In this document: in pieces, positions 1 through 48,892 of the stretch
Layout: every line of letters begins with the position of its first letter
Position numbering within the stretch: the first letter of the stretch is position 1
Assembly (NCBI RefSeq): GCF_019039035.1
Contig: NZ_JAHNZT010000047.1
Span: forward strand, 1-48,892
Length of the DNA stretch: 48,892 nucleotides
Direction: 5' to 3'
From: Citreicoccus inhibens
GTDB lineage: Bacteria > Myxococcota > Myxococcia > Myxococcales > Myxococcaceae
Made by a program: the position numbers and the translations under genes
Notes under the pieces: generated by a model
What the model was told of the DNA's origin: nothing
The model's database searches: none
What the model saw: the letters and a program-made list of their open reading frames with translations, nothing else

Positions 1-1037
1 TCCGCGCCGCGCCGGAGCCGGCCCGCGCGCCCACTCCCGCGCCCACGGCGCATGCGCGCACGCCTGTGCCCGCCGCGCCTCCGACTCGCGCCGCCACCGT
101 GACGCCGCTCGCGCCCGCCGCTCCGGCCATGTCCGCCGCGGACGCGGCCGAGCTGCGCACCCTGCGAGCCCGGGTGGCGGAGCTCCAGGGCGCGCTGGAG
201 GACTCGCGCACGCAGGCCACGCAGGCCGAGGATCGCGTGCGGGAGCTGGAGTCCGAGCTCGAGACCCAGTCCACCGAGTTGGAGACCGCGCGCTCCAGCG
301 CGGGGAAGAACGACAAGGACACCTTCGCCCTCCGCGACGCGGTCAACAAGCGCGACAAGGAGATCCTCCGCCTCAAGACGGAGATGAACCAGAAGGACCA
401 GGAGATCGTCGAGCTGAAGGATCAGCACCTGGAGCTGGAGCAGAAGGCGAGCACCGCCGACGGGGAGATGTCCCGCCGCGACGCGCAGATCAAGACGCTC
501 ACCACCAAGACGGAGCAGCTCGCCACGGAGCGCAAGCGCGTGGATCAGCAACTCGCCGCCGCCAAGGACGAGGCCCGGGGCGCGGGCGCGAAGCTGACGG
601 CGCTGCAGACCGAGCTGGAGCAGCACCAGGCCCAGAGCCAGGCGCTCCACGCGGAGCTGGAGGAGCTGCGCGGGCGCACCGGCGCCCTCGAGTCGGACGT
701 CCAGGCCGCGCGCGACGAGGCCGACAGCCTCCGTCCCCAGTTGGATGCGGCGCAGCAGGAGTCCGAGGCGATCCGCGGACAGCTCGAGCAGGCGCAGGCG
801 GACCTGGAGGCACAGGGCACGCGGGCGGCCGAGGAAGCCGAGGGCCTCCGCGCGCGCATCGCCGAGTTGGAGCAGGCCGCGGTGCACAGCGAGGAGCGCG
901 TCACGAAGCTCTACGCGCGCATCAAGGGCGACGAGAAGCTCCGCGAGAAGACCAAGAAGGCCCTGGCCATCGCGCAGCAGCTGTTGGAGGAGCCGGGCTC
1001 GGCCGTCGGCGAGGACGGCGACGAGGCTGCGGCCTGA
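1..1037 (+). CDS. FrzS/AglZ-like coiled-coil motility protein, 5'-truncated
   Basis: The reading frame is open from the window edge (first full codon at 3), so this is the C-terminal part of a larger protein. A Pro/Ala-rich linker (about 45 residues) is followed by roughly 280 residues of nearly uninterrupted heptad coiled coil rich in Glu, Gln, Ala and Leu. It ends in a conserved-looking segment containing KGDEKLREKTKKALAIAQQL and an acidic tail. In myxobacteria this layout is known from FrzS and AglZ, which carry an N-terminal pseudo-receiver domain, a linker and a coiled coil, and act at the cell pole and in gliding complexes. The short coiled coil after the linker fits FrzS (about 550 aa) better than AglZ (about 1400 aa), but the receiver domain lies outside the window. 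A GTG at 66 could be an internal start; I think the protein begins upstream. Confidence 0.6.
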   Translation, partial: RAAPEPARAPTPAPTAHARTPVPAAPPTRAATVTPLAPAAPAMSAADAAELRTLRARVAELQGALEDSRTQATQAEDRVRELESELETQSTELETARSSAGKNDKDTFALRDAVNKRDKEILRLKTEMNQKDQEIVELKDQHLELEQKASTADGEMSRRDAQIKTLTTKTEQLATERKRVDQQLAAAKDEARGAGAKLTALQTELEQHQAQSQALHAELEELRGRTGALESDVQAARDEADSLRPQLDAAQQESEAIRGQLEQAQADLEAQGTRAAEEAEGLRARIAELEQAAVHSEERVTKLYARIKGDEKLREKTKKALAIAQQLLEEPGSAVGEDGDEAAA

Positions 1038-1046
1038 AGTCAGCAC

Positions 1047-1076
1047 GGGGAGGCGCGGCGCTCACCGCCCCTCCCC
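1047..1076. terminator. Hairpin between convergent genes
   Basis: Seven-base arms GGGGAGG (1047-1053) and CCTCCCC (1070-1076) sit between the stop codon at 1037 and the convergent stop at 1087. Two more G-C pairs can form inside with a small bulge. The plus-strand side continues into a pyrimidine-rich run. It probably serves both genes. Confidence 0.5.
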
Positions 1077-1086
1077 TCCTTCCGCT

Positions 1087-2225
1087 TCAGTGACCGTCCT
1101 TCTTGGGCGCGGTCTTCTTCTCGAGCAGCTTCTTCGCGAAGGCCTGCACGGCGGACGGGACGTTCTTGTCGCGCGACAGGTCCTTCAGCTCGGTTTCCCG
1201 CACCATGTTGAGGAACTTCATGGTGACGGTGAGGGGCACCTTGGGGTTCTTCAGGAGCGCGAGCTTCACCTTCTGATTCTTGGTCCACTCGCGGTTGTTG
1301 TAGATGACGCGAAGCACGTCATCGGTCATCGCGCGGTTGGCGGCGGCGGACAGCACCTCGCCATCCGTGATGCGCGGACTGCGGATGGCGGCCACGCTCA
1401 CCAGCTTGTTGGTGTCTCGGATGAGCGCCGTGCGGGCCTCCTTGTTGCCCAGCGTCGCCAGCTTGATCTTCTCCGAGATGGACATCTTCAGGATGCGCTG
1501 AGAGAGCGTCAGCCGCTTGCCCTCGTCCATGGGCGCGGCCTCCTCCTGCGCCACGTCCTGGAACTCCTGGAGGACCTGCTCGGCGGTGGGGCCCGCGTCG
1601 GGCGGCGGGGCCTCGGCGGCCTCGGGGCCGAAGAGGCGCACGCGCGCGGCCTTCATCTGCGGCACGTCCGTCATCATCAGGCCGCTGCGCACCGCGAAGT
1701 CACAGACGCCGTCGATGAGCGACACCGTCGCGTTCGGGTTCGCGCAGAGGTTGCGCAGGATGTCCTCGTGGCGCAGCAGGCGGAGCTGGTTCTGGCTGAT
1801 GATCTCCGCCAGCTTCGCGCTGCAGTTTCCCGCCACCCCGGCCACCGCGTCGTCCGGCGTCTCGGGGTTGAGGATGAGCATCTCCGCGTAGGCTTCCTTG
1901 TCCTTGAGTTGACCCAGGAAGAAGCCCAGCACCTGAGGCTGCACGCCCTCGTCACGCAGCGCCGAGCCCAGGATGCGGTCCGGCAGCCCCAGGCATGTCT
2001 TCGCCGCCGTCTCGCGCACGCCCGCGTCGGGATCGAACGTGAGCATGTACAGCGCGCCCACCATGTCCGAGGGATTCAGGGGCACCAGCGACTTGGCGGC
2101 CATCATCCGCAGCGGCACGGGCGCGGCCGGATCCACATGCTTGCGCAGGTTGGGCGGGAGGAACTCCGCGTTGAAGGGACAGCCGGGGGGCGGAGCCGGA
2201 ATGTTGTCGGCGGGGGTCGCGGTGC

Positions 2226-2229
<4 letters not shown>
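1087..2229 (-). CDS. Helical-repeat hypothetical protein
   Basis: A 380-residue protein with no signal peptide or membrane segment. The body is alpha-helical with repeated short units (for example around residues 45-75, 95-140 and 255-350) in which Leu, Ala, Asn and Pro recur at similar spacing. This resembles HEAT/leucine-rich-variant solenoids. A linker rich in Ala, Glu and Pro splits the protein near residues 200-230, and the end is Lys-rich. Its ATG overlaps the coaX stop by four bases (ATGA), so the two genes are probably translationally coupled. I do not recognise a specific family and assign no function; protein-protein interaction is only suggested by the repeat character. Confidence 0.75.
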
Positions 2230-3005
<776 letters not shown>

Positions 3006-3052
3006 ACTCTACCTTGAAGGCGGGCCTGGCGACCGCCGCCGTGCCGCGAACC

Positions 3053-4129
3053 TCAAGACGACCGAACATCCTGGCGCGGTCGCAGCCGCTCCACGTCGCC
3101 GGCCAACACCCGCTCCAGCACACCCGCCTCGGTGCGCACGAGCAGCGCGCCCGACGGGTCGATGTCCTCGGCCCTCCCGCGCAGCTCACTGCGGTCCGTG
3201 CGGACCAGGACGTCCTGCCCCAGGGTGCTGGACAGCGCCTTCCAGCGCGCCCGTACGGGCTCGAACCCCGCCTCCAGGTAGCGATCCAGCCACTCCTCCA
3301 GGCGCGTCCACAGGGCGGCGGTGAACGCGGCGCGCGCCACCCGCTTGCCCAGCGCGATGGAGAGCGACGTCGCCGACTCGCGCAGTTCCTCCGGGAAGTG
3401 CTCCAGGGTCGAGTTGAGGTTGACGCCCACGCCCACGACGACGAAGTGGACCCGCTCGGGCTCGGCGGACAGCTCCGTGAGGATGCCCGCCACCTTGCGA
3501 CCGCCGATCTGCACATCGTTGGGCCACTTGATGGCCGCGTCGCTGCCGGCCTCGCGCAATGCCTCGGCCAAGGCCACGGCCGCCACGAGCGTCAGCTCCG
3601 GCGCGCGCTGCGGCGGCAGCTCGGGGCGGAGGATGGCGGAGAAGTAGAGGTTGAGCCCCGCCGGCGACGCCCAGGCCCGGCCTCGGCGGCCCTTGCCCGC
3701 GGTCTGTTGCTCGGCCACCACCACCTCGCCGTGCTCGGCACCGTCCTGCGCGCGGCGGAAGGCGGCCTCGTTGGTCGAGCCGATGGTCTCGTGGTGGTGG
3801 ATGACGCGACCGAGGTCACGCGTGCCGAGCAGTGGGCCCAGCTCCAGCGCGCTCAGCCGATCCGGGACCTCGACCAGGCGGTAGCCCCGGGCGGGCACCG
3901 CCTCGATGACGTAGCCCTTGAGCCGCAGGGCCTCCACGCGCTTCCACACCGCGGTGCGCGACAACCCCAGCTTGCTGGAGAGCACCTCCCCGGACAGGTA
4001 CGCGTCCCCTCCCTCGGAGAGGAAGCCCAGGATGAGTTCCTCCTGCGTCTGCTCACTCGTGTCAGCGGCCACGTCTGCCCTGCCTCTCGAAGAAGCCCGC
4101 AGGCTAGGGAGCGAGGACGCGCCTTTCAA
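3053..4129 (-). CDS. birA: Biotin-[acetyl-CoA-carboxylase] ligase / biotin repressor BirA
   Basis: Attaches biotin to the carrier lysine of biotin-dependent carboxylases through biotinyl-AMP. The N-terminal winged helix (LSGEVLSSKLGLSRTAVWKR) suggests a bifunctional repressor-ligase of the E. coli BirA type. The catalytic domain shows the biotinyl-AMP loop GKGRRGRAWASPAGLN and KWPNDVQIGGRKVAGIL, and a short C-terminal SH3-like domain follows. The longest frame starts at 4129, but a GTG at 4072 has GAGAGG ten bases upstream and gives a 339-residue protein beginning just before the winged helix. I think 4072 is the more likely start. No biotin synthesis genes are nearby. Confidence 0.93.
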   Translation of the reverse strand: MKGASSLPSLRASSRGRADVAADTSEQTQEELILGFLSEGGDAYLSGEVLSSKLGLSRTAVWKRVEALRLKGYVIEAVPARGYRLVEVPDRLSALELGPLLGTRDLGRVIHHHETIGSTNEAAFRRAQDGAEHGEVVVAEQQTAGKGRRGRAWASPAGLNLYFSAILRPELPPQRAPELTLVAAVALAEALREAGSDAAIKWPNDVQIGGRKVAGILTELSAEPERVHFVVVGVGVNLNSTLEHFPEELRESATSLSIALGKRVARAAFTAALWTRLEEWLDRYLEAGFEPVRARWKALSSTLGQDVLVRTDRSELRGRAEDIDPSGALLVRTEAGVLERVLAGDVERLRPRQDVRSS

Positions 4130-4162
4130 CCTCCGAGCGCGGGACGCTGCGTCGCTCGCCCG

Positions 4163-4786
4163 TCAGCCCGCCGTCGGAGAGGTGGGCGCCGGTGGGCTCG
4201 CGGCGGGCCGCAGCTGAAAGGACTCGAGCGACAGCGAGGTCTGCGGGACGCGCTGGCCGTCGTGCTCGGCCGCCACCTCCACGCGCACCATGCCCACGCC
4301 CGGCGCGAAGGTCATGGTGTTGATCAGCGTGGTGCGGGTGTCCACGCGGTTGCGGCCTTCCACCTGGACGCAGTTCTGGAAGGTGCCGGCAGGGGCCTCG
4401 CAGGAGGCTCCTGCCTGGAGGATCTGATAGCGCTCCGTGGAGGACACCGACACCACGTTGGTCCACGAGCGCCCCGTCTCCAGCGGGCCTCGCAGGAGGT
4501 AGCGCTTGGGGTCGCGCAGGCCGAAGCCGTCCACCGCGAGCTGACCGCCCTGGCTGTCGAGGAAGAAGCCGGCCTCCTCCTTGACGATCTCCACCGTGAC
4601 GGCCTTGTCGTCGCGCCCGTTGACCCGGTACGTCCAGCGGTTGCCCACCGCGAGGGGGTAGTACTCCGATAGCGACGCGATGGAGGACGCGGAGGACTCC
4701 GCCTCCACATGCTTCGCGCAGCCAGAGCCCGCGAGCGCCAGGGACACCAGGGCCGCGCTTCCTACCGAGAACAGCGAGTGCTTCAT
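4163..4786 (-). CDS. Putative lipoprotein of unknown function
   Basis: A 207-residue protein starting MKHSLFSVG with a hydrophobic signal and a lipobox ending in Cys (LAGSGC), so it is predicted to be lipid-anchored in the cell envelope. The mature part begins with a Ser/Ala-rich stretch, then a beta-rich region with YYPLAVGNRWTYRV, a motif frequent in bacterial lipoproteins of unknown role. Two cysteines (around GASCEAPAGTFQNC) may form a disulfide. The ATG at 4786 is one base after the stop codon of the HEAT-repeat lipoprotein gene (TGAcATG), which supports co-transcription and coupling. The longer open frame upstream to 4996 overlaps that gene and is rejected. Confidence 0.82.
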   Translation of the reverse strand: MKHSLFSVGSAALVSLALAGSGCAKHVEAESSASSIASLSEYYPLAVGNRWTYRVNGRDDKAVTVEIVKEEAGFFLDSQGGQLAVDGFGLRDPKRYLLRGPLETGRSWTNVVSVSSTERYQILQAGASCEAPAGTFQNCVQVEGRNRVDTRTTLINTMTFAPGVGMVRVEVAAEHDGQRVPQTSLSLESFQLRPAASPPAPTSPTAG

Positions 4787-4787
4787 G

Positions 4788-5705
4788 TCAGGGCTCCGCG
4801 TGGTCCGAGCCACGCGCCTCCGCGTTGGCGTGCTTGCGTGATGCGTAGAGCGTGTCGAGGGCCTGCTGCGCGGCGGCCTGCACCGACGGCGTGTCATGGC
4901 CCTGGGCGACCGTGTAGAGGTAGGCCTCGGCCTCGGGGCCTCCGATCTCGCCCACCGCGAAGACGATCTCCTGAACGAAGCCGGTGTCTCGGCCACGCGC
5001 CAGGTCGATGAGCGCGGGCACCGCGCCTCGGGCCTTCATCTCCGCCAGAGAGCCGATGGTGCGGCGCACCACGTCCGCGTCGCTGGTGTCCTTCAGCCGC
5101 TCGATGAGCAGCGGTGCGGCGGCGGGATGCTTGCGCTCGGCCAGGGTGCGCAGCGCGAACTCGCGGATGCGGGCGTCGCGGGCGCGCAGGTCCGCCACGA
5201 GCTGATCGTCTCCGCGCTCCAGCGCCGCGAGTTGGAGCACCGCGGACTCAGTCAACTGCCGCAGCGCGGACTCCAGCGCGGACCGCATGGCCGCACGGCG
5301 GCCCTCCACCGTGTCCGGGTCAACGACCGCCTCGCCCAGCCCCACCACTTCGTAGCGCTGAGGCAGGTCTCCGCCAAAGCGCTCCAACGAGAGGCTGGCG
5401 CCGACCTCGGCGTAGCTGTGCGGGTTGCCGTCCTTCAGTACCTCGCGGGTGAACGGGACTTCCAGCGTGAGCCGCCAGGGACGGGCCTTGCGAGGGACCT
5501 CCTCTCCGAGTTGCTCGAATCGACCGGAGGCGTTGAGCGCCTCGCTGAAGAGGATGCGGACCCCCTCGGGTCCCATGCCGAGCAGCGCGTTATCTCGCAC
5601 CGTGGTGCCCGACAGCTCCACCGGCGCCACAGGATGGCGCGGCGCCTGCGAGCGGCAGGCGCTGAGGAGCACGAGGCAGGAGGCGAGCAGCAAGGCCGGC
5701 TTCAT
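4788..5705 (-). CDS. HEAT-repeat lipoprotein
   Basis: A 305-residue protein starting MKPALLLASCLVLLSACRS, with a signal peptide and lipobox LSAC. The first half is beta-rich and unrecognised. From about residue 180 to 300 at least three HEAT-like helical pairs are visible, with typical spacing of Arg/Asp, Leu and Ala (for example DARIREFALRTLAER, TSDADVVRRTIGSLAEM and TPSVQAAAQQALDTL). HEAT repeats commonly form protein-binding solenoids, so a scaffolding role in the envelope is plausible but unproven. It is the upstream gene of a two-gene unit with the lipoprotein at 4163-4786. The extension of the frame upstream to 5933 runs through the 21-bp tandem repeats and is not coding in my view. Confidence 0.83.
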   Translation of the reverse strand: MKPALLLASCLVLLSACRSQAPRHPVAPVELSGTTVRDNALLGMGPEGVRILFSEALNASGRFEQLGEEVPRKARPWRLTLEVPFTREVLKDGNPHSYAEVGASLSLERFGGDLPQRYEVVGLGEAVVDPDTVEGRRAAMRSALESALRQLTESAVLQLAALERGDDQLVADLRARDARIREFALRTLAERKHPAAAPLLIERLKDTSDADVVRRTIGSLAEMKARGAVPALIDLARGRDTGFVQEIVFAVGEIGGPEAEAYLYTVAQGHDTPSVQAAAQQALDTLYASRKHANAEARGSDHAEP

Positions 5706-5777
5706 GGGCCCCCTTACGCTAACACTCCCGCGTGGGCCGCACCCGATTCGCGTGCAGGCGAAGTTCAGCCCGCCCAC

Positions 5778-5861
5778 CTGCCGACAGGCTCCTGCTCGCT
5801 GCCGACAGGCTCCTGCTCGCTGCCGACAGGCTCCTGCTCGCTGCCGACAGGCTCCTGCTCG
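5778..5861. repeat. Four perfect 21-bp tandem repeats
   Basis: Units at 5778-5798, 5799-5819, 5820-5840 and 5841-5861 are identical (each begins CTGCCGACAG and ends CTCCTGCTCG). The array lies between the start of the HEAT lipoprotein gene (5705) and the stop of the HARE protein gene (5976). A GGAGGAGGAGG run follows immediately. No gene is likely to read through it. Confidence 0.95.
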
Positions 5862-5904
5862 GAGGAGGAGGCAGCAAGACGCCACGGAGCCCGTGCGCTG
5901 CGAA

Positions 5905-5937
5905 TGAGGCGGGGAGGCATCAACCTCCCCCACCTCA
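5905..5937. terminator. Hairpin downstream of the HARE-domain gene
   Basis: The stem GGGGAGG (5911-5917) / CCTCCCC (5924-5930) has a six-base loop. It is extended outward by TGAGG (5905-5909) and CCTCA (5933-5937) across a small asymmetric bulge. It lies 39 bases past the minus-strand stop at 5976. No clear U-tract is present, so it could also be a structural element. Confidence 0.4.
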
Positions 5938-5942
5938 GGACA

Positions 5943-5969
5943 CGCGCTCGTGGAGCAACCACGAGCGCG
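5943..5969 (-). terminator. Strong 11-bp stem hairpin after the HARE-domain gene
   Basis: Perfect inverted repeat CGCGCTCGTGG (5943-5953) / CCACGAGCGCG (5959-5969) with loop AGCAA, beginning seven bases after the stop codon at 5976. Its position fits a terminator. The U-tract is missing, as is common in GC-rich genomes. Confidence 0.6.
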
Positions 5970-5975
5970 CGCGGT

Positions 5976-8066
5976 TCAGCTCTCTCCGCCTTCCGTCGGA
6001 CCCGCGCTCGGCGCAGGGGCCGCGGCCTCCTTGCGCTCCGGCTCGGACTCCTCCGCAACAGGCGCGCTCGCGGCCTCCGCGGCTGCCGTCACGGCCGCAG
6101 CGAGAGGGCTTCCCTCGCTCGGCGTCGCGACTGACGGCATCTCACTGGCGGCATCGCTCGCTCCTGACGCCGTGAACTCGCTCGTCGGCGCAGGGGTGGC
6201 ATCCGTTGACGCCGCAGCCTCACCCGCTCCAGGCGTGGCCTCCGCGGGCGCGGCAGCCTCACCCGTCGGCGCGGCAGCGTCACCCGGGGTGCCCTCGGCT
6301 CCGCGGTTGCCACGCCCCCGGCGCCCACGACGGCGGCGGCGGCGGCGCTTGCGCTCGGAAGGAGTGCCCTCGGCAGCCCCTTCCGGCGAGCCTTCCGCGC
6401 GGCCTCCGGCGACGAACGCGCTGGCGGCCTCGAGGTCCTCGTCGTCACCCTCTTCGTCGCCCTCCTCGCCGTCATCGTCTTCGGAGGACGGCGTGAAGCC
6501 AGCTCCAGCGGCCGGCGCGGTGACCTTGGCGGGTGCCTCGCGCGTGGCCTCGGCCGAGGTCGAGGCCTCACGCCCCGTGGCCTCACCTTCGGCGGCGACC
6601 TTGGACGCCTCGCGGGACTCGCGCTCTTCGCGCGCGCGGCGCTTCTCACGGCGCCGCTCCGAGCGCTCGGAACGCTCCGTCGACTCGGCGGGCGCGGCCT
6701 CCGCGGTCTCACCCTCCGCGCCTTCCTCGCGCGCCTGCTTCTCGTGCTTGCGCTCCTCGCGGCGGCGCTGGGCCTCGTCGGCGTCGACCTTCGCGGCATC
6801 GAAGAACTTGTCGTCGATGTCGTACAGCTCCACCTGCGTGACGGTGACGGCCGTCTTCGCCTCGAGGAACTTCTCCCCGAGCGCGTCGCCGCACCAGAGC
6901 ATCACCAGCGCGCCGCTGGCCTGCGCCTCGGAGCGCGCGTCGCCGCGCACGTCCCCCGCGCTGACCAACAAGCCGACCTGCGCCGAGTAGTGGCCCAGGT
7001 CACGCCGCAGCTCCTGCACCGTCTTGCGATCGATGGCCGGCGCGCCCTTCAGCATACGCACCGCGTAGCGCAGCTCCACGCTGCCCTCGCGCTTGCGCGC
7101 CGTGAGCAAGGGGCCTTCCTTCGAGCGCTTGGCGACCTTCAGCTCGCGGAAGCCCAGCCCGTGCATCATCTTCACCACGGACTTCTCGAAGGTGCCGACC
7201 TCCAGGTCGCCCAAGCGCTTGCGCAGCGCCCGAGCCACCGCGCGCCGCGCGTCCTTGAGCACCGTGCGCACCGTGGTGATGAGCGCGGCATCCACCGCCG
7301 CCTCGCCCGTGGCCGCAGCCGACGGCTTGCTCAGCACCGGACGGCCACCCTCCAACGGAATGCCGAGCGCCTGCGCGAACGCGGCCTGGAGCTCCAGGGG
7401 CGGCGCCTCGCTGGGCATGCCCGCGCGCTCCAACGTCACCTCGCCCGTCTCCTTGTTCAGCGAGTACTGAGGGCGGCGACCCGCATCGATGCGGCGCTGG
7501 TTGTCCTCCAGCAGGGCGGTGAGCACCGCCTCCACCGTGGTCTCCTCCGCGCACAGCTCCTTGCCACGAGCCCGCTCGATGATCTGATCCGTGCGCAGCG
7601 CGACCTCGGCCTCGCTGAGGATCTCGAACACCACCTCGGGCAGCGGCGGGAAGCGCTTGCGGCGGCCACCCCGCTCCTCTTCCTCGTCGCGGCGACGCTT
7701 GCGCTCGCTGCCACGGCCCGCCACCCGCACGTTGTCCGTGCGCGGTTCGGGGTGTCGCTCCACCGGACGCAGCGGAGGGAGATCCTCCTCGACGTGCGGC
7801 TCAAGCACTCCAGTCTGCGCCAGCGCCTCGGCATCCTCGGGGAGCGACCAATCCGTCAGCGCGAAGGTGTCCTTCGCGGTGACAATGACCTTGCGATCCC
7901 GCGTGCGGCGCGCCATGGCAGCGAGGCGCGACAACATCGTCACCTCGGGCGTCTTGCCGACGTGGGACAGCAGGTTCTGCTGGATGGATTTCTCCGTGAT
8001 TTCGAGGAAATGCAGGGGGCGCCCTTCGCTCTCCAGGACGCGGAGCGCGGCCTCGTAAAATGTCAT
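5976..8066 (-). CDS. HARE-HTH / Mrr-like protein with long charged tail
   Basis: 696 residues in three parts. Residues 1-70 form a HARE-HTH domain (FYEAALRVLESEGRPLHFLEI through to DTFALTDW). A second, related winged helix follows at about 145-210 (PEVVFEILSEAEVALRTDQI). Residues about 275-420 resemble an Mrr-type restriction-endonuclease fold: LGFRELKV, a central strand YAVRMLKG, a helix VQELRRDLGHYSAQVGLLVSAGD, then LVMLWCGDAL. The usual catalytic lysine strand (Q.K of Mrr) reads AVRM, so activity may be lost. From about 430 the protein is a low-complexity tail, Arg/Glu-rich, then strongly acidic, then KRRRRRRRGRRGRGN, then Ala/Pro/Thr-rich; this looks RNA- or DNA-binding and disordered. 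HARE domains are known to pair with nuclease folds. No methylase or defence gene is adjacent. Confidence 0.72.
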   Translation of the reverse strand: MTFYEAALRVLESEGRPLHFLEITEKSIQQNLLSHVGKTPEVTMLSRLAAMARRTRDRKVIVTAKDTFALTDWSLPEDAEALAQTGVLEPHVEEDLPPLRPVERHPEPRTDNVRVAGRGSERKRRRDEEEERGGRRKRFPPLPEVVFEILSEAEVALRTDQIIERARGKELCAEETTVEAVLTALLEDNQRRIDAGRRPQYSLNKETGEVTLERAGMPSEAPPLELQAAFAQALGIPLEGGRPVLSKPSAAATGEAAVDAALITTVRTVLKDARRAVARALRKRLGDLEVGTFEKSVVKMMHGLGFRELKVAKRSKEGPLLTARKREGSVELRYAVRMLKGAPAIDRKTVQELRRDLGHYSAQVGLLVSAGDVRGDARSEAQASGALVMLWCGDALGEKFLEAKTAVTVTQVELYDIDDKFFDAAKVDADEAQRRREERKHEKQAREEGAEGETAEAAPAESTERSERSERRREKRRAREERESREASKVAAEGEATGREASTSAEATREAPAKVTAPAAGAGFTPSSEDDDGEEGDEEGDDEDLEAASAFVAGGRAEGSPEGAAEGTPSERKRRRRRRRGRRGRGNRGAEGTPGDAAAPTGEAAAPAEATPGAGEAAASTDATPAPTSEFTASGASDAASEMPSVATPSEGSPLAAAVTAAAEAASAPVAEESEPERKEAAAPAPSAGPTEGGES

Positions 8067-8124
8067 CGAGTATTCCCCAAGAATTCCGAACGGTTACAAA
8101 AATGTAGGTCCGTATAGGTGGCGG

Positions 8125-8154
8125 ATGCTAGCCACCGCTAAACTGGCTTGTCAA
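8125..8154 (-). promoter_or_regulatory. Sigma-70-like promoter of the HARE-domain gene
   Basis: In the AT-richer 98-bp divergent region, the minus strand carries a perfect -35 TTGACA (8154 to 8149) and TAGCAT (8130 to 8125) at 18-bp spacing. This predicts a start near 8118 and a leader of about 50 nt. A GGGGA site precedes the ATG at 8066. Confidence 0.5.
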
Positions 8155-8164
8155 CGAACGTAAG

Positions 8165-10357
8165 ATGACCCGCATACGCATCGGACAGCGCTGGAAGCGC
8201 GAACCATCAGCCCCCCCGCTGGATTCCATCGCCCTGGAGCTCGACGGGGTGAACCTGCTTTCCGGAGCAGTGGAGGAGTCCCTGGCCGAGGTCGTCCCCG
8301 CTCTGGCGGAGGCCGTCGCGGCGCTTCAGGGTGGGACTCGGAGGCTGGCTCAGGTTTCACTGGGAGAGGCACACCTGGAGCTGGTGCTGCGCCGGGTGGG
8401 GGCGGAAATCGAACTGTCGGTGGCCAGCCTCGCCCGCCCGGCCCGCCTGCTGCGCCCCCCGGTCCGCGTGGACACGGAGGAGCTGGCGCGCGCGGTGCGG
8501 ATGGCCAGCCAGCGCTTCCTGGCGGATGTGTCGGTGGTCGCGCCTCGGGCCCTGCCGCCGGCCGTGGCCCGCAAGCTCGCCGAGTCCCTCAAGCAGTTGG
8601 GCAAGGCCTCGCCTGCCCTGTTGGAGCCCGCGCCGCAGCCCGAGCCCCGCCGCGTGGAGCCGCCTGGGGTGCCCGGATTTGGCTTCGAGCTGCGCGAGCC
8701 GCCTCTCCCCGCGACGCGCGCCACGCGAGGCGCCCACGGCGCGCTGGCGCCCCTCCTGGGCCCTGGCGAGGTGTGGCTGGCCATCCCGGGCCGCCCTCAA
8801 GCCTGGCGCGCCCAGGGGCCGCCGTTCCTCACCGTCCTGGAGCTGTCACGGCAGGCCGCCGAGTTGGCCCGCGCGGTGGAGTTGGGCGAGCCCCGCCACG
8901 CCCTGGAGCTCGGCGGCGCGCGCCCCACCCTCTCGCTCGACCTTCGAGGAGGAAAGGCCCGGCTCGGGCCCACGGGCTCCCCCTTCGCGCTGGACGCCCG
9001 GGAGTTGGTGGCGGCCATGTTCCACCTGGGCGAGGCGCTCGTCCTCGGGTTCGCCGAAATGGACCGGGCCCAGGTGAACAACCCGTACCTGGTGGAGCTG
9101 GCCGAGCGCTGTCGCGAGGGCCTGTCCCACCTGAGAGATCCCGCGAAGCCCCCCGAGTCGGAGGGCGCCGCGCGCGAGCCCCGCAGCGCCCCGGGCCGAG
9201 GCGAGTCCAAGCCCCTCAAGGTCCCCGGACGGCTGCGGCGCCTGCGGTTCGAGAAGTTGTGGGAGCAGCGCGGCCTGGAGGACGCGGAGGAGGCCCGACT
9301 GCTGTCGGGTCGCCATGGCCCCGTGTACTGCGCGCCCCGGCTGGCTTGCGCGTTCTCGCGACGGGATGGCGCGCTGCTGTGGCGGCGGGCCGCGGCCCTG
9401 GGCGTGGCGGCGGCGGCGGACGGGCACGCGGTGGCGGCGGACGCGGCGCGCGTCTACGGCTTCACGGGCCGGGGCGCCGGCGCGCGCTGGCTGCATGACC
9501 ATGACGGCATCCCGATTGGTCCGCTCCTGCTGCGCAAGGATCGCCTGCTCCTGACGCTCTCCGAGGAGCGCACGGTGGTGGCCTTCGCCGAGGCCACGGG
9601 ACGCGAGATGTGGCGGCTGGCCCCGCCGCGCGCGCAGCGCAGCTGGCTCACGCCGCAGGGACACCGGGCGCTCTTGGCCACCGACTCGGGCTACCTCTAC
9701 GGATTGGACCTCGCGGACGGACAGGTGCGCTACCGGCTGCGCGCGCCCCTGCCCTTCCATGGCGCGCCCGTGCCCTGGGGGCGGCGGGCGCTGGCCATGC
9801 TCGGACGCGGCTCGCACTGGGCGGTGCTGCTCGCGGACGCGCACACGGGCCAGGCGGTGTGGACGCACGAGTTGGACCTGACGCACCCCTCACCGCCGCT
9901 GCCGCTCGGGGCGCGCGTGTACCTGGCGGGGGAGCGCGACCGGGAAGGGTTGCTCGTGTGCCTGGATGCGCGCGGCAAGAAGCTCTGGGAGCGCGCGCTG
10001 CACCTGGGGCCGGGGCCCTTCGCGCTGGCGCCGCTCCAGCGCGCCGTCATCGTGACGAGCGCCTCGGGCGCGGCCGCGCGCGTGACGGCTTCGGGTCAGG
10101 TGGACTGGCGCGTGGGGGCCACGGGCGAGCCCCTGCTCGCGGCCCTGCCTGCGCGGACGGCGCGCGGCGTGACGCTGCTGCCGGGGGAGCACGTGCGCGC
10201 GGTGGAGCCTCGCGGCGGACAGGTGCTCGCGGAGGTCCGCGCGGGCGAGGGGCTCGTCGCGCTCCAGGCCGACGTGCACCTCAACCTCTACTTCCTGGAC
10301 GAGGCTGGCACGCTGTCCGCGTACCAGCTCGGCTCGCACTTCACCGTCGTGGAGTGA
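8165..10357 (+). CDS. PQQ-like beta-propeller protein of unknown role
   Basis: 730 residues without a signal peptide, so probably cytoplasmic. The first 300 residues are an unrecognised alpha/beta region rich in Leu, Ala, Arg and Pro. From about residue 390 to the end there are repeated four-strand blades with the pattern of PQQ-binding-like (quinoprotein) propellers: alternating hydrophobic strands followed by D-x-x-x-G-x-x-x-W. Examples are SRRDGALLWRR, AEATGREMWRL, ADAHTGQAVWTHEL and LDARGKKLWER. I see no transmembrane helix or catalytic motif; such propellers in myxobacteria are often scaffolds. The ATG at 8165 has only a weak TAAG upstream and is divergent from the HARE gene, sharing the same 98-bp promoter region. 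Confidence 0.72.
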   Translation: MTRIRIGQRWKREPSAPPLDSIALELDGVNLLSGAVEESLAEVVPALAEAVAALQGGTRRLAQVSLGEAHLELVLRRVGAEIELSVASLARPARLLRPPVRVDTEELARAVRMASQRFLADVSVVAPRALPPAVARKLAESLKQLGKASPALLEPAPQPEPRRVEPPGVPGFGFELREPPLPATRATRGAHGALAPLLGPGEVWLAIPGRPQAWRAQGPPFLTVLELSRQAAELARAVELGEPRHALELGGARPTLSLDLRGGKARLGPTGSPFALDARELVAAMFHLGEALVLGFAEMDRAQVNNPYLVELAERCREGLSHLRDPAKPPESEGAAREPRSAPGRGESKPLKVPGRLRRLRFEKLWEQRGLEDAEEARLLSGRHGPVYCAPRLACAFSRRDGALLWRRAAALGVAAAADGHAVAADAARVYGFTGRGAGARWLHDHDGIPIGPLLLRKDRLLLTLSEERTVVAFAEATGREMWRLAPPRAQRSWLTPQGHRALLATDSGYLYGLDLADGQVRYRLRAPLPFHGAPVPWGRRALAMLGRGSHWAVLLADAHTGQAVWTHELDLTHPSPPLPLGARVYLAGERDREGLLVCLDARGKKLWERALHLGPGPFALAPLQRAVIVTSASGAAARVTASGQVDWRVGATGEPLLAALPARTARGVTLLPGEHVRAVEPRGGQVLAEVRAGEGLVALQADVHLNLYFLDEAGTLSAYQLGSHFTVVE

Positions 10358-10369
10358 GCCCGACCCGGC

Positions 10370-11296
10370 TCAGTTCGGCTTGGCCGCCTTGGCCGGGTCG
10401 ATCTCCTCCTCGGGACGCTCCTCCTGGGTGGCGCCCTCCCACTTCTCGCCGGCGCCGAGCTTCCAGTCGGACGGCACATCCAGCTTCCACACGTAGCTGG
10501 CGGCCGCGTCACCGCCCGTGGAGGCGTGCGATGAGACGTGGATGGTCATCTCGATCTTCGCCACCTCCGCCGGCATCAGGTCCAGGTCGTAGTGGCCCAG
10601 GAGCATCTGCGGCGGGAACTCGGCGATGAAGCGCTCGGGATAGTCGATCTTCATCGACGGATCCGCGCCGCGCATCTCGCCCAGCAACTTGCCCTTCGCG
10701 TCGGTGAGCTTCCAGACGGTGTCGAACGAGGCGCTGGTCACCATCTTCTTCACCTTGCCCTCGTCCTTCACCGAGCGCTGCGCACCCCACAGCGCCAGTT
10801 GCAGCCGGATCTGGGGCTTGCCCAGCACCATCACCACGTCCGAGCTGACGACATCCAGGCGCATGCCCCGGTCCGTCGCGGTCCACACCGGCTGGTAGCG
10901 GCCCTCGCGCAAGAGGTCGAACACCTTGCGGGTGTACTCGTAGAACGCCTTGCGGTCCCCCGCGCGGTCGTCCTTCTTCTCCTTGCCGCCCTCGGAGGAG
11001 CGCTTCTCCAGCTCCGCCAGGTACGCGTCGAACTGCTTGTTGCCGCCGTAGCGCGTCAGGTGCTCGTCCACCTGATCGAAGTACGCCTTGAAGAAGGGCT
11101 TCACCTCTTCGCGGTACTTGGCCTCATCCGGGTTGGCGCGCATCCACCCCACCCGCTCCAGGTACTCCGTCTGGATGCGCTGGAAGTCCGCATCCCGCTG
11201 CGCCTCCTTCGCCTTGGTGCTCGCGCTCCGGTACGACATCACGGACGCGAGCAGCACCCCTGCGACGAGAACGAGAACTCCGAAGTAGCGCTTCAA
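10370..11296 (-). CDS. Membrane-anchored protein of unknown function
   Basis: 308 residues starting LKRYFGVLVLVAGVLLASVM, a single N-terminal membrane segment with positive residues before it, so the rest probably faces the periplasm. A helical region rich in Glu, Lys and Tyr (about 30-125) is followed by a mixed alpha/beta domain (about 130-280) and an acidic/Pro-rich end. I do not recognise the family. I chose the TTG at 11296 because AGGAG lies eight bases upstream and it places the hydrophobic segment at the N-terminus; the longer frame (to 11371) would overlap the divergent gene at 11348. It is convergent with the propeller gene, 12 bp apart. Confidence 0.75.
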   Translation of the reverse strand: MKRYFGVLVLVAGVLLASVMSYRSASTKAKEAQRDADFQRIQTEYLERVGWMRANPDEAKYREEVKPFFKAYFDQVDEHLTRYGGNKQFDAYLAELEKRSSEGGKEKKDDRAGDRKAFYEYTRKVFDLLREGRYQPVWTATDRGMRLDVVSSDVVMVLGKPQIRLQLALWGAQRSVKDEGKVKKMVTSASFDTVWKLTDAKGKLLGEMRGADPSMKIDYPERFIAEFPPQMLLGHYDLDLMPAEVAKIEMTIHVSSHASTGGDAAASYVWKLDVPSDWKLGAGEKWEGATQEERPEEEIDPAKAAKPN

Positions 11297-11347
11297 GCGG
11301 CAGTCTCCTATGCGTTCGGGCGGGCAGTGATATGAGATTCCATCACT

Positions 11348-12379
11348 GTGATCCAGGTCGGGGGAACACACCTATTGTCCGTGCCGCTCCCCTTGGAAGA
11401 GGGAGAGCTGCTCGGCAATCCCCAAGTGGCCTGGGAAGCACATGGGGAACCGTCTGACGGCAAAGCGGTGGTGTTGCTGCACGACCTGTCCCATTCGCAC
11501 CTGGCCTTGGGTCCCGTGGAGGCCGGCGCGTACCAGGCCTCGGGCTGGGGGCGGGAGTTCATCGGGCCGGGCAAGGTGTTGGATCCGACCGAGACACCGC
11601 TGCTCGTGCTCAACCTGCTCGGCAGTCCGTTCGGCTCGACGTCGCCCGTGACGGTGGATGGCGCGACGGGTGATCGACTGGGGCCCGCGATGCCAGGGCT
11701 CACGGTGTTGGACATGGCGAGGGCCGTGTCCGCGGGGCTGCGGGCGCACGGGCTGCAACACGTTCGCGCGCTCGTGGGCGTGGGGCTGGGCGGGATGGTG
11801 GCGCTGCGACTCGCGGCCCTGTTCCCGGAGCTCGCCAGCGCGGTCGTCGCCATCGGCGCGGGCCGCTCACTGCCCGAGGGCTTGAGAGAGAAGCTGGGCC
11901 TCACGGCGCAAGTGCTGCGGATGGATCCCGAGTTCCAGGAGGGCTGGTACGGGCCGGGGAACGGGCCTCGCAAGACGATGCGCAAGCTGCGCCTGGACTT
12001 CCTCAAGCTCGTCCACGGACGCGAGTCCCTTCGCCACCGTCATCCCGAGCGCGGCGGGGCCCAAGCAGCCCTGGAGGCCGAGGCGGACTCCTTCGCGGAG
12101 ACGTTCGATCCGCTGGCCTGGGCGCTGTTGTGCTCGGCCTATGCGGGGTGCGATCTGGCGGACTGCCTGCCGCGCATCCGCAGCCGCGTGCTGCTGCTGG
12201 CGAGCGCCACGGATGCCCTGGCCCCCGCCGCCCGAGTCCGAGACACGTACCACCTGCTGAGCGCCGCGGGTGCCCCCGCGCGCTTCCACGAACTGCAGGG
12301 GGTGGCGGACCACGGCGCGCTGCTGGCGGACCCTCGACCGCTCCGAGGGCCCCTCCAGGACTTCCTTCAGCGCCGGTGA
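11348..12379 (+). CDS. MetX-like alpha/beta hydrolase lacking the nucleophile serine
   Basis: 343 residues, similar in length and layout to homoserine O-acetyltransferase (MetX): an early VVLLHDLSHS, a central PLLVLNLLGSPFGSTSP, then a nucleophile elbow, an inserted helical lid, and a late Asp (SATDALAP) and His (VADHGALL) in catalytic positions. In MetX the elbow reads GGSMGGM; here it reads GVGLGGM, so the serine is replaced by glycine (codon ggg). The two remaining triad residues are kept. The enzyme is therefore either inactive as an acyltransferase or uses another mechanism. The start is a GTG with poor ribosome-binding sequence. It is divergent from 10370-11296 (51-bp gap), and its stop codon is one base from the convergent udk stop. 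Confidence 0.72.
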   Translation: MIQVGGTHLLSVPLPLEEGELLGNPQVAWEAHGEPSDGKAVVLLHDLSHSHLALGPVEAGAYQASGWGREFIGPGKVLDPTETPLLVLNLLGSPFGSTSPVTVDGATGDRLGPAMPGLTVLDMARAVSAGLRAHGLQHVRALVGVGLGGMVALRLAALFPELASAVVAIGAGRSLPEGLREKLGLTAQVLRMDPEFQEGWYGPGNGPRKTMRKLRLDFLKLVHGRESLRHRHPERGGAQAALEAEADSFAETFDPLAWALLCSAYAGCDLADCLPRIRSRVLLLASATDALAPAARVRDTYHLLSAAGAPARFHELQGVADHGALLADPRPLRGPLQDFLQRR

Positions 12380-12380
12380 G

Positions 12381-13019
12381 CTAGTCGCGCTCTTGAGCCT
12401 GCGCCGCGAGGCGGGCTCGCAGCGCGCCCACGAGCATCCCGATGGCGATGTCGTTGTTACCGCCGTGCGGGATGATGATGTCCGCGTGGTGCTTGGACGG
12501 CTCGACGAAGCCCATGTGCATGGGCCGCACGTGGCGCAGGTACTGGGCCACCACGTGGTCGAAGTCCCGGCCGCGGTCCTTGATGTCGCGCGTGAGGCGC
12601 CGGAGGATCCGCAGGTCGTCGTCCGCGTCCACGTAGATTTTCACGTCCATCTGGTCCCGCACTTCCTTCATGTGCAGGACGAGGATGCCCTCGATGAGGA
12701 TGATGTCGCCCGGATCCAACCGCTGGGTGTGCGGCTGACGCGAGGACGTGACGAAGTCGTAGACGGGCTTCTGCACCGCGCGGCCGGCCTTCAGCTCACG
12801 CAGATGACTGACGAGCAGGTCCGTGTCGAAGGCGTCGGGGTGATCGAAGTTCACCTCCCGCCGATCCGCCAGGGAGATGTCCTTGAGGTCCCGGTAGTAC
12901 GAGTCCTGATCGATGAAGGCGACCCGACAGTCCGCGAGTGCCTCGCGGACCTTGCGGGCGACCGTCGTCTTGCCGGACGCGGTACCACCCGCGATGCCAA
13001 CGACGAGAGGTGACGACAT
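12381..13019 (-). CDS. udk: Uridine kinase
   Basis: Phosphorylates uridine and cytidine in pyrimidine salvage. The 212-residue length is typical. The P-loop GIAGGTASGKTTVA is at residues 8-21. DQDSYYRDL follows at about 38-46 and NFDHPDAFDTDLL at about 57-69, the family's nucleoside-binding region. PVYDF is also present, and RLTRDIKDRGRD forms the lid. The start ATG has AGGTG eight bases upstream. The gene follows the MNIO-family gene on the same strand with a 63-bp gap, with no evident functional link. Confidence 0.95.
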   Translation of the reverse strand: MSSPLVVGIAGGTASGKTTVARKVREALADCRVAFIDQDSYYRDLKDISLADRREVNFDHPDAFDTDLLVSHLRELKAGRAVQKPVYDFVTSSRQPHTQRLDPGDIILIEGILVLHMKEVRDQMDVKIYVDADDDLRILRRLTRDIKDRGRDFDHVVAQYLRHVRPMHMGFVEPSKHHADIIIPHGGNNDIAIGMLVGALRARLAAQAQERD

Positions 13020-13082
13020 GCCGGCCGCACCTATCCCACCCGACGGGCTGGCGCAAGACTCCGTCGAAAATCGGACACGTTC

Positions 13083-14732
13083 CTACCCCGGTCCCCACCG
13101 GACGAGCCCACGCGCCCGGGCCTCCGCGAGCACGGCCGGGGCCAGCTCCGCCGGGGCGCGAGGCGCCTCGGTCAGCGCCCGCAGCAAGGCCACCATGTCC
13201 GAGGAGACCGGCGCGATTTCGTGACGTCGCCCATGGCGTTGGATGGCGAAGTGCCAGGGCCCCGGACCGGGCCGGGCCGCCACCTGCTGGAGCCCCTCCA
13301 GCCCCGAGAGCTCCACCTCCCCGCCGGCCCACGCACGCCCGGTGAGGTGGCGCCGCAAGGCCCGCGCGGCGAAGACGCACTCCGTCAGGTCCACCGGGAA
13401 GGCGCCCACCCGCACGTCCTCGGCCAGTCCCACCTGCCCCGGGCCCGGAGTCGGAGCGGGCCACAGGAAGGCGTTGGGCAGGAGCGTCTCCAGGGCGACC
13501 ACGGAGGCAAGCGCCTCACCGGGAGCCTGGATCAGCTGGCGCCGCGCCCACGACGCGAAGACCTGCCCCAGGGAGCGCCCCAGGCCATCGAACATCGCGC
13601 GGTACTCCCGCGAGGCCGTGAAGCCCCGGAGCGCCTCGGGCGTTGGCGCGAGCAACAGGCGCGTGAGGGGCCAACTCTGGTCGAGCTGCTCGGCCACCAC
13701 CGCCAGTCGGAAGTCCCGGTCCGCCCGCACGCCCTCGGGGTCCTCGGTGGACTCCACGGCGGTGACCCCGTGGCCCGCGTCGAACAGCTCCCACGGCTTG
13801 CTGTCCCCCGTGAGCGCGGGCACCGGCGCGCGCACCGCGGGCCAGGAGAGCGGCTCGCGGGGGCCCGCCGGAACCAGCCGCCGCAGCCGCCGCAGCTCCA
13901 GCAAGGCCACCTCGGGAGGGTGCCCGTCGCCTTCGAAGGTCACCGCGCGCAGGCGCTCGCAGCGCGGCAGGAGCATCTCCAGGAGGTGGAACAGCTCCTC
14001 GCGGACGGGCTGGGTGTGATCATCCACGTAGAACCGGCGCGACCCGCGACGCGTCACCACGCCGCCCGCGATGTGGAGCTCCACCACTTTGTCCAATGGG
14101 AACCCGTCCAGCCCCGCCTCCAGCGGCAGGCCCGCGGAGAGCTGGTGGCTCAGCAGGTGCCCCAGGTCCAGCAGCAGCGGCAGTCCCGTGCGCGCGTGGA
14201 GCTTCGCCATGAAGTCCAGCACGTGCCAGCTGCCCCGCCGCGCGAGCACCGCCGGATTCTCCAGCACCAGGGGCACGTCGAGGTGGGACTGCACATGGAG
14301 CGCGTGGGCCGCGCAGTCCCGCAGCCCCTCCTCGGTGAACGGCGGCGTGAAGTAGAGGTAGCCCGGGAAGGGCTCACCCTCCTCGTGCCACCAGCCCACG
14401 TCATTGCCCACCCAGGGACTCTTCACGGCATGGGCATGCTCGGCGAGCGCACGCAGGGCCGGGGCGGGCTCGAGGCTCGGCCCCCAGAGGTTGAGGTGCA
14501 CCGGGTGGAAGAGGACGGGCACGTCCGACAGCCGCCGCCACATCTCGGGGAAGAGCGTGGCCTGCGCGCGGGCATCCTCCAGGGAGAGCGGCGCGCTGTA
14601 CTCCACGAAGTCGAACAGGCCCGGCGACGCATCCCACAGCCGATAGGGCTGCGGCACGTCCGAGGCGCTCAGGTTGCTGCTCAGCCCCAGCCCAAGCCAG
14701 GGCAGCGACCAGGTGTCGGCGGCGGGTGTCAT
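13083..14732 (-). CDS. DUF692 / MNIO-family protein with C-terminal extension
   Basis: 549 residues. The N-terminal part (about 10-290) has the order of motifs of the DUF692 TIM barrel (multinuclear non-heme iron-dependent oxidases such as MbnB and TglH): FVEYS at 42-46, VLFHPVHLNLWG with H76, NDVGWWHEEG with D111, LVLENP with E158-N159, LLLDLGHLL with D189 and H192, VVELHIAGG with H220, YVDDHTQPV with D238-H239, and TFEGDGHPP with E267 and D269. Most putative iron ligands are kept, although the usual SxHL and AGH histidines are changed. The remaining 260 residues are a helical domain ending in a winged-helix-like segment (VSSDMVALLRALTEAPRAPA); this could play the role of the separate partner protein of typical MNIO pairs. 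MNIOs usually modify peptide cysteines, but I find no precursor peptide beside it. The start ATG has AGGGA seven bases upstream. Confidence 0.72.
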   Translation of the reverse strand: MTPAADTWSLPWLGLGLSSNLSASDVPQPYRLWDASPGLFDFVEYSAPLSLEDARAQATLFPEMWRRLSDVPVLFHPVHLNLWGPSLEPAPALRALAEHAHAVKSPWVGNDVGWWHEEGEPFPGYLYFTPPFTEEGLRDCAAHALHVQSHLDVPLVLENPAVLARRGSWHVLDFMAKLHARTGLPLLLDLGHLLSHQLSAGLPLEAGLDGFPLDKVVELHIAGGVVTRRGSRRFYVDDHTQPVREELFHLLEMLLPRCERLRAVTFEGDGHPPEVALLELRRLRRLVPAGPREPLSWPAVRAPVPALTGDSKPWELFDAGHGVTAVESTEDPEGVRADRDFRLAVVAEQLDQSWPLTRLLLAPTPEALRGFTASREYRAMFDGLGRSLGQVFASWARRQLIQAPGEALASVVALETLLPNAFLWPAPTPGPGQVGLAEDVRVGAFPVDLTECVFAARALRRHLTGRAWAGGEVELSGLEGLQQVAARPGPGPWHFAIQRHGRRHEIAPVSSDMVALLRALTEAPRAPAELAPAVLAEARARGLVRWGPG

Positions 14733-14892
14733 GTCCGTTCCCTATAGACCCAGCCGCTCCGGCCCGCAGCATCTGGATGTTCGCCGCGCAACGATGACCG
14801 GCGAGCCGAGCGGGCCCCCGACGCCCCGACGGGAACCTTTCTCGCGCCCCCTTGTCGAATGGCTCCGCGAACCCAGACAGGAGCAAGCGTCG

Positions 14893-16713
14893 ATGAAGCG
14901 AGCCGCAATGGCTGGCAGCGGTGGAGTCGTGTGCGCACTCGTCGCGACGAGCACGCTAGTGGTCCTCGCCTGCGCTCAGCGCAATCCGCCGGAGCCCGCC
15001 CCGCCCCCTGCCCCGGCGCAAGTCGCCGCGAAGCAGGCACCCGGGCCTGCGGCCATGAGCGCAGAGAAGCAGGCGCCTGCGCCCGTGGACAGGCATGAAG
15101 CCGCCGCACCTTCCGCGGCGCCCGCTGGGGCGGAGATCACGGAGGCGGTGATCCGGCGTGCCTTCATCGCGAATCGGGCGGCGGGCACTGGCGAGCCCCT
15201 GGAGGGCCGGGGCACGGGCTTGGGGATGATGGGCAAAGGCGCTGGCGGCGCGGGACTCGGACTCCGTTCGCAGGGCTTCGGCAACATCCATGGGGTGCTC
15301 GGGGGCAAGCGGAACACCGAAGACCACGATCCGCGCGAGCCATCAGCGGGCCCCCCTGGCGCGTCACCTTCGCGGATCCACGGCTTCGTCGAGACGACGA
15401 GCGATGCCTTGTCCACCTTCGCGGTGGATGTCGACACCGCGTCATACACGCACGCCCGACGGCAGGTGAACGAAGGCACCCTGCCCGCTCCGGAGACGGT
15501 CCGCGTGGAGGAGTTCCTCAACTACTTCCACTATCGCTACGCCGCCCCCACCGAGGATGCGCTCACGGTCCAGTTGGACGCGGCGCCGTCGCCCTTCACG
15601 CCCGGCCGCCACCTGCTGCGCGTTGGCGTTCAAGGTCGCCGCTTGAGCGTGGCCGAGCGGAAGCCCGCGCACCTGACGTTCCTCGTGGACGTGTCGGGCT
15701 CCATGTCCTCACCGGATCGCCTGCCGCTGGCGAAGCGCGCGCTGCGCCTCTTGGTGGATCAACTGCGCGACGGAGACACCGTGGCGCTCGTCACCTATGC
15801 GGGCGCCGTGCGGCTCGTGCTGCCGCCCACGGGCCTGGAGCACAAGGCGACCCTTCATGCCGCCATCGAAGACCTGACCGCGGGGGGCGCCACCGCAATG
15901 GCCTCGGGCATCGAGCTGGCCTATCAGCAGGCGAGCCGCACGCTGGACGGACACTCCCTCTCGCGCGTCATCATCTTGTCCGACGGCGACGCCAACGTGG
16001 GGCCCACGCATTACGAGGCGCTGCTGGCGCTCATCCAGCGGCACGTCAAGGAAGGCGTCACGCTGACGACCGTGGGCTTTGGCCTGGGCAATTACCAGGA
16101 TGCGACGATGGAGCAGCTCGCGGACCGCGGGAACGGGAACCACTACTACGTGGACTCGCTCATGGCCGCGCGCCGCATCTTCCAGGAGCAGTTGGGCTCC
16201 ACGCTGGAGGTCATCGCCCAGGACGTGAAGCTCCAGGTCGAGTTCGATCCCAAGCAGGTCGAGCGCTACCGACTCGTGGGCTACGAGAACCGAGATATCG
16301 CGGACCGAGACTTCCGCAACGACCGCGTGGACGCGGGAGAGATGGGCGCGGGCCACACGGTCACCGCGCTGTATGAACTCGTCCTGCGACCGGGCGCGGG
16401 AGCGGGCCTCGCCACGGTGCGGGTGCGCGCGAAGCGACCGCGCGGAGAGACGGCGACGGAGCGCGCGTATGCCTTCGATGCCACGGCCCTGGCCCCTCGC
16501 TTCAGCAACGCCAGTCAGGACTTCCGCTTCGCCGCGGCCGTCATGGGCGCGGCGGAGCTGCTCCGTCGCAGTCCCCATGCCGAGCGATGGAGCCTGGAGA
16601 ATGTCCTGTCCATCGCGCGCGCGGCGACCCCACCCGGAGACGTTGAGCGCGAGGAGTTCATCACCTGGATGGAGCGCGCCCGTCCGCTGCTGCACGGAGT
16701 GGCCGCGCGTTGA
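14893..16713 (+). CDS. VWA-domain lipoprotein (YfbK family)
   Basis: 606 residues. A signal sequence ending in VVLACAQ suggests a lipoprotein. Next come a Pro/Ala-rich stretch, a Gly-rich stretch (about 110-135), a von Willebrand N-terminal region with FAVDVDTASYTHARRQ, then a VWA domain with the MIDAS motif DVSGSMSS, a threonine in GGATAM and the aspartate in LSDGDANVG. A DUF3520-like C-terminal domain (GYENRDIADRDF onward) completes the YfbK architecture. VWA domains bind metal and mediate protein contacts; the partner is unknown. I chose the ATG at 14893 (AGGAG about nine bases upstream) rather than 14674, which would overlap the divergent MNIO gene. The shared divergent region is 160 bp. 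Confidence 0.88.
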   Translation: MKRAAMAGSGGVVCALVATSTLVVLACAQRNPPEPAPPPAPAQVAAKQAPGPAAMSAEKQAPAPVDRHEAAAPSAAPAGAEITEAVIRRAFIANRAAGTGEPLEGRGTGLGMMGKGAGGAGLGLRSQGFGNIHGVLGGKRNTEDHDPREPSAGPPGASPSRIHGFVETTSDALSTFAVDVDTASYTHARRQVNEGTLPAPETVRVEEFLNYFHYRYAAPTEDALTVQLDAAPSPFTPGRHLLRVGVQGRRLSVAERKPAHLTFLVDVSGSMSSPDRLPLAKRALRLLVDQLRDGDTVALVTYAGAVRLVLPPTGLEHKATLHAAIEDLTAGGATAMASGIELAYQQASRTLDGHSLSRVIILSDGDANVGPTHYEALLALIQRHVKEGVTLTTVGFGLGNYQDATMEQLADRGNGNHYYVDSLMAARRIFQEQLGSTLEVIAQDVKLQVEFDPKQVERYRLVGYENRDIADRDFRNDRVDAGEMGAGHTVTALYELVLRPGAGAGLATVRVRAKRPRGETATERAYAFDATALAPRFSNASQDFRFAAAVMGAAELLRRSPHAERWSLENVLSIARAATPPGDVEREEFITWMERARPLLHGVAAR

Positions 16714-16785
16714 CGGGTCGCGGTGTGGACTCCGTCTCGGCACCTTGCGGACAATGCCTGTTCCCTCCTGATGGAGCGACCGCCC

Positions 16786-17589
16786 ATGTCCGCCTCTGAG
16801 ATTGACGAGTCCCATGCGCAGTTCCGCGGTGCCTGGAGATTGTTCGCGTTGGGCAGCCCCCAAGGCGAGGTCGTGGAGCGGCGCGAGGTGTTCATCGCCG
16901 CGGGCCATGTGACGTGGCCCCTGATGAACGCCGCGTTCCTCAACGCGCCGGTGGAGCGAGAGCAGGACCTGGCACGTTCCATCGAATCCGCCGCGCGGTA
17001 CTTCGCGCAGGGCCGGCATGGATGGTCCTTCGCCTACAGCGAGGACTGGTTGTCGCCCGCCTTGCGCCCCCGTGCCGCCTCGCTTCTTCAGGCGCATGGC
17101 CTGTCGCCGGGCATGAGCATCATGGGGATGGCCGCGGAGCGACTACAGACCCCCGTGCGTCCGCCGCCACCGCTGGACCTGCTGCGGGTGAAAGACACGT
17201 GGGGCTACAACGCCGTCGCCGACATCAACGCCACTTGCTACGACGTGCCGCGCGAGGTGGGGCGCGAGGCCCTGGCGTCTCCGGACATCTACGGCCCTGC
17301 CTGTCGGGCCCTCGTCGGATGCCTGGAGGACAAGCCCGTGACGACCACGTCGGTGCTGAAGGTGGATGACATCGCGTATGTCGCGCTCGTGGCCACGCTC
17401 CCCGAGCACCGTCGCACGGGCGCCGCGGAGTCCGTCATGCGGCAGGCGCTGATGGCCGCGAAACAGGACTGGGGCCTGGAGCGCGCGGTGCTCCACGCGA
17501 CGGCCGCCGGGCGCCCCGTCTACCAGCGCATGGGCTTCCACGACGTCACCCCGTTCCAGTTGTTCTTCAGCCCGCCGCCCGGCGGGTAG
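16786..17589 (+). CDS. GNAT-family acetyltransferase
   Basis: 267 residues, cytoplasmic. The C-terminal third has the GNAT acetyl-CoA-binding pattern: VALVATLPEHRRTGAAESVM (motif A, with R/Q-x-x-G-x-A variation), a helix, and the closing strand LHATAAGRPVYQRMGF. The N-terminal 100 residues form a second, degenerate half, as in tandem GNAT proteins. The substrate cannot be predicted. I chose the ATG at 16786, which has GGAG nine bases upstream, over the ATG at 16771 or the frame start at 16723. Confidence 0.82.
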   Translation: MSASEIDESHAQFRGAWRLFALGSPQGEVVERREVFIAAGHVTWPLMNAAFLNAPVEREQDLARSIESAARYFAQGRHGWSFAYSEDWLSPALRPRAASLLQAHGLSPGMSIMGMAAERLQTPVRPPPPLDLLRVKDTWGYNAVADINATCYDVPREVGREALASPDIYGPACRALVGCLEDKPVTTTSVLKVDDIAYVALVATLPEHRRTGAAESVMRQALMAAKQDWGLERAVLHATAAGRPVYQRMGFHDVTPFQLFFSPPPGG

Positions 17590-17650
17590 GTGGCGCGGGC
17601 CACGCGCGGGCTGGACGTCGGGGCGTCCTCCGGAAACAATCCGCGGCCCC

Positions 17651-20053
17651 ATGCAGCCCCCTCGCAGGACTGACCCTTCCGCTGCCCCCTCGTCACATTG
17701 GGCGATGGGGCTCGCGGTGGTGGGCGGCGCCATCGGATTGACGTGCCTGTTCTTCTATCGCGCCGTGTTCACGCGAGACGTGTTCACCGCGCGGGACATG
17801 TTGCTCGTCTATGCCCCCGTGCGCCGCTACTGGGCCGAGCGGGTGTCGCGAGGTGAGTTCCCCGAGTGGTATCCGTTCGACGGGCTCGGGCAGTCCTTCC
17901 CCGGCATGGTGCTGTCCGGAGTGCTCCACCCGTCGCAGCTCCTCGGGTGGGTGTTCTCCACGGGCGACGCCATGAAGCTCACGGTGCTGGCCTGCTTCCC
18001 GCTCGCGCTCCTTGGCACGTACCTGCTGCTGCGCGAAGCGCGTGCGCCAAGGACTGGCGCCGGGATGGGCGCGGCGATCTTCGCGTTCAGCGGCTATCTG
18101 GTCTGCATCACCAACAACCTGGGATACCTCCTGGCCGGGGCCACGCTGCCGCTGACGCTGTGGGCCGCGCTGCGCTTCATCCGAGCAGGAGGCCCGGGCC
18201 GCGCGGCGGTCGCGGCAGCACTGCTCGCCAGTGTGCTGCTGGCGGGCGACACCTGGACGTATGCGATCGCGAATGCGTTCGTGCTGCTGCTCGCAATCCT
18301 GGGTGATGACACCACTCCGGGCTCCATCCGCGCGCGCAGAAGCGTGACGCTGGTCCTTCTGGGCGCGCTGCTCGCCGCACCGCAGCTGCTCGCGGGGAGC
18401 GCGGTGCTCGCGGCGGGCGCACCGGGAGCCAGCTCGCTCGAAGACGCGCAGCGATGGTCGCTCGACCCGTGGCGACTTCTCGAGCTGGGGTTGGGTCCCT
18501 TCCTCGCCAATCCCGCGCAGGAGCGCGGCGTGCCCGAGGAGTTCGTGAAGGGGCTGCTGCGCACGGGAGGGTTCTCCAGCCTCTGGGTGGACTCGGTGTT
18601 CCTCGGCGTTCCCGCGCTCGTGCTCGCACTCACTGGACTGCGGTCACTGCCTCGACGAGCCTGGCCCTTCATCGCGGCGGGCTTCGCGCTGCTCCTCCTC
18701 GCGATGGGTTCGGCGCTGCCGTTCTATCGGCTGCTCTACACCGCGCTGCCGCTGTGGCGCCCGTTCCGCTACCCCGAGAAGCTGATGGTCCACGTGTCGC
18801 TCGGCGTGGCCCTCCTGGCGGGGCTCGGCTGGAAGGCGGTGGTGGAGAGTCCCGCGCGCGCGCGTCGAGCCATGTGGACCAGCAGCGTCCTCGCCGTCCT
18901 CTGCGCGCTCATGGCGGGCGCGGAACAATGGGCAGGGGCCTGGACCGCGCTCTGCGTGCGCACGCGCTGGCCCACCGTCTCCCCCGAGCAGCTCACCCAC
19001 GCCTCCAGCGCGTTCTCGAACGCGGCCTGGGTGGCCTGCGGAATCGCTGGGGTCACCGCGCTGCTCGTGCGCGGCCTCGCGGAGTCGCGGGTCCATCAAC
19101 TGGCGCTGGTGCTGGTGCAGGGCGCCTCGGCCTTCGTCGCGAATGAGCCGCTGTACATTGTCGGTCCGCCCTCGCTGTTGGAGACGCCTCCCGCGTTCGC
19201 GGAGGTGTTGCGCGCGATTCCCACGAAGGACGGTGCACCCCGTCACCGCGTGGCCTCGCGTGTGGATCGCCTCAACCTTCCCCGCTTCGACGCGTTCGAG
19301 TTCCAAGACAGCGTCGCGCTGATGTCGCGCGCATCGTTCACGCCCAACACGCCGGCGCTGTGGGGCATCGAGAGCGCGGAGAGCTATCTGCCGGCGGCGA
19401 GCGCACGCCTTCAACACCTGGAGGAGGACCTCCCCGAGACGTTCACCACGCTCCTGCCGATCTACGGCGTGGGCTACAGCGTCTACGCGCCGGAGCAATA
19501 CCAGCGCCTCGCGACCAGGCCCGGCCCCATCGTCGCCCAGGATGAAGCCTTCGGGCTCGAACTGGTCGCGCATCCCACCGCGCTCCCCCGCGTCGCGCTC
19601 ATGCGTCCTCGCTGCGTGCCCGACGCCGACACGGCCTTGGGCCTCCTCATGGATCCGCGCTTCCCCATCGCCACTGAAGCGGCGGTCGAATGCGGTGCCT
19701 TGCAGCCACCCCACACGGAGGGCGCGGTGGGAACGGTCCGCGTCGAGCGCTTCGACCCCGAGCACATCGCGCTCGACGTCTCCGCCACCACCGACGGGGT
19801 CGTGCTCATCAACGACGCGTGGCAGCGCGGCTGGGAGGCGCAACAGGATGGAGTGCCCGTTCCCATCCTGCCGGCCAACATCGCCGTGCGAGCGATCCCC
19901 GTCTCAGCGGGCGCGCACCACGTCGTCCTGAGCTATCGCGCCCCCGGCCTGCGCGTGGGGCTTGGGGTGTCACTCGTGACGCTGCTGTCCTTGCTCATGT
20001 GGATGGGTTGGCTTCGGGTGCGCCCGCACCTGCGACATCGCGTGCGCGCCTGA
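17651..20053 (+). CDS. YfhO-like polytopic membrane protein (GT-C fold)
   Basis: 800 residues with about a dozen hydrophobic helices spread between residues 18 and 510 and a final one at about 770-790. An early periplasmic loop has DVFTARDMLLVYAPVRRYWAERVSRGEFPEWYPFDGLGQ, matching the acidic loop-1 pattern of GT-C glycosyltransferases and the YfhO family. The region 560-765 is soluble and beta-rich. YfhO-type proteins are thought to transfer sugars from lipid carriers to cell-surface polymers. The specific acceptor is unknown. The ATG at 17651 follows the GNAT gene by 61 bp on the same strand. Confidence 0.75.
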   Translation: MQPPRRTDPSAAPSSHWAMGLAVVGGAIGLTCLFFYRAVFTRDVFTARDMLLVYAPVRRYWAERVSRGEFPEWYPFDGLGQSFPGMVLSGVLHPSQLLGWVFSTGDAMKLTVLACFPLALLGTYLLLREARAPRTGAGMGAAIFAFSGYLVCITNNLGYLLAGATLPLTLWAALRFIRAGGPGRAAVAAALLASVLLAGDTWTYAIANAFVLLLAILGDDTTPGSIRARRSVTLVLLGALLAAPQLLAGSAVLAAGAPGASSLEDAQRWSLDPWRLLELGLGPFLANPAQERGVPEEFVKGLLRTGGFSSLWVDSVFLGVPALVLALTGLRSLPRRAWPFIAAGFALLLLAMGSALPFYRLLYTALPLWRPFRYPEKLMVHVSLGVALLAGLGWKAVVESPARARRAMWTSSVLAVLCALMAGAEQWAGAWTALCVRTRWPTVSPEQLTHASSAFSNAAWVACGIAGVTALLVRGLAESRVHQLALVLVQGASAFVANEPLYIVGPPSLLETPPAFAEVLRAIPTKDGAPRHRVASRVDRLNLPRFDAFEFQDSVALMSRASFTPNTPALWGIESAESYLPAASARLQHLEEDLPETFTTLLPIYGVGYSVYAPEQYQRLATRPGPIVAQDEAFGLELVAHPTALPRVALMRPRCVPDADTALGLLMDPRFPIATEAAVECGALQPPHTEGAVGTVRVERFDPEHIALDVSATTDGVVLINDAWQRGWEAQQDGVPVPILPANIAVRAIPVSAGAHHVVLSYRAPGLRVGLGVSLVTLLSLLMWMGWLRVRPHLRHRVRA

Positions 20054-20195
20054 GCGAACGCGGCGACTCAAACGTCCACTCGTCAACGCGTTCATGGCGC
20101 ATGCACTCCAGGCCACGTGAGGTGTTGGTCACCCGATGCCTAGCTTGACATCCGCGGAGCCTCCGTTCCGCCGGTTAGACCTCGGGAGCTTCACC

Positions 20196-21470
20196 ATGCG
20201 CACCTCTTCCGTTCGTCGCGCCACCGCACGCGACGCGCTCGTACCCCTGTCATCACTCACCCTGGGACTGTGCATCCTGCTCGGCGCCAGCACCGCGCGG
20301 GCCGCGCCCACGCCGCTGGAGGACAACCGTCGCATCACCCGGGGCTACATCGAGCTTGCGTACGAGGTCGGCGCGATTCTGGATCCCACGCTGCAACCCG
20401 GTGGCAGCAGCGCGGTGCGCCCCAACTGGTACACGTTCGCCCCCAACGCGTCGCAGACCGGTGGCATGGGCATGTACGGCACGGCGGTGGCCACGAAGCT
20501 GATCAACGCGCTGCGCGGCAGGCCCATCCTCACGGTGCTCGAAGCACTCGGCCGCGTGGACCTCGATGACGTCCTGAAGGCCAACGCCGAGCAGCGCGCC
20601 GCGGAGTTCCTCACCGCGGGCCTCCCGTTGGACGTGTCCACGGTGTTCGCGGTGCTGACGTCCTCACTCAACGCCAAGGCCCTCCTGGACCCGCGCACGC
20701 TCGCGACGACGACCGGGCGCTTCGTGTCGCTGTATTGGAGCGCCCCGGGCATCCTGCCGCTCGACAAGGCCGAGGCGGTGGTGCGCACGCTGGAGCGCAC
20801 GCTGCACGAGGGCAACCTCGCCATCTACTCGGACATCGGCGGCGCCGGGCGCGCGTACCTGACCTGGCGGAGCGGCGCGGGCGTCGTCACCCCTGGGCGC
20901 GTCCTGACGGAGTTCGCCCTCCCGGAGGCGGTGCCCGCCGAAGCGCGCGTGGCCTATGACTTCGCGCTCGCGCACGCGAATGACACGCCGCGCCCCAACC
21001 AGTTCGACGCGCTGCTCCCGGGCATGCACTGGAAGAGCCTGCTCGTGGCCGCGTTCGCGCTCTACGAGGAGTCGCGGCTGGCCTCGTCCCCGGAGCGCCG
21101 CGACGCGCTCATCGCCATGGGCAACAACTACGTGGCCTGGCGAGAGCAGCACGACATGGCGCAGCCCGTGTTCAACCCCTCGGGCGCCCCGGACGAGGTG
21201 TCCCGCCCCGCGCTCCTCCAGGCGCTGACGCCGCTGCTACAGACGGACTTCGGCAAGGTGCACTGGACGTACGCGGACTACGCCAACACCCAGCCGGACC
21301 GCGACGGCAACCCCTTCACGTCGAAGCCCACCGAGTACAACTGGGCCGTGTTCCTCGACCGGTGGCACGGCATCCTCTACGCGTTCGACCTGGCGTATTC
21401 CCGACCGCGTGACACGTGGGTCATGCCCACGCCCCTGGAGGATCCGCTGACCCCGTTCATCGGGACCTGA
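20196..21470 (+). CDS. Secreted protein of unknown function
   Basis: 424 residues with a clear Sec signal peptide (Arg-rich start, hydrophobic LTLGLCILLGA, cleavage after ARA). The mature part is largely helical with no repeats or cysteine pattern. It contains several Trp/Tyr-rich motifs (VRPNWYTFAPNASQTGGMGMYG, DFALAHANDTPRPNQFDALLPG, WAVFLDRWHGILYAFDLAYSRP). I do not recognise a family. The start ATG at 20196 has GGGAG seven bases upstream; the frame extends to 20136 but without a good site. A TTGACA element lies upstream near 20143 but has no convincing -10. Confidence 0.75.
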   Translation: MRTSSVRRATARDALVPLSSLTLGLCILLGASTARAAPTPLEDNRRITRGYIELAYEVGAILDPTLQPGGSSAVRPNWYTFAPNASQTGGMGMYGTAVATKLINALRGRPILTVLEALGRVDLDDVLKANAEQRAAEFLTAGLPLDVSTVFAVLTSSLNAKALLDPRTLATTTGRFVSLYWSAPGILPLDKAEAVVRTLERTLHEGNLAIYSDIGGAGRAYLTWRSGAGVVTPGRVLTEFALPEAVPAEARVAYDFALAHANDTPRPNQFDALLPGMHWKSLLVAAFALYEESRLASSPERRDALIAMGNNYVAWREQHDMAQPVFNPSGAPDEVSRPALLQALTPLLQTDFGKVHWTYADYANTQPDRDGNPFTSKPTEYNWAVFLDRWHGILYAFDLAYSRPRDTWVMPTPLEDPLTPFIGT

Positions 21471-21624
21471 GCGGCCCGCGCCCGGGCGGCACAGGCGGCG
21501 ACAGAGCGTGCGCATGGCGCGAGGAGACTTGTCCGCGCCACCAGCCATCCGGCCTTCCGGGCCGTCGCGGCAGATCGATGGCGGTCTGCTTGACGACATG
21601 GGGGACGTGGGAGAGCGTTCTGTC

Positions 21625-23220
21625 ATGAGTCCCGCCTCGGGTCGCACGACGAAGCCCGGCTCCCGCGCCTCGGGTGACGCTTCTTCCGCGACGAACCCCG
21701 CCGCCTGGCGGGCCTTGGAAGCCACGATGCCGGCGCCGGCCGACGAGGCCAGCATGTCGGCTGACACACGGCTTCAGCTCCTGCGCGAGATGATGGGCGA
21801 GGCCTTCGTGGTCCTCGACGCCCACGGCCGCCTGGGCGAGCTGAACCACCGCGCCGCCACGCTGCTGGGGCTGCATCCCGATGGCAGCGTGGGGCAGGAG
21901 CCCTGGGTCGCGCAGCCCGCCCTCGCGGGCACCCTGCTGCACGAGCGATTGATGAGCGTGCTCGCCACGCGGGAGCCCACTCGCTTCTTGTGCGAGCTGC
22001 CGCCGGGCACGTGGTTGGAGGTGAGCGTGCGTTCCGTGGGCGGAGAGACGTGGGTGCTCGCCAACGACATCACCCGCCGCCAGCAGGCCGAGTCCGAGGC
22101 CACGCGCAACGACGAGCGGCTGCGGCAGCTCGGCGACCGCTTCCAGGTCGCGCTCGAGTCCGCGGAGATGGCGGTCTGGGAGACGAACCTCGCCACCGGA
22201 CAGGTGTTTCGGTCCGAGGGGCATGATCGCCTCTACGGCTTCCCCCAGCCGCTCGAGGAATGGACGCACGAGAAGTTCCTGGCGTCACTGCACCCGGACG
22301 ACCGCGCCGAGGTCGAGGCCCAGGTGACGGGCATCTTCGACAGCGACGTGGACTCCTATTCGTCCACCTTTCGCACCCACTGGCCGGACGGCTCGTGGCA
22401 CTGGCTCAACAGTCGCGCCAAGGTGATTCGCGACGCAACCGGCCGGGTGATGGTGGTGCGAGGCGCGGTGCTGGACATCACCGCGCTCAAGGAGACGGAG
22501 GCCGCGCTCCAGGACGCCGTGCGCACGCGCGACGACTTCCTCTCCCTGGCGAGTCATGAACTGCGCACGCCGCTCACCTCGCTGCGCCTGCAGGTGGACA
22601 TGCTGCGGCGACAGTCCACCGGGAGCCCTGGCGAGCCGATCGCGTCTCCCAAGGTGGTGGCGAAGCTGGAGGCGGCGGAGCGACAACTGCGGCGGCTCGG
22701 TGCGCTGGTGGACAACCTGCTGGATGTCAGCCGCATGCGCACGGGCAAGCTCGACTTCCACTTCGCGGACGGAGACCTGGCCGCCGTGGTGTCCGACCTG
22801 GCCGCGCGGTTCGCCGACGAGTCGCGACAGGCCGGCGTGGTGCTGGAGGCGAACATCGAGTCCCCCGCCCCAGGACATTTTGATCGCCTACGACTGGAGC
22901 AGGTGGTCAACAACCTGATGACCAACGCCTTCCGGCACGGCAAGGGAAGCCCCGTGCACGTGTCACTCACCTCCTGCGACAACACGCTGCGGTTGATGGT
23001 GCGCGACCACGGCCCGGGCGTTCCCCTCTCGGAGCGCGAGCGCGTCTTCCAGCGCTTCGCCCAGGGTCGGGACTCGCAGCGCGCGGGCGGCCTGGGCCTC
23101 GGGCTCTACATCGTCCGGCAGATCGTCGAAGCGCACGGTGGGCGCGTCTGGGTCGAAGACGCACCCGGTGGGGGCGCGGCGTTCATGGTGGAGCTGCCTC
23201 CTGGCGCCGCGCGAGAATGA
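21625..23220 (+). CDS. PAS-PAS sensor histidine kinase, orphan
   Basis: 531 residues, no membrane segments, so cytoplasmic. The first PAS-like domain is at about 50-150 and the second (PAS_3 type, with the PAC signature HWPDGSWHWLNSRAKVIRDATGRV) at about 170-290. The HisKA dimerisation domain has the phospho-acceptor in FLSLASHELRTPLTSL (H311). The HATPase domain shows the N box NNLMTNAFRHG, the G1 box DHGPGVP, the F box VFQRFAQG and the G2 box GLGLGLYIV. There is no receiver domain and no response regulator next door, as is frequent in myxobacteria. I prefer the ATG at 21625 (GGGAGAG nine bases upstream) to the frame start at 21508. Confidence 0.92.
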   Translation: MSPASGRTTKPGSRASGDASSATNPAAWRALEATMPAPADEASMSADTRLQLLREMMGEAFVVLDAHGRLGELNHRAATLLGLHPDGSVGQEPWVAQPALAGTLLHERLMSVLATREPTRFLCELPPGTWLEVSVRSVGGETWVLANDITRRQQAESEATRNDERLRQLGDRFQVALESAEMAVWETNLATGQVFRSEGHDRLYGFPQPLEEWTHEKFLASLHPDDRAEVEAQVTGIFDSDVDSYSSTFRTHWPDGSWHWLNSRAKVIRDATGRVMVVRGAVLDITALKETEAALQDAVRTRDDFLSLASHELRTPLTSLRLQVDMLRRQSTGSPGEPIASPKVVAKLEAAERQLRRLGALVDNLLDVSRMRTGKLDFHFADGDLAAVVSDLAARFADESRQAGVVLEANIESPAPGHFDRLRLEQVVNNLMTNAFRHGKGSPVHVSLTSCDNTLRLMVRDHGPGVPLSERERVFQRFAQGRDSQRAGGLGLGLYIVRQIVEAHGGRVWVEDAPGGGAAFMVELPPGAARE

Positions 23221-23335
23221 TTTGGCGCGCGGATGGAAACACGCGGCGCGCGTTGAGTGCATTCTCTCTCCACGCGTGACGAGGGGCCGCCGCCCCGCTT
23301 CGTCCGTGTCCTGTGATTCAAGTGGGGGGTATCCG

Positions 23336-23602
23336 ATGCCGTGGCTCGAGACCATTGTCATGTCCGCGCCAGAGTCCCGTCCCGCGCGAGCGAAACCTGT
23401 TCGAGACGAGGGCCGCCACCTGCGCGACTCGCTGCTGGACTACCTCACGAAGAACGAGCTGCTCGACGGAGTTCGCTGGATGAGTGAACCCGGACAGTTG
23501 CCGCTCGTGACGATGCACTGCACGCCGCAGGCGCAGGAGCGTCTGCGCAAGGCCGGGCAGTTCACGGTGGGCACGGGCATGCCGCTCGACCTGCACGGCT
23601 GA
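23336..23602 (+). CDS. Small hypothetical protein, 88 aa
   Basis: Starts MPWLETIVMSAPES, preceded by a GGGGGG run six bases upstream of the ATG. No signal peptide or membrane segment. It contains a predicted amphipathic helix (HLRDSLLDYLTKNELLDGV) and a beta-like C-terminal half with VTMHCTPQAQERLRKAGQ. I recognise no family. The gene lies 115 bp after the histidine kinase on the same strand, and its stop is six bases from the convergent PARG gene. An internal ATG at 23360 is an alternative start. Confidence 0.6.
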   Translation: MPWLETIVMSAPESRPARAKPVRDEGRHLRDSLLDYLTKNELLDGVRWMSEPGQLPLVTMHCTPQAQERLRKAGQFTVGTGMPLDLHG

Positions 23603-23608
23603 AGCGAC

Positions 23609-24421
23609 TCAGCCGAACCGCTCGCGGAAGGCTCGCTGGTTGGGCCCTCCCGAGCCCCGCTCATACACGGCGAAGACGACGCGCTCGAAGCGCCCCGGCA
23701 GCGCGCGCAGCCCCTGAGCGAAGGCCTCGGCCACGTCGCGCGGGTTGTTGCGGAACACCCCACAGCCCCACGCCCCCAGCACGAGCGTGCGGTGCCCTTG
23801 GTGCGCCGCGACCTGAAGCACCTTGAGCGCGCGAGCGAACAGCACCTCGCGCAGCCTCGGCCCCACGCCCGCGTCCGCGCGCAGCGCCTGTCCCGCATTG
23901 GGCGCGGGCGCCGTCATGAGCGATACGCCGAAGGGCCGCTCCAGCAGCTCCAGCGCTTCGTTGCGGAAGAACGGCACGTCGGGTGAGTAGATGACGTGGT
24001 CGGTGTACAGCGGCGTGCCCGCCGCGCGGTTCGCGTCGTAGTACTCGGGCTGCGTGACGAGGCACGCATACAGGGCCGAGCAGCGCGCCAGGTCCTCTTC
24101 CTGAGCCTTCGCCCCGCCGAGGAATCCACCGCCCGGGTTGCGCGCGGACGCGAAGTTGAGCGCGAGGACTCGCGCCCCCTCCATCTCGACCAAACGTCGC
24201 GCGGCCTCACCCGTCTTCTCGGGCGTCACCTCGATGCGCATCCCGCCGCCGGGCGCGACGGGCAGCGCGAGGGACTCGAAGTCACCAGGCCGATACAGCC
24301 GCGTTCCCTGAACGGCGTGAGAGACGGCGTCGCGAATGGACACCTCCTGGCCAGACAGCGCCACGTAGGTGCCCCGCCTGGTGATGCGAACCGTCTCTTC
24401 GCCGATGTCCTCGAGTCCCAT
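23609..24421 (-). CDS. Bacterial poly(ADP-ribose) glycohydrolase-type macrodomain protein (TIGR02452 family)
   Basis: 270 residues. The PARG signature GGG-x7-QEE is intact (NFASARNPGGGFLGGAKAQEE), preceded by the conserved LNFASA. The end has LVLGAWGCGVFRNNP, the second ADP-ribose-binding loop. Bacterial PARGs hydrolyse ADP-ribose linkages in the cytoplasm. The gene starts 15 bp after the lipoprotein gene at 24437 on the same strand, so they may be co-transcribed. No ADP-ribosyltransferase is visible nearby. The ATG has GGAGG close upstream (three-base spacing, unusually short). Confidence 0.87.
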   Translation of the reverse strand: MGLEDIGEETVRITRRGTYVALSGQEVSIRDAVSHAVQGTRLYRPGDFESLALPVAPGGGMRIEVTPEKTGEAARRLVEMEGARVLALNFASARNPGGGFLGGAKAQEEDLARCSALYACLVTQPEYYDANRAAGTPLYTDHVIYSPDVPFFRNEALELLERPFGVSLMTAPAPNAGQALRADAGVGPRLREVLFARALKVLQVAAHQGHRTLVLGAWGCGVFRNNPRDVAEAFAQGLRALPGRFERVVFAVYERGSGGPNQRAFRERFG

Positions 24422-24436
24422 GCGCCTCCGCGTCTA

Positions 24437-25258
24437 TCAGTTGCAGCCGATGCGCGTGGGCGCGACCGCGAGGTCGTCGATCCACGTCTCGGAGTCCGAG
24501 TCGCCGTGCGGGTGCACGAAGCCCCAGCCCACCGCGAAGTTGCTGAAGGGCCGCATGCCCACGTTGGGGAAGTCAAAGGCCTGCGTGCCATCCACCCAGA
24601 CCTGCGCGTGGCCCGTGGTGTCGGTGGGCCTGGCGCGGCTCACGCCCCACTCCAGGCACGTCCAGCGGCCCGCCTGCATCACCACCACCGCCGGGTCCTC
24701 CAGGTTCCAGCCCGTGCCCAGGACGCCGCTCCAGTCATCCAGCGCGAAGCCGCCGTTCTTCATCGCCTGGAGTTCGATTCCGCCCCAGTCATTGTCCTTG
24801 GGTGAGAAGAGGATGAAGAACGTCCCCATCACGCCCTCTTGCGGCACGCGCGCCAGGTACACCCACGCGCGCGTGTACAGCGTGGTGCCGAACGCGGGCA
24901 TGTCCTTGCGGTAGTGCGCGATGGCCTGAGGATGATCTGGCGAGTCCTCATGCAGGTTGTCCTCCGTCGTCACGTGCAGCGCGCCCTTGCCGCCGTGCAC
25001 GCGCGTGCCATCCACGGCGATGGTGGCGTGCTGTTTCTCGTCGGGCTCCTTCCAGCCGTTCTGCCCCTTCTCGAAGTCCTCGCAGAGGATGGCGTTCGCG
25101 GGACACCCGGCGGACTGCTGCGGCGTGCCCGAGTCGACCTCCGACCCCGGCGTGCCACTGTCCGGCGTCTCGCCCTGGGCCTTCGAGTCACCGCAGGCCA
25201 GCATCCCGCCCATGGCGAGCCCAGCGACAATCACCGCCACTACCGATGTGGAGCGCAT
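24437..25258 (-). CDS. Lipoprotein with concanavalin-like domain (Cip1/PL20-like)
   Basis: 273 residues. The signal peptide ends at the lipobox GGMLAC. A Ser/Thr/Pro/Gly-rich linker with two similar DSGTP units (about residues 32-47) tethers the mature domain. That domain (55-273) is beta-rich with aromatic positions (LCEDFEKGQNGWKEP, LYTRAWVYLARVP, WGFVHPHGDSDSETWIDDL) typical of jelly-roll carbohydrate-binding or lyase folds such as Cip1 and PL20. Binding of polysaccharide at the cell surface is an inference. Cysteines at CPANAILC and at the end (RIGC) may form disulfides. The start ATG has GGAAGAG nearby. Confidence 0.72.
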   Translation of the reverse strand: MRSTSVVAVIVAGLAMGGMLACGDSKAQGETPDSGTPGSEVDSGTPQQSAGCPANAILCEDFEKGQNGWKEPDEKQHATIAVDGTRVHGGKGALHVTTEDNLHEDSPDHPQAIAHYRKDMPAFGTTLYTRAWVYLARVPQEGVMGTFFILFSPKDNDWGGIELQAMKNGGFALDDWSGVLGTGWNLEDPAVVVMQAGRWTCLEWGVSRARPTDTTGHAQVWVDGTQAFDFPNVGMRPFSNFAVGWGFVHPHGDSDSETWIDDLAVAPTRIGCN

Positions 25259-25378
25259 TCACTCTTCCGAAGCCGGGGCGGCCTGGATGCATGCAAGCCC
25301 TCGCGAAATGTCGAAGGCGGGCCTCCCGCATCCGGTCTGTCTAACACGGGCCCTTGGGGCCACGAACGGGGTCACCAC

Positions 25379-25397
25379 GACCCTGCCCTCGAGGGTC
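25379..25397 (-). terminator. Weak hairpin after the M28 peptidase gene
   Basis: Six-base arms GACCCT (25379-25384) / AGGGTC (25392-25397) with a seven-base loop, nine bases past the stop at 25406. Confidence 0.3.
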
Positions 25398-25405
25398 AGG
25401 CGCCG

Positions 25406-27031
25406 TCACCGCGCGCCGGCTTCCCTGGGTGACGGGGATGTGGCGAAGCGGCGGAAGAAGCTGTCGTCGTTCCAGCGGGGACGCTCGGCCGCATCCGCCA
25501 CCGCGCGCGTCAACGCGGAGAGGAATTGGACGAACCGCGCCGCGCCCTCTCGGTCCACGGGCTGCCGCACGTCATCCGAGGGCGCGTGATAGCGCTCAGG
25601 GAACCACTGCTTCATCAACCGCTCAGCGGTCGAACCCGGCTCGTAGCCGAACTTGAACGCGAGCGCGGGGATGCCCTCGCGCACGAACGAGTACTGATCG
25701 CTCCGGACGAACAGGAGGCGATCCGGCTCCGGATCCGCGAGCACCTTCACGCCACGCTCCGAGGCCACGCGACGCAGCGGCTCGATGAGCGAGGACTCGT
25801 TCATGCCCAGCGCCACCACGTGCGTGAAGGGAACCAGCGGCAAGAACATGTCCAGGTTCAAGTCCGCCACGCAGGAAGCCCCAGGCACGGGGAGATGCCG
25901 CGCGAGGTACCTCGACCCCAGGAGGCCCTTCTCTTCTCCCGTCACCAGCGCGAACAGCACGGTGCGCCGGGGCCTCACGGGCGCCTGGGCCAACGCACGC
26001 GCCACCTCCAGCACCGCGGCCACGCCCGAGGCGTTGTCCATGGCTCCGTTGTAGATGCGATCCCCACGCACGGGCTCGCCCACCCCGAGGTGATCCAGGT
26101 GCGCGGAGACGATGACATACTCGCGCGCGAGCACGGGATCCGCTCCAGGCAGAACACCGACCACGTTGACGGACGTGACGGGCTCGGTCGCGATGTCGAG
26201 CGTGGCCCGCAGGCGCCACGGCAGCTCGAACTTCGGCAGCGGCTTGCCGTCATTCGCCAGCGCCACCAGCTCGGCGTAGGAGTGTGGCGCGCCCTCGAAC
26301 CACACGCTGGCCCGCTGGGCATTCACGGTGACCTGCACCTTCAGGCGAGCGCCCTCTTGCAGCGCGGGGTCGGCGAAGAGCATCGCGGGATTCTTTCGCG
26401 CCGCCGCGGTGCGCTCCCACGGCACCTCGAGGAACTTCGGGTTCTGGAGCAGCACCACGCCCACGGCCCCCAGCCGCTCCAGCACCGCCGCGCGCTCCGT
26501 CCATGACGCATGGTGCGCCCGCTGCACGCCCGACACGTCTCGCGGACCACCACCCACGAGGATGACCGCCACCTTGCCTCGGAGGTCCAGGCTGGCGAAG
26601 TCGTCATGCCCCGCCTCGGGCATGGACAGCCCCTGCCCCACGAAGACGAGCGGCGCATCCACCGAGCCCGTCATCCCCGTGCGAGACACCAGGATGGCAT
26701 CCTGGCCCAGCATCAACGCTGTCTCGCGCCCGTCCCGCATGAGCGCCAGCCGCGACTTCTCCTCCACGAGCCGCCGCGAGCGCAGCGACATCTCTTGGGT
26801 ATAGCCACTCGGGAACGCGGGCTTCACGCCGAGCGACGACAGGGTGTCCGCCACATAGGCCGCCGCCTTGCGGTGCCCCTCGCTGCCGGTGGCGCGGCCC
26901 TCCAATGCATCACTCGCGAGGAACTCCACGTGCGCCCACCACCGCGCCGCATCCGATGGCGGCGGGGATGCCGCCTCGACCGGGGACGCCACCCACAGCC
27001 CGAGGAAGACGAGGACGGCGACACGGCGCAT
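25406..27031 (-). CDS. Secreted M28-family zinc aminopeptidase
   Basis: 541 residues beginning MRRVAVLVFLGLWVASPVEA, a signal peptide. Residues about 115-265 contain an inserted PA-like domain (LVFVGQGLSMP, LRGKVAVILVGGGP). The peptidase core shows the ordered M28 ligands: SAHLDHLG (His, Asp), NGAMDNASG (Asp), VTGEEKGLLGS (Glu-Glu), VADLNLDM (Asp) and a late His in ERYHAPSDD. This predicts an extracellular or periplasmic two-zinc aminopeptidase. I chose the ATG at 27031 so the signal peptide is N-terminal; the frame extends to 27082. The ribosome site is weak. The peptide specificity cannot be told from the sequence. Confidence 0.9.
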   Translation of the reverse strand: MRRVAVLVFLGLWVASPVEAASPPPSDAARWWAHVEFLASDALEGRATGSEGHRKAAAYVADTLSSLGVKPAFPSGYTQEMSLRSRRLVEEKSRLALMRDGRETALMLGQDAILVSRTGMTGSVDAPLVFVGQGLSMPEAGHDDFASLDLRGKVAVILVGGGPRDVSGVQRAHHASWTERAAVLERLGAVGVVLLQNPKFLEVPWERTAAARKNPAMLFADPALQEGARLKVQVTVNAQRASVWFEGAPHSYAELVALANDGKPLPKFELPWRLRATLDIATEPVTSVNVVGVLPGADPVLAREYVIVSAHLDHLGVGEPVRGDRIYNGAMDNASGVAAVLEVARALAQAPVRPRRTVLFALVTGEEKGLLGSRYLARHLPVPGASCVADLNLDMFLPLVPFTHVVALGMNESSLIEPLRRVASERGVKVLADPEPDRLLFVRSDQYSFVREGIPALAFKFGYEPGSTAERLMKQWFPERYHAPSDDVRQPVDREGAARFVQFLSALTRAVADAAERPRWNDDSFFRRFATSPSPREAGAR

Positions 27032-27109
27032 GGGGGCTCGCTTTCGTGGAGGGAACCGACAACCCTCCCCGTGCGGGGACATTCCACGTCCCCACCGCGG
27101 GCCTTCGGC

Positions 27110-29137
27110 TCAGGAGGGCTGGCCCAGCCTACGCCCGCGGGCCTCCGCGAGCGTCCGCGCATCGAGCAGCACGGCCACCTTCTCCTGCGCGGAGAGGGGC
27201 TCGGGCACGGAGGCCAGCAGCTTGCGCCGACCGGACGCGAGCGCCCCCGCCACGCCCGACGACGAGGGCTGCTCCTCCAGAAGCGCCAGATGGAGCGTGT
27301 GCGCCCGAGCGTCCGACAGGACGTGGTCCACGGCATCCTCCACCGTCGCGGCGCCGTCCTCGGTCAACACCTGGGCACGTGCCAGCACGGCCGGCGGGGC
27401 CACCTCCTCGGGGATGAGGAAGAGCCCGTGCCGCTCGGCCCACAGGCCCAGCGACGCGCGCGCGGTGAAGACCGACAACGGGATGGACAGCAGGAGACCC
27501 GCCACCACGGGCACGGCCCATGCCAGCAATCCCGGCGAGAACACCCAGAGCAGCACCGCGAGCCCCACGCCCACGGCGGTGTGCACCGCGTGGCGCCGGG
27601 CGGCCTCGGCCCAGGGCAGGTCCGCGTCGTCCCGCTGCTGGCTCGACCACGACACGCGGTACCCCAGGATGGTACCGAACACGAAGTGTGACTGGAACAG
27701 CATCATCACCGGCGCGAGCAGCGTGGACAGCACGCCTTCGATGAGCACGCTCAGCACCAGCCTCGCGCGCCCGCCCATGTTCGCCGCCACGTCCGAGCGC
27801 GCGAACACCCGCGCGACGCCGAGCAGCCGAGGCAACCACAACATCGCCAGCGACACGGCCATCAAGCGCAGCGCGGCGGGCGAATCGAAGGTCGCGCCGC
27901 TGGCCAGCACGGCGTCCACGCCCCCGAAGCGCGAAGGCTGCGTGAGCCACGCGTGCGCCGCGGACACGAGCCCCGCCACGAGGAACAGCAACCACAAGGG
28001 CGAGGCCACGTAGGACATCACGCCCATCAGGAAGTGCGCCCGGCTCATCGGGTGCAGTCCACCCGCGAGCACCAGGCTCAGGTGCTGGAGGTTGCCCTGG
28101 CACCAGCGCCGGTCTCGCTGCGCATACGTCAGCAGGTTGGGAGGGGGTTGCTCGTAGCTGCCCCCCATGTCCGCGAGCAACCAGACGGTGTAGCCCGCGC
28201 GCCGCATCAGCGCGGCCTCCACGAAGTCGTGGCTCAGGATGTGCCCACCGAAGGGCTGCTGCCCGGGCAGCACCGGCAGGCCGCAGTGCTCGATGAACGC
28301 CGACATGCGCAGGATGGCGTTGTGGCCCCAGTAGTTGGACTCGCCGAGCTGCCACGCCGCCGCGCCCGCGGCCACCACGGGGCCATACACCCGGCCCGCG
28401 AACTGCTGGAGTCGCGCGAACAAGGTCGAGCGCCCCACGCACAGGGGCGGCGCCTGGAGGATGCCCGCGCCCGGGTTCAGCTCCATCAGGCGCGCCATGC
28501 GCACCACGGTGGCACCGTCCATCAAGCTGTCCGCGTCGAGGACGAACAGGAAGTCGTGGCGCCGGCCCCAACGCTCGCAGAACTCGGTCAGGTTGCCGGC
28601 CTTCTTGCCGGTGTTGTCCGTCCGCCGGCGGTAGAAGATGCGCCCCTGCCCGCCCACGCGCCGGCACAGCTCGGACCAGGCCAGCTCCTCGGCCACCCAG
28701 GCCTCGGCCCGCGTCGAGTCGCTCAGCACGTAGAAGTCGAAGGCGTCCAGGTGGCCCGTCGCCTCGATGGACTCGTAGGTGGCCTGCACGTGCGCGAAGA
28801 CGGCCGCGGGGTCCTCGTTGTGGATGGGCATCACCACCGCGGTGCGGCTCTGCAGCGGAGCCGCCTCCCGCTCAGCGTCGGGCCAACGCAGGCCCGGCAC
28901 GCGCCGCCCCGAGGCCAACTGCACGAAGCCCGCGACCGCCGCCCAGAAGGACAGCGAGATCCACGCGAAGCACGGAGTGAACAGCGCCAGGACGACCCAC
29001 TCGGGCGCGGTGGTCCCTCCCGCGCTCAGCAGCCGGGACATCTCCACCGCCGCGGCCAGCGTGGAGGCTCCCGCGAGGCCGAGCACCCACGCGCGGCGGA
29101 GCCCGGCGGAACCGGGCGAGAACGAATGGGCCTGCAT
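27110..29137 (-). CDS. opgH: Glucan glucosyltransferase OpgH
   Basis: 675 residues, inner-membrane GT2 that makes the beta-glucan backbone of osmoregulated periplasmic glucans from UDP-glucose and exports it. Visible motifs: VVMPIHNEDP, FYVLSDSTRAEAW, FYRRRTDNTGKKAGN, the metal-binding VLDADSLMDG, ILSHDFVEAALMRRAG and the acceptor/product motif RRWCQGNLQHL. About eight membrane helices are visible, two before and the rest after the catalytic domain. The start is just before the first helix, so the roughly 135-residue cytoplasmic N-terminal domain of E. coli OpgH (847 aa) is absent. It lies 16 bp downstream of the small gene at 29154, with AAGG five bases before the ATG. Confidence 0.93.
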   Translation of the reverse strand: MQAHSFSPGSAGLRRAWVLGLAGASTLAAAVEMSRLLSAGGTTAPEWVVLALFTPCFAWISLSFWAAVAGFVQLASGRRVPGLRWPDAEREAAPLQSRTAVVMPIHNEDPAAVFAHVQATYESIEATGHLDAFDFYVLSDSTRAEAWVAEELAWSELCRRVGGQGRIFYRRRTDNTGKKAGNLTEFCERWGRRHDFLFVLDADSLMDGATVVRMARLMELNPGAGILQAPPLCVGRSTLFARLQQFAGRVYGPVVAAGAAAWQLGESNYWGHNAILRMSAFIEHCGLPVLPGQQPFGGHILSHDFVEAALMRRAGYTVWLLADMGGSYEQPPPNLLTYAQRDRRWCQGNLQHLSLVLAGGLHPMSRAHFLMGVMSYVASPLWLLFLVAGLVSAAHAWLTQPSRFGGVDAVLASGATFDSPAALRLMAVSLAMLWLPRLLGVARVFARSDVAANMGGRARLVLSVLIEGVLSTLLAPVMMLFQSHFVFGTILGYRVSWSSQQRDDADLPWAEAARRHAVHTAVGVGLAVLLWVFSPGLLAWAVPVVAGLLLSIPLSVFTARASLGLWAERHGLFLIPEEVAPPAVLARAQVLTEDGAATVEDAVDHVLSDARAHTLHLALLEEQPSSSGVAGALASGRRKLLASVPEPLSAQEKVAVLLDARTLAEARGRRLGQPS

Positions 29138-29153
29138 GGGGACCTTGTCGCAA

Positions 29154-29660
29154 TCAGGGCGAGGTGGAGACGCCCGGCTGACCGAGCCGCAGCCACCGCC
29201 GCAGCAGCTCCGCCAGCGGGTTGAGCACCAACACCTGCTCGGGCATCACGGACGGCGCGGCGTGCGGCACGGGCACGGGCACCGCGTCGCGGAAGGTCCG
29301 GCGCCAGGCCTCGGGCAGGTGGCGCGGCTCCCGCAGGAGCACGTCCGCGCCCAGGCGCGCGGCATCCACGAGGACGAAGGCCGCGCGGCCACGGGAGAGC
29401 AGCTTACCGCTCGCGTGCGAGGGCCCGAGCAGCTCGCCCAGCCACGCCTCCACCCGCTCGCGGGCCAGCGCCAGGGCGACGTCCGGCGAGACACCCGCGC
29501 CGCGCGCCGACAGCACCCAACTGGCCAGCCGCTCCAGGTCAGCGCGCGTGGTGAAGCCAAAGTCGCGGAAGAAAGCGTCGAGCGCGTTGCGAGTGTCCTG
29601 GCGGTCCGCGAAGAGGATGGGCGCGGACAGGCGGGAGGGCAGCAGCGTCACGGAATCCAC
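29154..29660 (-). CDS. Unknown 168-aa protein between opgG and opgH
   Basis: No signal peptide or membrane segment. It is mostly helical (RNALDAFFRDFGFTTRADLERLASW, VALALARERVEAWLGELLG) and ends VLVLNPLAELLRRWLRL. Its ATG overlaps the opgG stop by 13 bases and it ends 16 bases before opgH, so it is clearly in the operon. I do not recognise it. Because OpgH here lacks the usual cytoplasmic N-terminal region, a separate cytoplasmic partner is possible, but this is a guess from position only. Confidence 0.7.
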   Translation of the reverse strand: MDSVTLLPSRLSAPILFADRQDTRNALDAFFRDFGFTTRADLERLASWVLSARGAGVSPDVALALARERVEAWLGELLGPSHASGKLLSRGRAAFVLVDAARLGADVLLREPRHLPEAWRRTFRDAVPVPVPHAAPSVMPEQVLVLNPLAELLRRWLRLGQPGVSTSP

Positions 29661-31186
29661 AGGTCGCTCCAGGTCTCGGTGAGAGTCTCGGAACCGCGTT
29701 TCAGGAAGCAGCGGAGCTCGACGGGCGAGTCCCCGTCAGGCACCAGCTCAAAAGTGGCGCGCCATCCGCCGGTCACGGCATGCGGCTGCGCGATGGGATG
29801 CAACACCTGCCCTCGCGAGGCGGTGACGACTGCCTCCACGGGGCCTTCCGCGCTCGAACCCGCGCGGGTGAAGTCGATGACGAAGCGTCGGGCCCCCTTC
29901 ACGCTGCCCGCCGCGACGCGCGTGGCGGACACGCTGCCCGGAGTCGGCACGCCCTGAGGAGCCGCGCCCCAGGACAGGCGATAGGCGAAGCGCAGCGCGG
30001 TGCCCGGAACGACAGGCGCGTCCGGGACCCAGAACGCGACGATGTTGTCGTCCATCTCGCTCGCGGTGGGGATCTCCACCAGCCGCACCGAGCCAGGCCC
30101 CCAGTCGCCCACCGGCTCCACCCAGGCGCTCGGACGCAGCTCGTAGCGCGCCTCCAGGTCCTCGTAGCTGGTGAAGGCCTGGTCCCGCTGCAAGAGACCG
30201 AAGCCGCGCGGGTTGTCCGCCCGGAAACTGGCGACACTCAGGTGCGGGGGGTTCTCCAGGGGGCGCCACAGCTTCTCGCCCTCCTTCATCCAGATGGCGA
30301 GCCCGTCCGAGTCGTGCACCTCGGGGCGGAAGTCATCGAACGCGCCCCGGTCGTTCTCGCCGAACTGGTACATGCTGGTGAGGGGCGCCACGCCGAGCTG
30401 CCGCACGGCCTTGCGCGCGAACAGCGACGCCTCCACCTCCATGACCGTCCGCTCGCCCGGATGGATGACGAAGCGGTACGCCCCGGCCACGCTCGGGCCA
30501 TCCAGGAGCGCGTGGACCACCACGCGCGCCTCGCCCGGGGCCGGCGTCTCCAGCCAGAACTCGCGGAACGATGGGAACTCCTCACCGCCCGGCAGCCCGG
30601 TGTCGATGGCCAGACCGCGCGCGGACAGCCCGTAGCGGTTGCCCTGCCCCAGTCCTCGGAAGTAGCTGGCCCCGAGGAACGCCACCAACTCGTCCATGAC
30701 ATCGGGCCGGTTGAGCGGATACGCCAGCCGGAAGCCCGCGAACCCCTCGGACTTCGCCAGCGGCGGCACCTTCACGAGCGGCCCGTAGGTGAAGAGCGAC
30801 GGCGAGAACGCGAGGGGCCGCGACCGGCCGCCCTCCACCACGTTCATCGCCACCGGCCGCGGGAAGAAGAGGCCCGGGTGGAAGAACTGGGCCTGGAACG
30901 GCAACCCCGCGGTCCGCCACAGCGCCTGGTCCGCGCGATAGCGGATGTCGCGATAGGCGTCATAGGACAGGTTCGCGTACTCCGGGGGGACCCCCACGGG
31001 CGGCTCGCGGTAGGGCCTCGCGGCCAGGGCCCGGGCACGCTCCCGGACGACCTCGGCGGAGAACGCCACCGTCCCGCTCGCTCGCCCCCCCGGAGTCGCG
31101 GCCTCCCCGCCAAAGCAGGCAAGCAGCACCAGGAGGCATCCCCCGAGCATCCACGAGCGACGCGACGATGGCTGCCACTGCTTCAA
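29648..31186 (-). CDS. opgG: Periplasmic glucan biosynthesis protein OpgG/OpgD
   Basis: 512 residues, periplasmic, acts on the glucan made by OpgH. Starts LKQWQPSSRR with a hydrophobic signal MLGGCLLVLLACFGGEAA. Family signatures include YDAYRDIRYR, FHPGLFFPRPV, ASYFRGLGQGNRYGLSARGLAI, LTSMYQFGEND, HDSDGLAIWM and RGFGLLQRDQAFTSYEDLEARYE. I chose the TTG at 31186 because GGAGG is nine bases upstream; the frame upstream to 31471 lacks a signal-like start. The cysteine in LLAC could make it a lipoprotein. First gene of the opgG - unknown - opgH operon. Confidence 0.92.
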   Translation of the reverse strand: MKQWQPSSRRSWMLGGCLLVLLACFGGEAATPGGRASGTVAFSAEVVRERARALAARPYREPPVGVPPEYANLSYDAYRDIRYRADQALWRTAGLPFQAQFFHPGLFFPRPVAMNVVEGGRSRPLAFSPSLFTYGPLVKVPPLAKSEGFAGFRLAYPLNRPDVMDELVAFLGASYFRGLGQGNRYGLSARGLAIDTGLPGGEEFPSFREFWLETPAPGEARVVVHALLDGPSVAGAYRFVIHPGERTVMEVEASLFARKAVRQLGVAPLTSMYQFGENDRGAFDDFRPEVHDSDGLAIWMKEGEKLWRPLENPPHLSVASFRADNPRGFGLLQRDQAFTSYEDLEARYELRPSAWVEPVGDWGPGSVRLVEIPTASEMDDNIVAFWVPDAPVVPGTALRFAYRLSWGAAPQGVPTPGSVSATRVAAGSVKGARRFVIDFTRAGSSAEGPVEAVVTASRGQVLHPIAQPHAVTGGWRATFELVPDGDSPVELRCFLKRGSETLTETWSDLWIP

Positions 31187-31767
31187 GACGGCATTCCTCC
31201 GCAGGCGGCCGCGGGAACGCGGCGCAATGCGGCAGCCCCTCGCAACACACGTGCCATGCGTCAGGACCACCCCACGCCCGGGGCGGCTCCGGGGGAAGCC
31301 CTCCCCACCTCCTCGCGCCCCCAAGCGCTTCCGGCCCAGACACGCACGCAAAGCGAACAAATCCAGTTCGCCACGTGAACGAACTGTGGAGGAGAGGGGC
31401 AACACCTCCAGGCGTGCTGTCCGATTCCTCCACAGCAGGACGCGCCGTAGCTGCTGCCTTCCATTAGGCACCCCATCATTCCACGCGTGTCAGGGGCCTC
31501 TGACGCGGGGAGCGAGGGAGCGAGCCGCAGGGCGCCCGGCCGAAAGGATTTCCCGCGACAAGGCAGCGCGAAGCGGGCAGTGTGCGCCGCCGTCAGCGCC
31601 GCGGAATGCACCGGGGCGGGCTGCTTGTTCCACCAGTTCTCAGGCGCTTCGGGCCATCGGGTCCGACCGCGCACCGCCCAGGCGCCCTCGATATCCGAGC
31701 GAGCGCGCTGCGCGGGCGGCCCTCCACCTGGGAGGGACCGCGCCACCCACACTCGCTTCAGGACCTC
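31187..31767. other. 581-bp intergenic region with overlapping inverted repeats
   Basis: Divergent region between opgG and the DEAD-box helicase. No gene is visible. It is richer in A+T around 31340-31500 and contains two overlapping inverted repeats (31364-31435, described separately). No clear -35/-10 pair stands out on either strand. Confidence 0.6.
31364..31435. promoter_or_regulatory. Overlapping inverted repeats, possible leader RNA switch or operator
   Basis: First repeat: CAGTTCG (31364-31370) and CGAACTG (31380-31386) around a CACGTG centre. Second: CTGTGGAGGA (31384-31393) and TCCTCCACAG (31426-31435). They share bases 31384-31386, so the fully paired forms compete. The element lies 178 bp upstream of opgG and 332 bp upstream of the helicase. 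Confidence 0.45.
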
Positions 31768-33228
31768 ATGACTTTCGACGATCTTCAGCTCCACGACGCC
31801 TTGCTCCGTGCGGTCAAGGCCGAGGGCTACACCACCCCCACCCCCATCCAGACCAAGGCCATCCCCCACGCGCTCGCGGGCAAGGATGTGCTGGGTGTGG
31901 CGCAGACGGGCACGGGCAAGACGGCGGCGTTCGCGCTGCCCATCCTCCAGCGGCTGAGCGCGAAGGCGCCTCCGGGCGGCACGCGCCCCATCCGTTGCCT
32001 GGTGCTCACGCCCACGCGCGAGCTGGCCAGCCAGGTGGGCGACAGCTTCGCCACGTACGGCAAGAACCTTCCCCTGCGCCACACCGTCGTGTTCGGCGGC
32101 GTGGGACAGACGCCGCAGGTGCAGGCGCTGCGTCAGGGCATGGACATCCTGGTCGCCACGCCCGGGCGTCTGTTGGACCTGATGGATCAGGGCTTCGTGT
32201 CGCTGCGCTCGCTCGAGGTGTTCGTGCTCGACGAGGCGGACCGCATGCTCGACATGGGCTTCATCCACGACGTGCGCAAGGTCATCAAGGCCCTGCCGCC
32301 GGTGCGCCAGACGCTGTTCTTCAGCGCCACGCTGCCCCCGGACATCATGGACCTGGCGCGCAACATCCTGCGTGACCCGGTGCGCGTGGAAGTGACGCCC
32401 GCGTCCAGCACGGCGGAGACCGTGAGCCAGCAGGTGTACTTCGTGGAGCGCGAGCAGAAGCGCGCGCTGCTCACGCACCTGCTCAAGGACGGCGCCATCC
32501 CGCGCGCGCTCGTCTTCACGCGCACGAAGCACGGCGCCAATCGCGTGGCCAAGCAGCTCACGTCCTCGGGCGTGCGCGCGGATGCCATCCACGGAAACAA
32601 GAGCCAGAACGCGCGGGAGCGCGCGCTGGACGAGTTCCGCTCGGGCGCGCTCCGGGTCCTCGTCGCGACCGACATCGCGGCGCGCGGCATCGACATCGAC
32701 GGGCTCAGCCACGTCATCAACTTCGATCTGCCCAACGTCCCCGAGCAGTACGTGCACCGCATTGGCCGCACCGGCCGCGCGGGCGCCAGCGGCATGGCCG
32801 TCTCGTTCTGCGACCGCGAGGAGCGCGAGTACCTGCGCGACATCGAGCGCACCATCCGCCGCAGCGTCCCCGTGGCGGTGGCGGATCCGGCCTTCCGCTC
32901 CAGCGTCCCGGCGACGGCCGAGGTCGATGAGCCCGTGCGTCACAGCTCGGGTCGTCCGCAGTCGTCGGGCCGTCCGCAGAACAACGGCGGCGGGCGTGGC
33001 GACAACGCCTCGCGGCGGCGGCGTGGCGGGGGGGGAGGCCGTGGTGGCGGGGGCGGTCGTGGGCAGGCGCGTCCGTCGGGGGGAGCCGGCGGCAACGCGA
33101 TGGCACCTCGGAGCGACTCCGGTCGCCCGCCCGCGCAGGCACGGCCCGCCTCGGCGAGCTCCGCGCCCACCGCGAACCCAAGCGCTCCGCCTCCGCCCGC
33201 GCGGCGCACTGCCCCCAAGTGGGGCTGA
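31768..33228 (+). CDS. DEAD-box RNA helicase (RhlE type)
   Basis: 486 residues. All helicase motifs are present: Q motif [26 protein letters not shown], motif I AQTGTGKT, Ia PTRELASQ, Ib [39 protein letters not shown] and [12 protein letters not shown]. The C-terminal 110 residues are basic, glycine-rich and Arg/Gly-repeated ([16 protein letters not shown]), typical of RNA-binding tails that broaden substrate use. It probably remodels structured RNA or ribosomal precursors. I chose the ATG at 31768 (AGGA four bases upstream, core family start) rather than the long open frame to 31582. Confidence 0.93.
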
Positions 33229-33618
33229 GCCACACGGCAACACGGCTCGGTCCCGAAGCGCGCTGACGCCGGCTTCGGGATCGAGCTTCAAAGCGCGGCA
33301 CCATGCGAGCCGCTCACGGGCATCGTCATCCGTGCGATGCCCCGTCAGGCCCGGTCTCCACCGCGCGGCCCGGCCTGCTCCAAGTCCTCCCAGCTGACGC
33401 AGTCACGAGTCTCCCGCTGGCAACCTCTCCTGTGCGTGAAACATGGCGCGCACAGGACAGGCTGTCGGTGTGGAGACTCGTCGCGTCGCACGTGGCGCTC
33501 GCCTGCTCGATCGCACGCGTCTCGCGAAGCGCTGGGCTGACCTTGTGAGGTCCGCCCGACCCCGACTACGGTCCGCCCCGGATGCTCACTTTCCACGCTC
33601 CAGGACAGCCCTCGGCCC
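33229..33618. other. 390-bp intergenic region
   Basis: Holds the helicase terminator (33251-33280) and presumably the kinase promoter. A loose TTGTGA-N18-TACGGT pair lies shortly before the kinase start. I see no gene in it. Confidence 0.55.
33251..33280 (+). terminator. Helicase terminator
   Basis: Nine-base perfect arms TCCCGAAGC (33251-33259) / GCTTCGGGA (33272-33280), 23 bases past the helicase stop; no strong U-tract. Confidence 0.5.
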
Positions 33619-35490
33619 ATGACGCGCTCGACTGACGGCGACCTCCAGATCGACTCGGTCCTCCGGAACACCTACAAAGTCATCTCCGTGTTGGGGCGCG
33701 GGGGCATGGGCTCGGTGTTCCTGGCGCAGCACCTGCGGCTTCCCGGCAAACAGGTGGCCGTCAAGGTTCTGCGGACCAGCGAGAACCTGAGCCCCGAGAT
33801 TCACGCCCGCTTCCGCCGCGAAGCGGAGATCGCCTCGCGGCTCGGACACCCCAACATCGTCGAGGTGCTCGACTTCGACGCGCTCGAGGATGGCAGCCCG
33901 TTCCTGGTGCTCGAGTACCTGCGCGGCGAGAGCCTCGCGGATCGCCTGCGCCGGGGCCGCTTGTCGCTCGACGAGACCGTCTCCTTCGTGCGGCAGATGG
34001 GCTCGGCGCTGCAGACCGCGCACCGCGCCGGCGTCGTGCACCGGGACTTGAAGCCCGCCAACGTGTTCCTCGTCCCCACCGACTCGGGGGGCGTGGTGGG
34101 CGAGCGCGTGAAGCTGCTCGACTTCGGCATCTCGAAGGTCATGTCCTCGGACACCCTCCAGACCCAGGAGGCGGTGCTCATCGGGACGCCGCAGTACATG
34201 TCGCCCGAGCAGGCCCAGGGGCGCAATCGGCAGATCGACGCGCGCACCGACCTGTTCGCCCTCGGCGGCATCGTCTTCGAGATGCTCGCGGGCATGACGC
34301 CCTTCGGCGGCGGCTCACTCGCGGAGCTCATCTACCGCATCGTCCACGAACCGCCGCTCTCGCTCGCCACGCTCGTCCCGGGCACGCCCCCCAGCGTCGT
34401 CGCCGCGGTGGAGCGGGCCCTGGCCAAGAACCCGGACGAGCGCTTCCAGGACATCGGCGCGTTCGTGTCGGCCCTCACCGGCACCCCGCTCCAGTCCCTG
34501 CCGCCCTCCGCCGCGGTCCTGGAGGCGATGAGCGCGGCGCGCCCCAGCCCCTCGGGCATCGCCCTCCCGTCGGATGATCCCCCCTCGTTGTCAGGGACGA
34601 TCGCCCCCGGGAGCCAGTCCTCCGCCCGCCCGCCGCCCAATACGGCACGGTTCGGCCCCCAGCCCTCCGCCCCCGCCAGCTCCGGGACCATGGGCTTTGG
34701 CGCGGCGCCAGCAGCCCAGGCCGCGCCATCCCCCGCGCCCGATGACACCTTCGGGCTGGGGGCGACCATGGCCTCCCAGCAGGCTCCGGTGCCGCCCCCC
34801 GTCGCGGCCACCGCCCTCCCCGCCTCGCTCGCGGCCAGCCCCGTGCCGCCCGTGACGGGCCCCGCCTCTCTCCACGCGCAGCCCGCGCTGGCCGTGCCCG
34901 CTGCGAGCACTCCGCCCCCGACGAAGTCGAAGCTCCCGGTGGTGGCCGCGGCGACTGCCCTCCTCGTAGGTGCGGCGGGGCTCGGCTGGTGGCTGCGCCC
35001 CACCCCGCCGTCCCAGGTCTCGCCGCCCGAGCCGTCCCCCACCGTCGCGGAGCGCCCGTCCACGCCGCCCCCGCCCACGCACGTCGCGCCCCCGCCCGCC
35101 CAGGTGCCCACTCGCGTCGAGCCCCCGCCGACCGCGAACCCGACGCCCGCGCCGACTCCCGAGGTCACCCCGCGCGACGCGAAGCCCCCACCGTCACAGG
35201 TAAAGCCTGTCATCGCCCGGCCCGTGGTCGCCGAGAAGATTCCCGACGAGGTCCGAATCATTCTCCAAGAAGGTGAGCGGGCTTTGGAAAAGGGAGACGC
35301 GCGCGAAGCCATACGTCAGGCGCAATTGAGCCAGCGCACGAAAATCACCGCCGCATCGTATTCGTTGCTCACGCGTGCATACTGCAAGGGAATGGATCTC
35401 GCGGGAGCCAAGCCCAATCGAAAGAAGGTCGCGCCGGCCGAGGCAGACCGAGTAGATCGCTACTGCAAGCTGCATGGGATTGAGTTCTGA
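33619..35490 (+). CDS. Hanks-type Ser/Thr protein kinase with periplasmic C-terminal domain
   Basis: 623 residues. The kinase domain (about 19-290) is complete: P-loop GRGGMGSV, catalytic lysine K49 in VAVKVL, HRDLKPAN (D143), DFG (168-170), GTPQYMSPEQ and DARTDLFALGGIVFEML. A long Pro/Ala/Ser linker (290-437) leads to a single transmembrane helix (about 438-458), a second Pro-rich stalk with many PPP runs (about 460-545), and a small C-terminal helical domain (about 548-623) that looks TPR-like (ILQEGERALEKGDAREAIRQA). The tail is predicted to be periplasmic and could be a sensor. Codon use in the last 250 bp is visibly less GC-rich than in the rest of the gene. The ribosome site at the ATG is poorly spaced. 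Confidence 0.93.
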   Translation: MTRSTDGDLQIDSVLRNTYKVISVLGRGGMGSVFLAQHLRLPGKQVAVKVLRTSENLSPEIHARFRREAEIASRLGHPNIVEVLDFDALEDGSPFLVLEYLRGESLADRLRRGRLSLDETVSFVRQMGSALQTAHRAGVVHRDLKPANVFLVPTDSGGVVGERVKLLDFGISKVMSSDTLQTQEAVLIGTPQYMSPEQAQGRNRQIDARTDLFALGGIVFEMLAGMTPFGGGSLAELIYRIVHEPPLSLATLVPGTPPSVVAAVERALAKNPDERFQDIGAFVSALTGTPLQSLPPSAAVLEAMSAARPSPSGIALPSDDPPSLSGTIAPGSQSSARPPPNTARFGPQPSAPASSGTMGFGAAPAAQAAPSPAPDDTFGLGATMASQQAPVPPPVAATALPASLAASPVPPVTGPASLHAQPALAVPAASTPPPTKSKLPVVAAATALLVGAAGLGWWLRPTPPSQVSPPEPSPTVAERPSTPPPPTHVAPPPAQVPTRVEPPPTANPTPAPTPEVTPRDAKPPPSQVKPVIARPVVAEKIPDEVRIILQEGERALEKGDAREAIRQAQLSQRTKITAASYSLLTRAYCKGMDLAGAKPNRKKVAPAEADRVDRYCKLHGIEF

Positions 35491-35496
35491 CATGCC

Positions 35497-35542
35497 GGGT
35501 CGCAGGTCCGGAGGAGAGCCTCTCCGCGCGAGACAGCGACCC
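35497..35542. promoter_or_regulatory. Nested inverted repeat between kinase and downstream gene
   Basis: Outer arms GGGTCGC (35497-35503) / GCGACCC (35536-35542) enclose an inner GGAGA / TCTCC hairpin (35513-35525). It lies between the kinase stop (35490) and the next start at 35560 and may terminate the first transcript or attenuate the second. Confidence 0.4.
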
Positions 35543-35559
35543 ATGGGAAGGAGACGCGC

Positions 35560-36375
35560 TTGAGAAACATCCTGGCAATCATTGTCACCGTGGCCACGCT
35601 GGGTGCGGTACCCGCGCTGGCGGGTGCGCCGGTCGAGGCAGGCAAGGTGTATGTCGGCTCGGAGGGCGCCGCCGTCACGGTGGTCCCGCTCACCCCGCGC
35701 GAGGCCAAGAAGTACCTCGTGCGCGTGGAGGGCACGGGCTCGGAGTTCGACGGGCTGGTGCTGCCTGCCACCGTCAACGACTGGAGCAGCCGGTCGTCGG
35801 TGCGGATGAACTACGTCACGCAGTACCACGGCCGTGACTACGCGGTCGTCGTCGTGTCCGGCTCCAGCACCGAGCTGTACGTGCCGGGCCGCCACAGCAA
35901 CGGCATCAGCGTCCAGTACGACGCGAAGCGCACCGAGTCGCTCAAGTCCGACGACGTCCACTCGCAGTTCCAGAAGCTGGAGAAGGCCGGCACGCTCGCC
36001 AAGCTGATGGCGTTCGATCGCAAGGCGGAGATGACGCGCCACGATGGCGAGTACGCCGAGAAGCTCAAGGCGATGAACACGTCCTGCGGCACGCAGGTGG
36101 CGGGCACGCTCGACTGGACCACGGTGTCCGACGAGCTCATCAAGGAGTACAGCATCTCCGGCTTCTGTGAGGCGCCGCTGGCCTCGCTGCGCGCCCTCTG
36201 CGACATCTCCGAGGAGGCTCGGCGCACCGTGAAGGCGAAGGTGAAGCAGGTCGACTGCCGGTTCGGCGCCAGCGTGGATCCGAAGCTCGCGGCGGATCAC
36301 GTCATCTGGACGACGGCCAAGGACGCCTCGAACCAGGAAGAGTTCGCCACCCGCTTCTTCAAGCAGAACCTGTGA
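35560..36375 (+). CDS. Secreted protein of unknown function
   Basis: 271 residues starting (TTG) RNILAIIVTVATLGAVPALAGA, a Sec signal peptide. The mature domain opens with a beta-rich part (about 25-115) containing VYVGSEGAAVTVVPL and RDYAVVVVSGSSTELYVPG, followed by a charged helical part with two Cys-containing segments (NTSCGTQ, ISGFCEAPLASLRALCDIS, VDCRFG) that could form disulfides. The TTG is preceded by AAGGAG six bases upstream, an excellent site. It lies 69 bp after the kinase and 14 bp before another secreted-protein gene, forming a likely kinase-linked cluster. I do not recognise the family. Confidence 0.75.
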   Translation: MRNILAIIVTVATLGAVPALAGAPVEAGKVYVGSEGAAVTVVPLTPREAKKYLVRVEGTGSEFDGLVLPATVNDWSSRSSVRMNYVTQYHGRDYAVVVVSGSSTELYVPGRHSNGISVQYDAKRTESLKSDDVHSQFQKLEKAGTLAKLMAFDRKAEMTRHDGEYAEKLKAMNTSCGTQVAGTLDWTTVSDELIKEYSISGFCEAPLASLRALCDISEEARRTVKAKVKQVDCRFGASVDPKLAADHVIWTTAKDASNQEEFATRFFKQNL

Positions 36376-36389
36376 GCCGGAGCCACCCC

Positions 36390-37211
36390 ATGACCTTCAA
36401 GCGATTCCTCACCGCGGCGGCCCTCCTCGTCACCGGCACCTCCCAGGCCGTGGAGCCCCCCTGGGGCAAGGAAGAGAACCTGGGGCAGCGCATGGCCCTG
36501 GAGGCCACGTCCCTCTGCACCGACGGCAAGGGCCACTACGTCGCCATCGCCCCCATGTCCGAGGAGGGCAAGTACGACTTCCAGCTGTACTACGGCGACG
36601 GCAAGCAGTTCGTCGAGGTGGCCCCGCCCGAGGGCTACACCTCCGCGACGACCTTCCTGGAGCCGCGCTTCTTCAACAAGGGCGCCAACCCCAACTTCCG
36701 CGGCATGGACATGCGGGTGTACTCGTCCGTGGATCTGAAGGCGAAGGAGCAGAAGTGCTCCCTGCGCTGTGGCGACCGCGAGGTGCCCCTGAAGTGGGTG
36801 GCCGGGGAGCAGGCGCGTGAGCTGCTGCGCAAGGCGGCCTTCGCGCCGAACCCGCAGAAGTACGTGCCCTACGCGCTGCTGCGCGACACGCAGGGCAACT
36901 ACTACTTCGTGGACCGGGGCTTCCTGCCCTCCGAGGCCAAGAGCTTCCGCGTCTTCATCGGCCCCCGAGGGGACTTGAAGCCGCAGAAGATGACCAACGT
37001 GGTGTCCGACTCCGAAGGAGAGATCTTCTCCACGAAGAAGGGCGAGCTGCGGCTCGTGTTGGACAAGCAGAAGTCGCCCGTGTGGATCGCCAGCTCGAAG
37101 AAGACGCTGGAGCTGCGCGTGGTCCCCGTCGAGGAGAACCTCCCGCTCGTCTACAACGAGCTGGGTGTCTACACGGGGGTGCGCCTGGGCACGCCCTGCG
37201 ACGACCAGTAG
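36390..37211 (+). CDS. Secreted protein of unknown function
   Basis: 273 residues starting MTFKRFLTAAALLVTGTSQAVEPP, a signal peptide. The mature protein is rich in Tyr, Lys and Glu and beta-strand-like, with one Cys pair (KCSLRCGDRE) and a segment PFLP-like around NYYFVDRGFLPSEAKSF. No family recognised. The ATG at 36390 has GGAG seven bases upstream; a GTG at 36372 would overlap the previous gene but give a poor signal. Probably co-transcribed with 35560-36375. It is convergent with the KASIII-like gene, 12 bp apart. Confidence 0.75.
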   Translation: MTFKRFLTAAALLVTGTSQAVEPPWGKEENLGQRMALEATSLCTDGKGHYVAIAPMSEEGKYDFQLYYGDGKQFVEVAPPEGYTSATTFLEPRFFNKGANPNFRGMDMRVYSSVDLKAKEQKCSLRCGDREVPLKWVAGEQARELLRKAAFAPNPQKYVPYALLRDTQGNYYFVDRGFLPSEAKSFRVFIGPRGDLKPQKMTNVVSDSEGEIFSTKKGELRLVLDKQKSPVWIASSKKTLELRVVPVEENLPLVYNELGVYTGVRLGTPCDDQ

Positions 37212-37223
37212 TCCGGTCTTCGC

Positions 37224-38186
37224 CTAGACGCGCACCAGCAACGCGAGCTGGTGCGCGCCTATCCCCAGCCCCACCATCACCAACCAGCGTGTGCGCAGCT
37301 CCCGCTGGAAGCGCGCCAGCGTCACGGGGATGGAGGCAATCACCATGTTGCCGTAGTCCTCGTAGGTATCCAGGTACTCGCGCGGGCGAATCTCCTGGGC
37401 CCAGTGGTCCATCAGCTTGCGCGTGGCCTGGTGCGCGATGAGCGTCACGTCCTCGCCCCGGAGCCCGTGCCTGGCGAGCAGCCGCGCCACCAGCCGCGGC
37501 GGGCCGTCCATCCCTGACTTCAAGAAGGCCTGGATGCCCGCCACCGGGTCGATGCCGTAGGTGGGCTGCTCCAGCCCGTTCTCGGCGCGGCGGCGCATCG
37601 TCATGGCGCCGTACTCGTTGCTGAAGGTGTCCGCCGCGTAGTCCACCAGGACGAGCCGCTCGCCCGGCCCGACCACGGCCGCGCCCGCCGCATCGCCAAT
37701 GCCAATGGCGTGGCCCTGGCTGTAGTCCACGTTGCGCGTCCACCCCGCCCCGGCCACCACCAGCGCGCGCTGCAAGGCCCCCGCGCGAATGCCCTCCCAG
37801 GCCAGCACCACGCCCATGAGGAAGTTGCCGAAGTCCGCCTGCACCGGGACGACCATCACGTCCTGGCCGAGCCCCAGGTCGCGGTGCACCTCGTACATCG
37901 CGTTGGGCGTGACGAAGTCGGAGACGGACACGTAGCCATACAGCCGCTGCACGTCCTGCGTGCCCAAGCCGGCGTCTCGGAGGGCCGCGCGCCCTGCCTC
38001 GGCGGTGAGGGCACTCAGCGACTCGCCGGGCGCGAGCACGCGCCGCTCGCGGTTGCCGTAGAAGAGCGCCTGCTCACCCGCGCCCGCGGCCTTGCGGAGG
38101 GGCTCGAAAACGGGATCGTCGTTGAGGCGAACCTGCGCGGGCAGCGCGGCTCCCGTCCCAATCAGCGCGATGGAGGGCGCGTCCAC
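37224..38186 (-). CDS. KASIII/FabH-like protein lacking the catalytic cysteine
   Basis: 320 residues with the thiolase fold layout of 3-oxoacyl-ACP synthase III: IGTGAALPAQ at the N-terminus, the HQATRKLMD histidine motif and the YGNMVIASIP asparagine motif near the end. At the position of the FabH cysteine (AACAGF) the sequence is QADFGNF, so the nucleophile is missing (confirmed in the codons). The histidine and asparagine are kept. It may act as an acyltransferase without a cysteine, as some KASIII-like enzymes of secondary metabolism do, or be a scaffold. The GTG start lies 13 bp after the upstream TPP-enzyme stop, so the two form an operon. Transcription order is TPP enzyme, then this gene. 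Confidence 0.8.
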   Translation of the reverse strand: MDAPSIALIGTGAALPAQVRLNDDPVFEPLRKAAGAGEQALFYGNRERRVLAPGESLSALTAEAGRAALRDAGLGTQDVQRLYGYVSVSDFVTPNAMYEVHRDLGLGQDVMVVPVQADFGNFLMGVVLAWEGIRAGALQRALVVAGAGWTRNVDYSQGHAIGIGDAAGAAVVGPGERLVLVDYAADTFSNEYGAMTMRRRAENGLEQPTYGIDPVAGIQAFLKSGMDGPPRLVARLLARHGLRGEDVTLIAHQATRKLMDHWAQEIRPREYLDTYEDYGNMVIASIPVTLARFQRELRTRWLVMVGLGIGAHQLALLVRV

Positions 38187-38199
38187 GGGCGCGCCTCGC

Positions 38200-40119
38200 C
38201 TAGCGTCCGTCGGCGGCGACGGCGGCGAAGCGCTCTCCGAACGGAGGAACCTCGCGGTAGTCGACGTGCGCGATGATGACCTGCGGCTGGCGATCCGCGT
38301 CCGCGCGGCGCAGCACCTCGGGCATCAGCGCGCTGAGCTGGCCGGGGCCCTTCACCGTGTGCGCCCGAGCGCCGAGCGACATGGAGAAGGCCTCCAGGTC
38401 CGGGTTGCCCAGACCGTAGAACTCGTCCTCCAGCGGGTAGCTGCTGTCCTGGGCGCGCTCGCCGTGGTTCACCATGCCCAGGAAGTTGTCGTTGAGCACC
38501 AACGTCACGGTGCCCACCCGGTGGCGGGCCGCGGTCAGAAGCTCCGTGCCGTTCATCAGGAACGCGCCGTCGCCGGTGAACGCCACCGCCGCGCGCTCCG
38601 GCCGGCCCACCTTGCCGCCGATGACGGCGCCGCAGGACCAGCCCATGGACGACAGGCCGCAGGGGAAGAAGATGCGCGTGGGCGCGGACACGTGCAGGCA
38701 GTGCGTCGCCCAGCCCGTGCAGTTGCCCATGTCGATGTACAGGTCCATGTCCGGGCGCAGCTGCGCGTCCAGCTCGGCCATGAGGTGCTGCGGCTTCACC
38801 GAGCCCTCGGACTGGGGCGCGCGCGGCACCAGGGGCTGATCCACCAGCGCCATCACCTGCGCCCACCGCTCGCGCACGCGCGCGCCGCTGGAGGGGCCAA
38901 TCATCTGCCCCAGCTCGCTCAAACCCGCCATCACCGAGCCCACGTCCGCGACGATGGGCAGGCGAACCGGGAGGAACTGGCCGATGTTCGCCGCGTTGAC
39001 GTCCACCTGGATGACGTTGCGCACGGCCTGGAAGTGCTTGTGGAAGCTGCGCGTGGCCCACTCGCCCAACCGGCTGCCGAGCACCACCAACACATCCACG
39101 CCCTCGCGCAGGTACGCCTCGGCGCGCTTGCTGCCACACAGGCCCAGCACGCCCAGCGACAGCGGATCGCGCTCGGAGAACAGGCCCTTGCCGCGGAGGC
39201 TGGTTGCCACCGGGATGCCGTGCTGGGTGACGAAGGCGCTGAAGGCCTCGCCCTGCGTGGCCATGGCCTCACGCGCCCCCGAGCCCAGGAAGATGAGCGG
39301 GCGGCGCGCGGTGCGCAGCATGGAGAAGGCCGCGCGCAGGTCCTCGAAGGGCGCCGCGGGCGGGCGGGCACGGAAGGTGCCGCGCGTGGTGGGCAGCGTG
39401 ACGCGCTCGATGCGCTGGCGCGCGATGTTCGAGGGGATGCTCAGGTGCGCGGCGCCGCCCGGAAGTCCCTGCGCGGTGCGCAGCGCGCGCGCCAGCAGCC
39501 GAGGGAAGCTCTGCGCATCCACGATGCCCGTGGACGCGGCGCACGAGTTGCGGAACACCTCCACCGTGTTCACGCCGTGCGTGCCATTGCTCTCCTGGAT
39601 GGCGGACATGCCGAAGCGATCCGTCGCCACCTGGCCGGAGATGGCCAGCAAGGGGACCTGATCCAGGTTCGCGGACGCCACGCCCGTCAGCGCGTTGGTG
39701 GCGCCCGGCCCCGCCGTCACCATACACACGCCCAGCTTGCCCGTGGCGCGCGCGTAGCCGTCCGCCATGAACGCCGCGCCCCCCTCGTGCGACGCGATGA
39801 TGAAGCGGATGGACGGGTGCTTGCGCATCCCCTGCTGGAACGGCGCGATGTTGCCGCCCGGAACGCCGAACACCGCGTCCACTTCCTCGCTCTCGAGGTG
39901 CGCCAGCACGCAGTCCGCGACCGTGAGGTCCTCCACCGTCTGATAGCCACGCGCGTGCTGCTCGCCGTACATCGGCAGCGGCTCGGGCGGATGCATGGGA
40001 CGCGCTTCACTCACCGCCGGAACCGCCACATCACCTCGCAGGACTTCCATCGCTCCGTCGTGAGACATGCTCGGCGCGGAGGTCGGGGCGTGGAATTCAA
40101 TGAGCGAGCGAGTGGGCAT
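38200..40119 (-). CDS. Acetolactate-synthase-like TPP-dependent enzyme
   Basis: 639 residues with the three-domain TPP-enzyme layout. The catalytic glutamate is in SHEGGAAFMADGYARATG, the FAD/central domain includes RGKGLFSERDPLSLGVLG, and the TPP/Mg motif is GDGAFLMNGTELLTAARHRVGTVTLVLNDN. Classical acetolactate synthase condenses two pyruvates or pyruvate with 2-oxobutyrate; the substrate here is unknown. About 60 residues precede the usual start and are Pro/Ala-rich. I chose the ATG at 40119 (GGAG ten bases upstream); a GTG at 40191 has no site. No small regulatory subunit (ilvN) or other branched-chain gene is nearby, so a specialised carboligase role seems more likely than isoleucine/valine synthesis. 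Confidence 0.85.
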   Translation of the reverse strand: MPTRSLIEFHAPTSAPSMSHDGAMEVLRGDVAVPAVSEARPMHPPEPLPMYGEQHARGYQTVEDLTVADCVLAHLESEEVDAVFGVPGGNIAPFQQGMRKHPSIRFIIASHEGGAAFMADGYARATGKLGVCMVTAGPGATNALTGVASANLDQVPLLAISGQVATDRFGMSAIQESNGTHGVNTVEVFRNSCAASTGIVDAQSFPRLLARALRTAQGLPGGAAHLSIPSNIARQRIERVTLPTTRGTFRARPPAAPFEDLRAAFSMLRTARRPLIFLGSGAREAMATQGEAFSAFVTQHGIPVATSLRGKGLFSERDPLSLGVLGLCGSKRAEAYLREGVDVLVVLGSRLGEWATRSFHKHFQAVRNVIQVDVNAANIGQFLPVRLPIVADVGSVMAGLSELGQMIGPSSGARVRERWAQVMALVDQPLVPRAPQSEGSVKPQHLMAELDAQLRPDMDLYIDMGNCTGWATHCLHVSAPTRIFFPCGLSSMGWSCGAVIGGKVGRPERAAVAFTGDGAFLMNGTELLTAARHRVGTVTLVLNDNFLGMVNHGERAQDSSYPLEDEFYGLGNPDLEAFSMSLGARAHTVKGPGQLSALMPEVLRRADADRQPQVIIAHVDYREVPPFGERFAAVAADGR

Positions 40120-40334
40120 CGGCCTGCGTCTCCGTTCATCCAGCTCTGGCGATTCACTCCCTGTGCTGTCCAGGGGTCGGGAGTGCGTCACCCGGGTCGG
40201 GGAAACCCGGTTGTTTGAATCGGCGTTGCGTGGATACTGGAAAGTTTCAGTCGCTTAGTAGCCGAACAGCCCCGGATTGGGAAGTAAAAAACTTGGAAAT
40301 CCGATTGGAGCCGCAGAGCCGAGAAGTACTGGCG

Positions 40335-40364
40335 TTGATCCCATCCCATCCCGCTGGGTTAGCA
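40335..40364 (+). promoter_or_regulatory. Putative sigma-70-like promoter of the STAS-like gene
   Basis: TTGATC (40335-40340) and TTAGCA (40359-40364) with an 18-bp spacer; the predicted start near 40372 would give a leader of about 60 nt. Confidence 0.35.
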
Positions 40365-40373
40365 TTCGAGACA

Positions 40374-40395
40374 CTCGTACGCCCTCGAGTACGAG
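40374..40395 (+). promoter_or_regulatory. Perfect 7-bp inverted repeat, candidate operator
   Basis: CTCGTAC (40374-40380) and GTACGAG (40389-40395) separated by eight bases, located just downstream of the predicted start point and 39 bp upstream of the ATG. The geometry fits a repressor site or a leader hairpin. Confidence 0.45.
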
Positions 40396-40434
40396 CATTC
40401 AGGCGTCGAGGGTCACATCACGTGGGGGTTGGAG

Positions 40435-40848
40435 ATGGCTGAAAATCTGCGAACGGAGTACGGGTTTCGAGCAAACGCGACGGGCTACATCACCCCGGCC
40501 GAGGCGAACGCCTGGTTCGATGATCTTCGCGCCAAGGTGGCGATCAAGAAGGGGCGTGCATTCGGGCTGATGGTGGACATCCGCGGTCAGAAGGCGAATC
40601 CGCCGGAGACCCAGGAGATCATCAAGCAGGCCATGGGGTGGTTGCGGCAGAACGGCATGGTCCGCTCGACGGTGGTGCTCGACAGCGCCGTGGCTCGCCT
40701 GATGATGGTGCGCATGGCGAAGCAGAGCGGCGTCTACCAGTGGGAGCGCTACCTCGACGCGTCCAAGGACTCGGACTGGGAGACCAAGGCGATTGATTGG
40801 ATCGTCCATGGCCACGAGCCCAGCAAGGAAGAGGACGCCGCGGCGTAG
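40435..40848 (+). CDS. SpoIIAA/STAS-like small protein
   Basis: 137 residues, cytoplasmic. The fold looks like the SpoIIAA-like/STAS alpha-beta domain: an N-terminal strand (LRTEYGFRANATGYIT), helix (PAEANAWFDDLRAKV), strand (AFGLMVDIRG), helix (QEIIKQAMGWLRQNGM), strand (RSTVVLDSAV), helix (ARLMMVRMAKQSG) and a final helix. Such proteins can bind lipids or act as anti-sigma-type switches, but I see no phospho-serine motif and assign no role. The ATG at 40435 follows GTGGGGG seven bases upstream. It is monocistronic: a strong terminator follows. Confidence 0.68.
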   Translation: MAENLRTEYGFRANATGYITPAEANAWFDDLRAKVAIKKGRAFGLMVDIRGQKANPPETQEIIKQAMGWLRQNGMVRSTVVLDSAVARLMMVRMAKQSGVYQWERYLDASKDSDWETKAIDWIVHGHEPSKEEDAAA

Positions 40849-40864
40849 GCGCACGCCCCCAGCA

Positions 40865-40890
40865 CTGCCCCGCGTTCATGCGCGGGGCAG
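40865..40890. terminator. Strong bidirectional terminator
   Basis: Ten-base perfect arms CTGCCCCGCG (40865-40874) / CGCGGGGCAG (40881-40890) with loop TTCATG, between the convergent stops at 40848 and 40916. Confidence 0.7.
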
Positions 40891-40915
40891 CAGACGCGAG
40901 GTGGAGGGCCGAGCA

Positions 40916-41494
40916 TCACGTGTGGGAGTAGCCTCGTCGCCACTCCCCCTCGAGTAGCGCGAGCAAGGTGGTGTCCCCGAACCCTTCGGGTTCCGCCACG
41001 TGATGCTCCCTGAGCACTCCCTCCACCTGAAAGCCGGCCCTGAGCAGCACCCGCAGCGAGGCGCCATTGCGTGAGTCCACGCGCGCCTCCAGCCGGTGCA
41101 AGCCCATCCGCCCGAAGCCGAAGTGGAGCAGCGCGGGGAACAGCTCCTTCATCACGCCCTGCCCCCACAGTTCCCGCGCCACCACGTAGCCCACCTCGGC
41201 GCGGCGATCCCGCTGGCTCCACGAGAAGATGCCGACATAGCCCGCTGGCGCCGCGTCCGCGTGCGCGCAGAGGACCCAGCGCATCCCCTCCCCTCGCCGC
41301 ACCGCCTCCAGGTCGCGCGCGAGCTTCTCGCGCATCTGCTCCGTCCGGTGGATGAGGCGAAACCCCAGGTAGCGCCCGACCTCGGGGTCGCCGTAGATGG
41401 CCGCGAGGGCCTCGGCGTCCTCCAGGTCCGGCGCGCGCAGGCGCAGGCGCTCGGTGCGCAGCTCGGGAATGGGCTCCAGGGGACGGGGCTGCAT
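40916..41494 (-). CDS. RimJ/RimL-type GNAT acetyltransferase
   Basis: 192 residues. The typical opening TERLRLRAPDLEDAEALAAIYGDPEV is followed by motif A (VGYVVARELWGQGVMKELFPALLHFGF) and the closing LHRLEARVDSRNGASLRVLLRAGF. The length and the pattern match acetyltransferases of protein N-termini or small molecules (RimJ/RimL/Acetyltransf_3). The substrate is not predictable. The gene follows the export operon on the same strand after a 118-bp gap with hairpins, so it is probably a separate transcription unit. The ATG has GAGG five bases upstream. Confidence 0.85.
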   Translation of the reverse strand: MQPRPLEPIPELRTERLRLRAPDLEDAEALAAIYGDPEVGRYLGFRLIHRTEQMREKLARDLEAVRRGEGMRWVLCAHADAAPAGYVGIFSWSQRDRRAEVGYVVARELWGQGVMKELFPALLHFGFGRMGLHRLEARVDSRNGASLRVLLRAGFQVEGVLREHHVAEPEGFGDTTLLALLEGEWRRGYSHT

Positions 41495-41552
41495 GGGGGC
41501 CTCGGCGGCGGGAGACGACCCGCCAATGTAGCCCCCGCGCCCGCGCGGAGAA

Positions 41553-41604
41553 GGTGCCCCTGGGAACGGGGCGCCCAGTGCTCAACGCCTGGGCCCGAGG
41601 GCCC
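41553..41604 (-). terminator. Possible terminator of the export operon
   Basis: Two hairpins lie between the last permease stop (41613) and the GNAT gene: GGGCC-CTCG-GGCCC next to the stop, and GGTGCCCC (41553-41560) / GGGGCGCC (41568-41575) with one G-T pair. No U-tract. Confidence 0.35.
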
Positions 41605-41612
41605 GGCGCGGC

Positions 41613-42842
41613 TCACTCGGAGCGCATCGCCTCGACGGGGTCGAGCTTCGCGGCCCGGGCCGCCGGATAGATGCCGAACACCAGCCCCACGCCGCAGCTC
41701 ATGACGAGGGACAGCATCACGGCCCAGGCCGGCACCTGCATGGGGAACAGCAGCACCCACTGCCCCAGGAACGTCAGCCCGAAGCCGAGCGCCACCCCCA
41801 GCGTGCCACCTATCAGGGACAGCAGAATGGCCTCGGTGGCGAACTGCCCGAGGATGCGGCGGCGCTTGGCCCCCAGGGCCTTGCGGATGCCAATCTCCCG
41901 CGTCCGCTCGGTCACCGACACCAGCATGATGTTGAGGATGCCGATGCCGCCCACCACCAGCGACAACAGACACACGCCCACGCCCGCCAGCGCGATGACC
42001 TTGGAGAGCTGATTGAAGGACGCGGTCATCGACTCGTTGGTGTGAATCTCGAAGTCGTTCGCGTCCCGCGGCGTCAGGTCGCGGCGGCGGCGCAACAGGT
42101 GCGTCACCTCGTCCTGCGCCTTCTGGAACACCTGGCCATCCCGGGCCTGGATGTCGATGTCGAGCGAGCGGTTCTTCCCGTAGAGCTGCTGGAAGACCTT
42201 CATCGGGAGGGACACCTGGTTGTCCAGGCTCATCATCCCCATGAAGCTGCCGCGCTTCTGCAGGACGCCGATGACGAGGAAGGGCCGCCCCTGGATGCGC
42301 ACCTCGTAGCCCAGCGGGTCCAACCCCGGGAACAGCGCGTCCGCGACATCCAGCCCCAGCACGACGACGGGACGCCCGTCCAGCGCCTCCGTCTCGTTGA
42401 AGAAGCGCCCGGACGCGACGGACACCCCGCTCGTCAACGGATACGAGGGCTCGGTCCCCACCACGCGCACGGATGGCCGCGTCTCGCGCGCCGAGGTGGC
42501 GACCTTCTGCCCGCCCTGATCATCCATGGGCGTGGCCGCGAGCACGGACGGACAGCCCTCCTGGATGGCGCGCACTTCCTCCATCCGCAGGTCCTTGCGC
42601 TTGGCGTACTTGGCCCAGTTGAAGCGCCCGAAGCCGGAGGGCCACTTCGTCACCTCGAAGGTGTGGGCCCCCAGGCCGCCCAGGTCCCGGTTCACCTTGA
42701 TGCTGAGCCCCTCGATGAGGGCCATCATCGTGATGACCGTGGCCACCCCGATGACGATGCCCACCAGCGTCAACAGGGAGCGCAGCGGGTTCCCCAGGAA
42801 CGTGCCGAGCGCCAGCCGAAGGTTGTCCCAGAACGCGCGCAT
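41613..42842 (-). CDS. MacB-type ABC transporter permease 2
   Basis: 409 residues. One N-terminal helix (LLTLVGIVIGVATVITMMAL), a large periplasmic MacB_PCD domain (about 40-275), and three C-terminal helices with the FtsX signature VGGIGILNIMLVSVTERTREIGIRKALGAKRRRIL. It ends KLDPVEAMRSE as in the MacB/LolC family. This is the second of two adjacent permeases, six bases after the first, so the transporter may be a heterodimer. Part of the tripartite system with the ATPase, fusion protein and TolC encoded upstream. Confidence 0.9.
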   Translation of the reverse strand: MRAFWDNLRLALGTFLGNPLRSLLTLVGIVIGVATVITMMALIEGLSIKVNRDLGGLGAHTFEVTKWPSGFGRFNWAKYAKRKDLRMEEVRAIQEGCPSVLAATPMDDQGGQKVATSARETRPSVRVVGTEPSYPLTSGVSVASGRFFNETEALDGRPVVVLGLDVADALFPGLDPLGYEVRIQGRPFLVIGVLQKRGSFMGMMSLDNQVSLPMKVFQQLYGKNRSLDIDIQARDGQVFQKAQDEVTHLLRRRRDLTPRDANDFEIHTNESMTASFNQLSKVIALAGVGVCLLSLVVGGIGILNIMLVSVTERTREIGIRKALGAKRRRILGQFATEAILLSLIGGTLGVALGFGLTFLGQWVLLFPMQVPAWAVMLSLVMSCGVGLVFGIYPAARAAKLDPVEAMRSE

Positions 42843-42848
42843 GAGGCC

Positions 42849-44087
42849 CTACTCGTAGCGGAGCGCTTCCACCGGGTCCAGGTTCGCCGCGCGGGCCGCC
42901 GGCCAGATGCCGAACAAGAGCCCCACCACCGCCGCGAACGCCACCCCGCTGAACACCGTCTCCGGGCGCACGTCCGCCGCCAGCGGGGTGATGAGCGAGA
43001 TGACCTTGGCCGTGCCCAGCCCCACCACCGTCCCGAGCAGCCCGCCCACCGCGGACACGCTCGCGGCCTCCATGAGGAACTGGAGCACGATGGTGCGCCG
43101 CCGTGCCCCCAGCGCGCGCCGCACGCCGATCTCCCGGGTCCGCTCGCGCACGGACACCAACATGATGTTCATGATGCCAATGCCGCCCACCAGCAGCGTG
43201 ATGAGGCCCACGCCCACCGCCACGCCGTAGAGCGCGCGCGTGAGCTGCTCATACGTCTGCGCGAGCGTGTCCGGCTTGTTGATGGAGAAGTCGTCGGGTT
43301 GATCCGCGGGCGTGCCCCGCACGCGACGGACAATGCCCACCAGCTGATCCTCGTACTGCTTCACCCGGCCCGCGTCCTCCACCGCGATGGCGATCTGCAT
43401 CGGCCGGCCCTTGCCAAAGCTCGCGTAGAAGGTCCGGAAGGGCACCAGGACCACCAGGTCCAGGTTCTCCTCCACCACCTTCCCCTTCTTGGCCAGCGTC
43501 CCCACCACCTGGAACGGCCGGCCGTCCACGCGCACCGTCTGCCCCAAGGGACTGATGCCCGGGAAGAGCGAGCTGGCGACCTCCGCGCCCAGCACCGCCA
43601 CGGGCCGCGTCACCTCGTCGTCCGAGGTCGTGAGGAAGCGCCCCGAGGCCACCTCGTAGCCAGACACCGCGAGGTACTCCTCCAGCACGCCGGTGATGCG
43701 CACGCTGGACACCTGCGCATCGCCTCGCGCGACGTCCGACACGCGCTGCACGGCGGGCGACATGGCGCTGATGAAGGGCGCCTGCGCCCGGATGCGCGCC
43801 ACCTGGTCCAACGTGAAGTTCTTGCGGTTGCGGAACAGCCACCAGTCCCCGCGGAAGACCCACGGGAACTTGGACACGTAGAGCGTGTTGGCCCCCAGCG
43901 TGGCCAGCTGGTTGTGGAATGACGTGTTGAGCCCCTGGATGATCCCGACAATGGCCAGCAGCGTGGCCACGCCGATGCCAATGCCCAGGGTGGTCAACAC
44001 CGTGCGCATGCGGTTGGCGCGCAGCGAGAACAGCGCGATGCGCCCGCCCTCCAGCACGTCCACTCGGAAGCCCTGGCGAAAGCTCAT
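42849..44087 (-). CDS. MacB-type ABC transporter permease 1
   Basis: 412 residues, same architecture as its neighbour: an N-terminal helix ([20 protein letters not shown]), a periplasmic MacB_PCD domain, and three C-terminal helices with [37 protein letters not shown], ending [11 protein letters not shown]. The two permeases share layout and end motifs but differ clearly in sequence, so they are paralogues, not a recent duplication. Its ATG overlaps the ATPase stop by four bases (44084-44087). Confidence 0.9.
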
Positions 44088-44845
44088 GCGCCTCCCGTCA
44101 CCGCCGCCACCCCCGCCCCGGTGCCCAGCGCCACCTCGCGGCCCGGACCGTCCGCCACGACCTCGCCGTCACTCAGGCGGATGGCGCGAGGACACCGCGC
44201 CGCCAGCTTGGGCTCGTGCGTGACGAGCACCAGCGTGTGCCCCGCCTTGTGCAACTGCTCGAAGAGCCGGACGATCTCCTCGCCCGTGGCCGAGTCGAGG
44301 TTGCCCGTGGGCTCGTCCGCCAGGAGCATGGACGGCTCGGACACCAGCGCGCGGGCGATGGCCACGCGCTGGCGCTGACCACCGGACAGCTCGTTGGGCC
44401 GGTGGTGCATGCGGTGCGTGAGCTGCACCTTGTCCAGCGCCGCCTTGGCCCGCTCGCGCCGCTCGCGGGCCGGTACGCCCCGGTACACCAGCGGCAGCTC
44501 CACGTTGGCGAGCGCCGTCTCGCGGGGCAGCAGCTGGAAGGTCTGGAAGATGAAGCCGATCTCCACGTTGCGGATGACGGCGAGGTCGTCGTCATCCATG
44601 CGCGAGACGTCCTTGCCGTTGAGCAGATAGCGGCCGCTGGTGGGGGTGTCCAGGCAGCCCAGCACGTTCATCAGCGTGCTCTTGCCGGAACCTGACTGGC
44701 CGATGATGGCCACCCACTCCCCTCGCGTCACGCCGAACGAGATGCCGCGCAGGGCGCGGACCTCCTCTCCACCCACGAAGAAGACGCGGGTGAGCTGCTC
44801 CACCTGGATGAGCGCGGACTGACGGGTGCCGCTGGCTTCGCTCAC
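44084..44845 (-). CDS. MacB/LolD-type ABC transporter ATPase
   Basis: 253 residues, cytoplasmic. Walker [11 protein letters not shown]-loop region [21 protein letters not shown], signature [15 protein letters not shown], Walker [15 protein letters not shown] and the H-loop [11 protein letters not shown] are all present. The [20 protein letters not shown] pattern is characteristic of the MacB/LolD/FtsE group. Unlike E. coli MacB the ATPase is a separate polypeptide from the permeases. It overlaps the fusion-protein stop and the permease start by four bases each, consistent with coupled translation. Confidence 0.94.
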
Positions 44846-46110
44846 GACTTGCTACCGCCCTTCATGCCGCCACCGGCGCCCAGCTCCGCCTCACGCACCG
44901 AGTCCCCGGGGTTCAGCTCCTTGGACAGCGTGCGGTAGGGGCCCTCCACCACGCGGTCGCCGTCGTGAAGGCCCTCCACGACCTCCAGCTCCGTGTCGGA
45001 CGCGATGCCCGTGCGCACGCGCCGCACCTGGGCCTTGTTGTCCCCATCCACCACGAAGACGACCTTGGCGAGCGCCTCCGTGCGGCGCTTGGCCGTGAGG
45101 GTGTCCCCCTCCACGGGCGGCTTGTAGTCCGGCAGGCTGCGCTCGGCGCGCACCGTGACGGCCTGGATGGGCACCAGCAGGGTGTCCGTGTGCGTCTCCG
45201 CGCTGATGCGCGCCTCGGCGCTCATGCCCGGGAGCACGCTCGGAGGCCGCGAGTCCAGCGCCACCGTGACGGGGAAGCTGGTCACCTCCGCCTCCGTGCC
45301 CGGGTTCTTGATGAGCGCCTTCTGCGCAATCTCCACCACCGCGCCCTGGAAGGTCTGCCCCTCCAGCGCGTCCATGGTGACCTCGGCGGGCTGCCCCGTC
45401 TTGAGGTGCACGACTTCGTGCTCGCCCACCTCGAACTTGACCTCCATCACGTTGAGCGCGGCGATGGTCATCACCACGTCCTCGGAGAAGTCCGAGCCAC
45501 GCACGCGCTCACCCACCTCGCGCGACAGCTCGATGACCGTGCCGTCGATGGGCGACTCCAGCGTCGTCTTGGCGAGGTCCGTGGCGGACTGCTCCAGGAA
45601 CGCCGCGTTCTGCGCGAGCCGCTGCTTGGCCGCGGCCACCTTCGCCTCGGCGCTGTCCAGCGTGGCGCGCGCCGTCTCCAGCTCCGCCCCGGACGCCAGG
45701 CCCTTGTCGGTCAGGCCCTGCACGCGCGCAAGCTCGGTGCGCGTGCGAGCCGCCTCCACCTCGGACACCTGGACCTCGGCCTTCGAGGCGTTCACCGACG
45801 CCTGGGCCTGCTTCACCGAGGCCTCATAGCGGCGCTTGTCGATGCGGCCCAGCACCTGGCCCTTCTTGACGCCCTCCCCGGCCTTCACCGCCAGCTCGAC
45901 CAGGTCGCCAGACAGGTTGGAGGAGATCTTCACGGTCGTGGCCGCCTGCACCTTGCCCGCCCCCGTGATGGTCCGCGTGATGGAGCCCTTGCGGACCCGC
46001 GACAGCTGGACCTCCTGGGTCGGCGGAGGCCGCTCGCGCAGGCCCCCCGCCGTGATGGCCCCCGCGCCGAGCACGAGCCCGCCGGCGATTACCGCCTTCC
46101 ACCACTTCAT
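44842..46110 (-). CDS. Membrane-fusion protein (MacA/HlyD family)
   Basis: 422 residues. Starts [23 protein letters not shown], an N-terminal membrane anchor. Next come a lipoyl-like half ([38 protein letters not shown]), a coiled-coil hairpin rich in Ala, Glu and Lys (about 85-165), the second lipoyl half ([20 protein letters not shown]), and beta-barrel and membrane-proximal domains with [10 protein letters not shown] and VPIQAVTV. It bridges the inner-membrane transporter and TolC. The ATG overlaps the TolC stop by four bases. The frame stays open far upstream, in another frame of the TolC gene, and is not coding there. Confidence 0.93.
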
Positions 46111-47441
46111 CGTGCGTCTCCCGAGTTCAACGAACCCGTCGCCCGAAGGAGGGCATACCGGGCGATTTCCACATCGATGCGACTCTGCAACAAGGACAGC
46201 TCGGCCTGGGTGAGCTTCAGCTGAGCATCCCGAACATCCAAGGTCGATCCAGCGCCCGCGCGGAACCGCTCGTTCGCCAGGGACAGGCCCTGGGAAGCAG
46301 CCTCGCGATTCTCGGCGGCCAGCTTCGACGAGGCGATCTGCCCATCGAGCGCCTGATGCGCGCGGCGGACCTCGGCCTCCAGTTCGCGGATGGTCTGCGC
46401 CTGCCCCAGCTCCACCCGGCGCAGCTGTGCGTCCGCGCGCTTGGTCTGGGCATCCGTGGCGAAGCCGTTGAACAGGTCCCACGAGAGGATGACGCTGCCG
46501 GTGAACGTGTTGCCCAGGCCCGGATCGCTCACGAACGGACCCGGATCCGGGTTGCCGTGGTTGAAGCGCCCGTCCAGGGACAGCCGGGGCACATAGCCCG
46601 AGTTCGCGATGCTGCGCTGGAGCTCGGCCGAGCGAACCTGCTGCTGGAGCACCCGGAGCAGCGCGCGGTGCTGACGCGCCGCCTCGATGGAGGACTCGAG
46701 CGGGGGCGCGGGCGTGGGCTCCTGCGTGAGCACGCCCGGAGCCACCGCCTGCAGGTCCGTGGTGCCCGACTGGGCCAGCCACACGGCGAGCTGCGCCTGG
46801 TCCGACACGAGCTGCGTCTGGCGCTGGACGACGCTGATGCGGTCGTTGCCCAGGTTCACCCGCGCGGCGATCTCCTCGCTCTTGCCCACGCGGCCCGCCT
46901 GGAACAAGGCGCGAGCGCGCTCCAACTGCTCCTCGCTGCGCTGCACGTTGGCCTGGAGGACATCGAGCGTGGCCTGGGACAGGTACAGGGAGAAGAAGCG
47001 CCGGATGGCCTCCATCTCCGAGGTGTCCGCCTGCTCCTCGGCCTGGCCCCGGGCGGCCTCGCGGTTGGCGCCCGACTGCTCCAGCTGCTTCCAGCGGGCC
47101 CGGTCGTAGATGAGCTGCGTGAGCCCCACCCCCAGGTTGTAGCTGTCGCTGGTGTTGGACGGCGTCTCGATCTCCCGGACGGAGAAGGTCAGCGAGCCAT
47201 CTGGCCCGATGGTGGGCGCGGTCTGCACCACCTTGCGGCGGCCGACGTAGTCCAGCGAGGCCGACGCATTGAGGCCCACCTGGGGGAGCAGCGCCGAGCG
47301 CGAGTACCGCACGTCCTGCTCGGCGGAGGTGAGGTCCAGGAGCGTCTGGAGCGCCTGGGTGTTCTGCCGGCCCTGGCTGCGAGCCTCCTCCAGCGTGATG
47401 GGGGTGGCGGCGAGGAGGGCCGCGACGAAGAGCGCGCTCAC
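46107..47441 (-). CDS. TolC-family outer-membrane efflux protein
   Basis: 444 residues with a GTG start whose GTGA overlaps the Yip1 stop. A short hydrophobic signal (SALFVAALLAATPITLEEA) leads into two repeats of the OEP fold, each with long helices rich in Ala, Gln and Glu (for example LQANVQRSEEQLERARALFQAGRVG and TIRELEAEVRRAHQALDGQI). Strand segments such as NPDPGPFVSDPGLGNTFTGSV form the outer-membrane barrel. It would provide the exit duct for the MacAB-like transporter encoded downstream. Confidence 0.93.
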   Translation of the reverse strand: MSALFVAALLAATPITLEEARSQGRQNTQALQTLLDLTSAEQDVRYSRSALLPQVGLNASASLDYVGRRKVVQTAPTIGPDGSLTFSVREIETPSNTSDSYNLGVGLTQLIYDRARWKQLEQSGANREAARGQAEEQADTSEMEAIRRFFSLYLSQATLDVLQANVQRSEEQLERARALFQAGRVGKSEEIAARVNLGNDRISVVQRQTQLVSDQAQLAVWLAQSGTTDLQAVAPGVLTQEPTPAPPLESSIEAARQHRALLRVLQQQVRSAELQRSIANSGYVPRLSLDGRFNHGNPDPGPFVSDPGLGNTFTGSVILSWDLFNGFATDAQTKRADAQLRRVELGQAQTIRELEAEVRRAHQALDGQIASSKLAAENREAASQGLSLANERFRAGAGSTLDVRDAQLKLTQAELSLLQSRIDVEIARYALLRATGSLNSGDAR

Positions 47442-48142
47442 CTGGCACCTCCGCCCATCGCCGGGAGGCCCACGAAGAAGACTCCCACGTACATCGCGTA
47501 GAGCACGCTGGTGAGCAGCACCGCGCGGCCCTTGGTCATGCCCGTGGCCGCGGAGAAGCCCAGCCCCAGCAAGGCCACGCTCCAGAGGTTGAAGAAGTCA
47601 GCGCCCTTGAGGAGGCCCTGCACACGCGGGGAGAGCCCCTGGAGGAACGCGAGGCTCGAGGGGACGAGCCGCTCGGCGCGCGCCTCGGTCAAGCCGAACT
47701 GGAAGAAGGCGCAGACGGCGAAGATGCCGTGGTAGAGGGCGATGGGCAGCAGCGCGAGCGCCGCCGCGGACACCAGTTGCTCGAACGGCGCCGGCTTCTC
47801 GAAGAGCCAGGTGCACAGCCACAGGATCGCGGCCAGCAGCACCACCGACAGCGGCATCACGAAGACGCCCTTGGCGATGCCGCCCACCAGCGCCTTGCGG
47901 GAGGCCGTCTGGACCTTGTCGGCCAGCTCGGACTCGGACAGCGCCGACAGGTCCCCCGAGGAAGCGGCCTCCGCCAGCACGGAGGGCGTGGCGTCCCACC
48001 GCAGGGAAAACGCCGTCCCGGAGACGGACACGCAAAGGGCGAGGATCAGGAGGGGCCACACCCAGCGGCGGGCCTCGACGGCGACGCGCGTTCCCTCGAA
48101 GGGGTCGACAAAAACGCGCGCCGGTTGTGCAAGAGAGGTCAT
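47438..48142 (-). CDS. Yip1-domain integral membrane protein
   Basis: 234 residues with a short N-terminal cytoplasmic segment (VFVDPFEGTRVAVEARRWVWP) and about five membrane helices (LLILALCVSVSGTAF, FVMPLSVVLLAAILWLCTWLF, AALALLPIALYHGIFAVCAF, LWSVALLGLGFSAATGM, AVLLTSVLYAMYVGVFFVGL). The pattern fits the bacterial Yip1 family, of unknown role. It is the first gene of the export operon and overlaps the TolC gene by four bases. I chose the ATG at 48142; the frame runs to 48448 but crosses the promoter region and overlaps the divergent Clp-like gene. Confidence 0.82.
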   Translation of the reverse strand: MTSLAQPARVFVDPFEGTRVAVEARRWVWPLLILALCVSVSGTAFSLRWDATPSVLAEAASSGDLSALSESELADKVQTASRKALVGGIAKGVFVMPLSVVLLAAILWLCTWLFEKPAPFEQLVSAAALALLPIALYHGIFAVCAFFQFGLTEARAERLVPSSLAFLQGLSPRVQGLLKGADFFNLWSVALLGLGFSAATGMTKGRAVLLTSVLYAMYVGVFFVGLPAMGGGAR

Positions 48143-48178
48143 GGTAGGGGTCTCGGAGCGATATACGACGTCCGCCCT

Positions 48179-48192
48179 TAGGCAATTGCCTA
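48179..48192. promoter_or_regulatory. Perfect 14-bp palindrome upstream of the export operon
   Basis: TAGGCAATTGCCTA lies 36 bp upstream of the Yip1 start. On the minus strand it overlaps a possible weak -35 (CAATTG, 17 bp from TATATC). It is a good candidate repressor site for the efflux operon; no regulator gene is adjacent in the window. Confidence 0.5.
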
Positions 48193-48274
48193 GCCAGCCG
48201 AGTTGACGCGCGAAACAGGCAGCCGGCCAACCGAATTCCGCGCATTTGGAGACGTTCCAGGTCGTTTCAGCCGG

Positions 48275-48294
48275 CCTGTAGCGACCTGTAGCGG
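48275..48294 (+). repeat. Tandem direct repeat upstream of the Clp-N gene
   Basis: Two adjacent 10-bp units, CCTGTAGCGA and CCTGTAGCGG, end 62 bp before the ATG at 48357. They may be activator half-sites or chance. Confidence 0.35.
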
Positions 48295-48356
48295 AAATTT
48301 TGCCGCGGCGATCCGAAGGGTGTATTCCGCTCGGCTGCACGCTTGCCGGAGCTCGA

Positions 48357-48892
48357 ATGGTCGACAGCACGGATCTCGCCCAAGTACTCCACGAAGCGAA
48401 TGACATCGCCCAGAGCGTGGCCCAGCGGCTCACGTCGGCGCACGTCATGCTCGCGCTCTACACGGTGGAGAACCGGGCGCAGTTGCTGCTGAAGGACTGG
48501 GGGGTGGATGAGGACTCCCTCCTCCAACTCCTCACGGAGGCTCCGAGCGAGCCGGATGGCCTGGTGCGCGAGTTGTGCGCCAAGGCGCGCGAGTTGGCCA
48601 CCAGCTCGCGCTCGTCCGAGGCGGACTGCCTGCACCTGCTCATCGCCGTCACCCGCGTGCGCTGCGTGGCCAATGATCTGCTCGTGCGGGCGGGCATCGA
48701 CCTGCGGAACCTGGGCAACACGGCCCTCTCCTATTTCGTCAGCGGGCGCATGCCGCGGCGGCTCCAGCCCGGCCGGGTCCAGGCCGTGGCGACGCGCGCC
48801 CCGCCCGCGCGCCCCCTGGGCGCGCCCCCGTCTCCCCTCCCCGCCTCCGCCGTCGCGGTGAGCCTGCCCCGCCCCCTGCCCGTCGCGCCGCC
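48357..48892 (+). CDS. Clp N-terminal-domain protein, 3'-truncated by window end
   Basis: Open to the window edge; 178 codons visible. It starts MVDSTDLAQVLHEANDIAQS, with two Clp-N repeats (about 1-70 and 75-140) of the kind found in ClpA/ClpB/ClpC: SVAQRLTSAHVMLALY and SSRSSEADCLHLLIAVTRV, each a helical pair. Beyond residue 145 the sequence is an Ala/Pro/Arg-rich linker. An AAA+ module is expected downstream but is not in the window. The start ATG has GGAG five bases upstream. It is divergent from the export operon. Confidence 0.8.
   Translation, partial: MVDSTDLAQVLHEANDIAQSVAQRLTSAHVMLALYTVENRAQLLLKDWGVDEDSLLQLLTEAPSEPDGLVRELCAKARELATSSRSSEADCLHLLIAVTRVRCVANDLLVRAGIDLRNLGNTALSYFVSGRMPRRLQPGRVQAVATRAPPARPLGAPPSPLPASAVAVSLPRPLPVAP

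Follow-up and report, generated by a model that had tools for sequence, protein, structure and literature searches.

The window analysed here, a stretch of 48,892 nucleotides from Citreicoccus inhibens (contig NZ_JAHNZT010000047.1), contains on its minus strand the two-gene unit that a preliminary description had proposed, with both reading frames present. The first gene (38200–40119, ATG start) codes for a TPP-dependent, HKA-synthase-like carboligase of 639 amino acids, and the second (37224–38186, GTG start) for a 320 amino acid protein of the KASIII fold without a single cysteine; the gap between them is 13 bp. The ATG start of the carboligase fits the N-terminus M-x-x-x-S-x-x-E common to relatives from two other genera. 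Pfam analysis placed the TPP_enzyme N, M and C domains over the cut-off in the carboligase, and ACP_syn_III (PF08545) and ACP_syn_III_C (PF08541) in the KASIII-like protein.

Upstream of the TPP gene lies a divergent intergenic region (40120–40434) with an imperfect inverted repeat (40273–40303) and a block, TTACTTC (minus strand, 40281–40287), present in 9/9 aligned intergenic regions. On its far side, a plus-strand gene (40435–40848) specifies a 137 amino acid product belonging to no Pfam family. A homolog of this gene occurs in all 28 genomes that carry the pair and adjoins the TPP gene in 25 of them; its membership in the system is uncertain. No branched-chain gene was found among the window neighbours scanned by Pfam, in keeping with the preliminary description, and a sample of 25 flanking proteins included no acyl-CoA ligase or carrier protein. 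Across the clade, no regulator or transporter is constant beside the pair. In one genus a TetR gene comes before the TPP gene in 3/3 genomes, and a POT-family transporter gene directly follows it in six genomes of the genus in which the pair is split, being one gene further away in G121.

KASIII enzymes work through one cysteine. In the window protein QADFGNF stands, as had been described, where KASIII enzymes have the segment with the catalytic Cys; alignment brings F119 (codon TTC, 37830–37832, minus strand) to the Cys column, and the catalytic His and Asn of FabH are retained as H252 (37431–37433, minus strand) and N280 (37347–37349, minus strand). Phe occupies the Cys site in 28/28 orthologs and in both homologs found on plasmids. 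His and Asn are kept in these two and in 25/25 full-length orthologs, the remaining three of the 28 being cut short. Fourteen of the 25 full-length orthologs contain no Cys at all, no Cys column spans the clade, and 147 of the 320 positions are invariant within it. The first oxyanion-loop Gly is present in all aligned clade rows, and the second is Asp in both plasmid homologs. The residues which we take to be the CoA clamp of FabH (Trp32, Arg36 and Arg151, E. coli numbering) are absent, upon alignment with the genome's own FabH, from 12/12 clade rows and both plasmid homologs; since the Cys-bearing TPP-linked KASIII proteins compared mostly lack the clamp too, its loss does not discriminate. 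An AlphaFold2 model of the protein (pLDDT 88.7) found its best PDB match, among the matches listed, in PqsD (Z 38.8, rmsd 2.5, 306 residues aligned). The protein shares fold, His and Asn with KASIII/FabH and PqsD, but differs from KASIII/FabH in having neither the catalytic Cys nor the CoA clamp.

The carboligase possesses a Glu, E112 (codon 39784–39786, minus strand), which is invariant in a 34-row alignment and which we take to be the catalytic Glu of TPP enzymes. G553 (codon 38461–38463, minus strand) aligns with G484 of BbmA at what is presumably the specificity Trp site in the C-terminal domain of acetolactate synthases. Gly is found here in 23 of the 28 TPP orthologs and Ala in the other five; the IlvB proteins compared have Trp (Streptomyces) and Leu (Rhodococcus). 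Among the matches listed, the closest solved relative is BbmA (PDB 8x3x and 8xod, both titled as a ThDP-dependent HKA synthase), at 323.6 bits in sequence and, using a structural model (pLDDT 83.7), with Z 51.8, rmsd 2.3 and 35% identity over 532 aligned residues. Both enzymes have Gly at the Trp site, but that of the window carries an N-terminal extension of approximately 60 residues. No paper on BbmA itself or on "HKA synthase" was among the literature matches listed. The acetolactate synthase models among the best 25 of 55 family matches all scored far below cut-off, for example TIGR00118 (309.2 against 538.35) and PRK08322 (314.8 against 509).

ALS_ss_C (PF10369) and KARI_C (PF01450), that is ilvN and ilvC, gave no match in the whole genome, while matching in 13/14 and 14/14 controls, respectively. 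Besides the window gene, the genome has TPP_enzyme_N only in PoxB and MenD, and the pair therefore does not serve branched-chain biosynthesis. The preliminary description had named as contrary evidence a sole acetolactate synthase with its ilvN elsewhere; the window gene is indeed the only acetolactate synthase-like gene, but this case does not apply because the genome has no ilvN.

Conservation of the pair across myxobacteria, which the preliminary description had named as a check, holds in part: among 145 genomes of the order, an identical set of 28 has each gene, and the pair is not present in all myxobacteria. They are adjacent in 21 of these and apart in seven, and the KASIII and TPP trees are congruent. 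In seven genome pairs dN/dS was 0.06–0.32 for the KASIII-like gene and 0.08–0.57 for the TPP gene, some rows of the latter carrying up to 20 upstream codons, which raises the ratio (highest 0.57). Values below 1 in 7/7 pairs for both genes, together with the invariant His and Asn, rule out a decaying pseudogene. With Phe in 28/28, His and Asn in 25/25 and low dN/dS, the Cys-free state is more than chance.

Outside the order, Cys-free KASIII homologs are found on plasmids of Rhizobium jaguaris and Flammeovirga, with the same TPP type and flavin amine oxidases nearby. In R. jaguaris the TPP gene, a VioA-like oxidase gene and the KASIII gene are consecutive on one strand, and in Flammeovirga the KASIII and TPP genes each adjoin a flavin amine oxidase gene; such an oxidase is a likely source of 2-oxoacid. 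Both trees group these homologs with the clade, and place outside it the Cys-bearing KASIII genes, with their TPP genes, that had been included from elsewhere in the order. A plasmid search using the Rhizobium KASIII returned three records, namely the two already known and a KASIII from Deinococcus whose match covered 27% of the query. The idea that myxobacteria have a VioA-like oxidase as an unnoticed third gene was rejected: the Rhizobium oxidase found matches in 15 of 96 family genomes, only six of them with the pair, and there was no match in the window's own genome.

We propose, tentatively and with a probability of roughly 0.4, that the pair forms a self-contained two-enzyme acyloin-type pathway in which the KASIII-like protein would decarboxylate HKA. 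An acyloin-type pathway from 2-oxoacids, as had been suggested, is the best reading of the evidence. Phe in place of Cys, with no other Cys conserved through the clade, prevents the KASIII-like protein from forming the usual acyl-enzyme. In His252 and Asn280 it retains the half of the active site with which KASIII decarboxylates beta-keto acids, and the two features together suggest that HKA is most likely bound and decarboxylated. The outcome would be the conversion of HKA to an acyloin under stereochemical control, which is the role of acetolactate decarboxylase, played on another fold. We infer the substrates, the product and the decarboxylase step of this pathway, for which co-occurrence in 28/145 genomes, Phe at the Cys site, likeness to BbmA and Gly or Ala at the Trp site all speak. 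Further points in its favour are the flavin amine oxidases beside the plasmid genes, the decarboxylation during the condensation by CqsB1 (PMC7466098), and the lack of an acyl-CoA ligase or carrier protein in the sample of 25 flanking proteins.

Other points speak against this pathway. HKA of this kind is said to decarboxylate spontaneously (PMC8777810), which leaves no strict need for a decarboxylase of its own. The first oxyanion-loop Gly, kept in all aligned clade rows, would make acyl transfer without an acyl-enzyme possible. According to PMC8777810, PMC7466098 and PMC4425429, the TPP-linked KASIII-like enzymes described transfer acyl groups. Finally, the distribution of the VioA-like oxidase in myxobacteria does not track that of the pair. 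The KASIII-like protein could be an acyltransferase of this sort. With His252 as general base, it would transfer the acyl group of a thioester (CoA or carrier) directly to the TPP product, at its hydroxyl or enediolate, to give an acylated acyloin. This agrees with acylation by related pairs (XclB/XclC, CybF, CqsB1) and with the retained His and first oxyanion-loop Gly, but we regard it as unlikely: a bulky Phe stands where the acyl group would sit, the scan of 25 flanking proteins revealed no acyl-activating gene, and the Trp/Arg/Arg clamp is absent, although the protein's Cys-bearing TPP-linked relatives mostly lack it as well.

The missing Cys might instead mark an inactive subunit, as PqsB, which we take to be the Cys-less partner of PqsC in PqsBC, and a Cys-bearing KASIII partner would then have to be encoded elsewhere. 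PqsBC entries are among the fold matches and the genome has other KASIII-type genes; the invariance of His, Asn and 147/320 positions in the clade, and the lack of a second KASIII match in the surrounding loci, make such a role improbable. The case for ordinary acetolactate or acetoin formation, with an unrelated KASIII-like gene, begins with the best NCBIfam names, which are acetolactate synthase, and becomes very improbable given the loss of the specificity Trp and the strict co-occurrence of the TPP gene with the KASIII gene; a housekeeping acetolactate synthase is ruled out by the absent ilvN and ilvC and by the family scores. There is also little probability that the pair is a furanolide-type synthase, in which a CybF-like cascade with another nucleophile would join the TPP product to an acyl donor and close a butenolide. 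Butenolide formation by pairs of the CybE/CybF type has been proposed for other myxobacteria, but CybF is described as relying on an active-site nucleophile (PMC8777810), and the usual one is Phe here. Furthermore, the Cys-bearing KASIII genes included in the trees, which come from elsewhere in the order, lie outside the clade, as do their TPP genes.

Returning to the decarboxylase reading, retention of the Cys loss in distant bacteria suggests a small pathway of the acyloin type whose second step is unusual. It is possible, though on balance doubtful, that the Cys-free branch as a whole is a KASIII-fold decarboxylase, a functional analog of acetolactate decarboxylase which evolved with an HKA synthase, and that it provides a two-gene route to chiral acyloins common to Myxococcota, Pseudomonadota and Bacteroidota. 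If true, a branch without Cys but with His and Asn, following one TPP type in three phyla, would represent chemistry of the KASIII fold without an acyl-enzyme. With its two genes, the system would be small enough for reconstitution in E. coli. The combination of Phe at the Cys site with a TPP enzyme of the Gly/Ala type could serve as a genome-mining mark for acyloin pathways, the genes of which otherwise resemble "acetolactate synthase" and "FabH". Sensor kinases lie beside Cys-bearing pairs in related genomes; given these, the products may be signals.

Compared by description only, the xenocyloin enzymes have in common with our pair an acyloin pathway with KASIII-like enzymes, which acylate there. 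XclA is presumably the xenocyloin TPP enzyme (ThDP role). XclB and XclC are named as the KAS-like enzymes (PMC4425429). The preliminary description knew of no pathway with this pair of genes, which does not hold for the kind of pair, since TPP and KASIII-like pairs are known in CybE/CybF, CqsB3/CqsB1 and NzsH/NzsJ, as well as in the xenocyloin system. The first of these is used for cyanobacterin and, by proposal, for myxobacterial enhygrolides; as in the window, the TPP carboligase gene adjoins the KASIII-like gene, and the substrates are 2-oxoacids (PMC8777810), as proposed for our pair. CybF differs, as far as a comparison by description goes: it is said to work with an active-site nucleophile and an acyl donor (PMC8777810), and the Cys site of the clade is Phe. 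CqsB3/CqsB1 and NzsH/NzsJ produce carbazoles, and the CqsB1 condensation includes decarboxylation of the TPP product; that system uses an acyl-ACP donor and the cyclase CqsB2, and NzsJ homologs are reported to possess the catalytic residues (PMC7466098). No cyclase match occurred among the window neighbours scanned by Pfam, three of which have no Pfam family. A literature search covering few subscription journals yielded no description of a KASIII that lacks Cys and acts together with a TPP enzyme, and it is this part of the system that appears undescribed in the literature searched. As far as that search reaches, what is new is an old Cys-free branch.

The TPP enzyme gene (minus strand, 38200-40119) codes for a 639 amino acid protein with Pfam TPP_enzyme N, M and C domains over cut-off, and is separated by 13 bp from the KASIII-like gene (minus strand, 37224-38186), whose 320 amino acid product has ACP_syn_III and ACP_syn_III_C domains over cut-off and contains no cysteine at all. 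On alignment, Phe119 occupies the catalytic-Cys column, and His252 and Asn280 the other two catalytic columns. The preliminary description of the two genes and of this active site is thus borne out by reading frames, Pfam matches and alignment.

Each protein was searched against 145 genomes of the order. Orthologs of the KASIII-like protein (at least 67% identity; three truncated by contig ends) and of the TPP enzyme (at least 59% identity; one divided between two contigs) were located in the identical set of 28 genomes, representing five genera, with the next-ranked matches at 32% and 38% identity, respectively. The nominal hypergeometric P for this overlap is 1.5e-30, which is descriptive only given shared ancestry. 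In 21 of the 28 genomes the KASIII-like gene sits directly behind the TPP gene, and in the 20 of these loci where the gap was measured, 4-14 bp separate the TPP stop from the aligned start of KASIII. The pair, whose conservation across myxobacteria was proposed earlier as a check, is thus conserved in part of the order but not in all myxobacteria. Of the seven non-adjacent cases, six belong to a single genus; the seventh is the draft G121, in which the genes lie on separate contigs with other neighbors. Both genes are absent from G075, a genome from a genus with the pair. Of 195 genomes from the phylum, 28 matched a clade profile of the KASIII-like protein at E <=1e-25, and a short-peptide scan of named genomes, which detects close relatives only, revealed six loci (four Corallococcus, one Myxococcaceae draft and one Archangium draft).

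Upstream of the TPP gene, the block TTACTTC (minus strand, 40281-40287) is identical in all nine intergenic regions aligned, two from the genus of the window and seven from the Corallococcus-type genus; it may belong to a promoter or operator. The divergent gene beyond it (plus strand, 40435-40848; 137 amino acids, without a Pfam family) has homologs in G075 as well as in each of the 28 genomes with the pair, and adjoins the TPP gene in 25 of the 28, even with the KASIII gene located elsewhere. Two genes of 271 and 279 amino acids (plus strand, 35560-37211), again without Pfam families, converge towards the pair and are retained next to it in Corallococcus-type loci extending that far. At the split-pair loci L085-L090, a POT-family transporter gene directly follows the TPP gene in all six genomes of that genus; at locus L091 it lies one gene further away.

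The TPP enzyme scored far below the cut-offs of the NCBIfam acetolactate-synthase models listed. By sequence, its closest solved protein (323.6 bits) is BbmA (PDB 8x3x, 8xod), a 'ThDP-dependent HKA synthase', HKA being alpha-hydroxy-beta-keto acid. A structural model aligned with BbmA at Z 51.8 (rmsd 2.3, 532 aligned, 35% identity), the best non-BbmA entry giving Z 48.9. In the column which we take to be the acetolactate-synthase specificity Trp site, 23 of the 28 orthologs have Gly and five Ala, while a compared Streptomyces IlvB has Trp. Gly is also found in BbmA (G484), in both plasmid homologs described below and in eight of nine other KASIII-associated TPP enzymes compared (L092-L095, L097, L100, L102, L127), the ninth, L096, having Cys. 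Since the residue is smaller, a larger acceptor 2-oxoacid should fit. The genome holds three TPP_enzyme_N matches, namely this TPP gene, MenD and a PoxB-type pyruvate dehydrogenase that scores over its cut-off, and no match to ALS_ss_C or KARI_C. The possibility raised earlier, that this is the sole acetolactate synthase with ilvN elsewhere, does not apply to a genome with no ALS_ss_C match.

Among 72,556 plasmid records, the KASIII-like protein had three matches at E 1e-5. Those of Rhizobium jaguaris (L115, 39%) and Flammeovirga kamogawensis (L116, 31%) have Phe at the Cys site together with His and Asn, and a TPP gene within 8 kb; the third, from Paracoccus, retains Cys, and the stretch examined around it holds no TPP gene. 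In L115, a TPP gene (11440-13287), a flavin amino-acid oxidase gene (13167-14996) and the KASIII gene (14965-15990) follow one another on the same strand, overlaps that hinge on start-codon choice. L116 has one flavin amine oxidase immediately before the KASIII gene and another immediately after the TPP gene. The former shares 36% identity with the Rhizobium oxidase, and for both of these the best NCBIfam match is VioA, below cut-off. Large AAA-ATPase regulators adjoin both KASIII genes (L115, 15999-19952; L116, 19000-24174), carrying a cyclase domain in one case and kinase, GAF and SpoIIE domains in the other, and are about 20% identical across the ATPase part. Rhizobium and Flammeovirga join the myxobacterial clade in the KASIII tree (22 rows; clade 100/100) and the TPP tree (30 rows; 100/98), both with hand-picked outgroup rows and several long branches; by the tree program's own warning, joins between long rows, including that of Rhizobium with Flammeovirga in the KASIII tree, may be false.

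In KASIII enzymes the acyl group is taken by Cys, and decarboxylation is served by His and Asn. According to PMC4425429, condensation has been lost in CerJ, where Val stands in place of the first His. The aligned TPP-linked KASIII genes present three patterns: Cys and His with Asn (L095), Ser (L093, L094, L096, L097) or Gly (L092, L100) as third residue; Cys and Asn without His (L102 and Calothrix L127); and Phe, His and Asn, the cysteine-free pair of this study. As aligned, the last is a pattern retaining only the decarboxylating half of the active site. Because only this half is kept and the TPP product, the presumed substrate, would be a beta-keto acid, we propose, with a probability of about 0.4, that the KASIII-like protein is an HKA decarboxylase yielding an acyloin. 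Its main rival, acyl transfer proceeding without an acyl-enzyme, we consider less likely.

At seven other loci of the order (L092-L097, L100), a KASIII gene whose product has both Cys and His lies with a TPP gene. In all except L095, a gene for a large protein directly follows KASIII (at L092 the TPP gene comes after the kinase gene), and this protein matches the double hybrid histidine kinase encoded at L094, which served as the query, along roughly 1000 residues with 32-36% identity. Kinase domains were confirmed by NCBIfam (L093) or Pfam (L094, L096, L097, L100), the L092 assignment being by its match to L094. These six and the kinase of L101, which accompanies a TPP gene, with no KASIII match in the stretch examined, have related N-terminal regions of 240-350 residues. 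A simple hydropathy count revealed no membrane helix in this region of the six kinases run (L092 excluded), so that the domain looks soluble, which suggests that the products of these pairs are sensed inside the cell. Perhaps pair and kinase form a biosynthesis-plus-sensor cassette for an acyloin-type signal. At E 1e-6 this N-terminus was absent from the window and from 29 loci of the cysteine-free clade and its two plasmid relatives; unlike that clade, all six KASIII proteins linked to a kinase carry Ser or Gly in the Asn column.

Two further units were met. Genome G047, which also carries the cysteine-free pair, has at L102 (7938-10741) a further TPP gene, related to ScyA but scoring below the curated cut-off, next to a KASIII-like gene whose product retains Cys and lacks His. 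A Calothrix brevissima plasmid (L127, 4052-7065) has a two-gene TPP and KASIII unit with Cys retained and Asn replacing His; WD-40 genes lie on either side, one of them one gene away.

The preliminary description knew of no pathway with exactly this pair; TPP plus KASIII-like enzymes are nevertheless a described kind (PMC8777810, PMC7466098). Like the window pair, CybE and CybF of cyanobacterin combine the two, with co-localized homologs in Plesiocystis and related genes in Enhygromyxa (PMC8777810, in excerpt), as do CqsB3/CqsB1 and NzsH/NzsJ, for which homologous clusters are mentioned in Sorangium and others (PMC7466098, likewise). XclB/XclC are listed among condensation-like enzymes forming esters (PMC4425429). 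The parts of these accounts compared, which do not include the primary xenocyloin and cyanobacterin papers, report no cysteine-free member. By these accounts, therefore, the kind of pair is already known, and its cysteine-free version is the new part.
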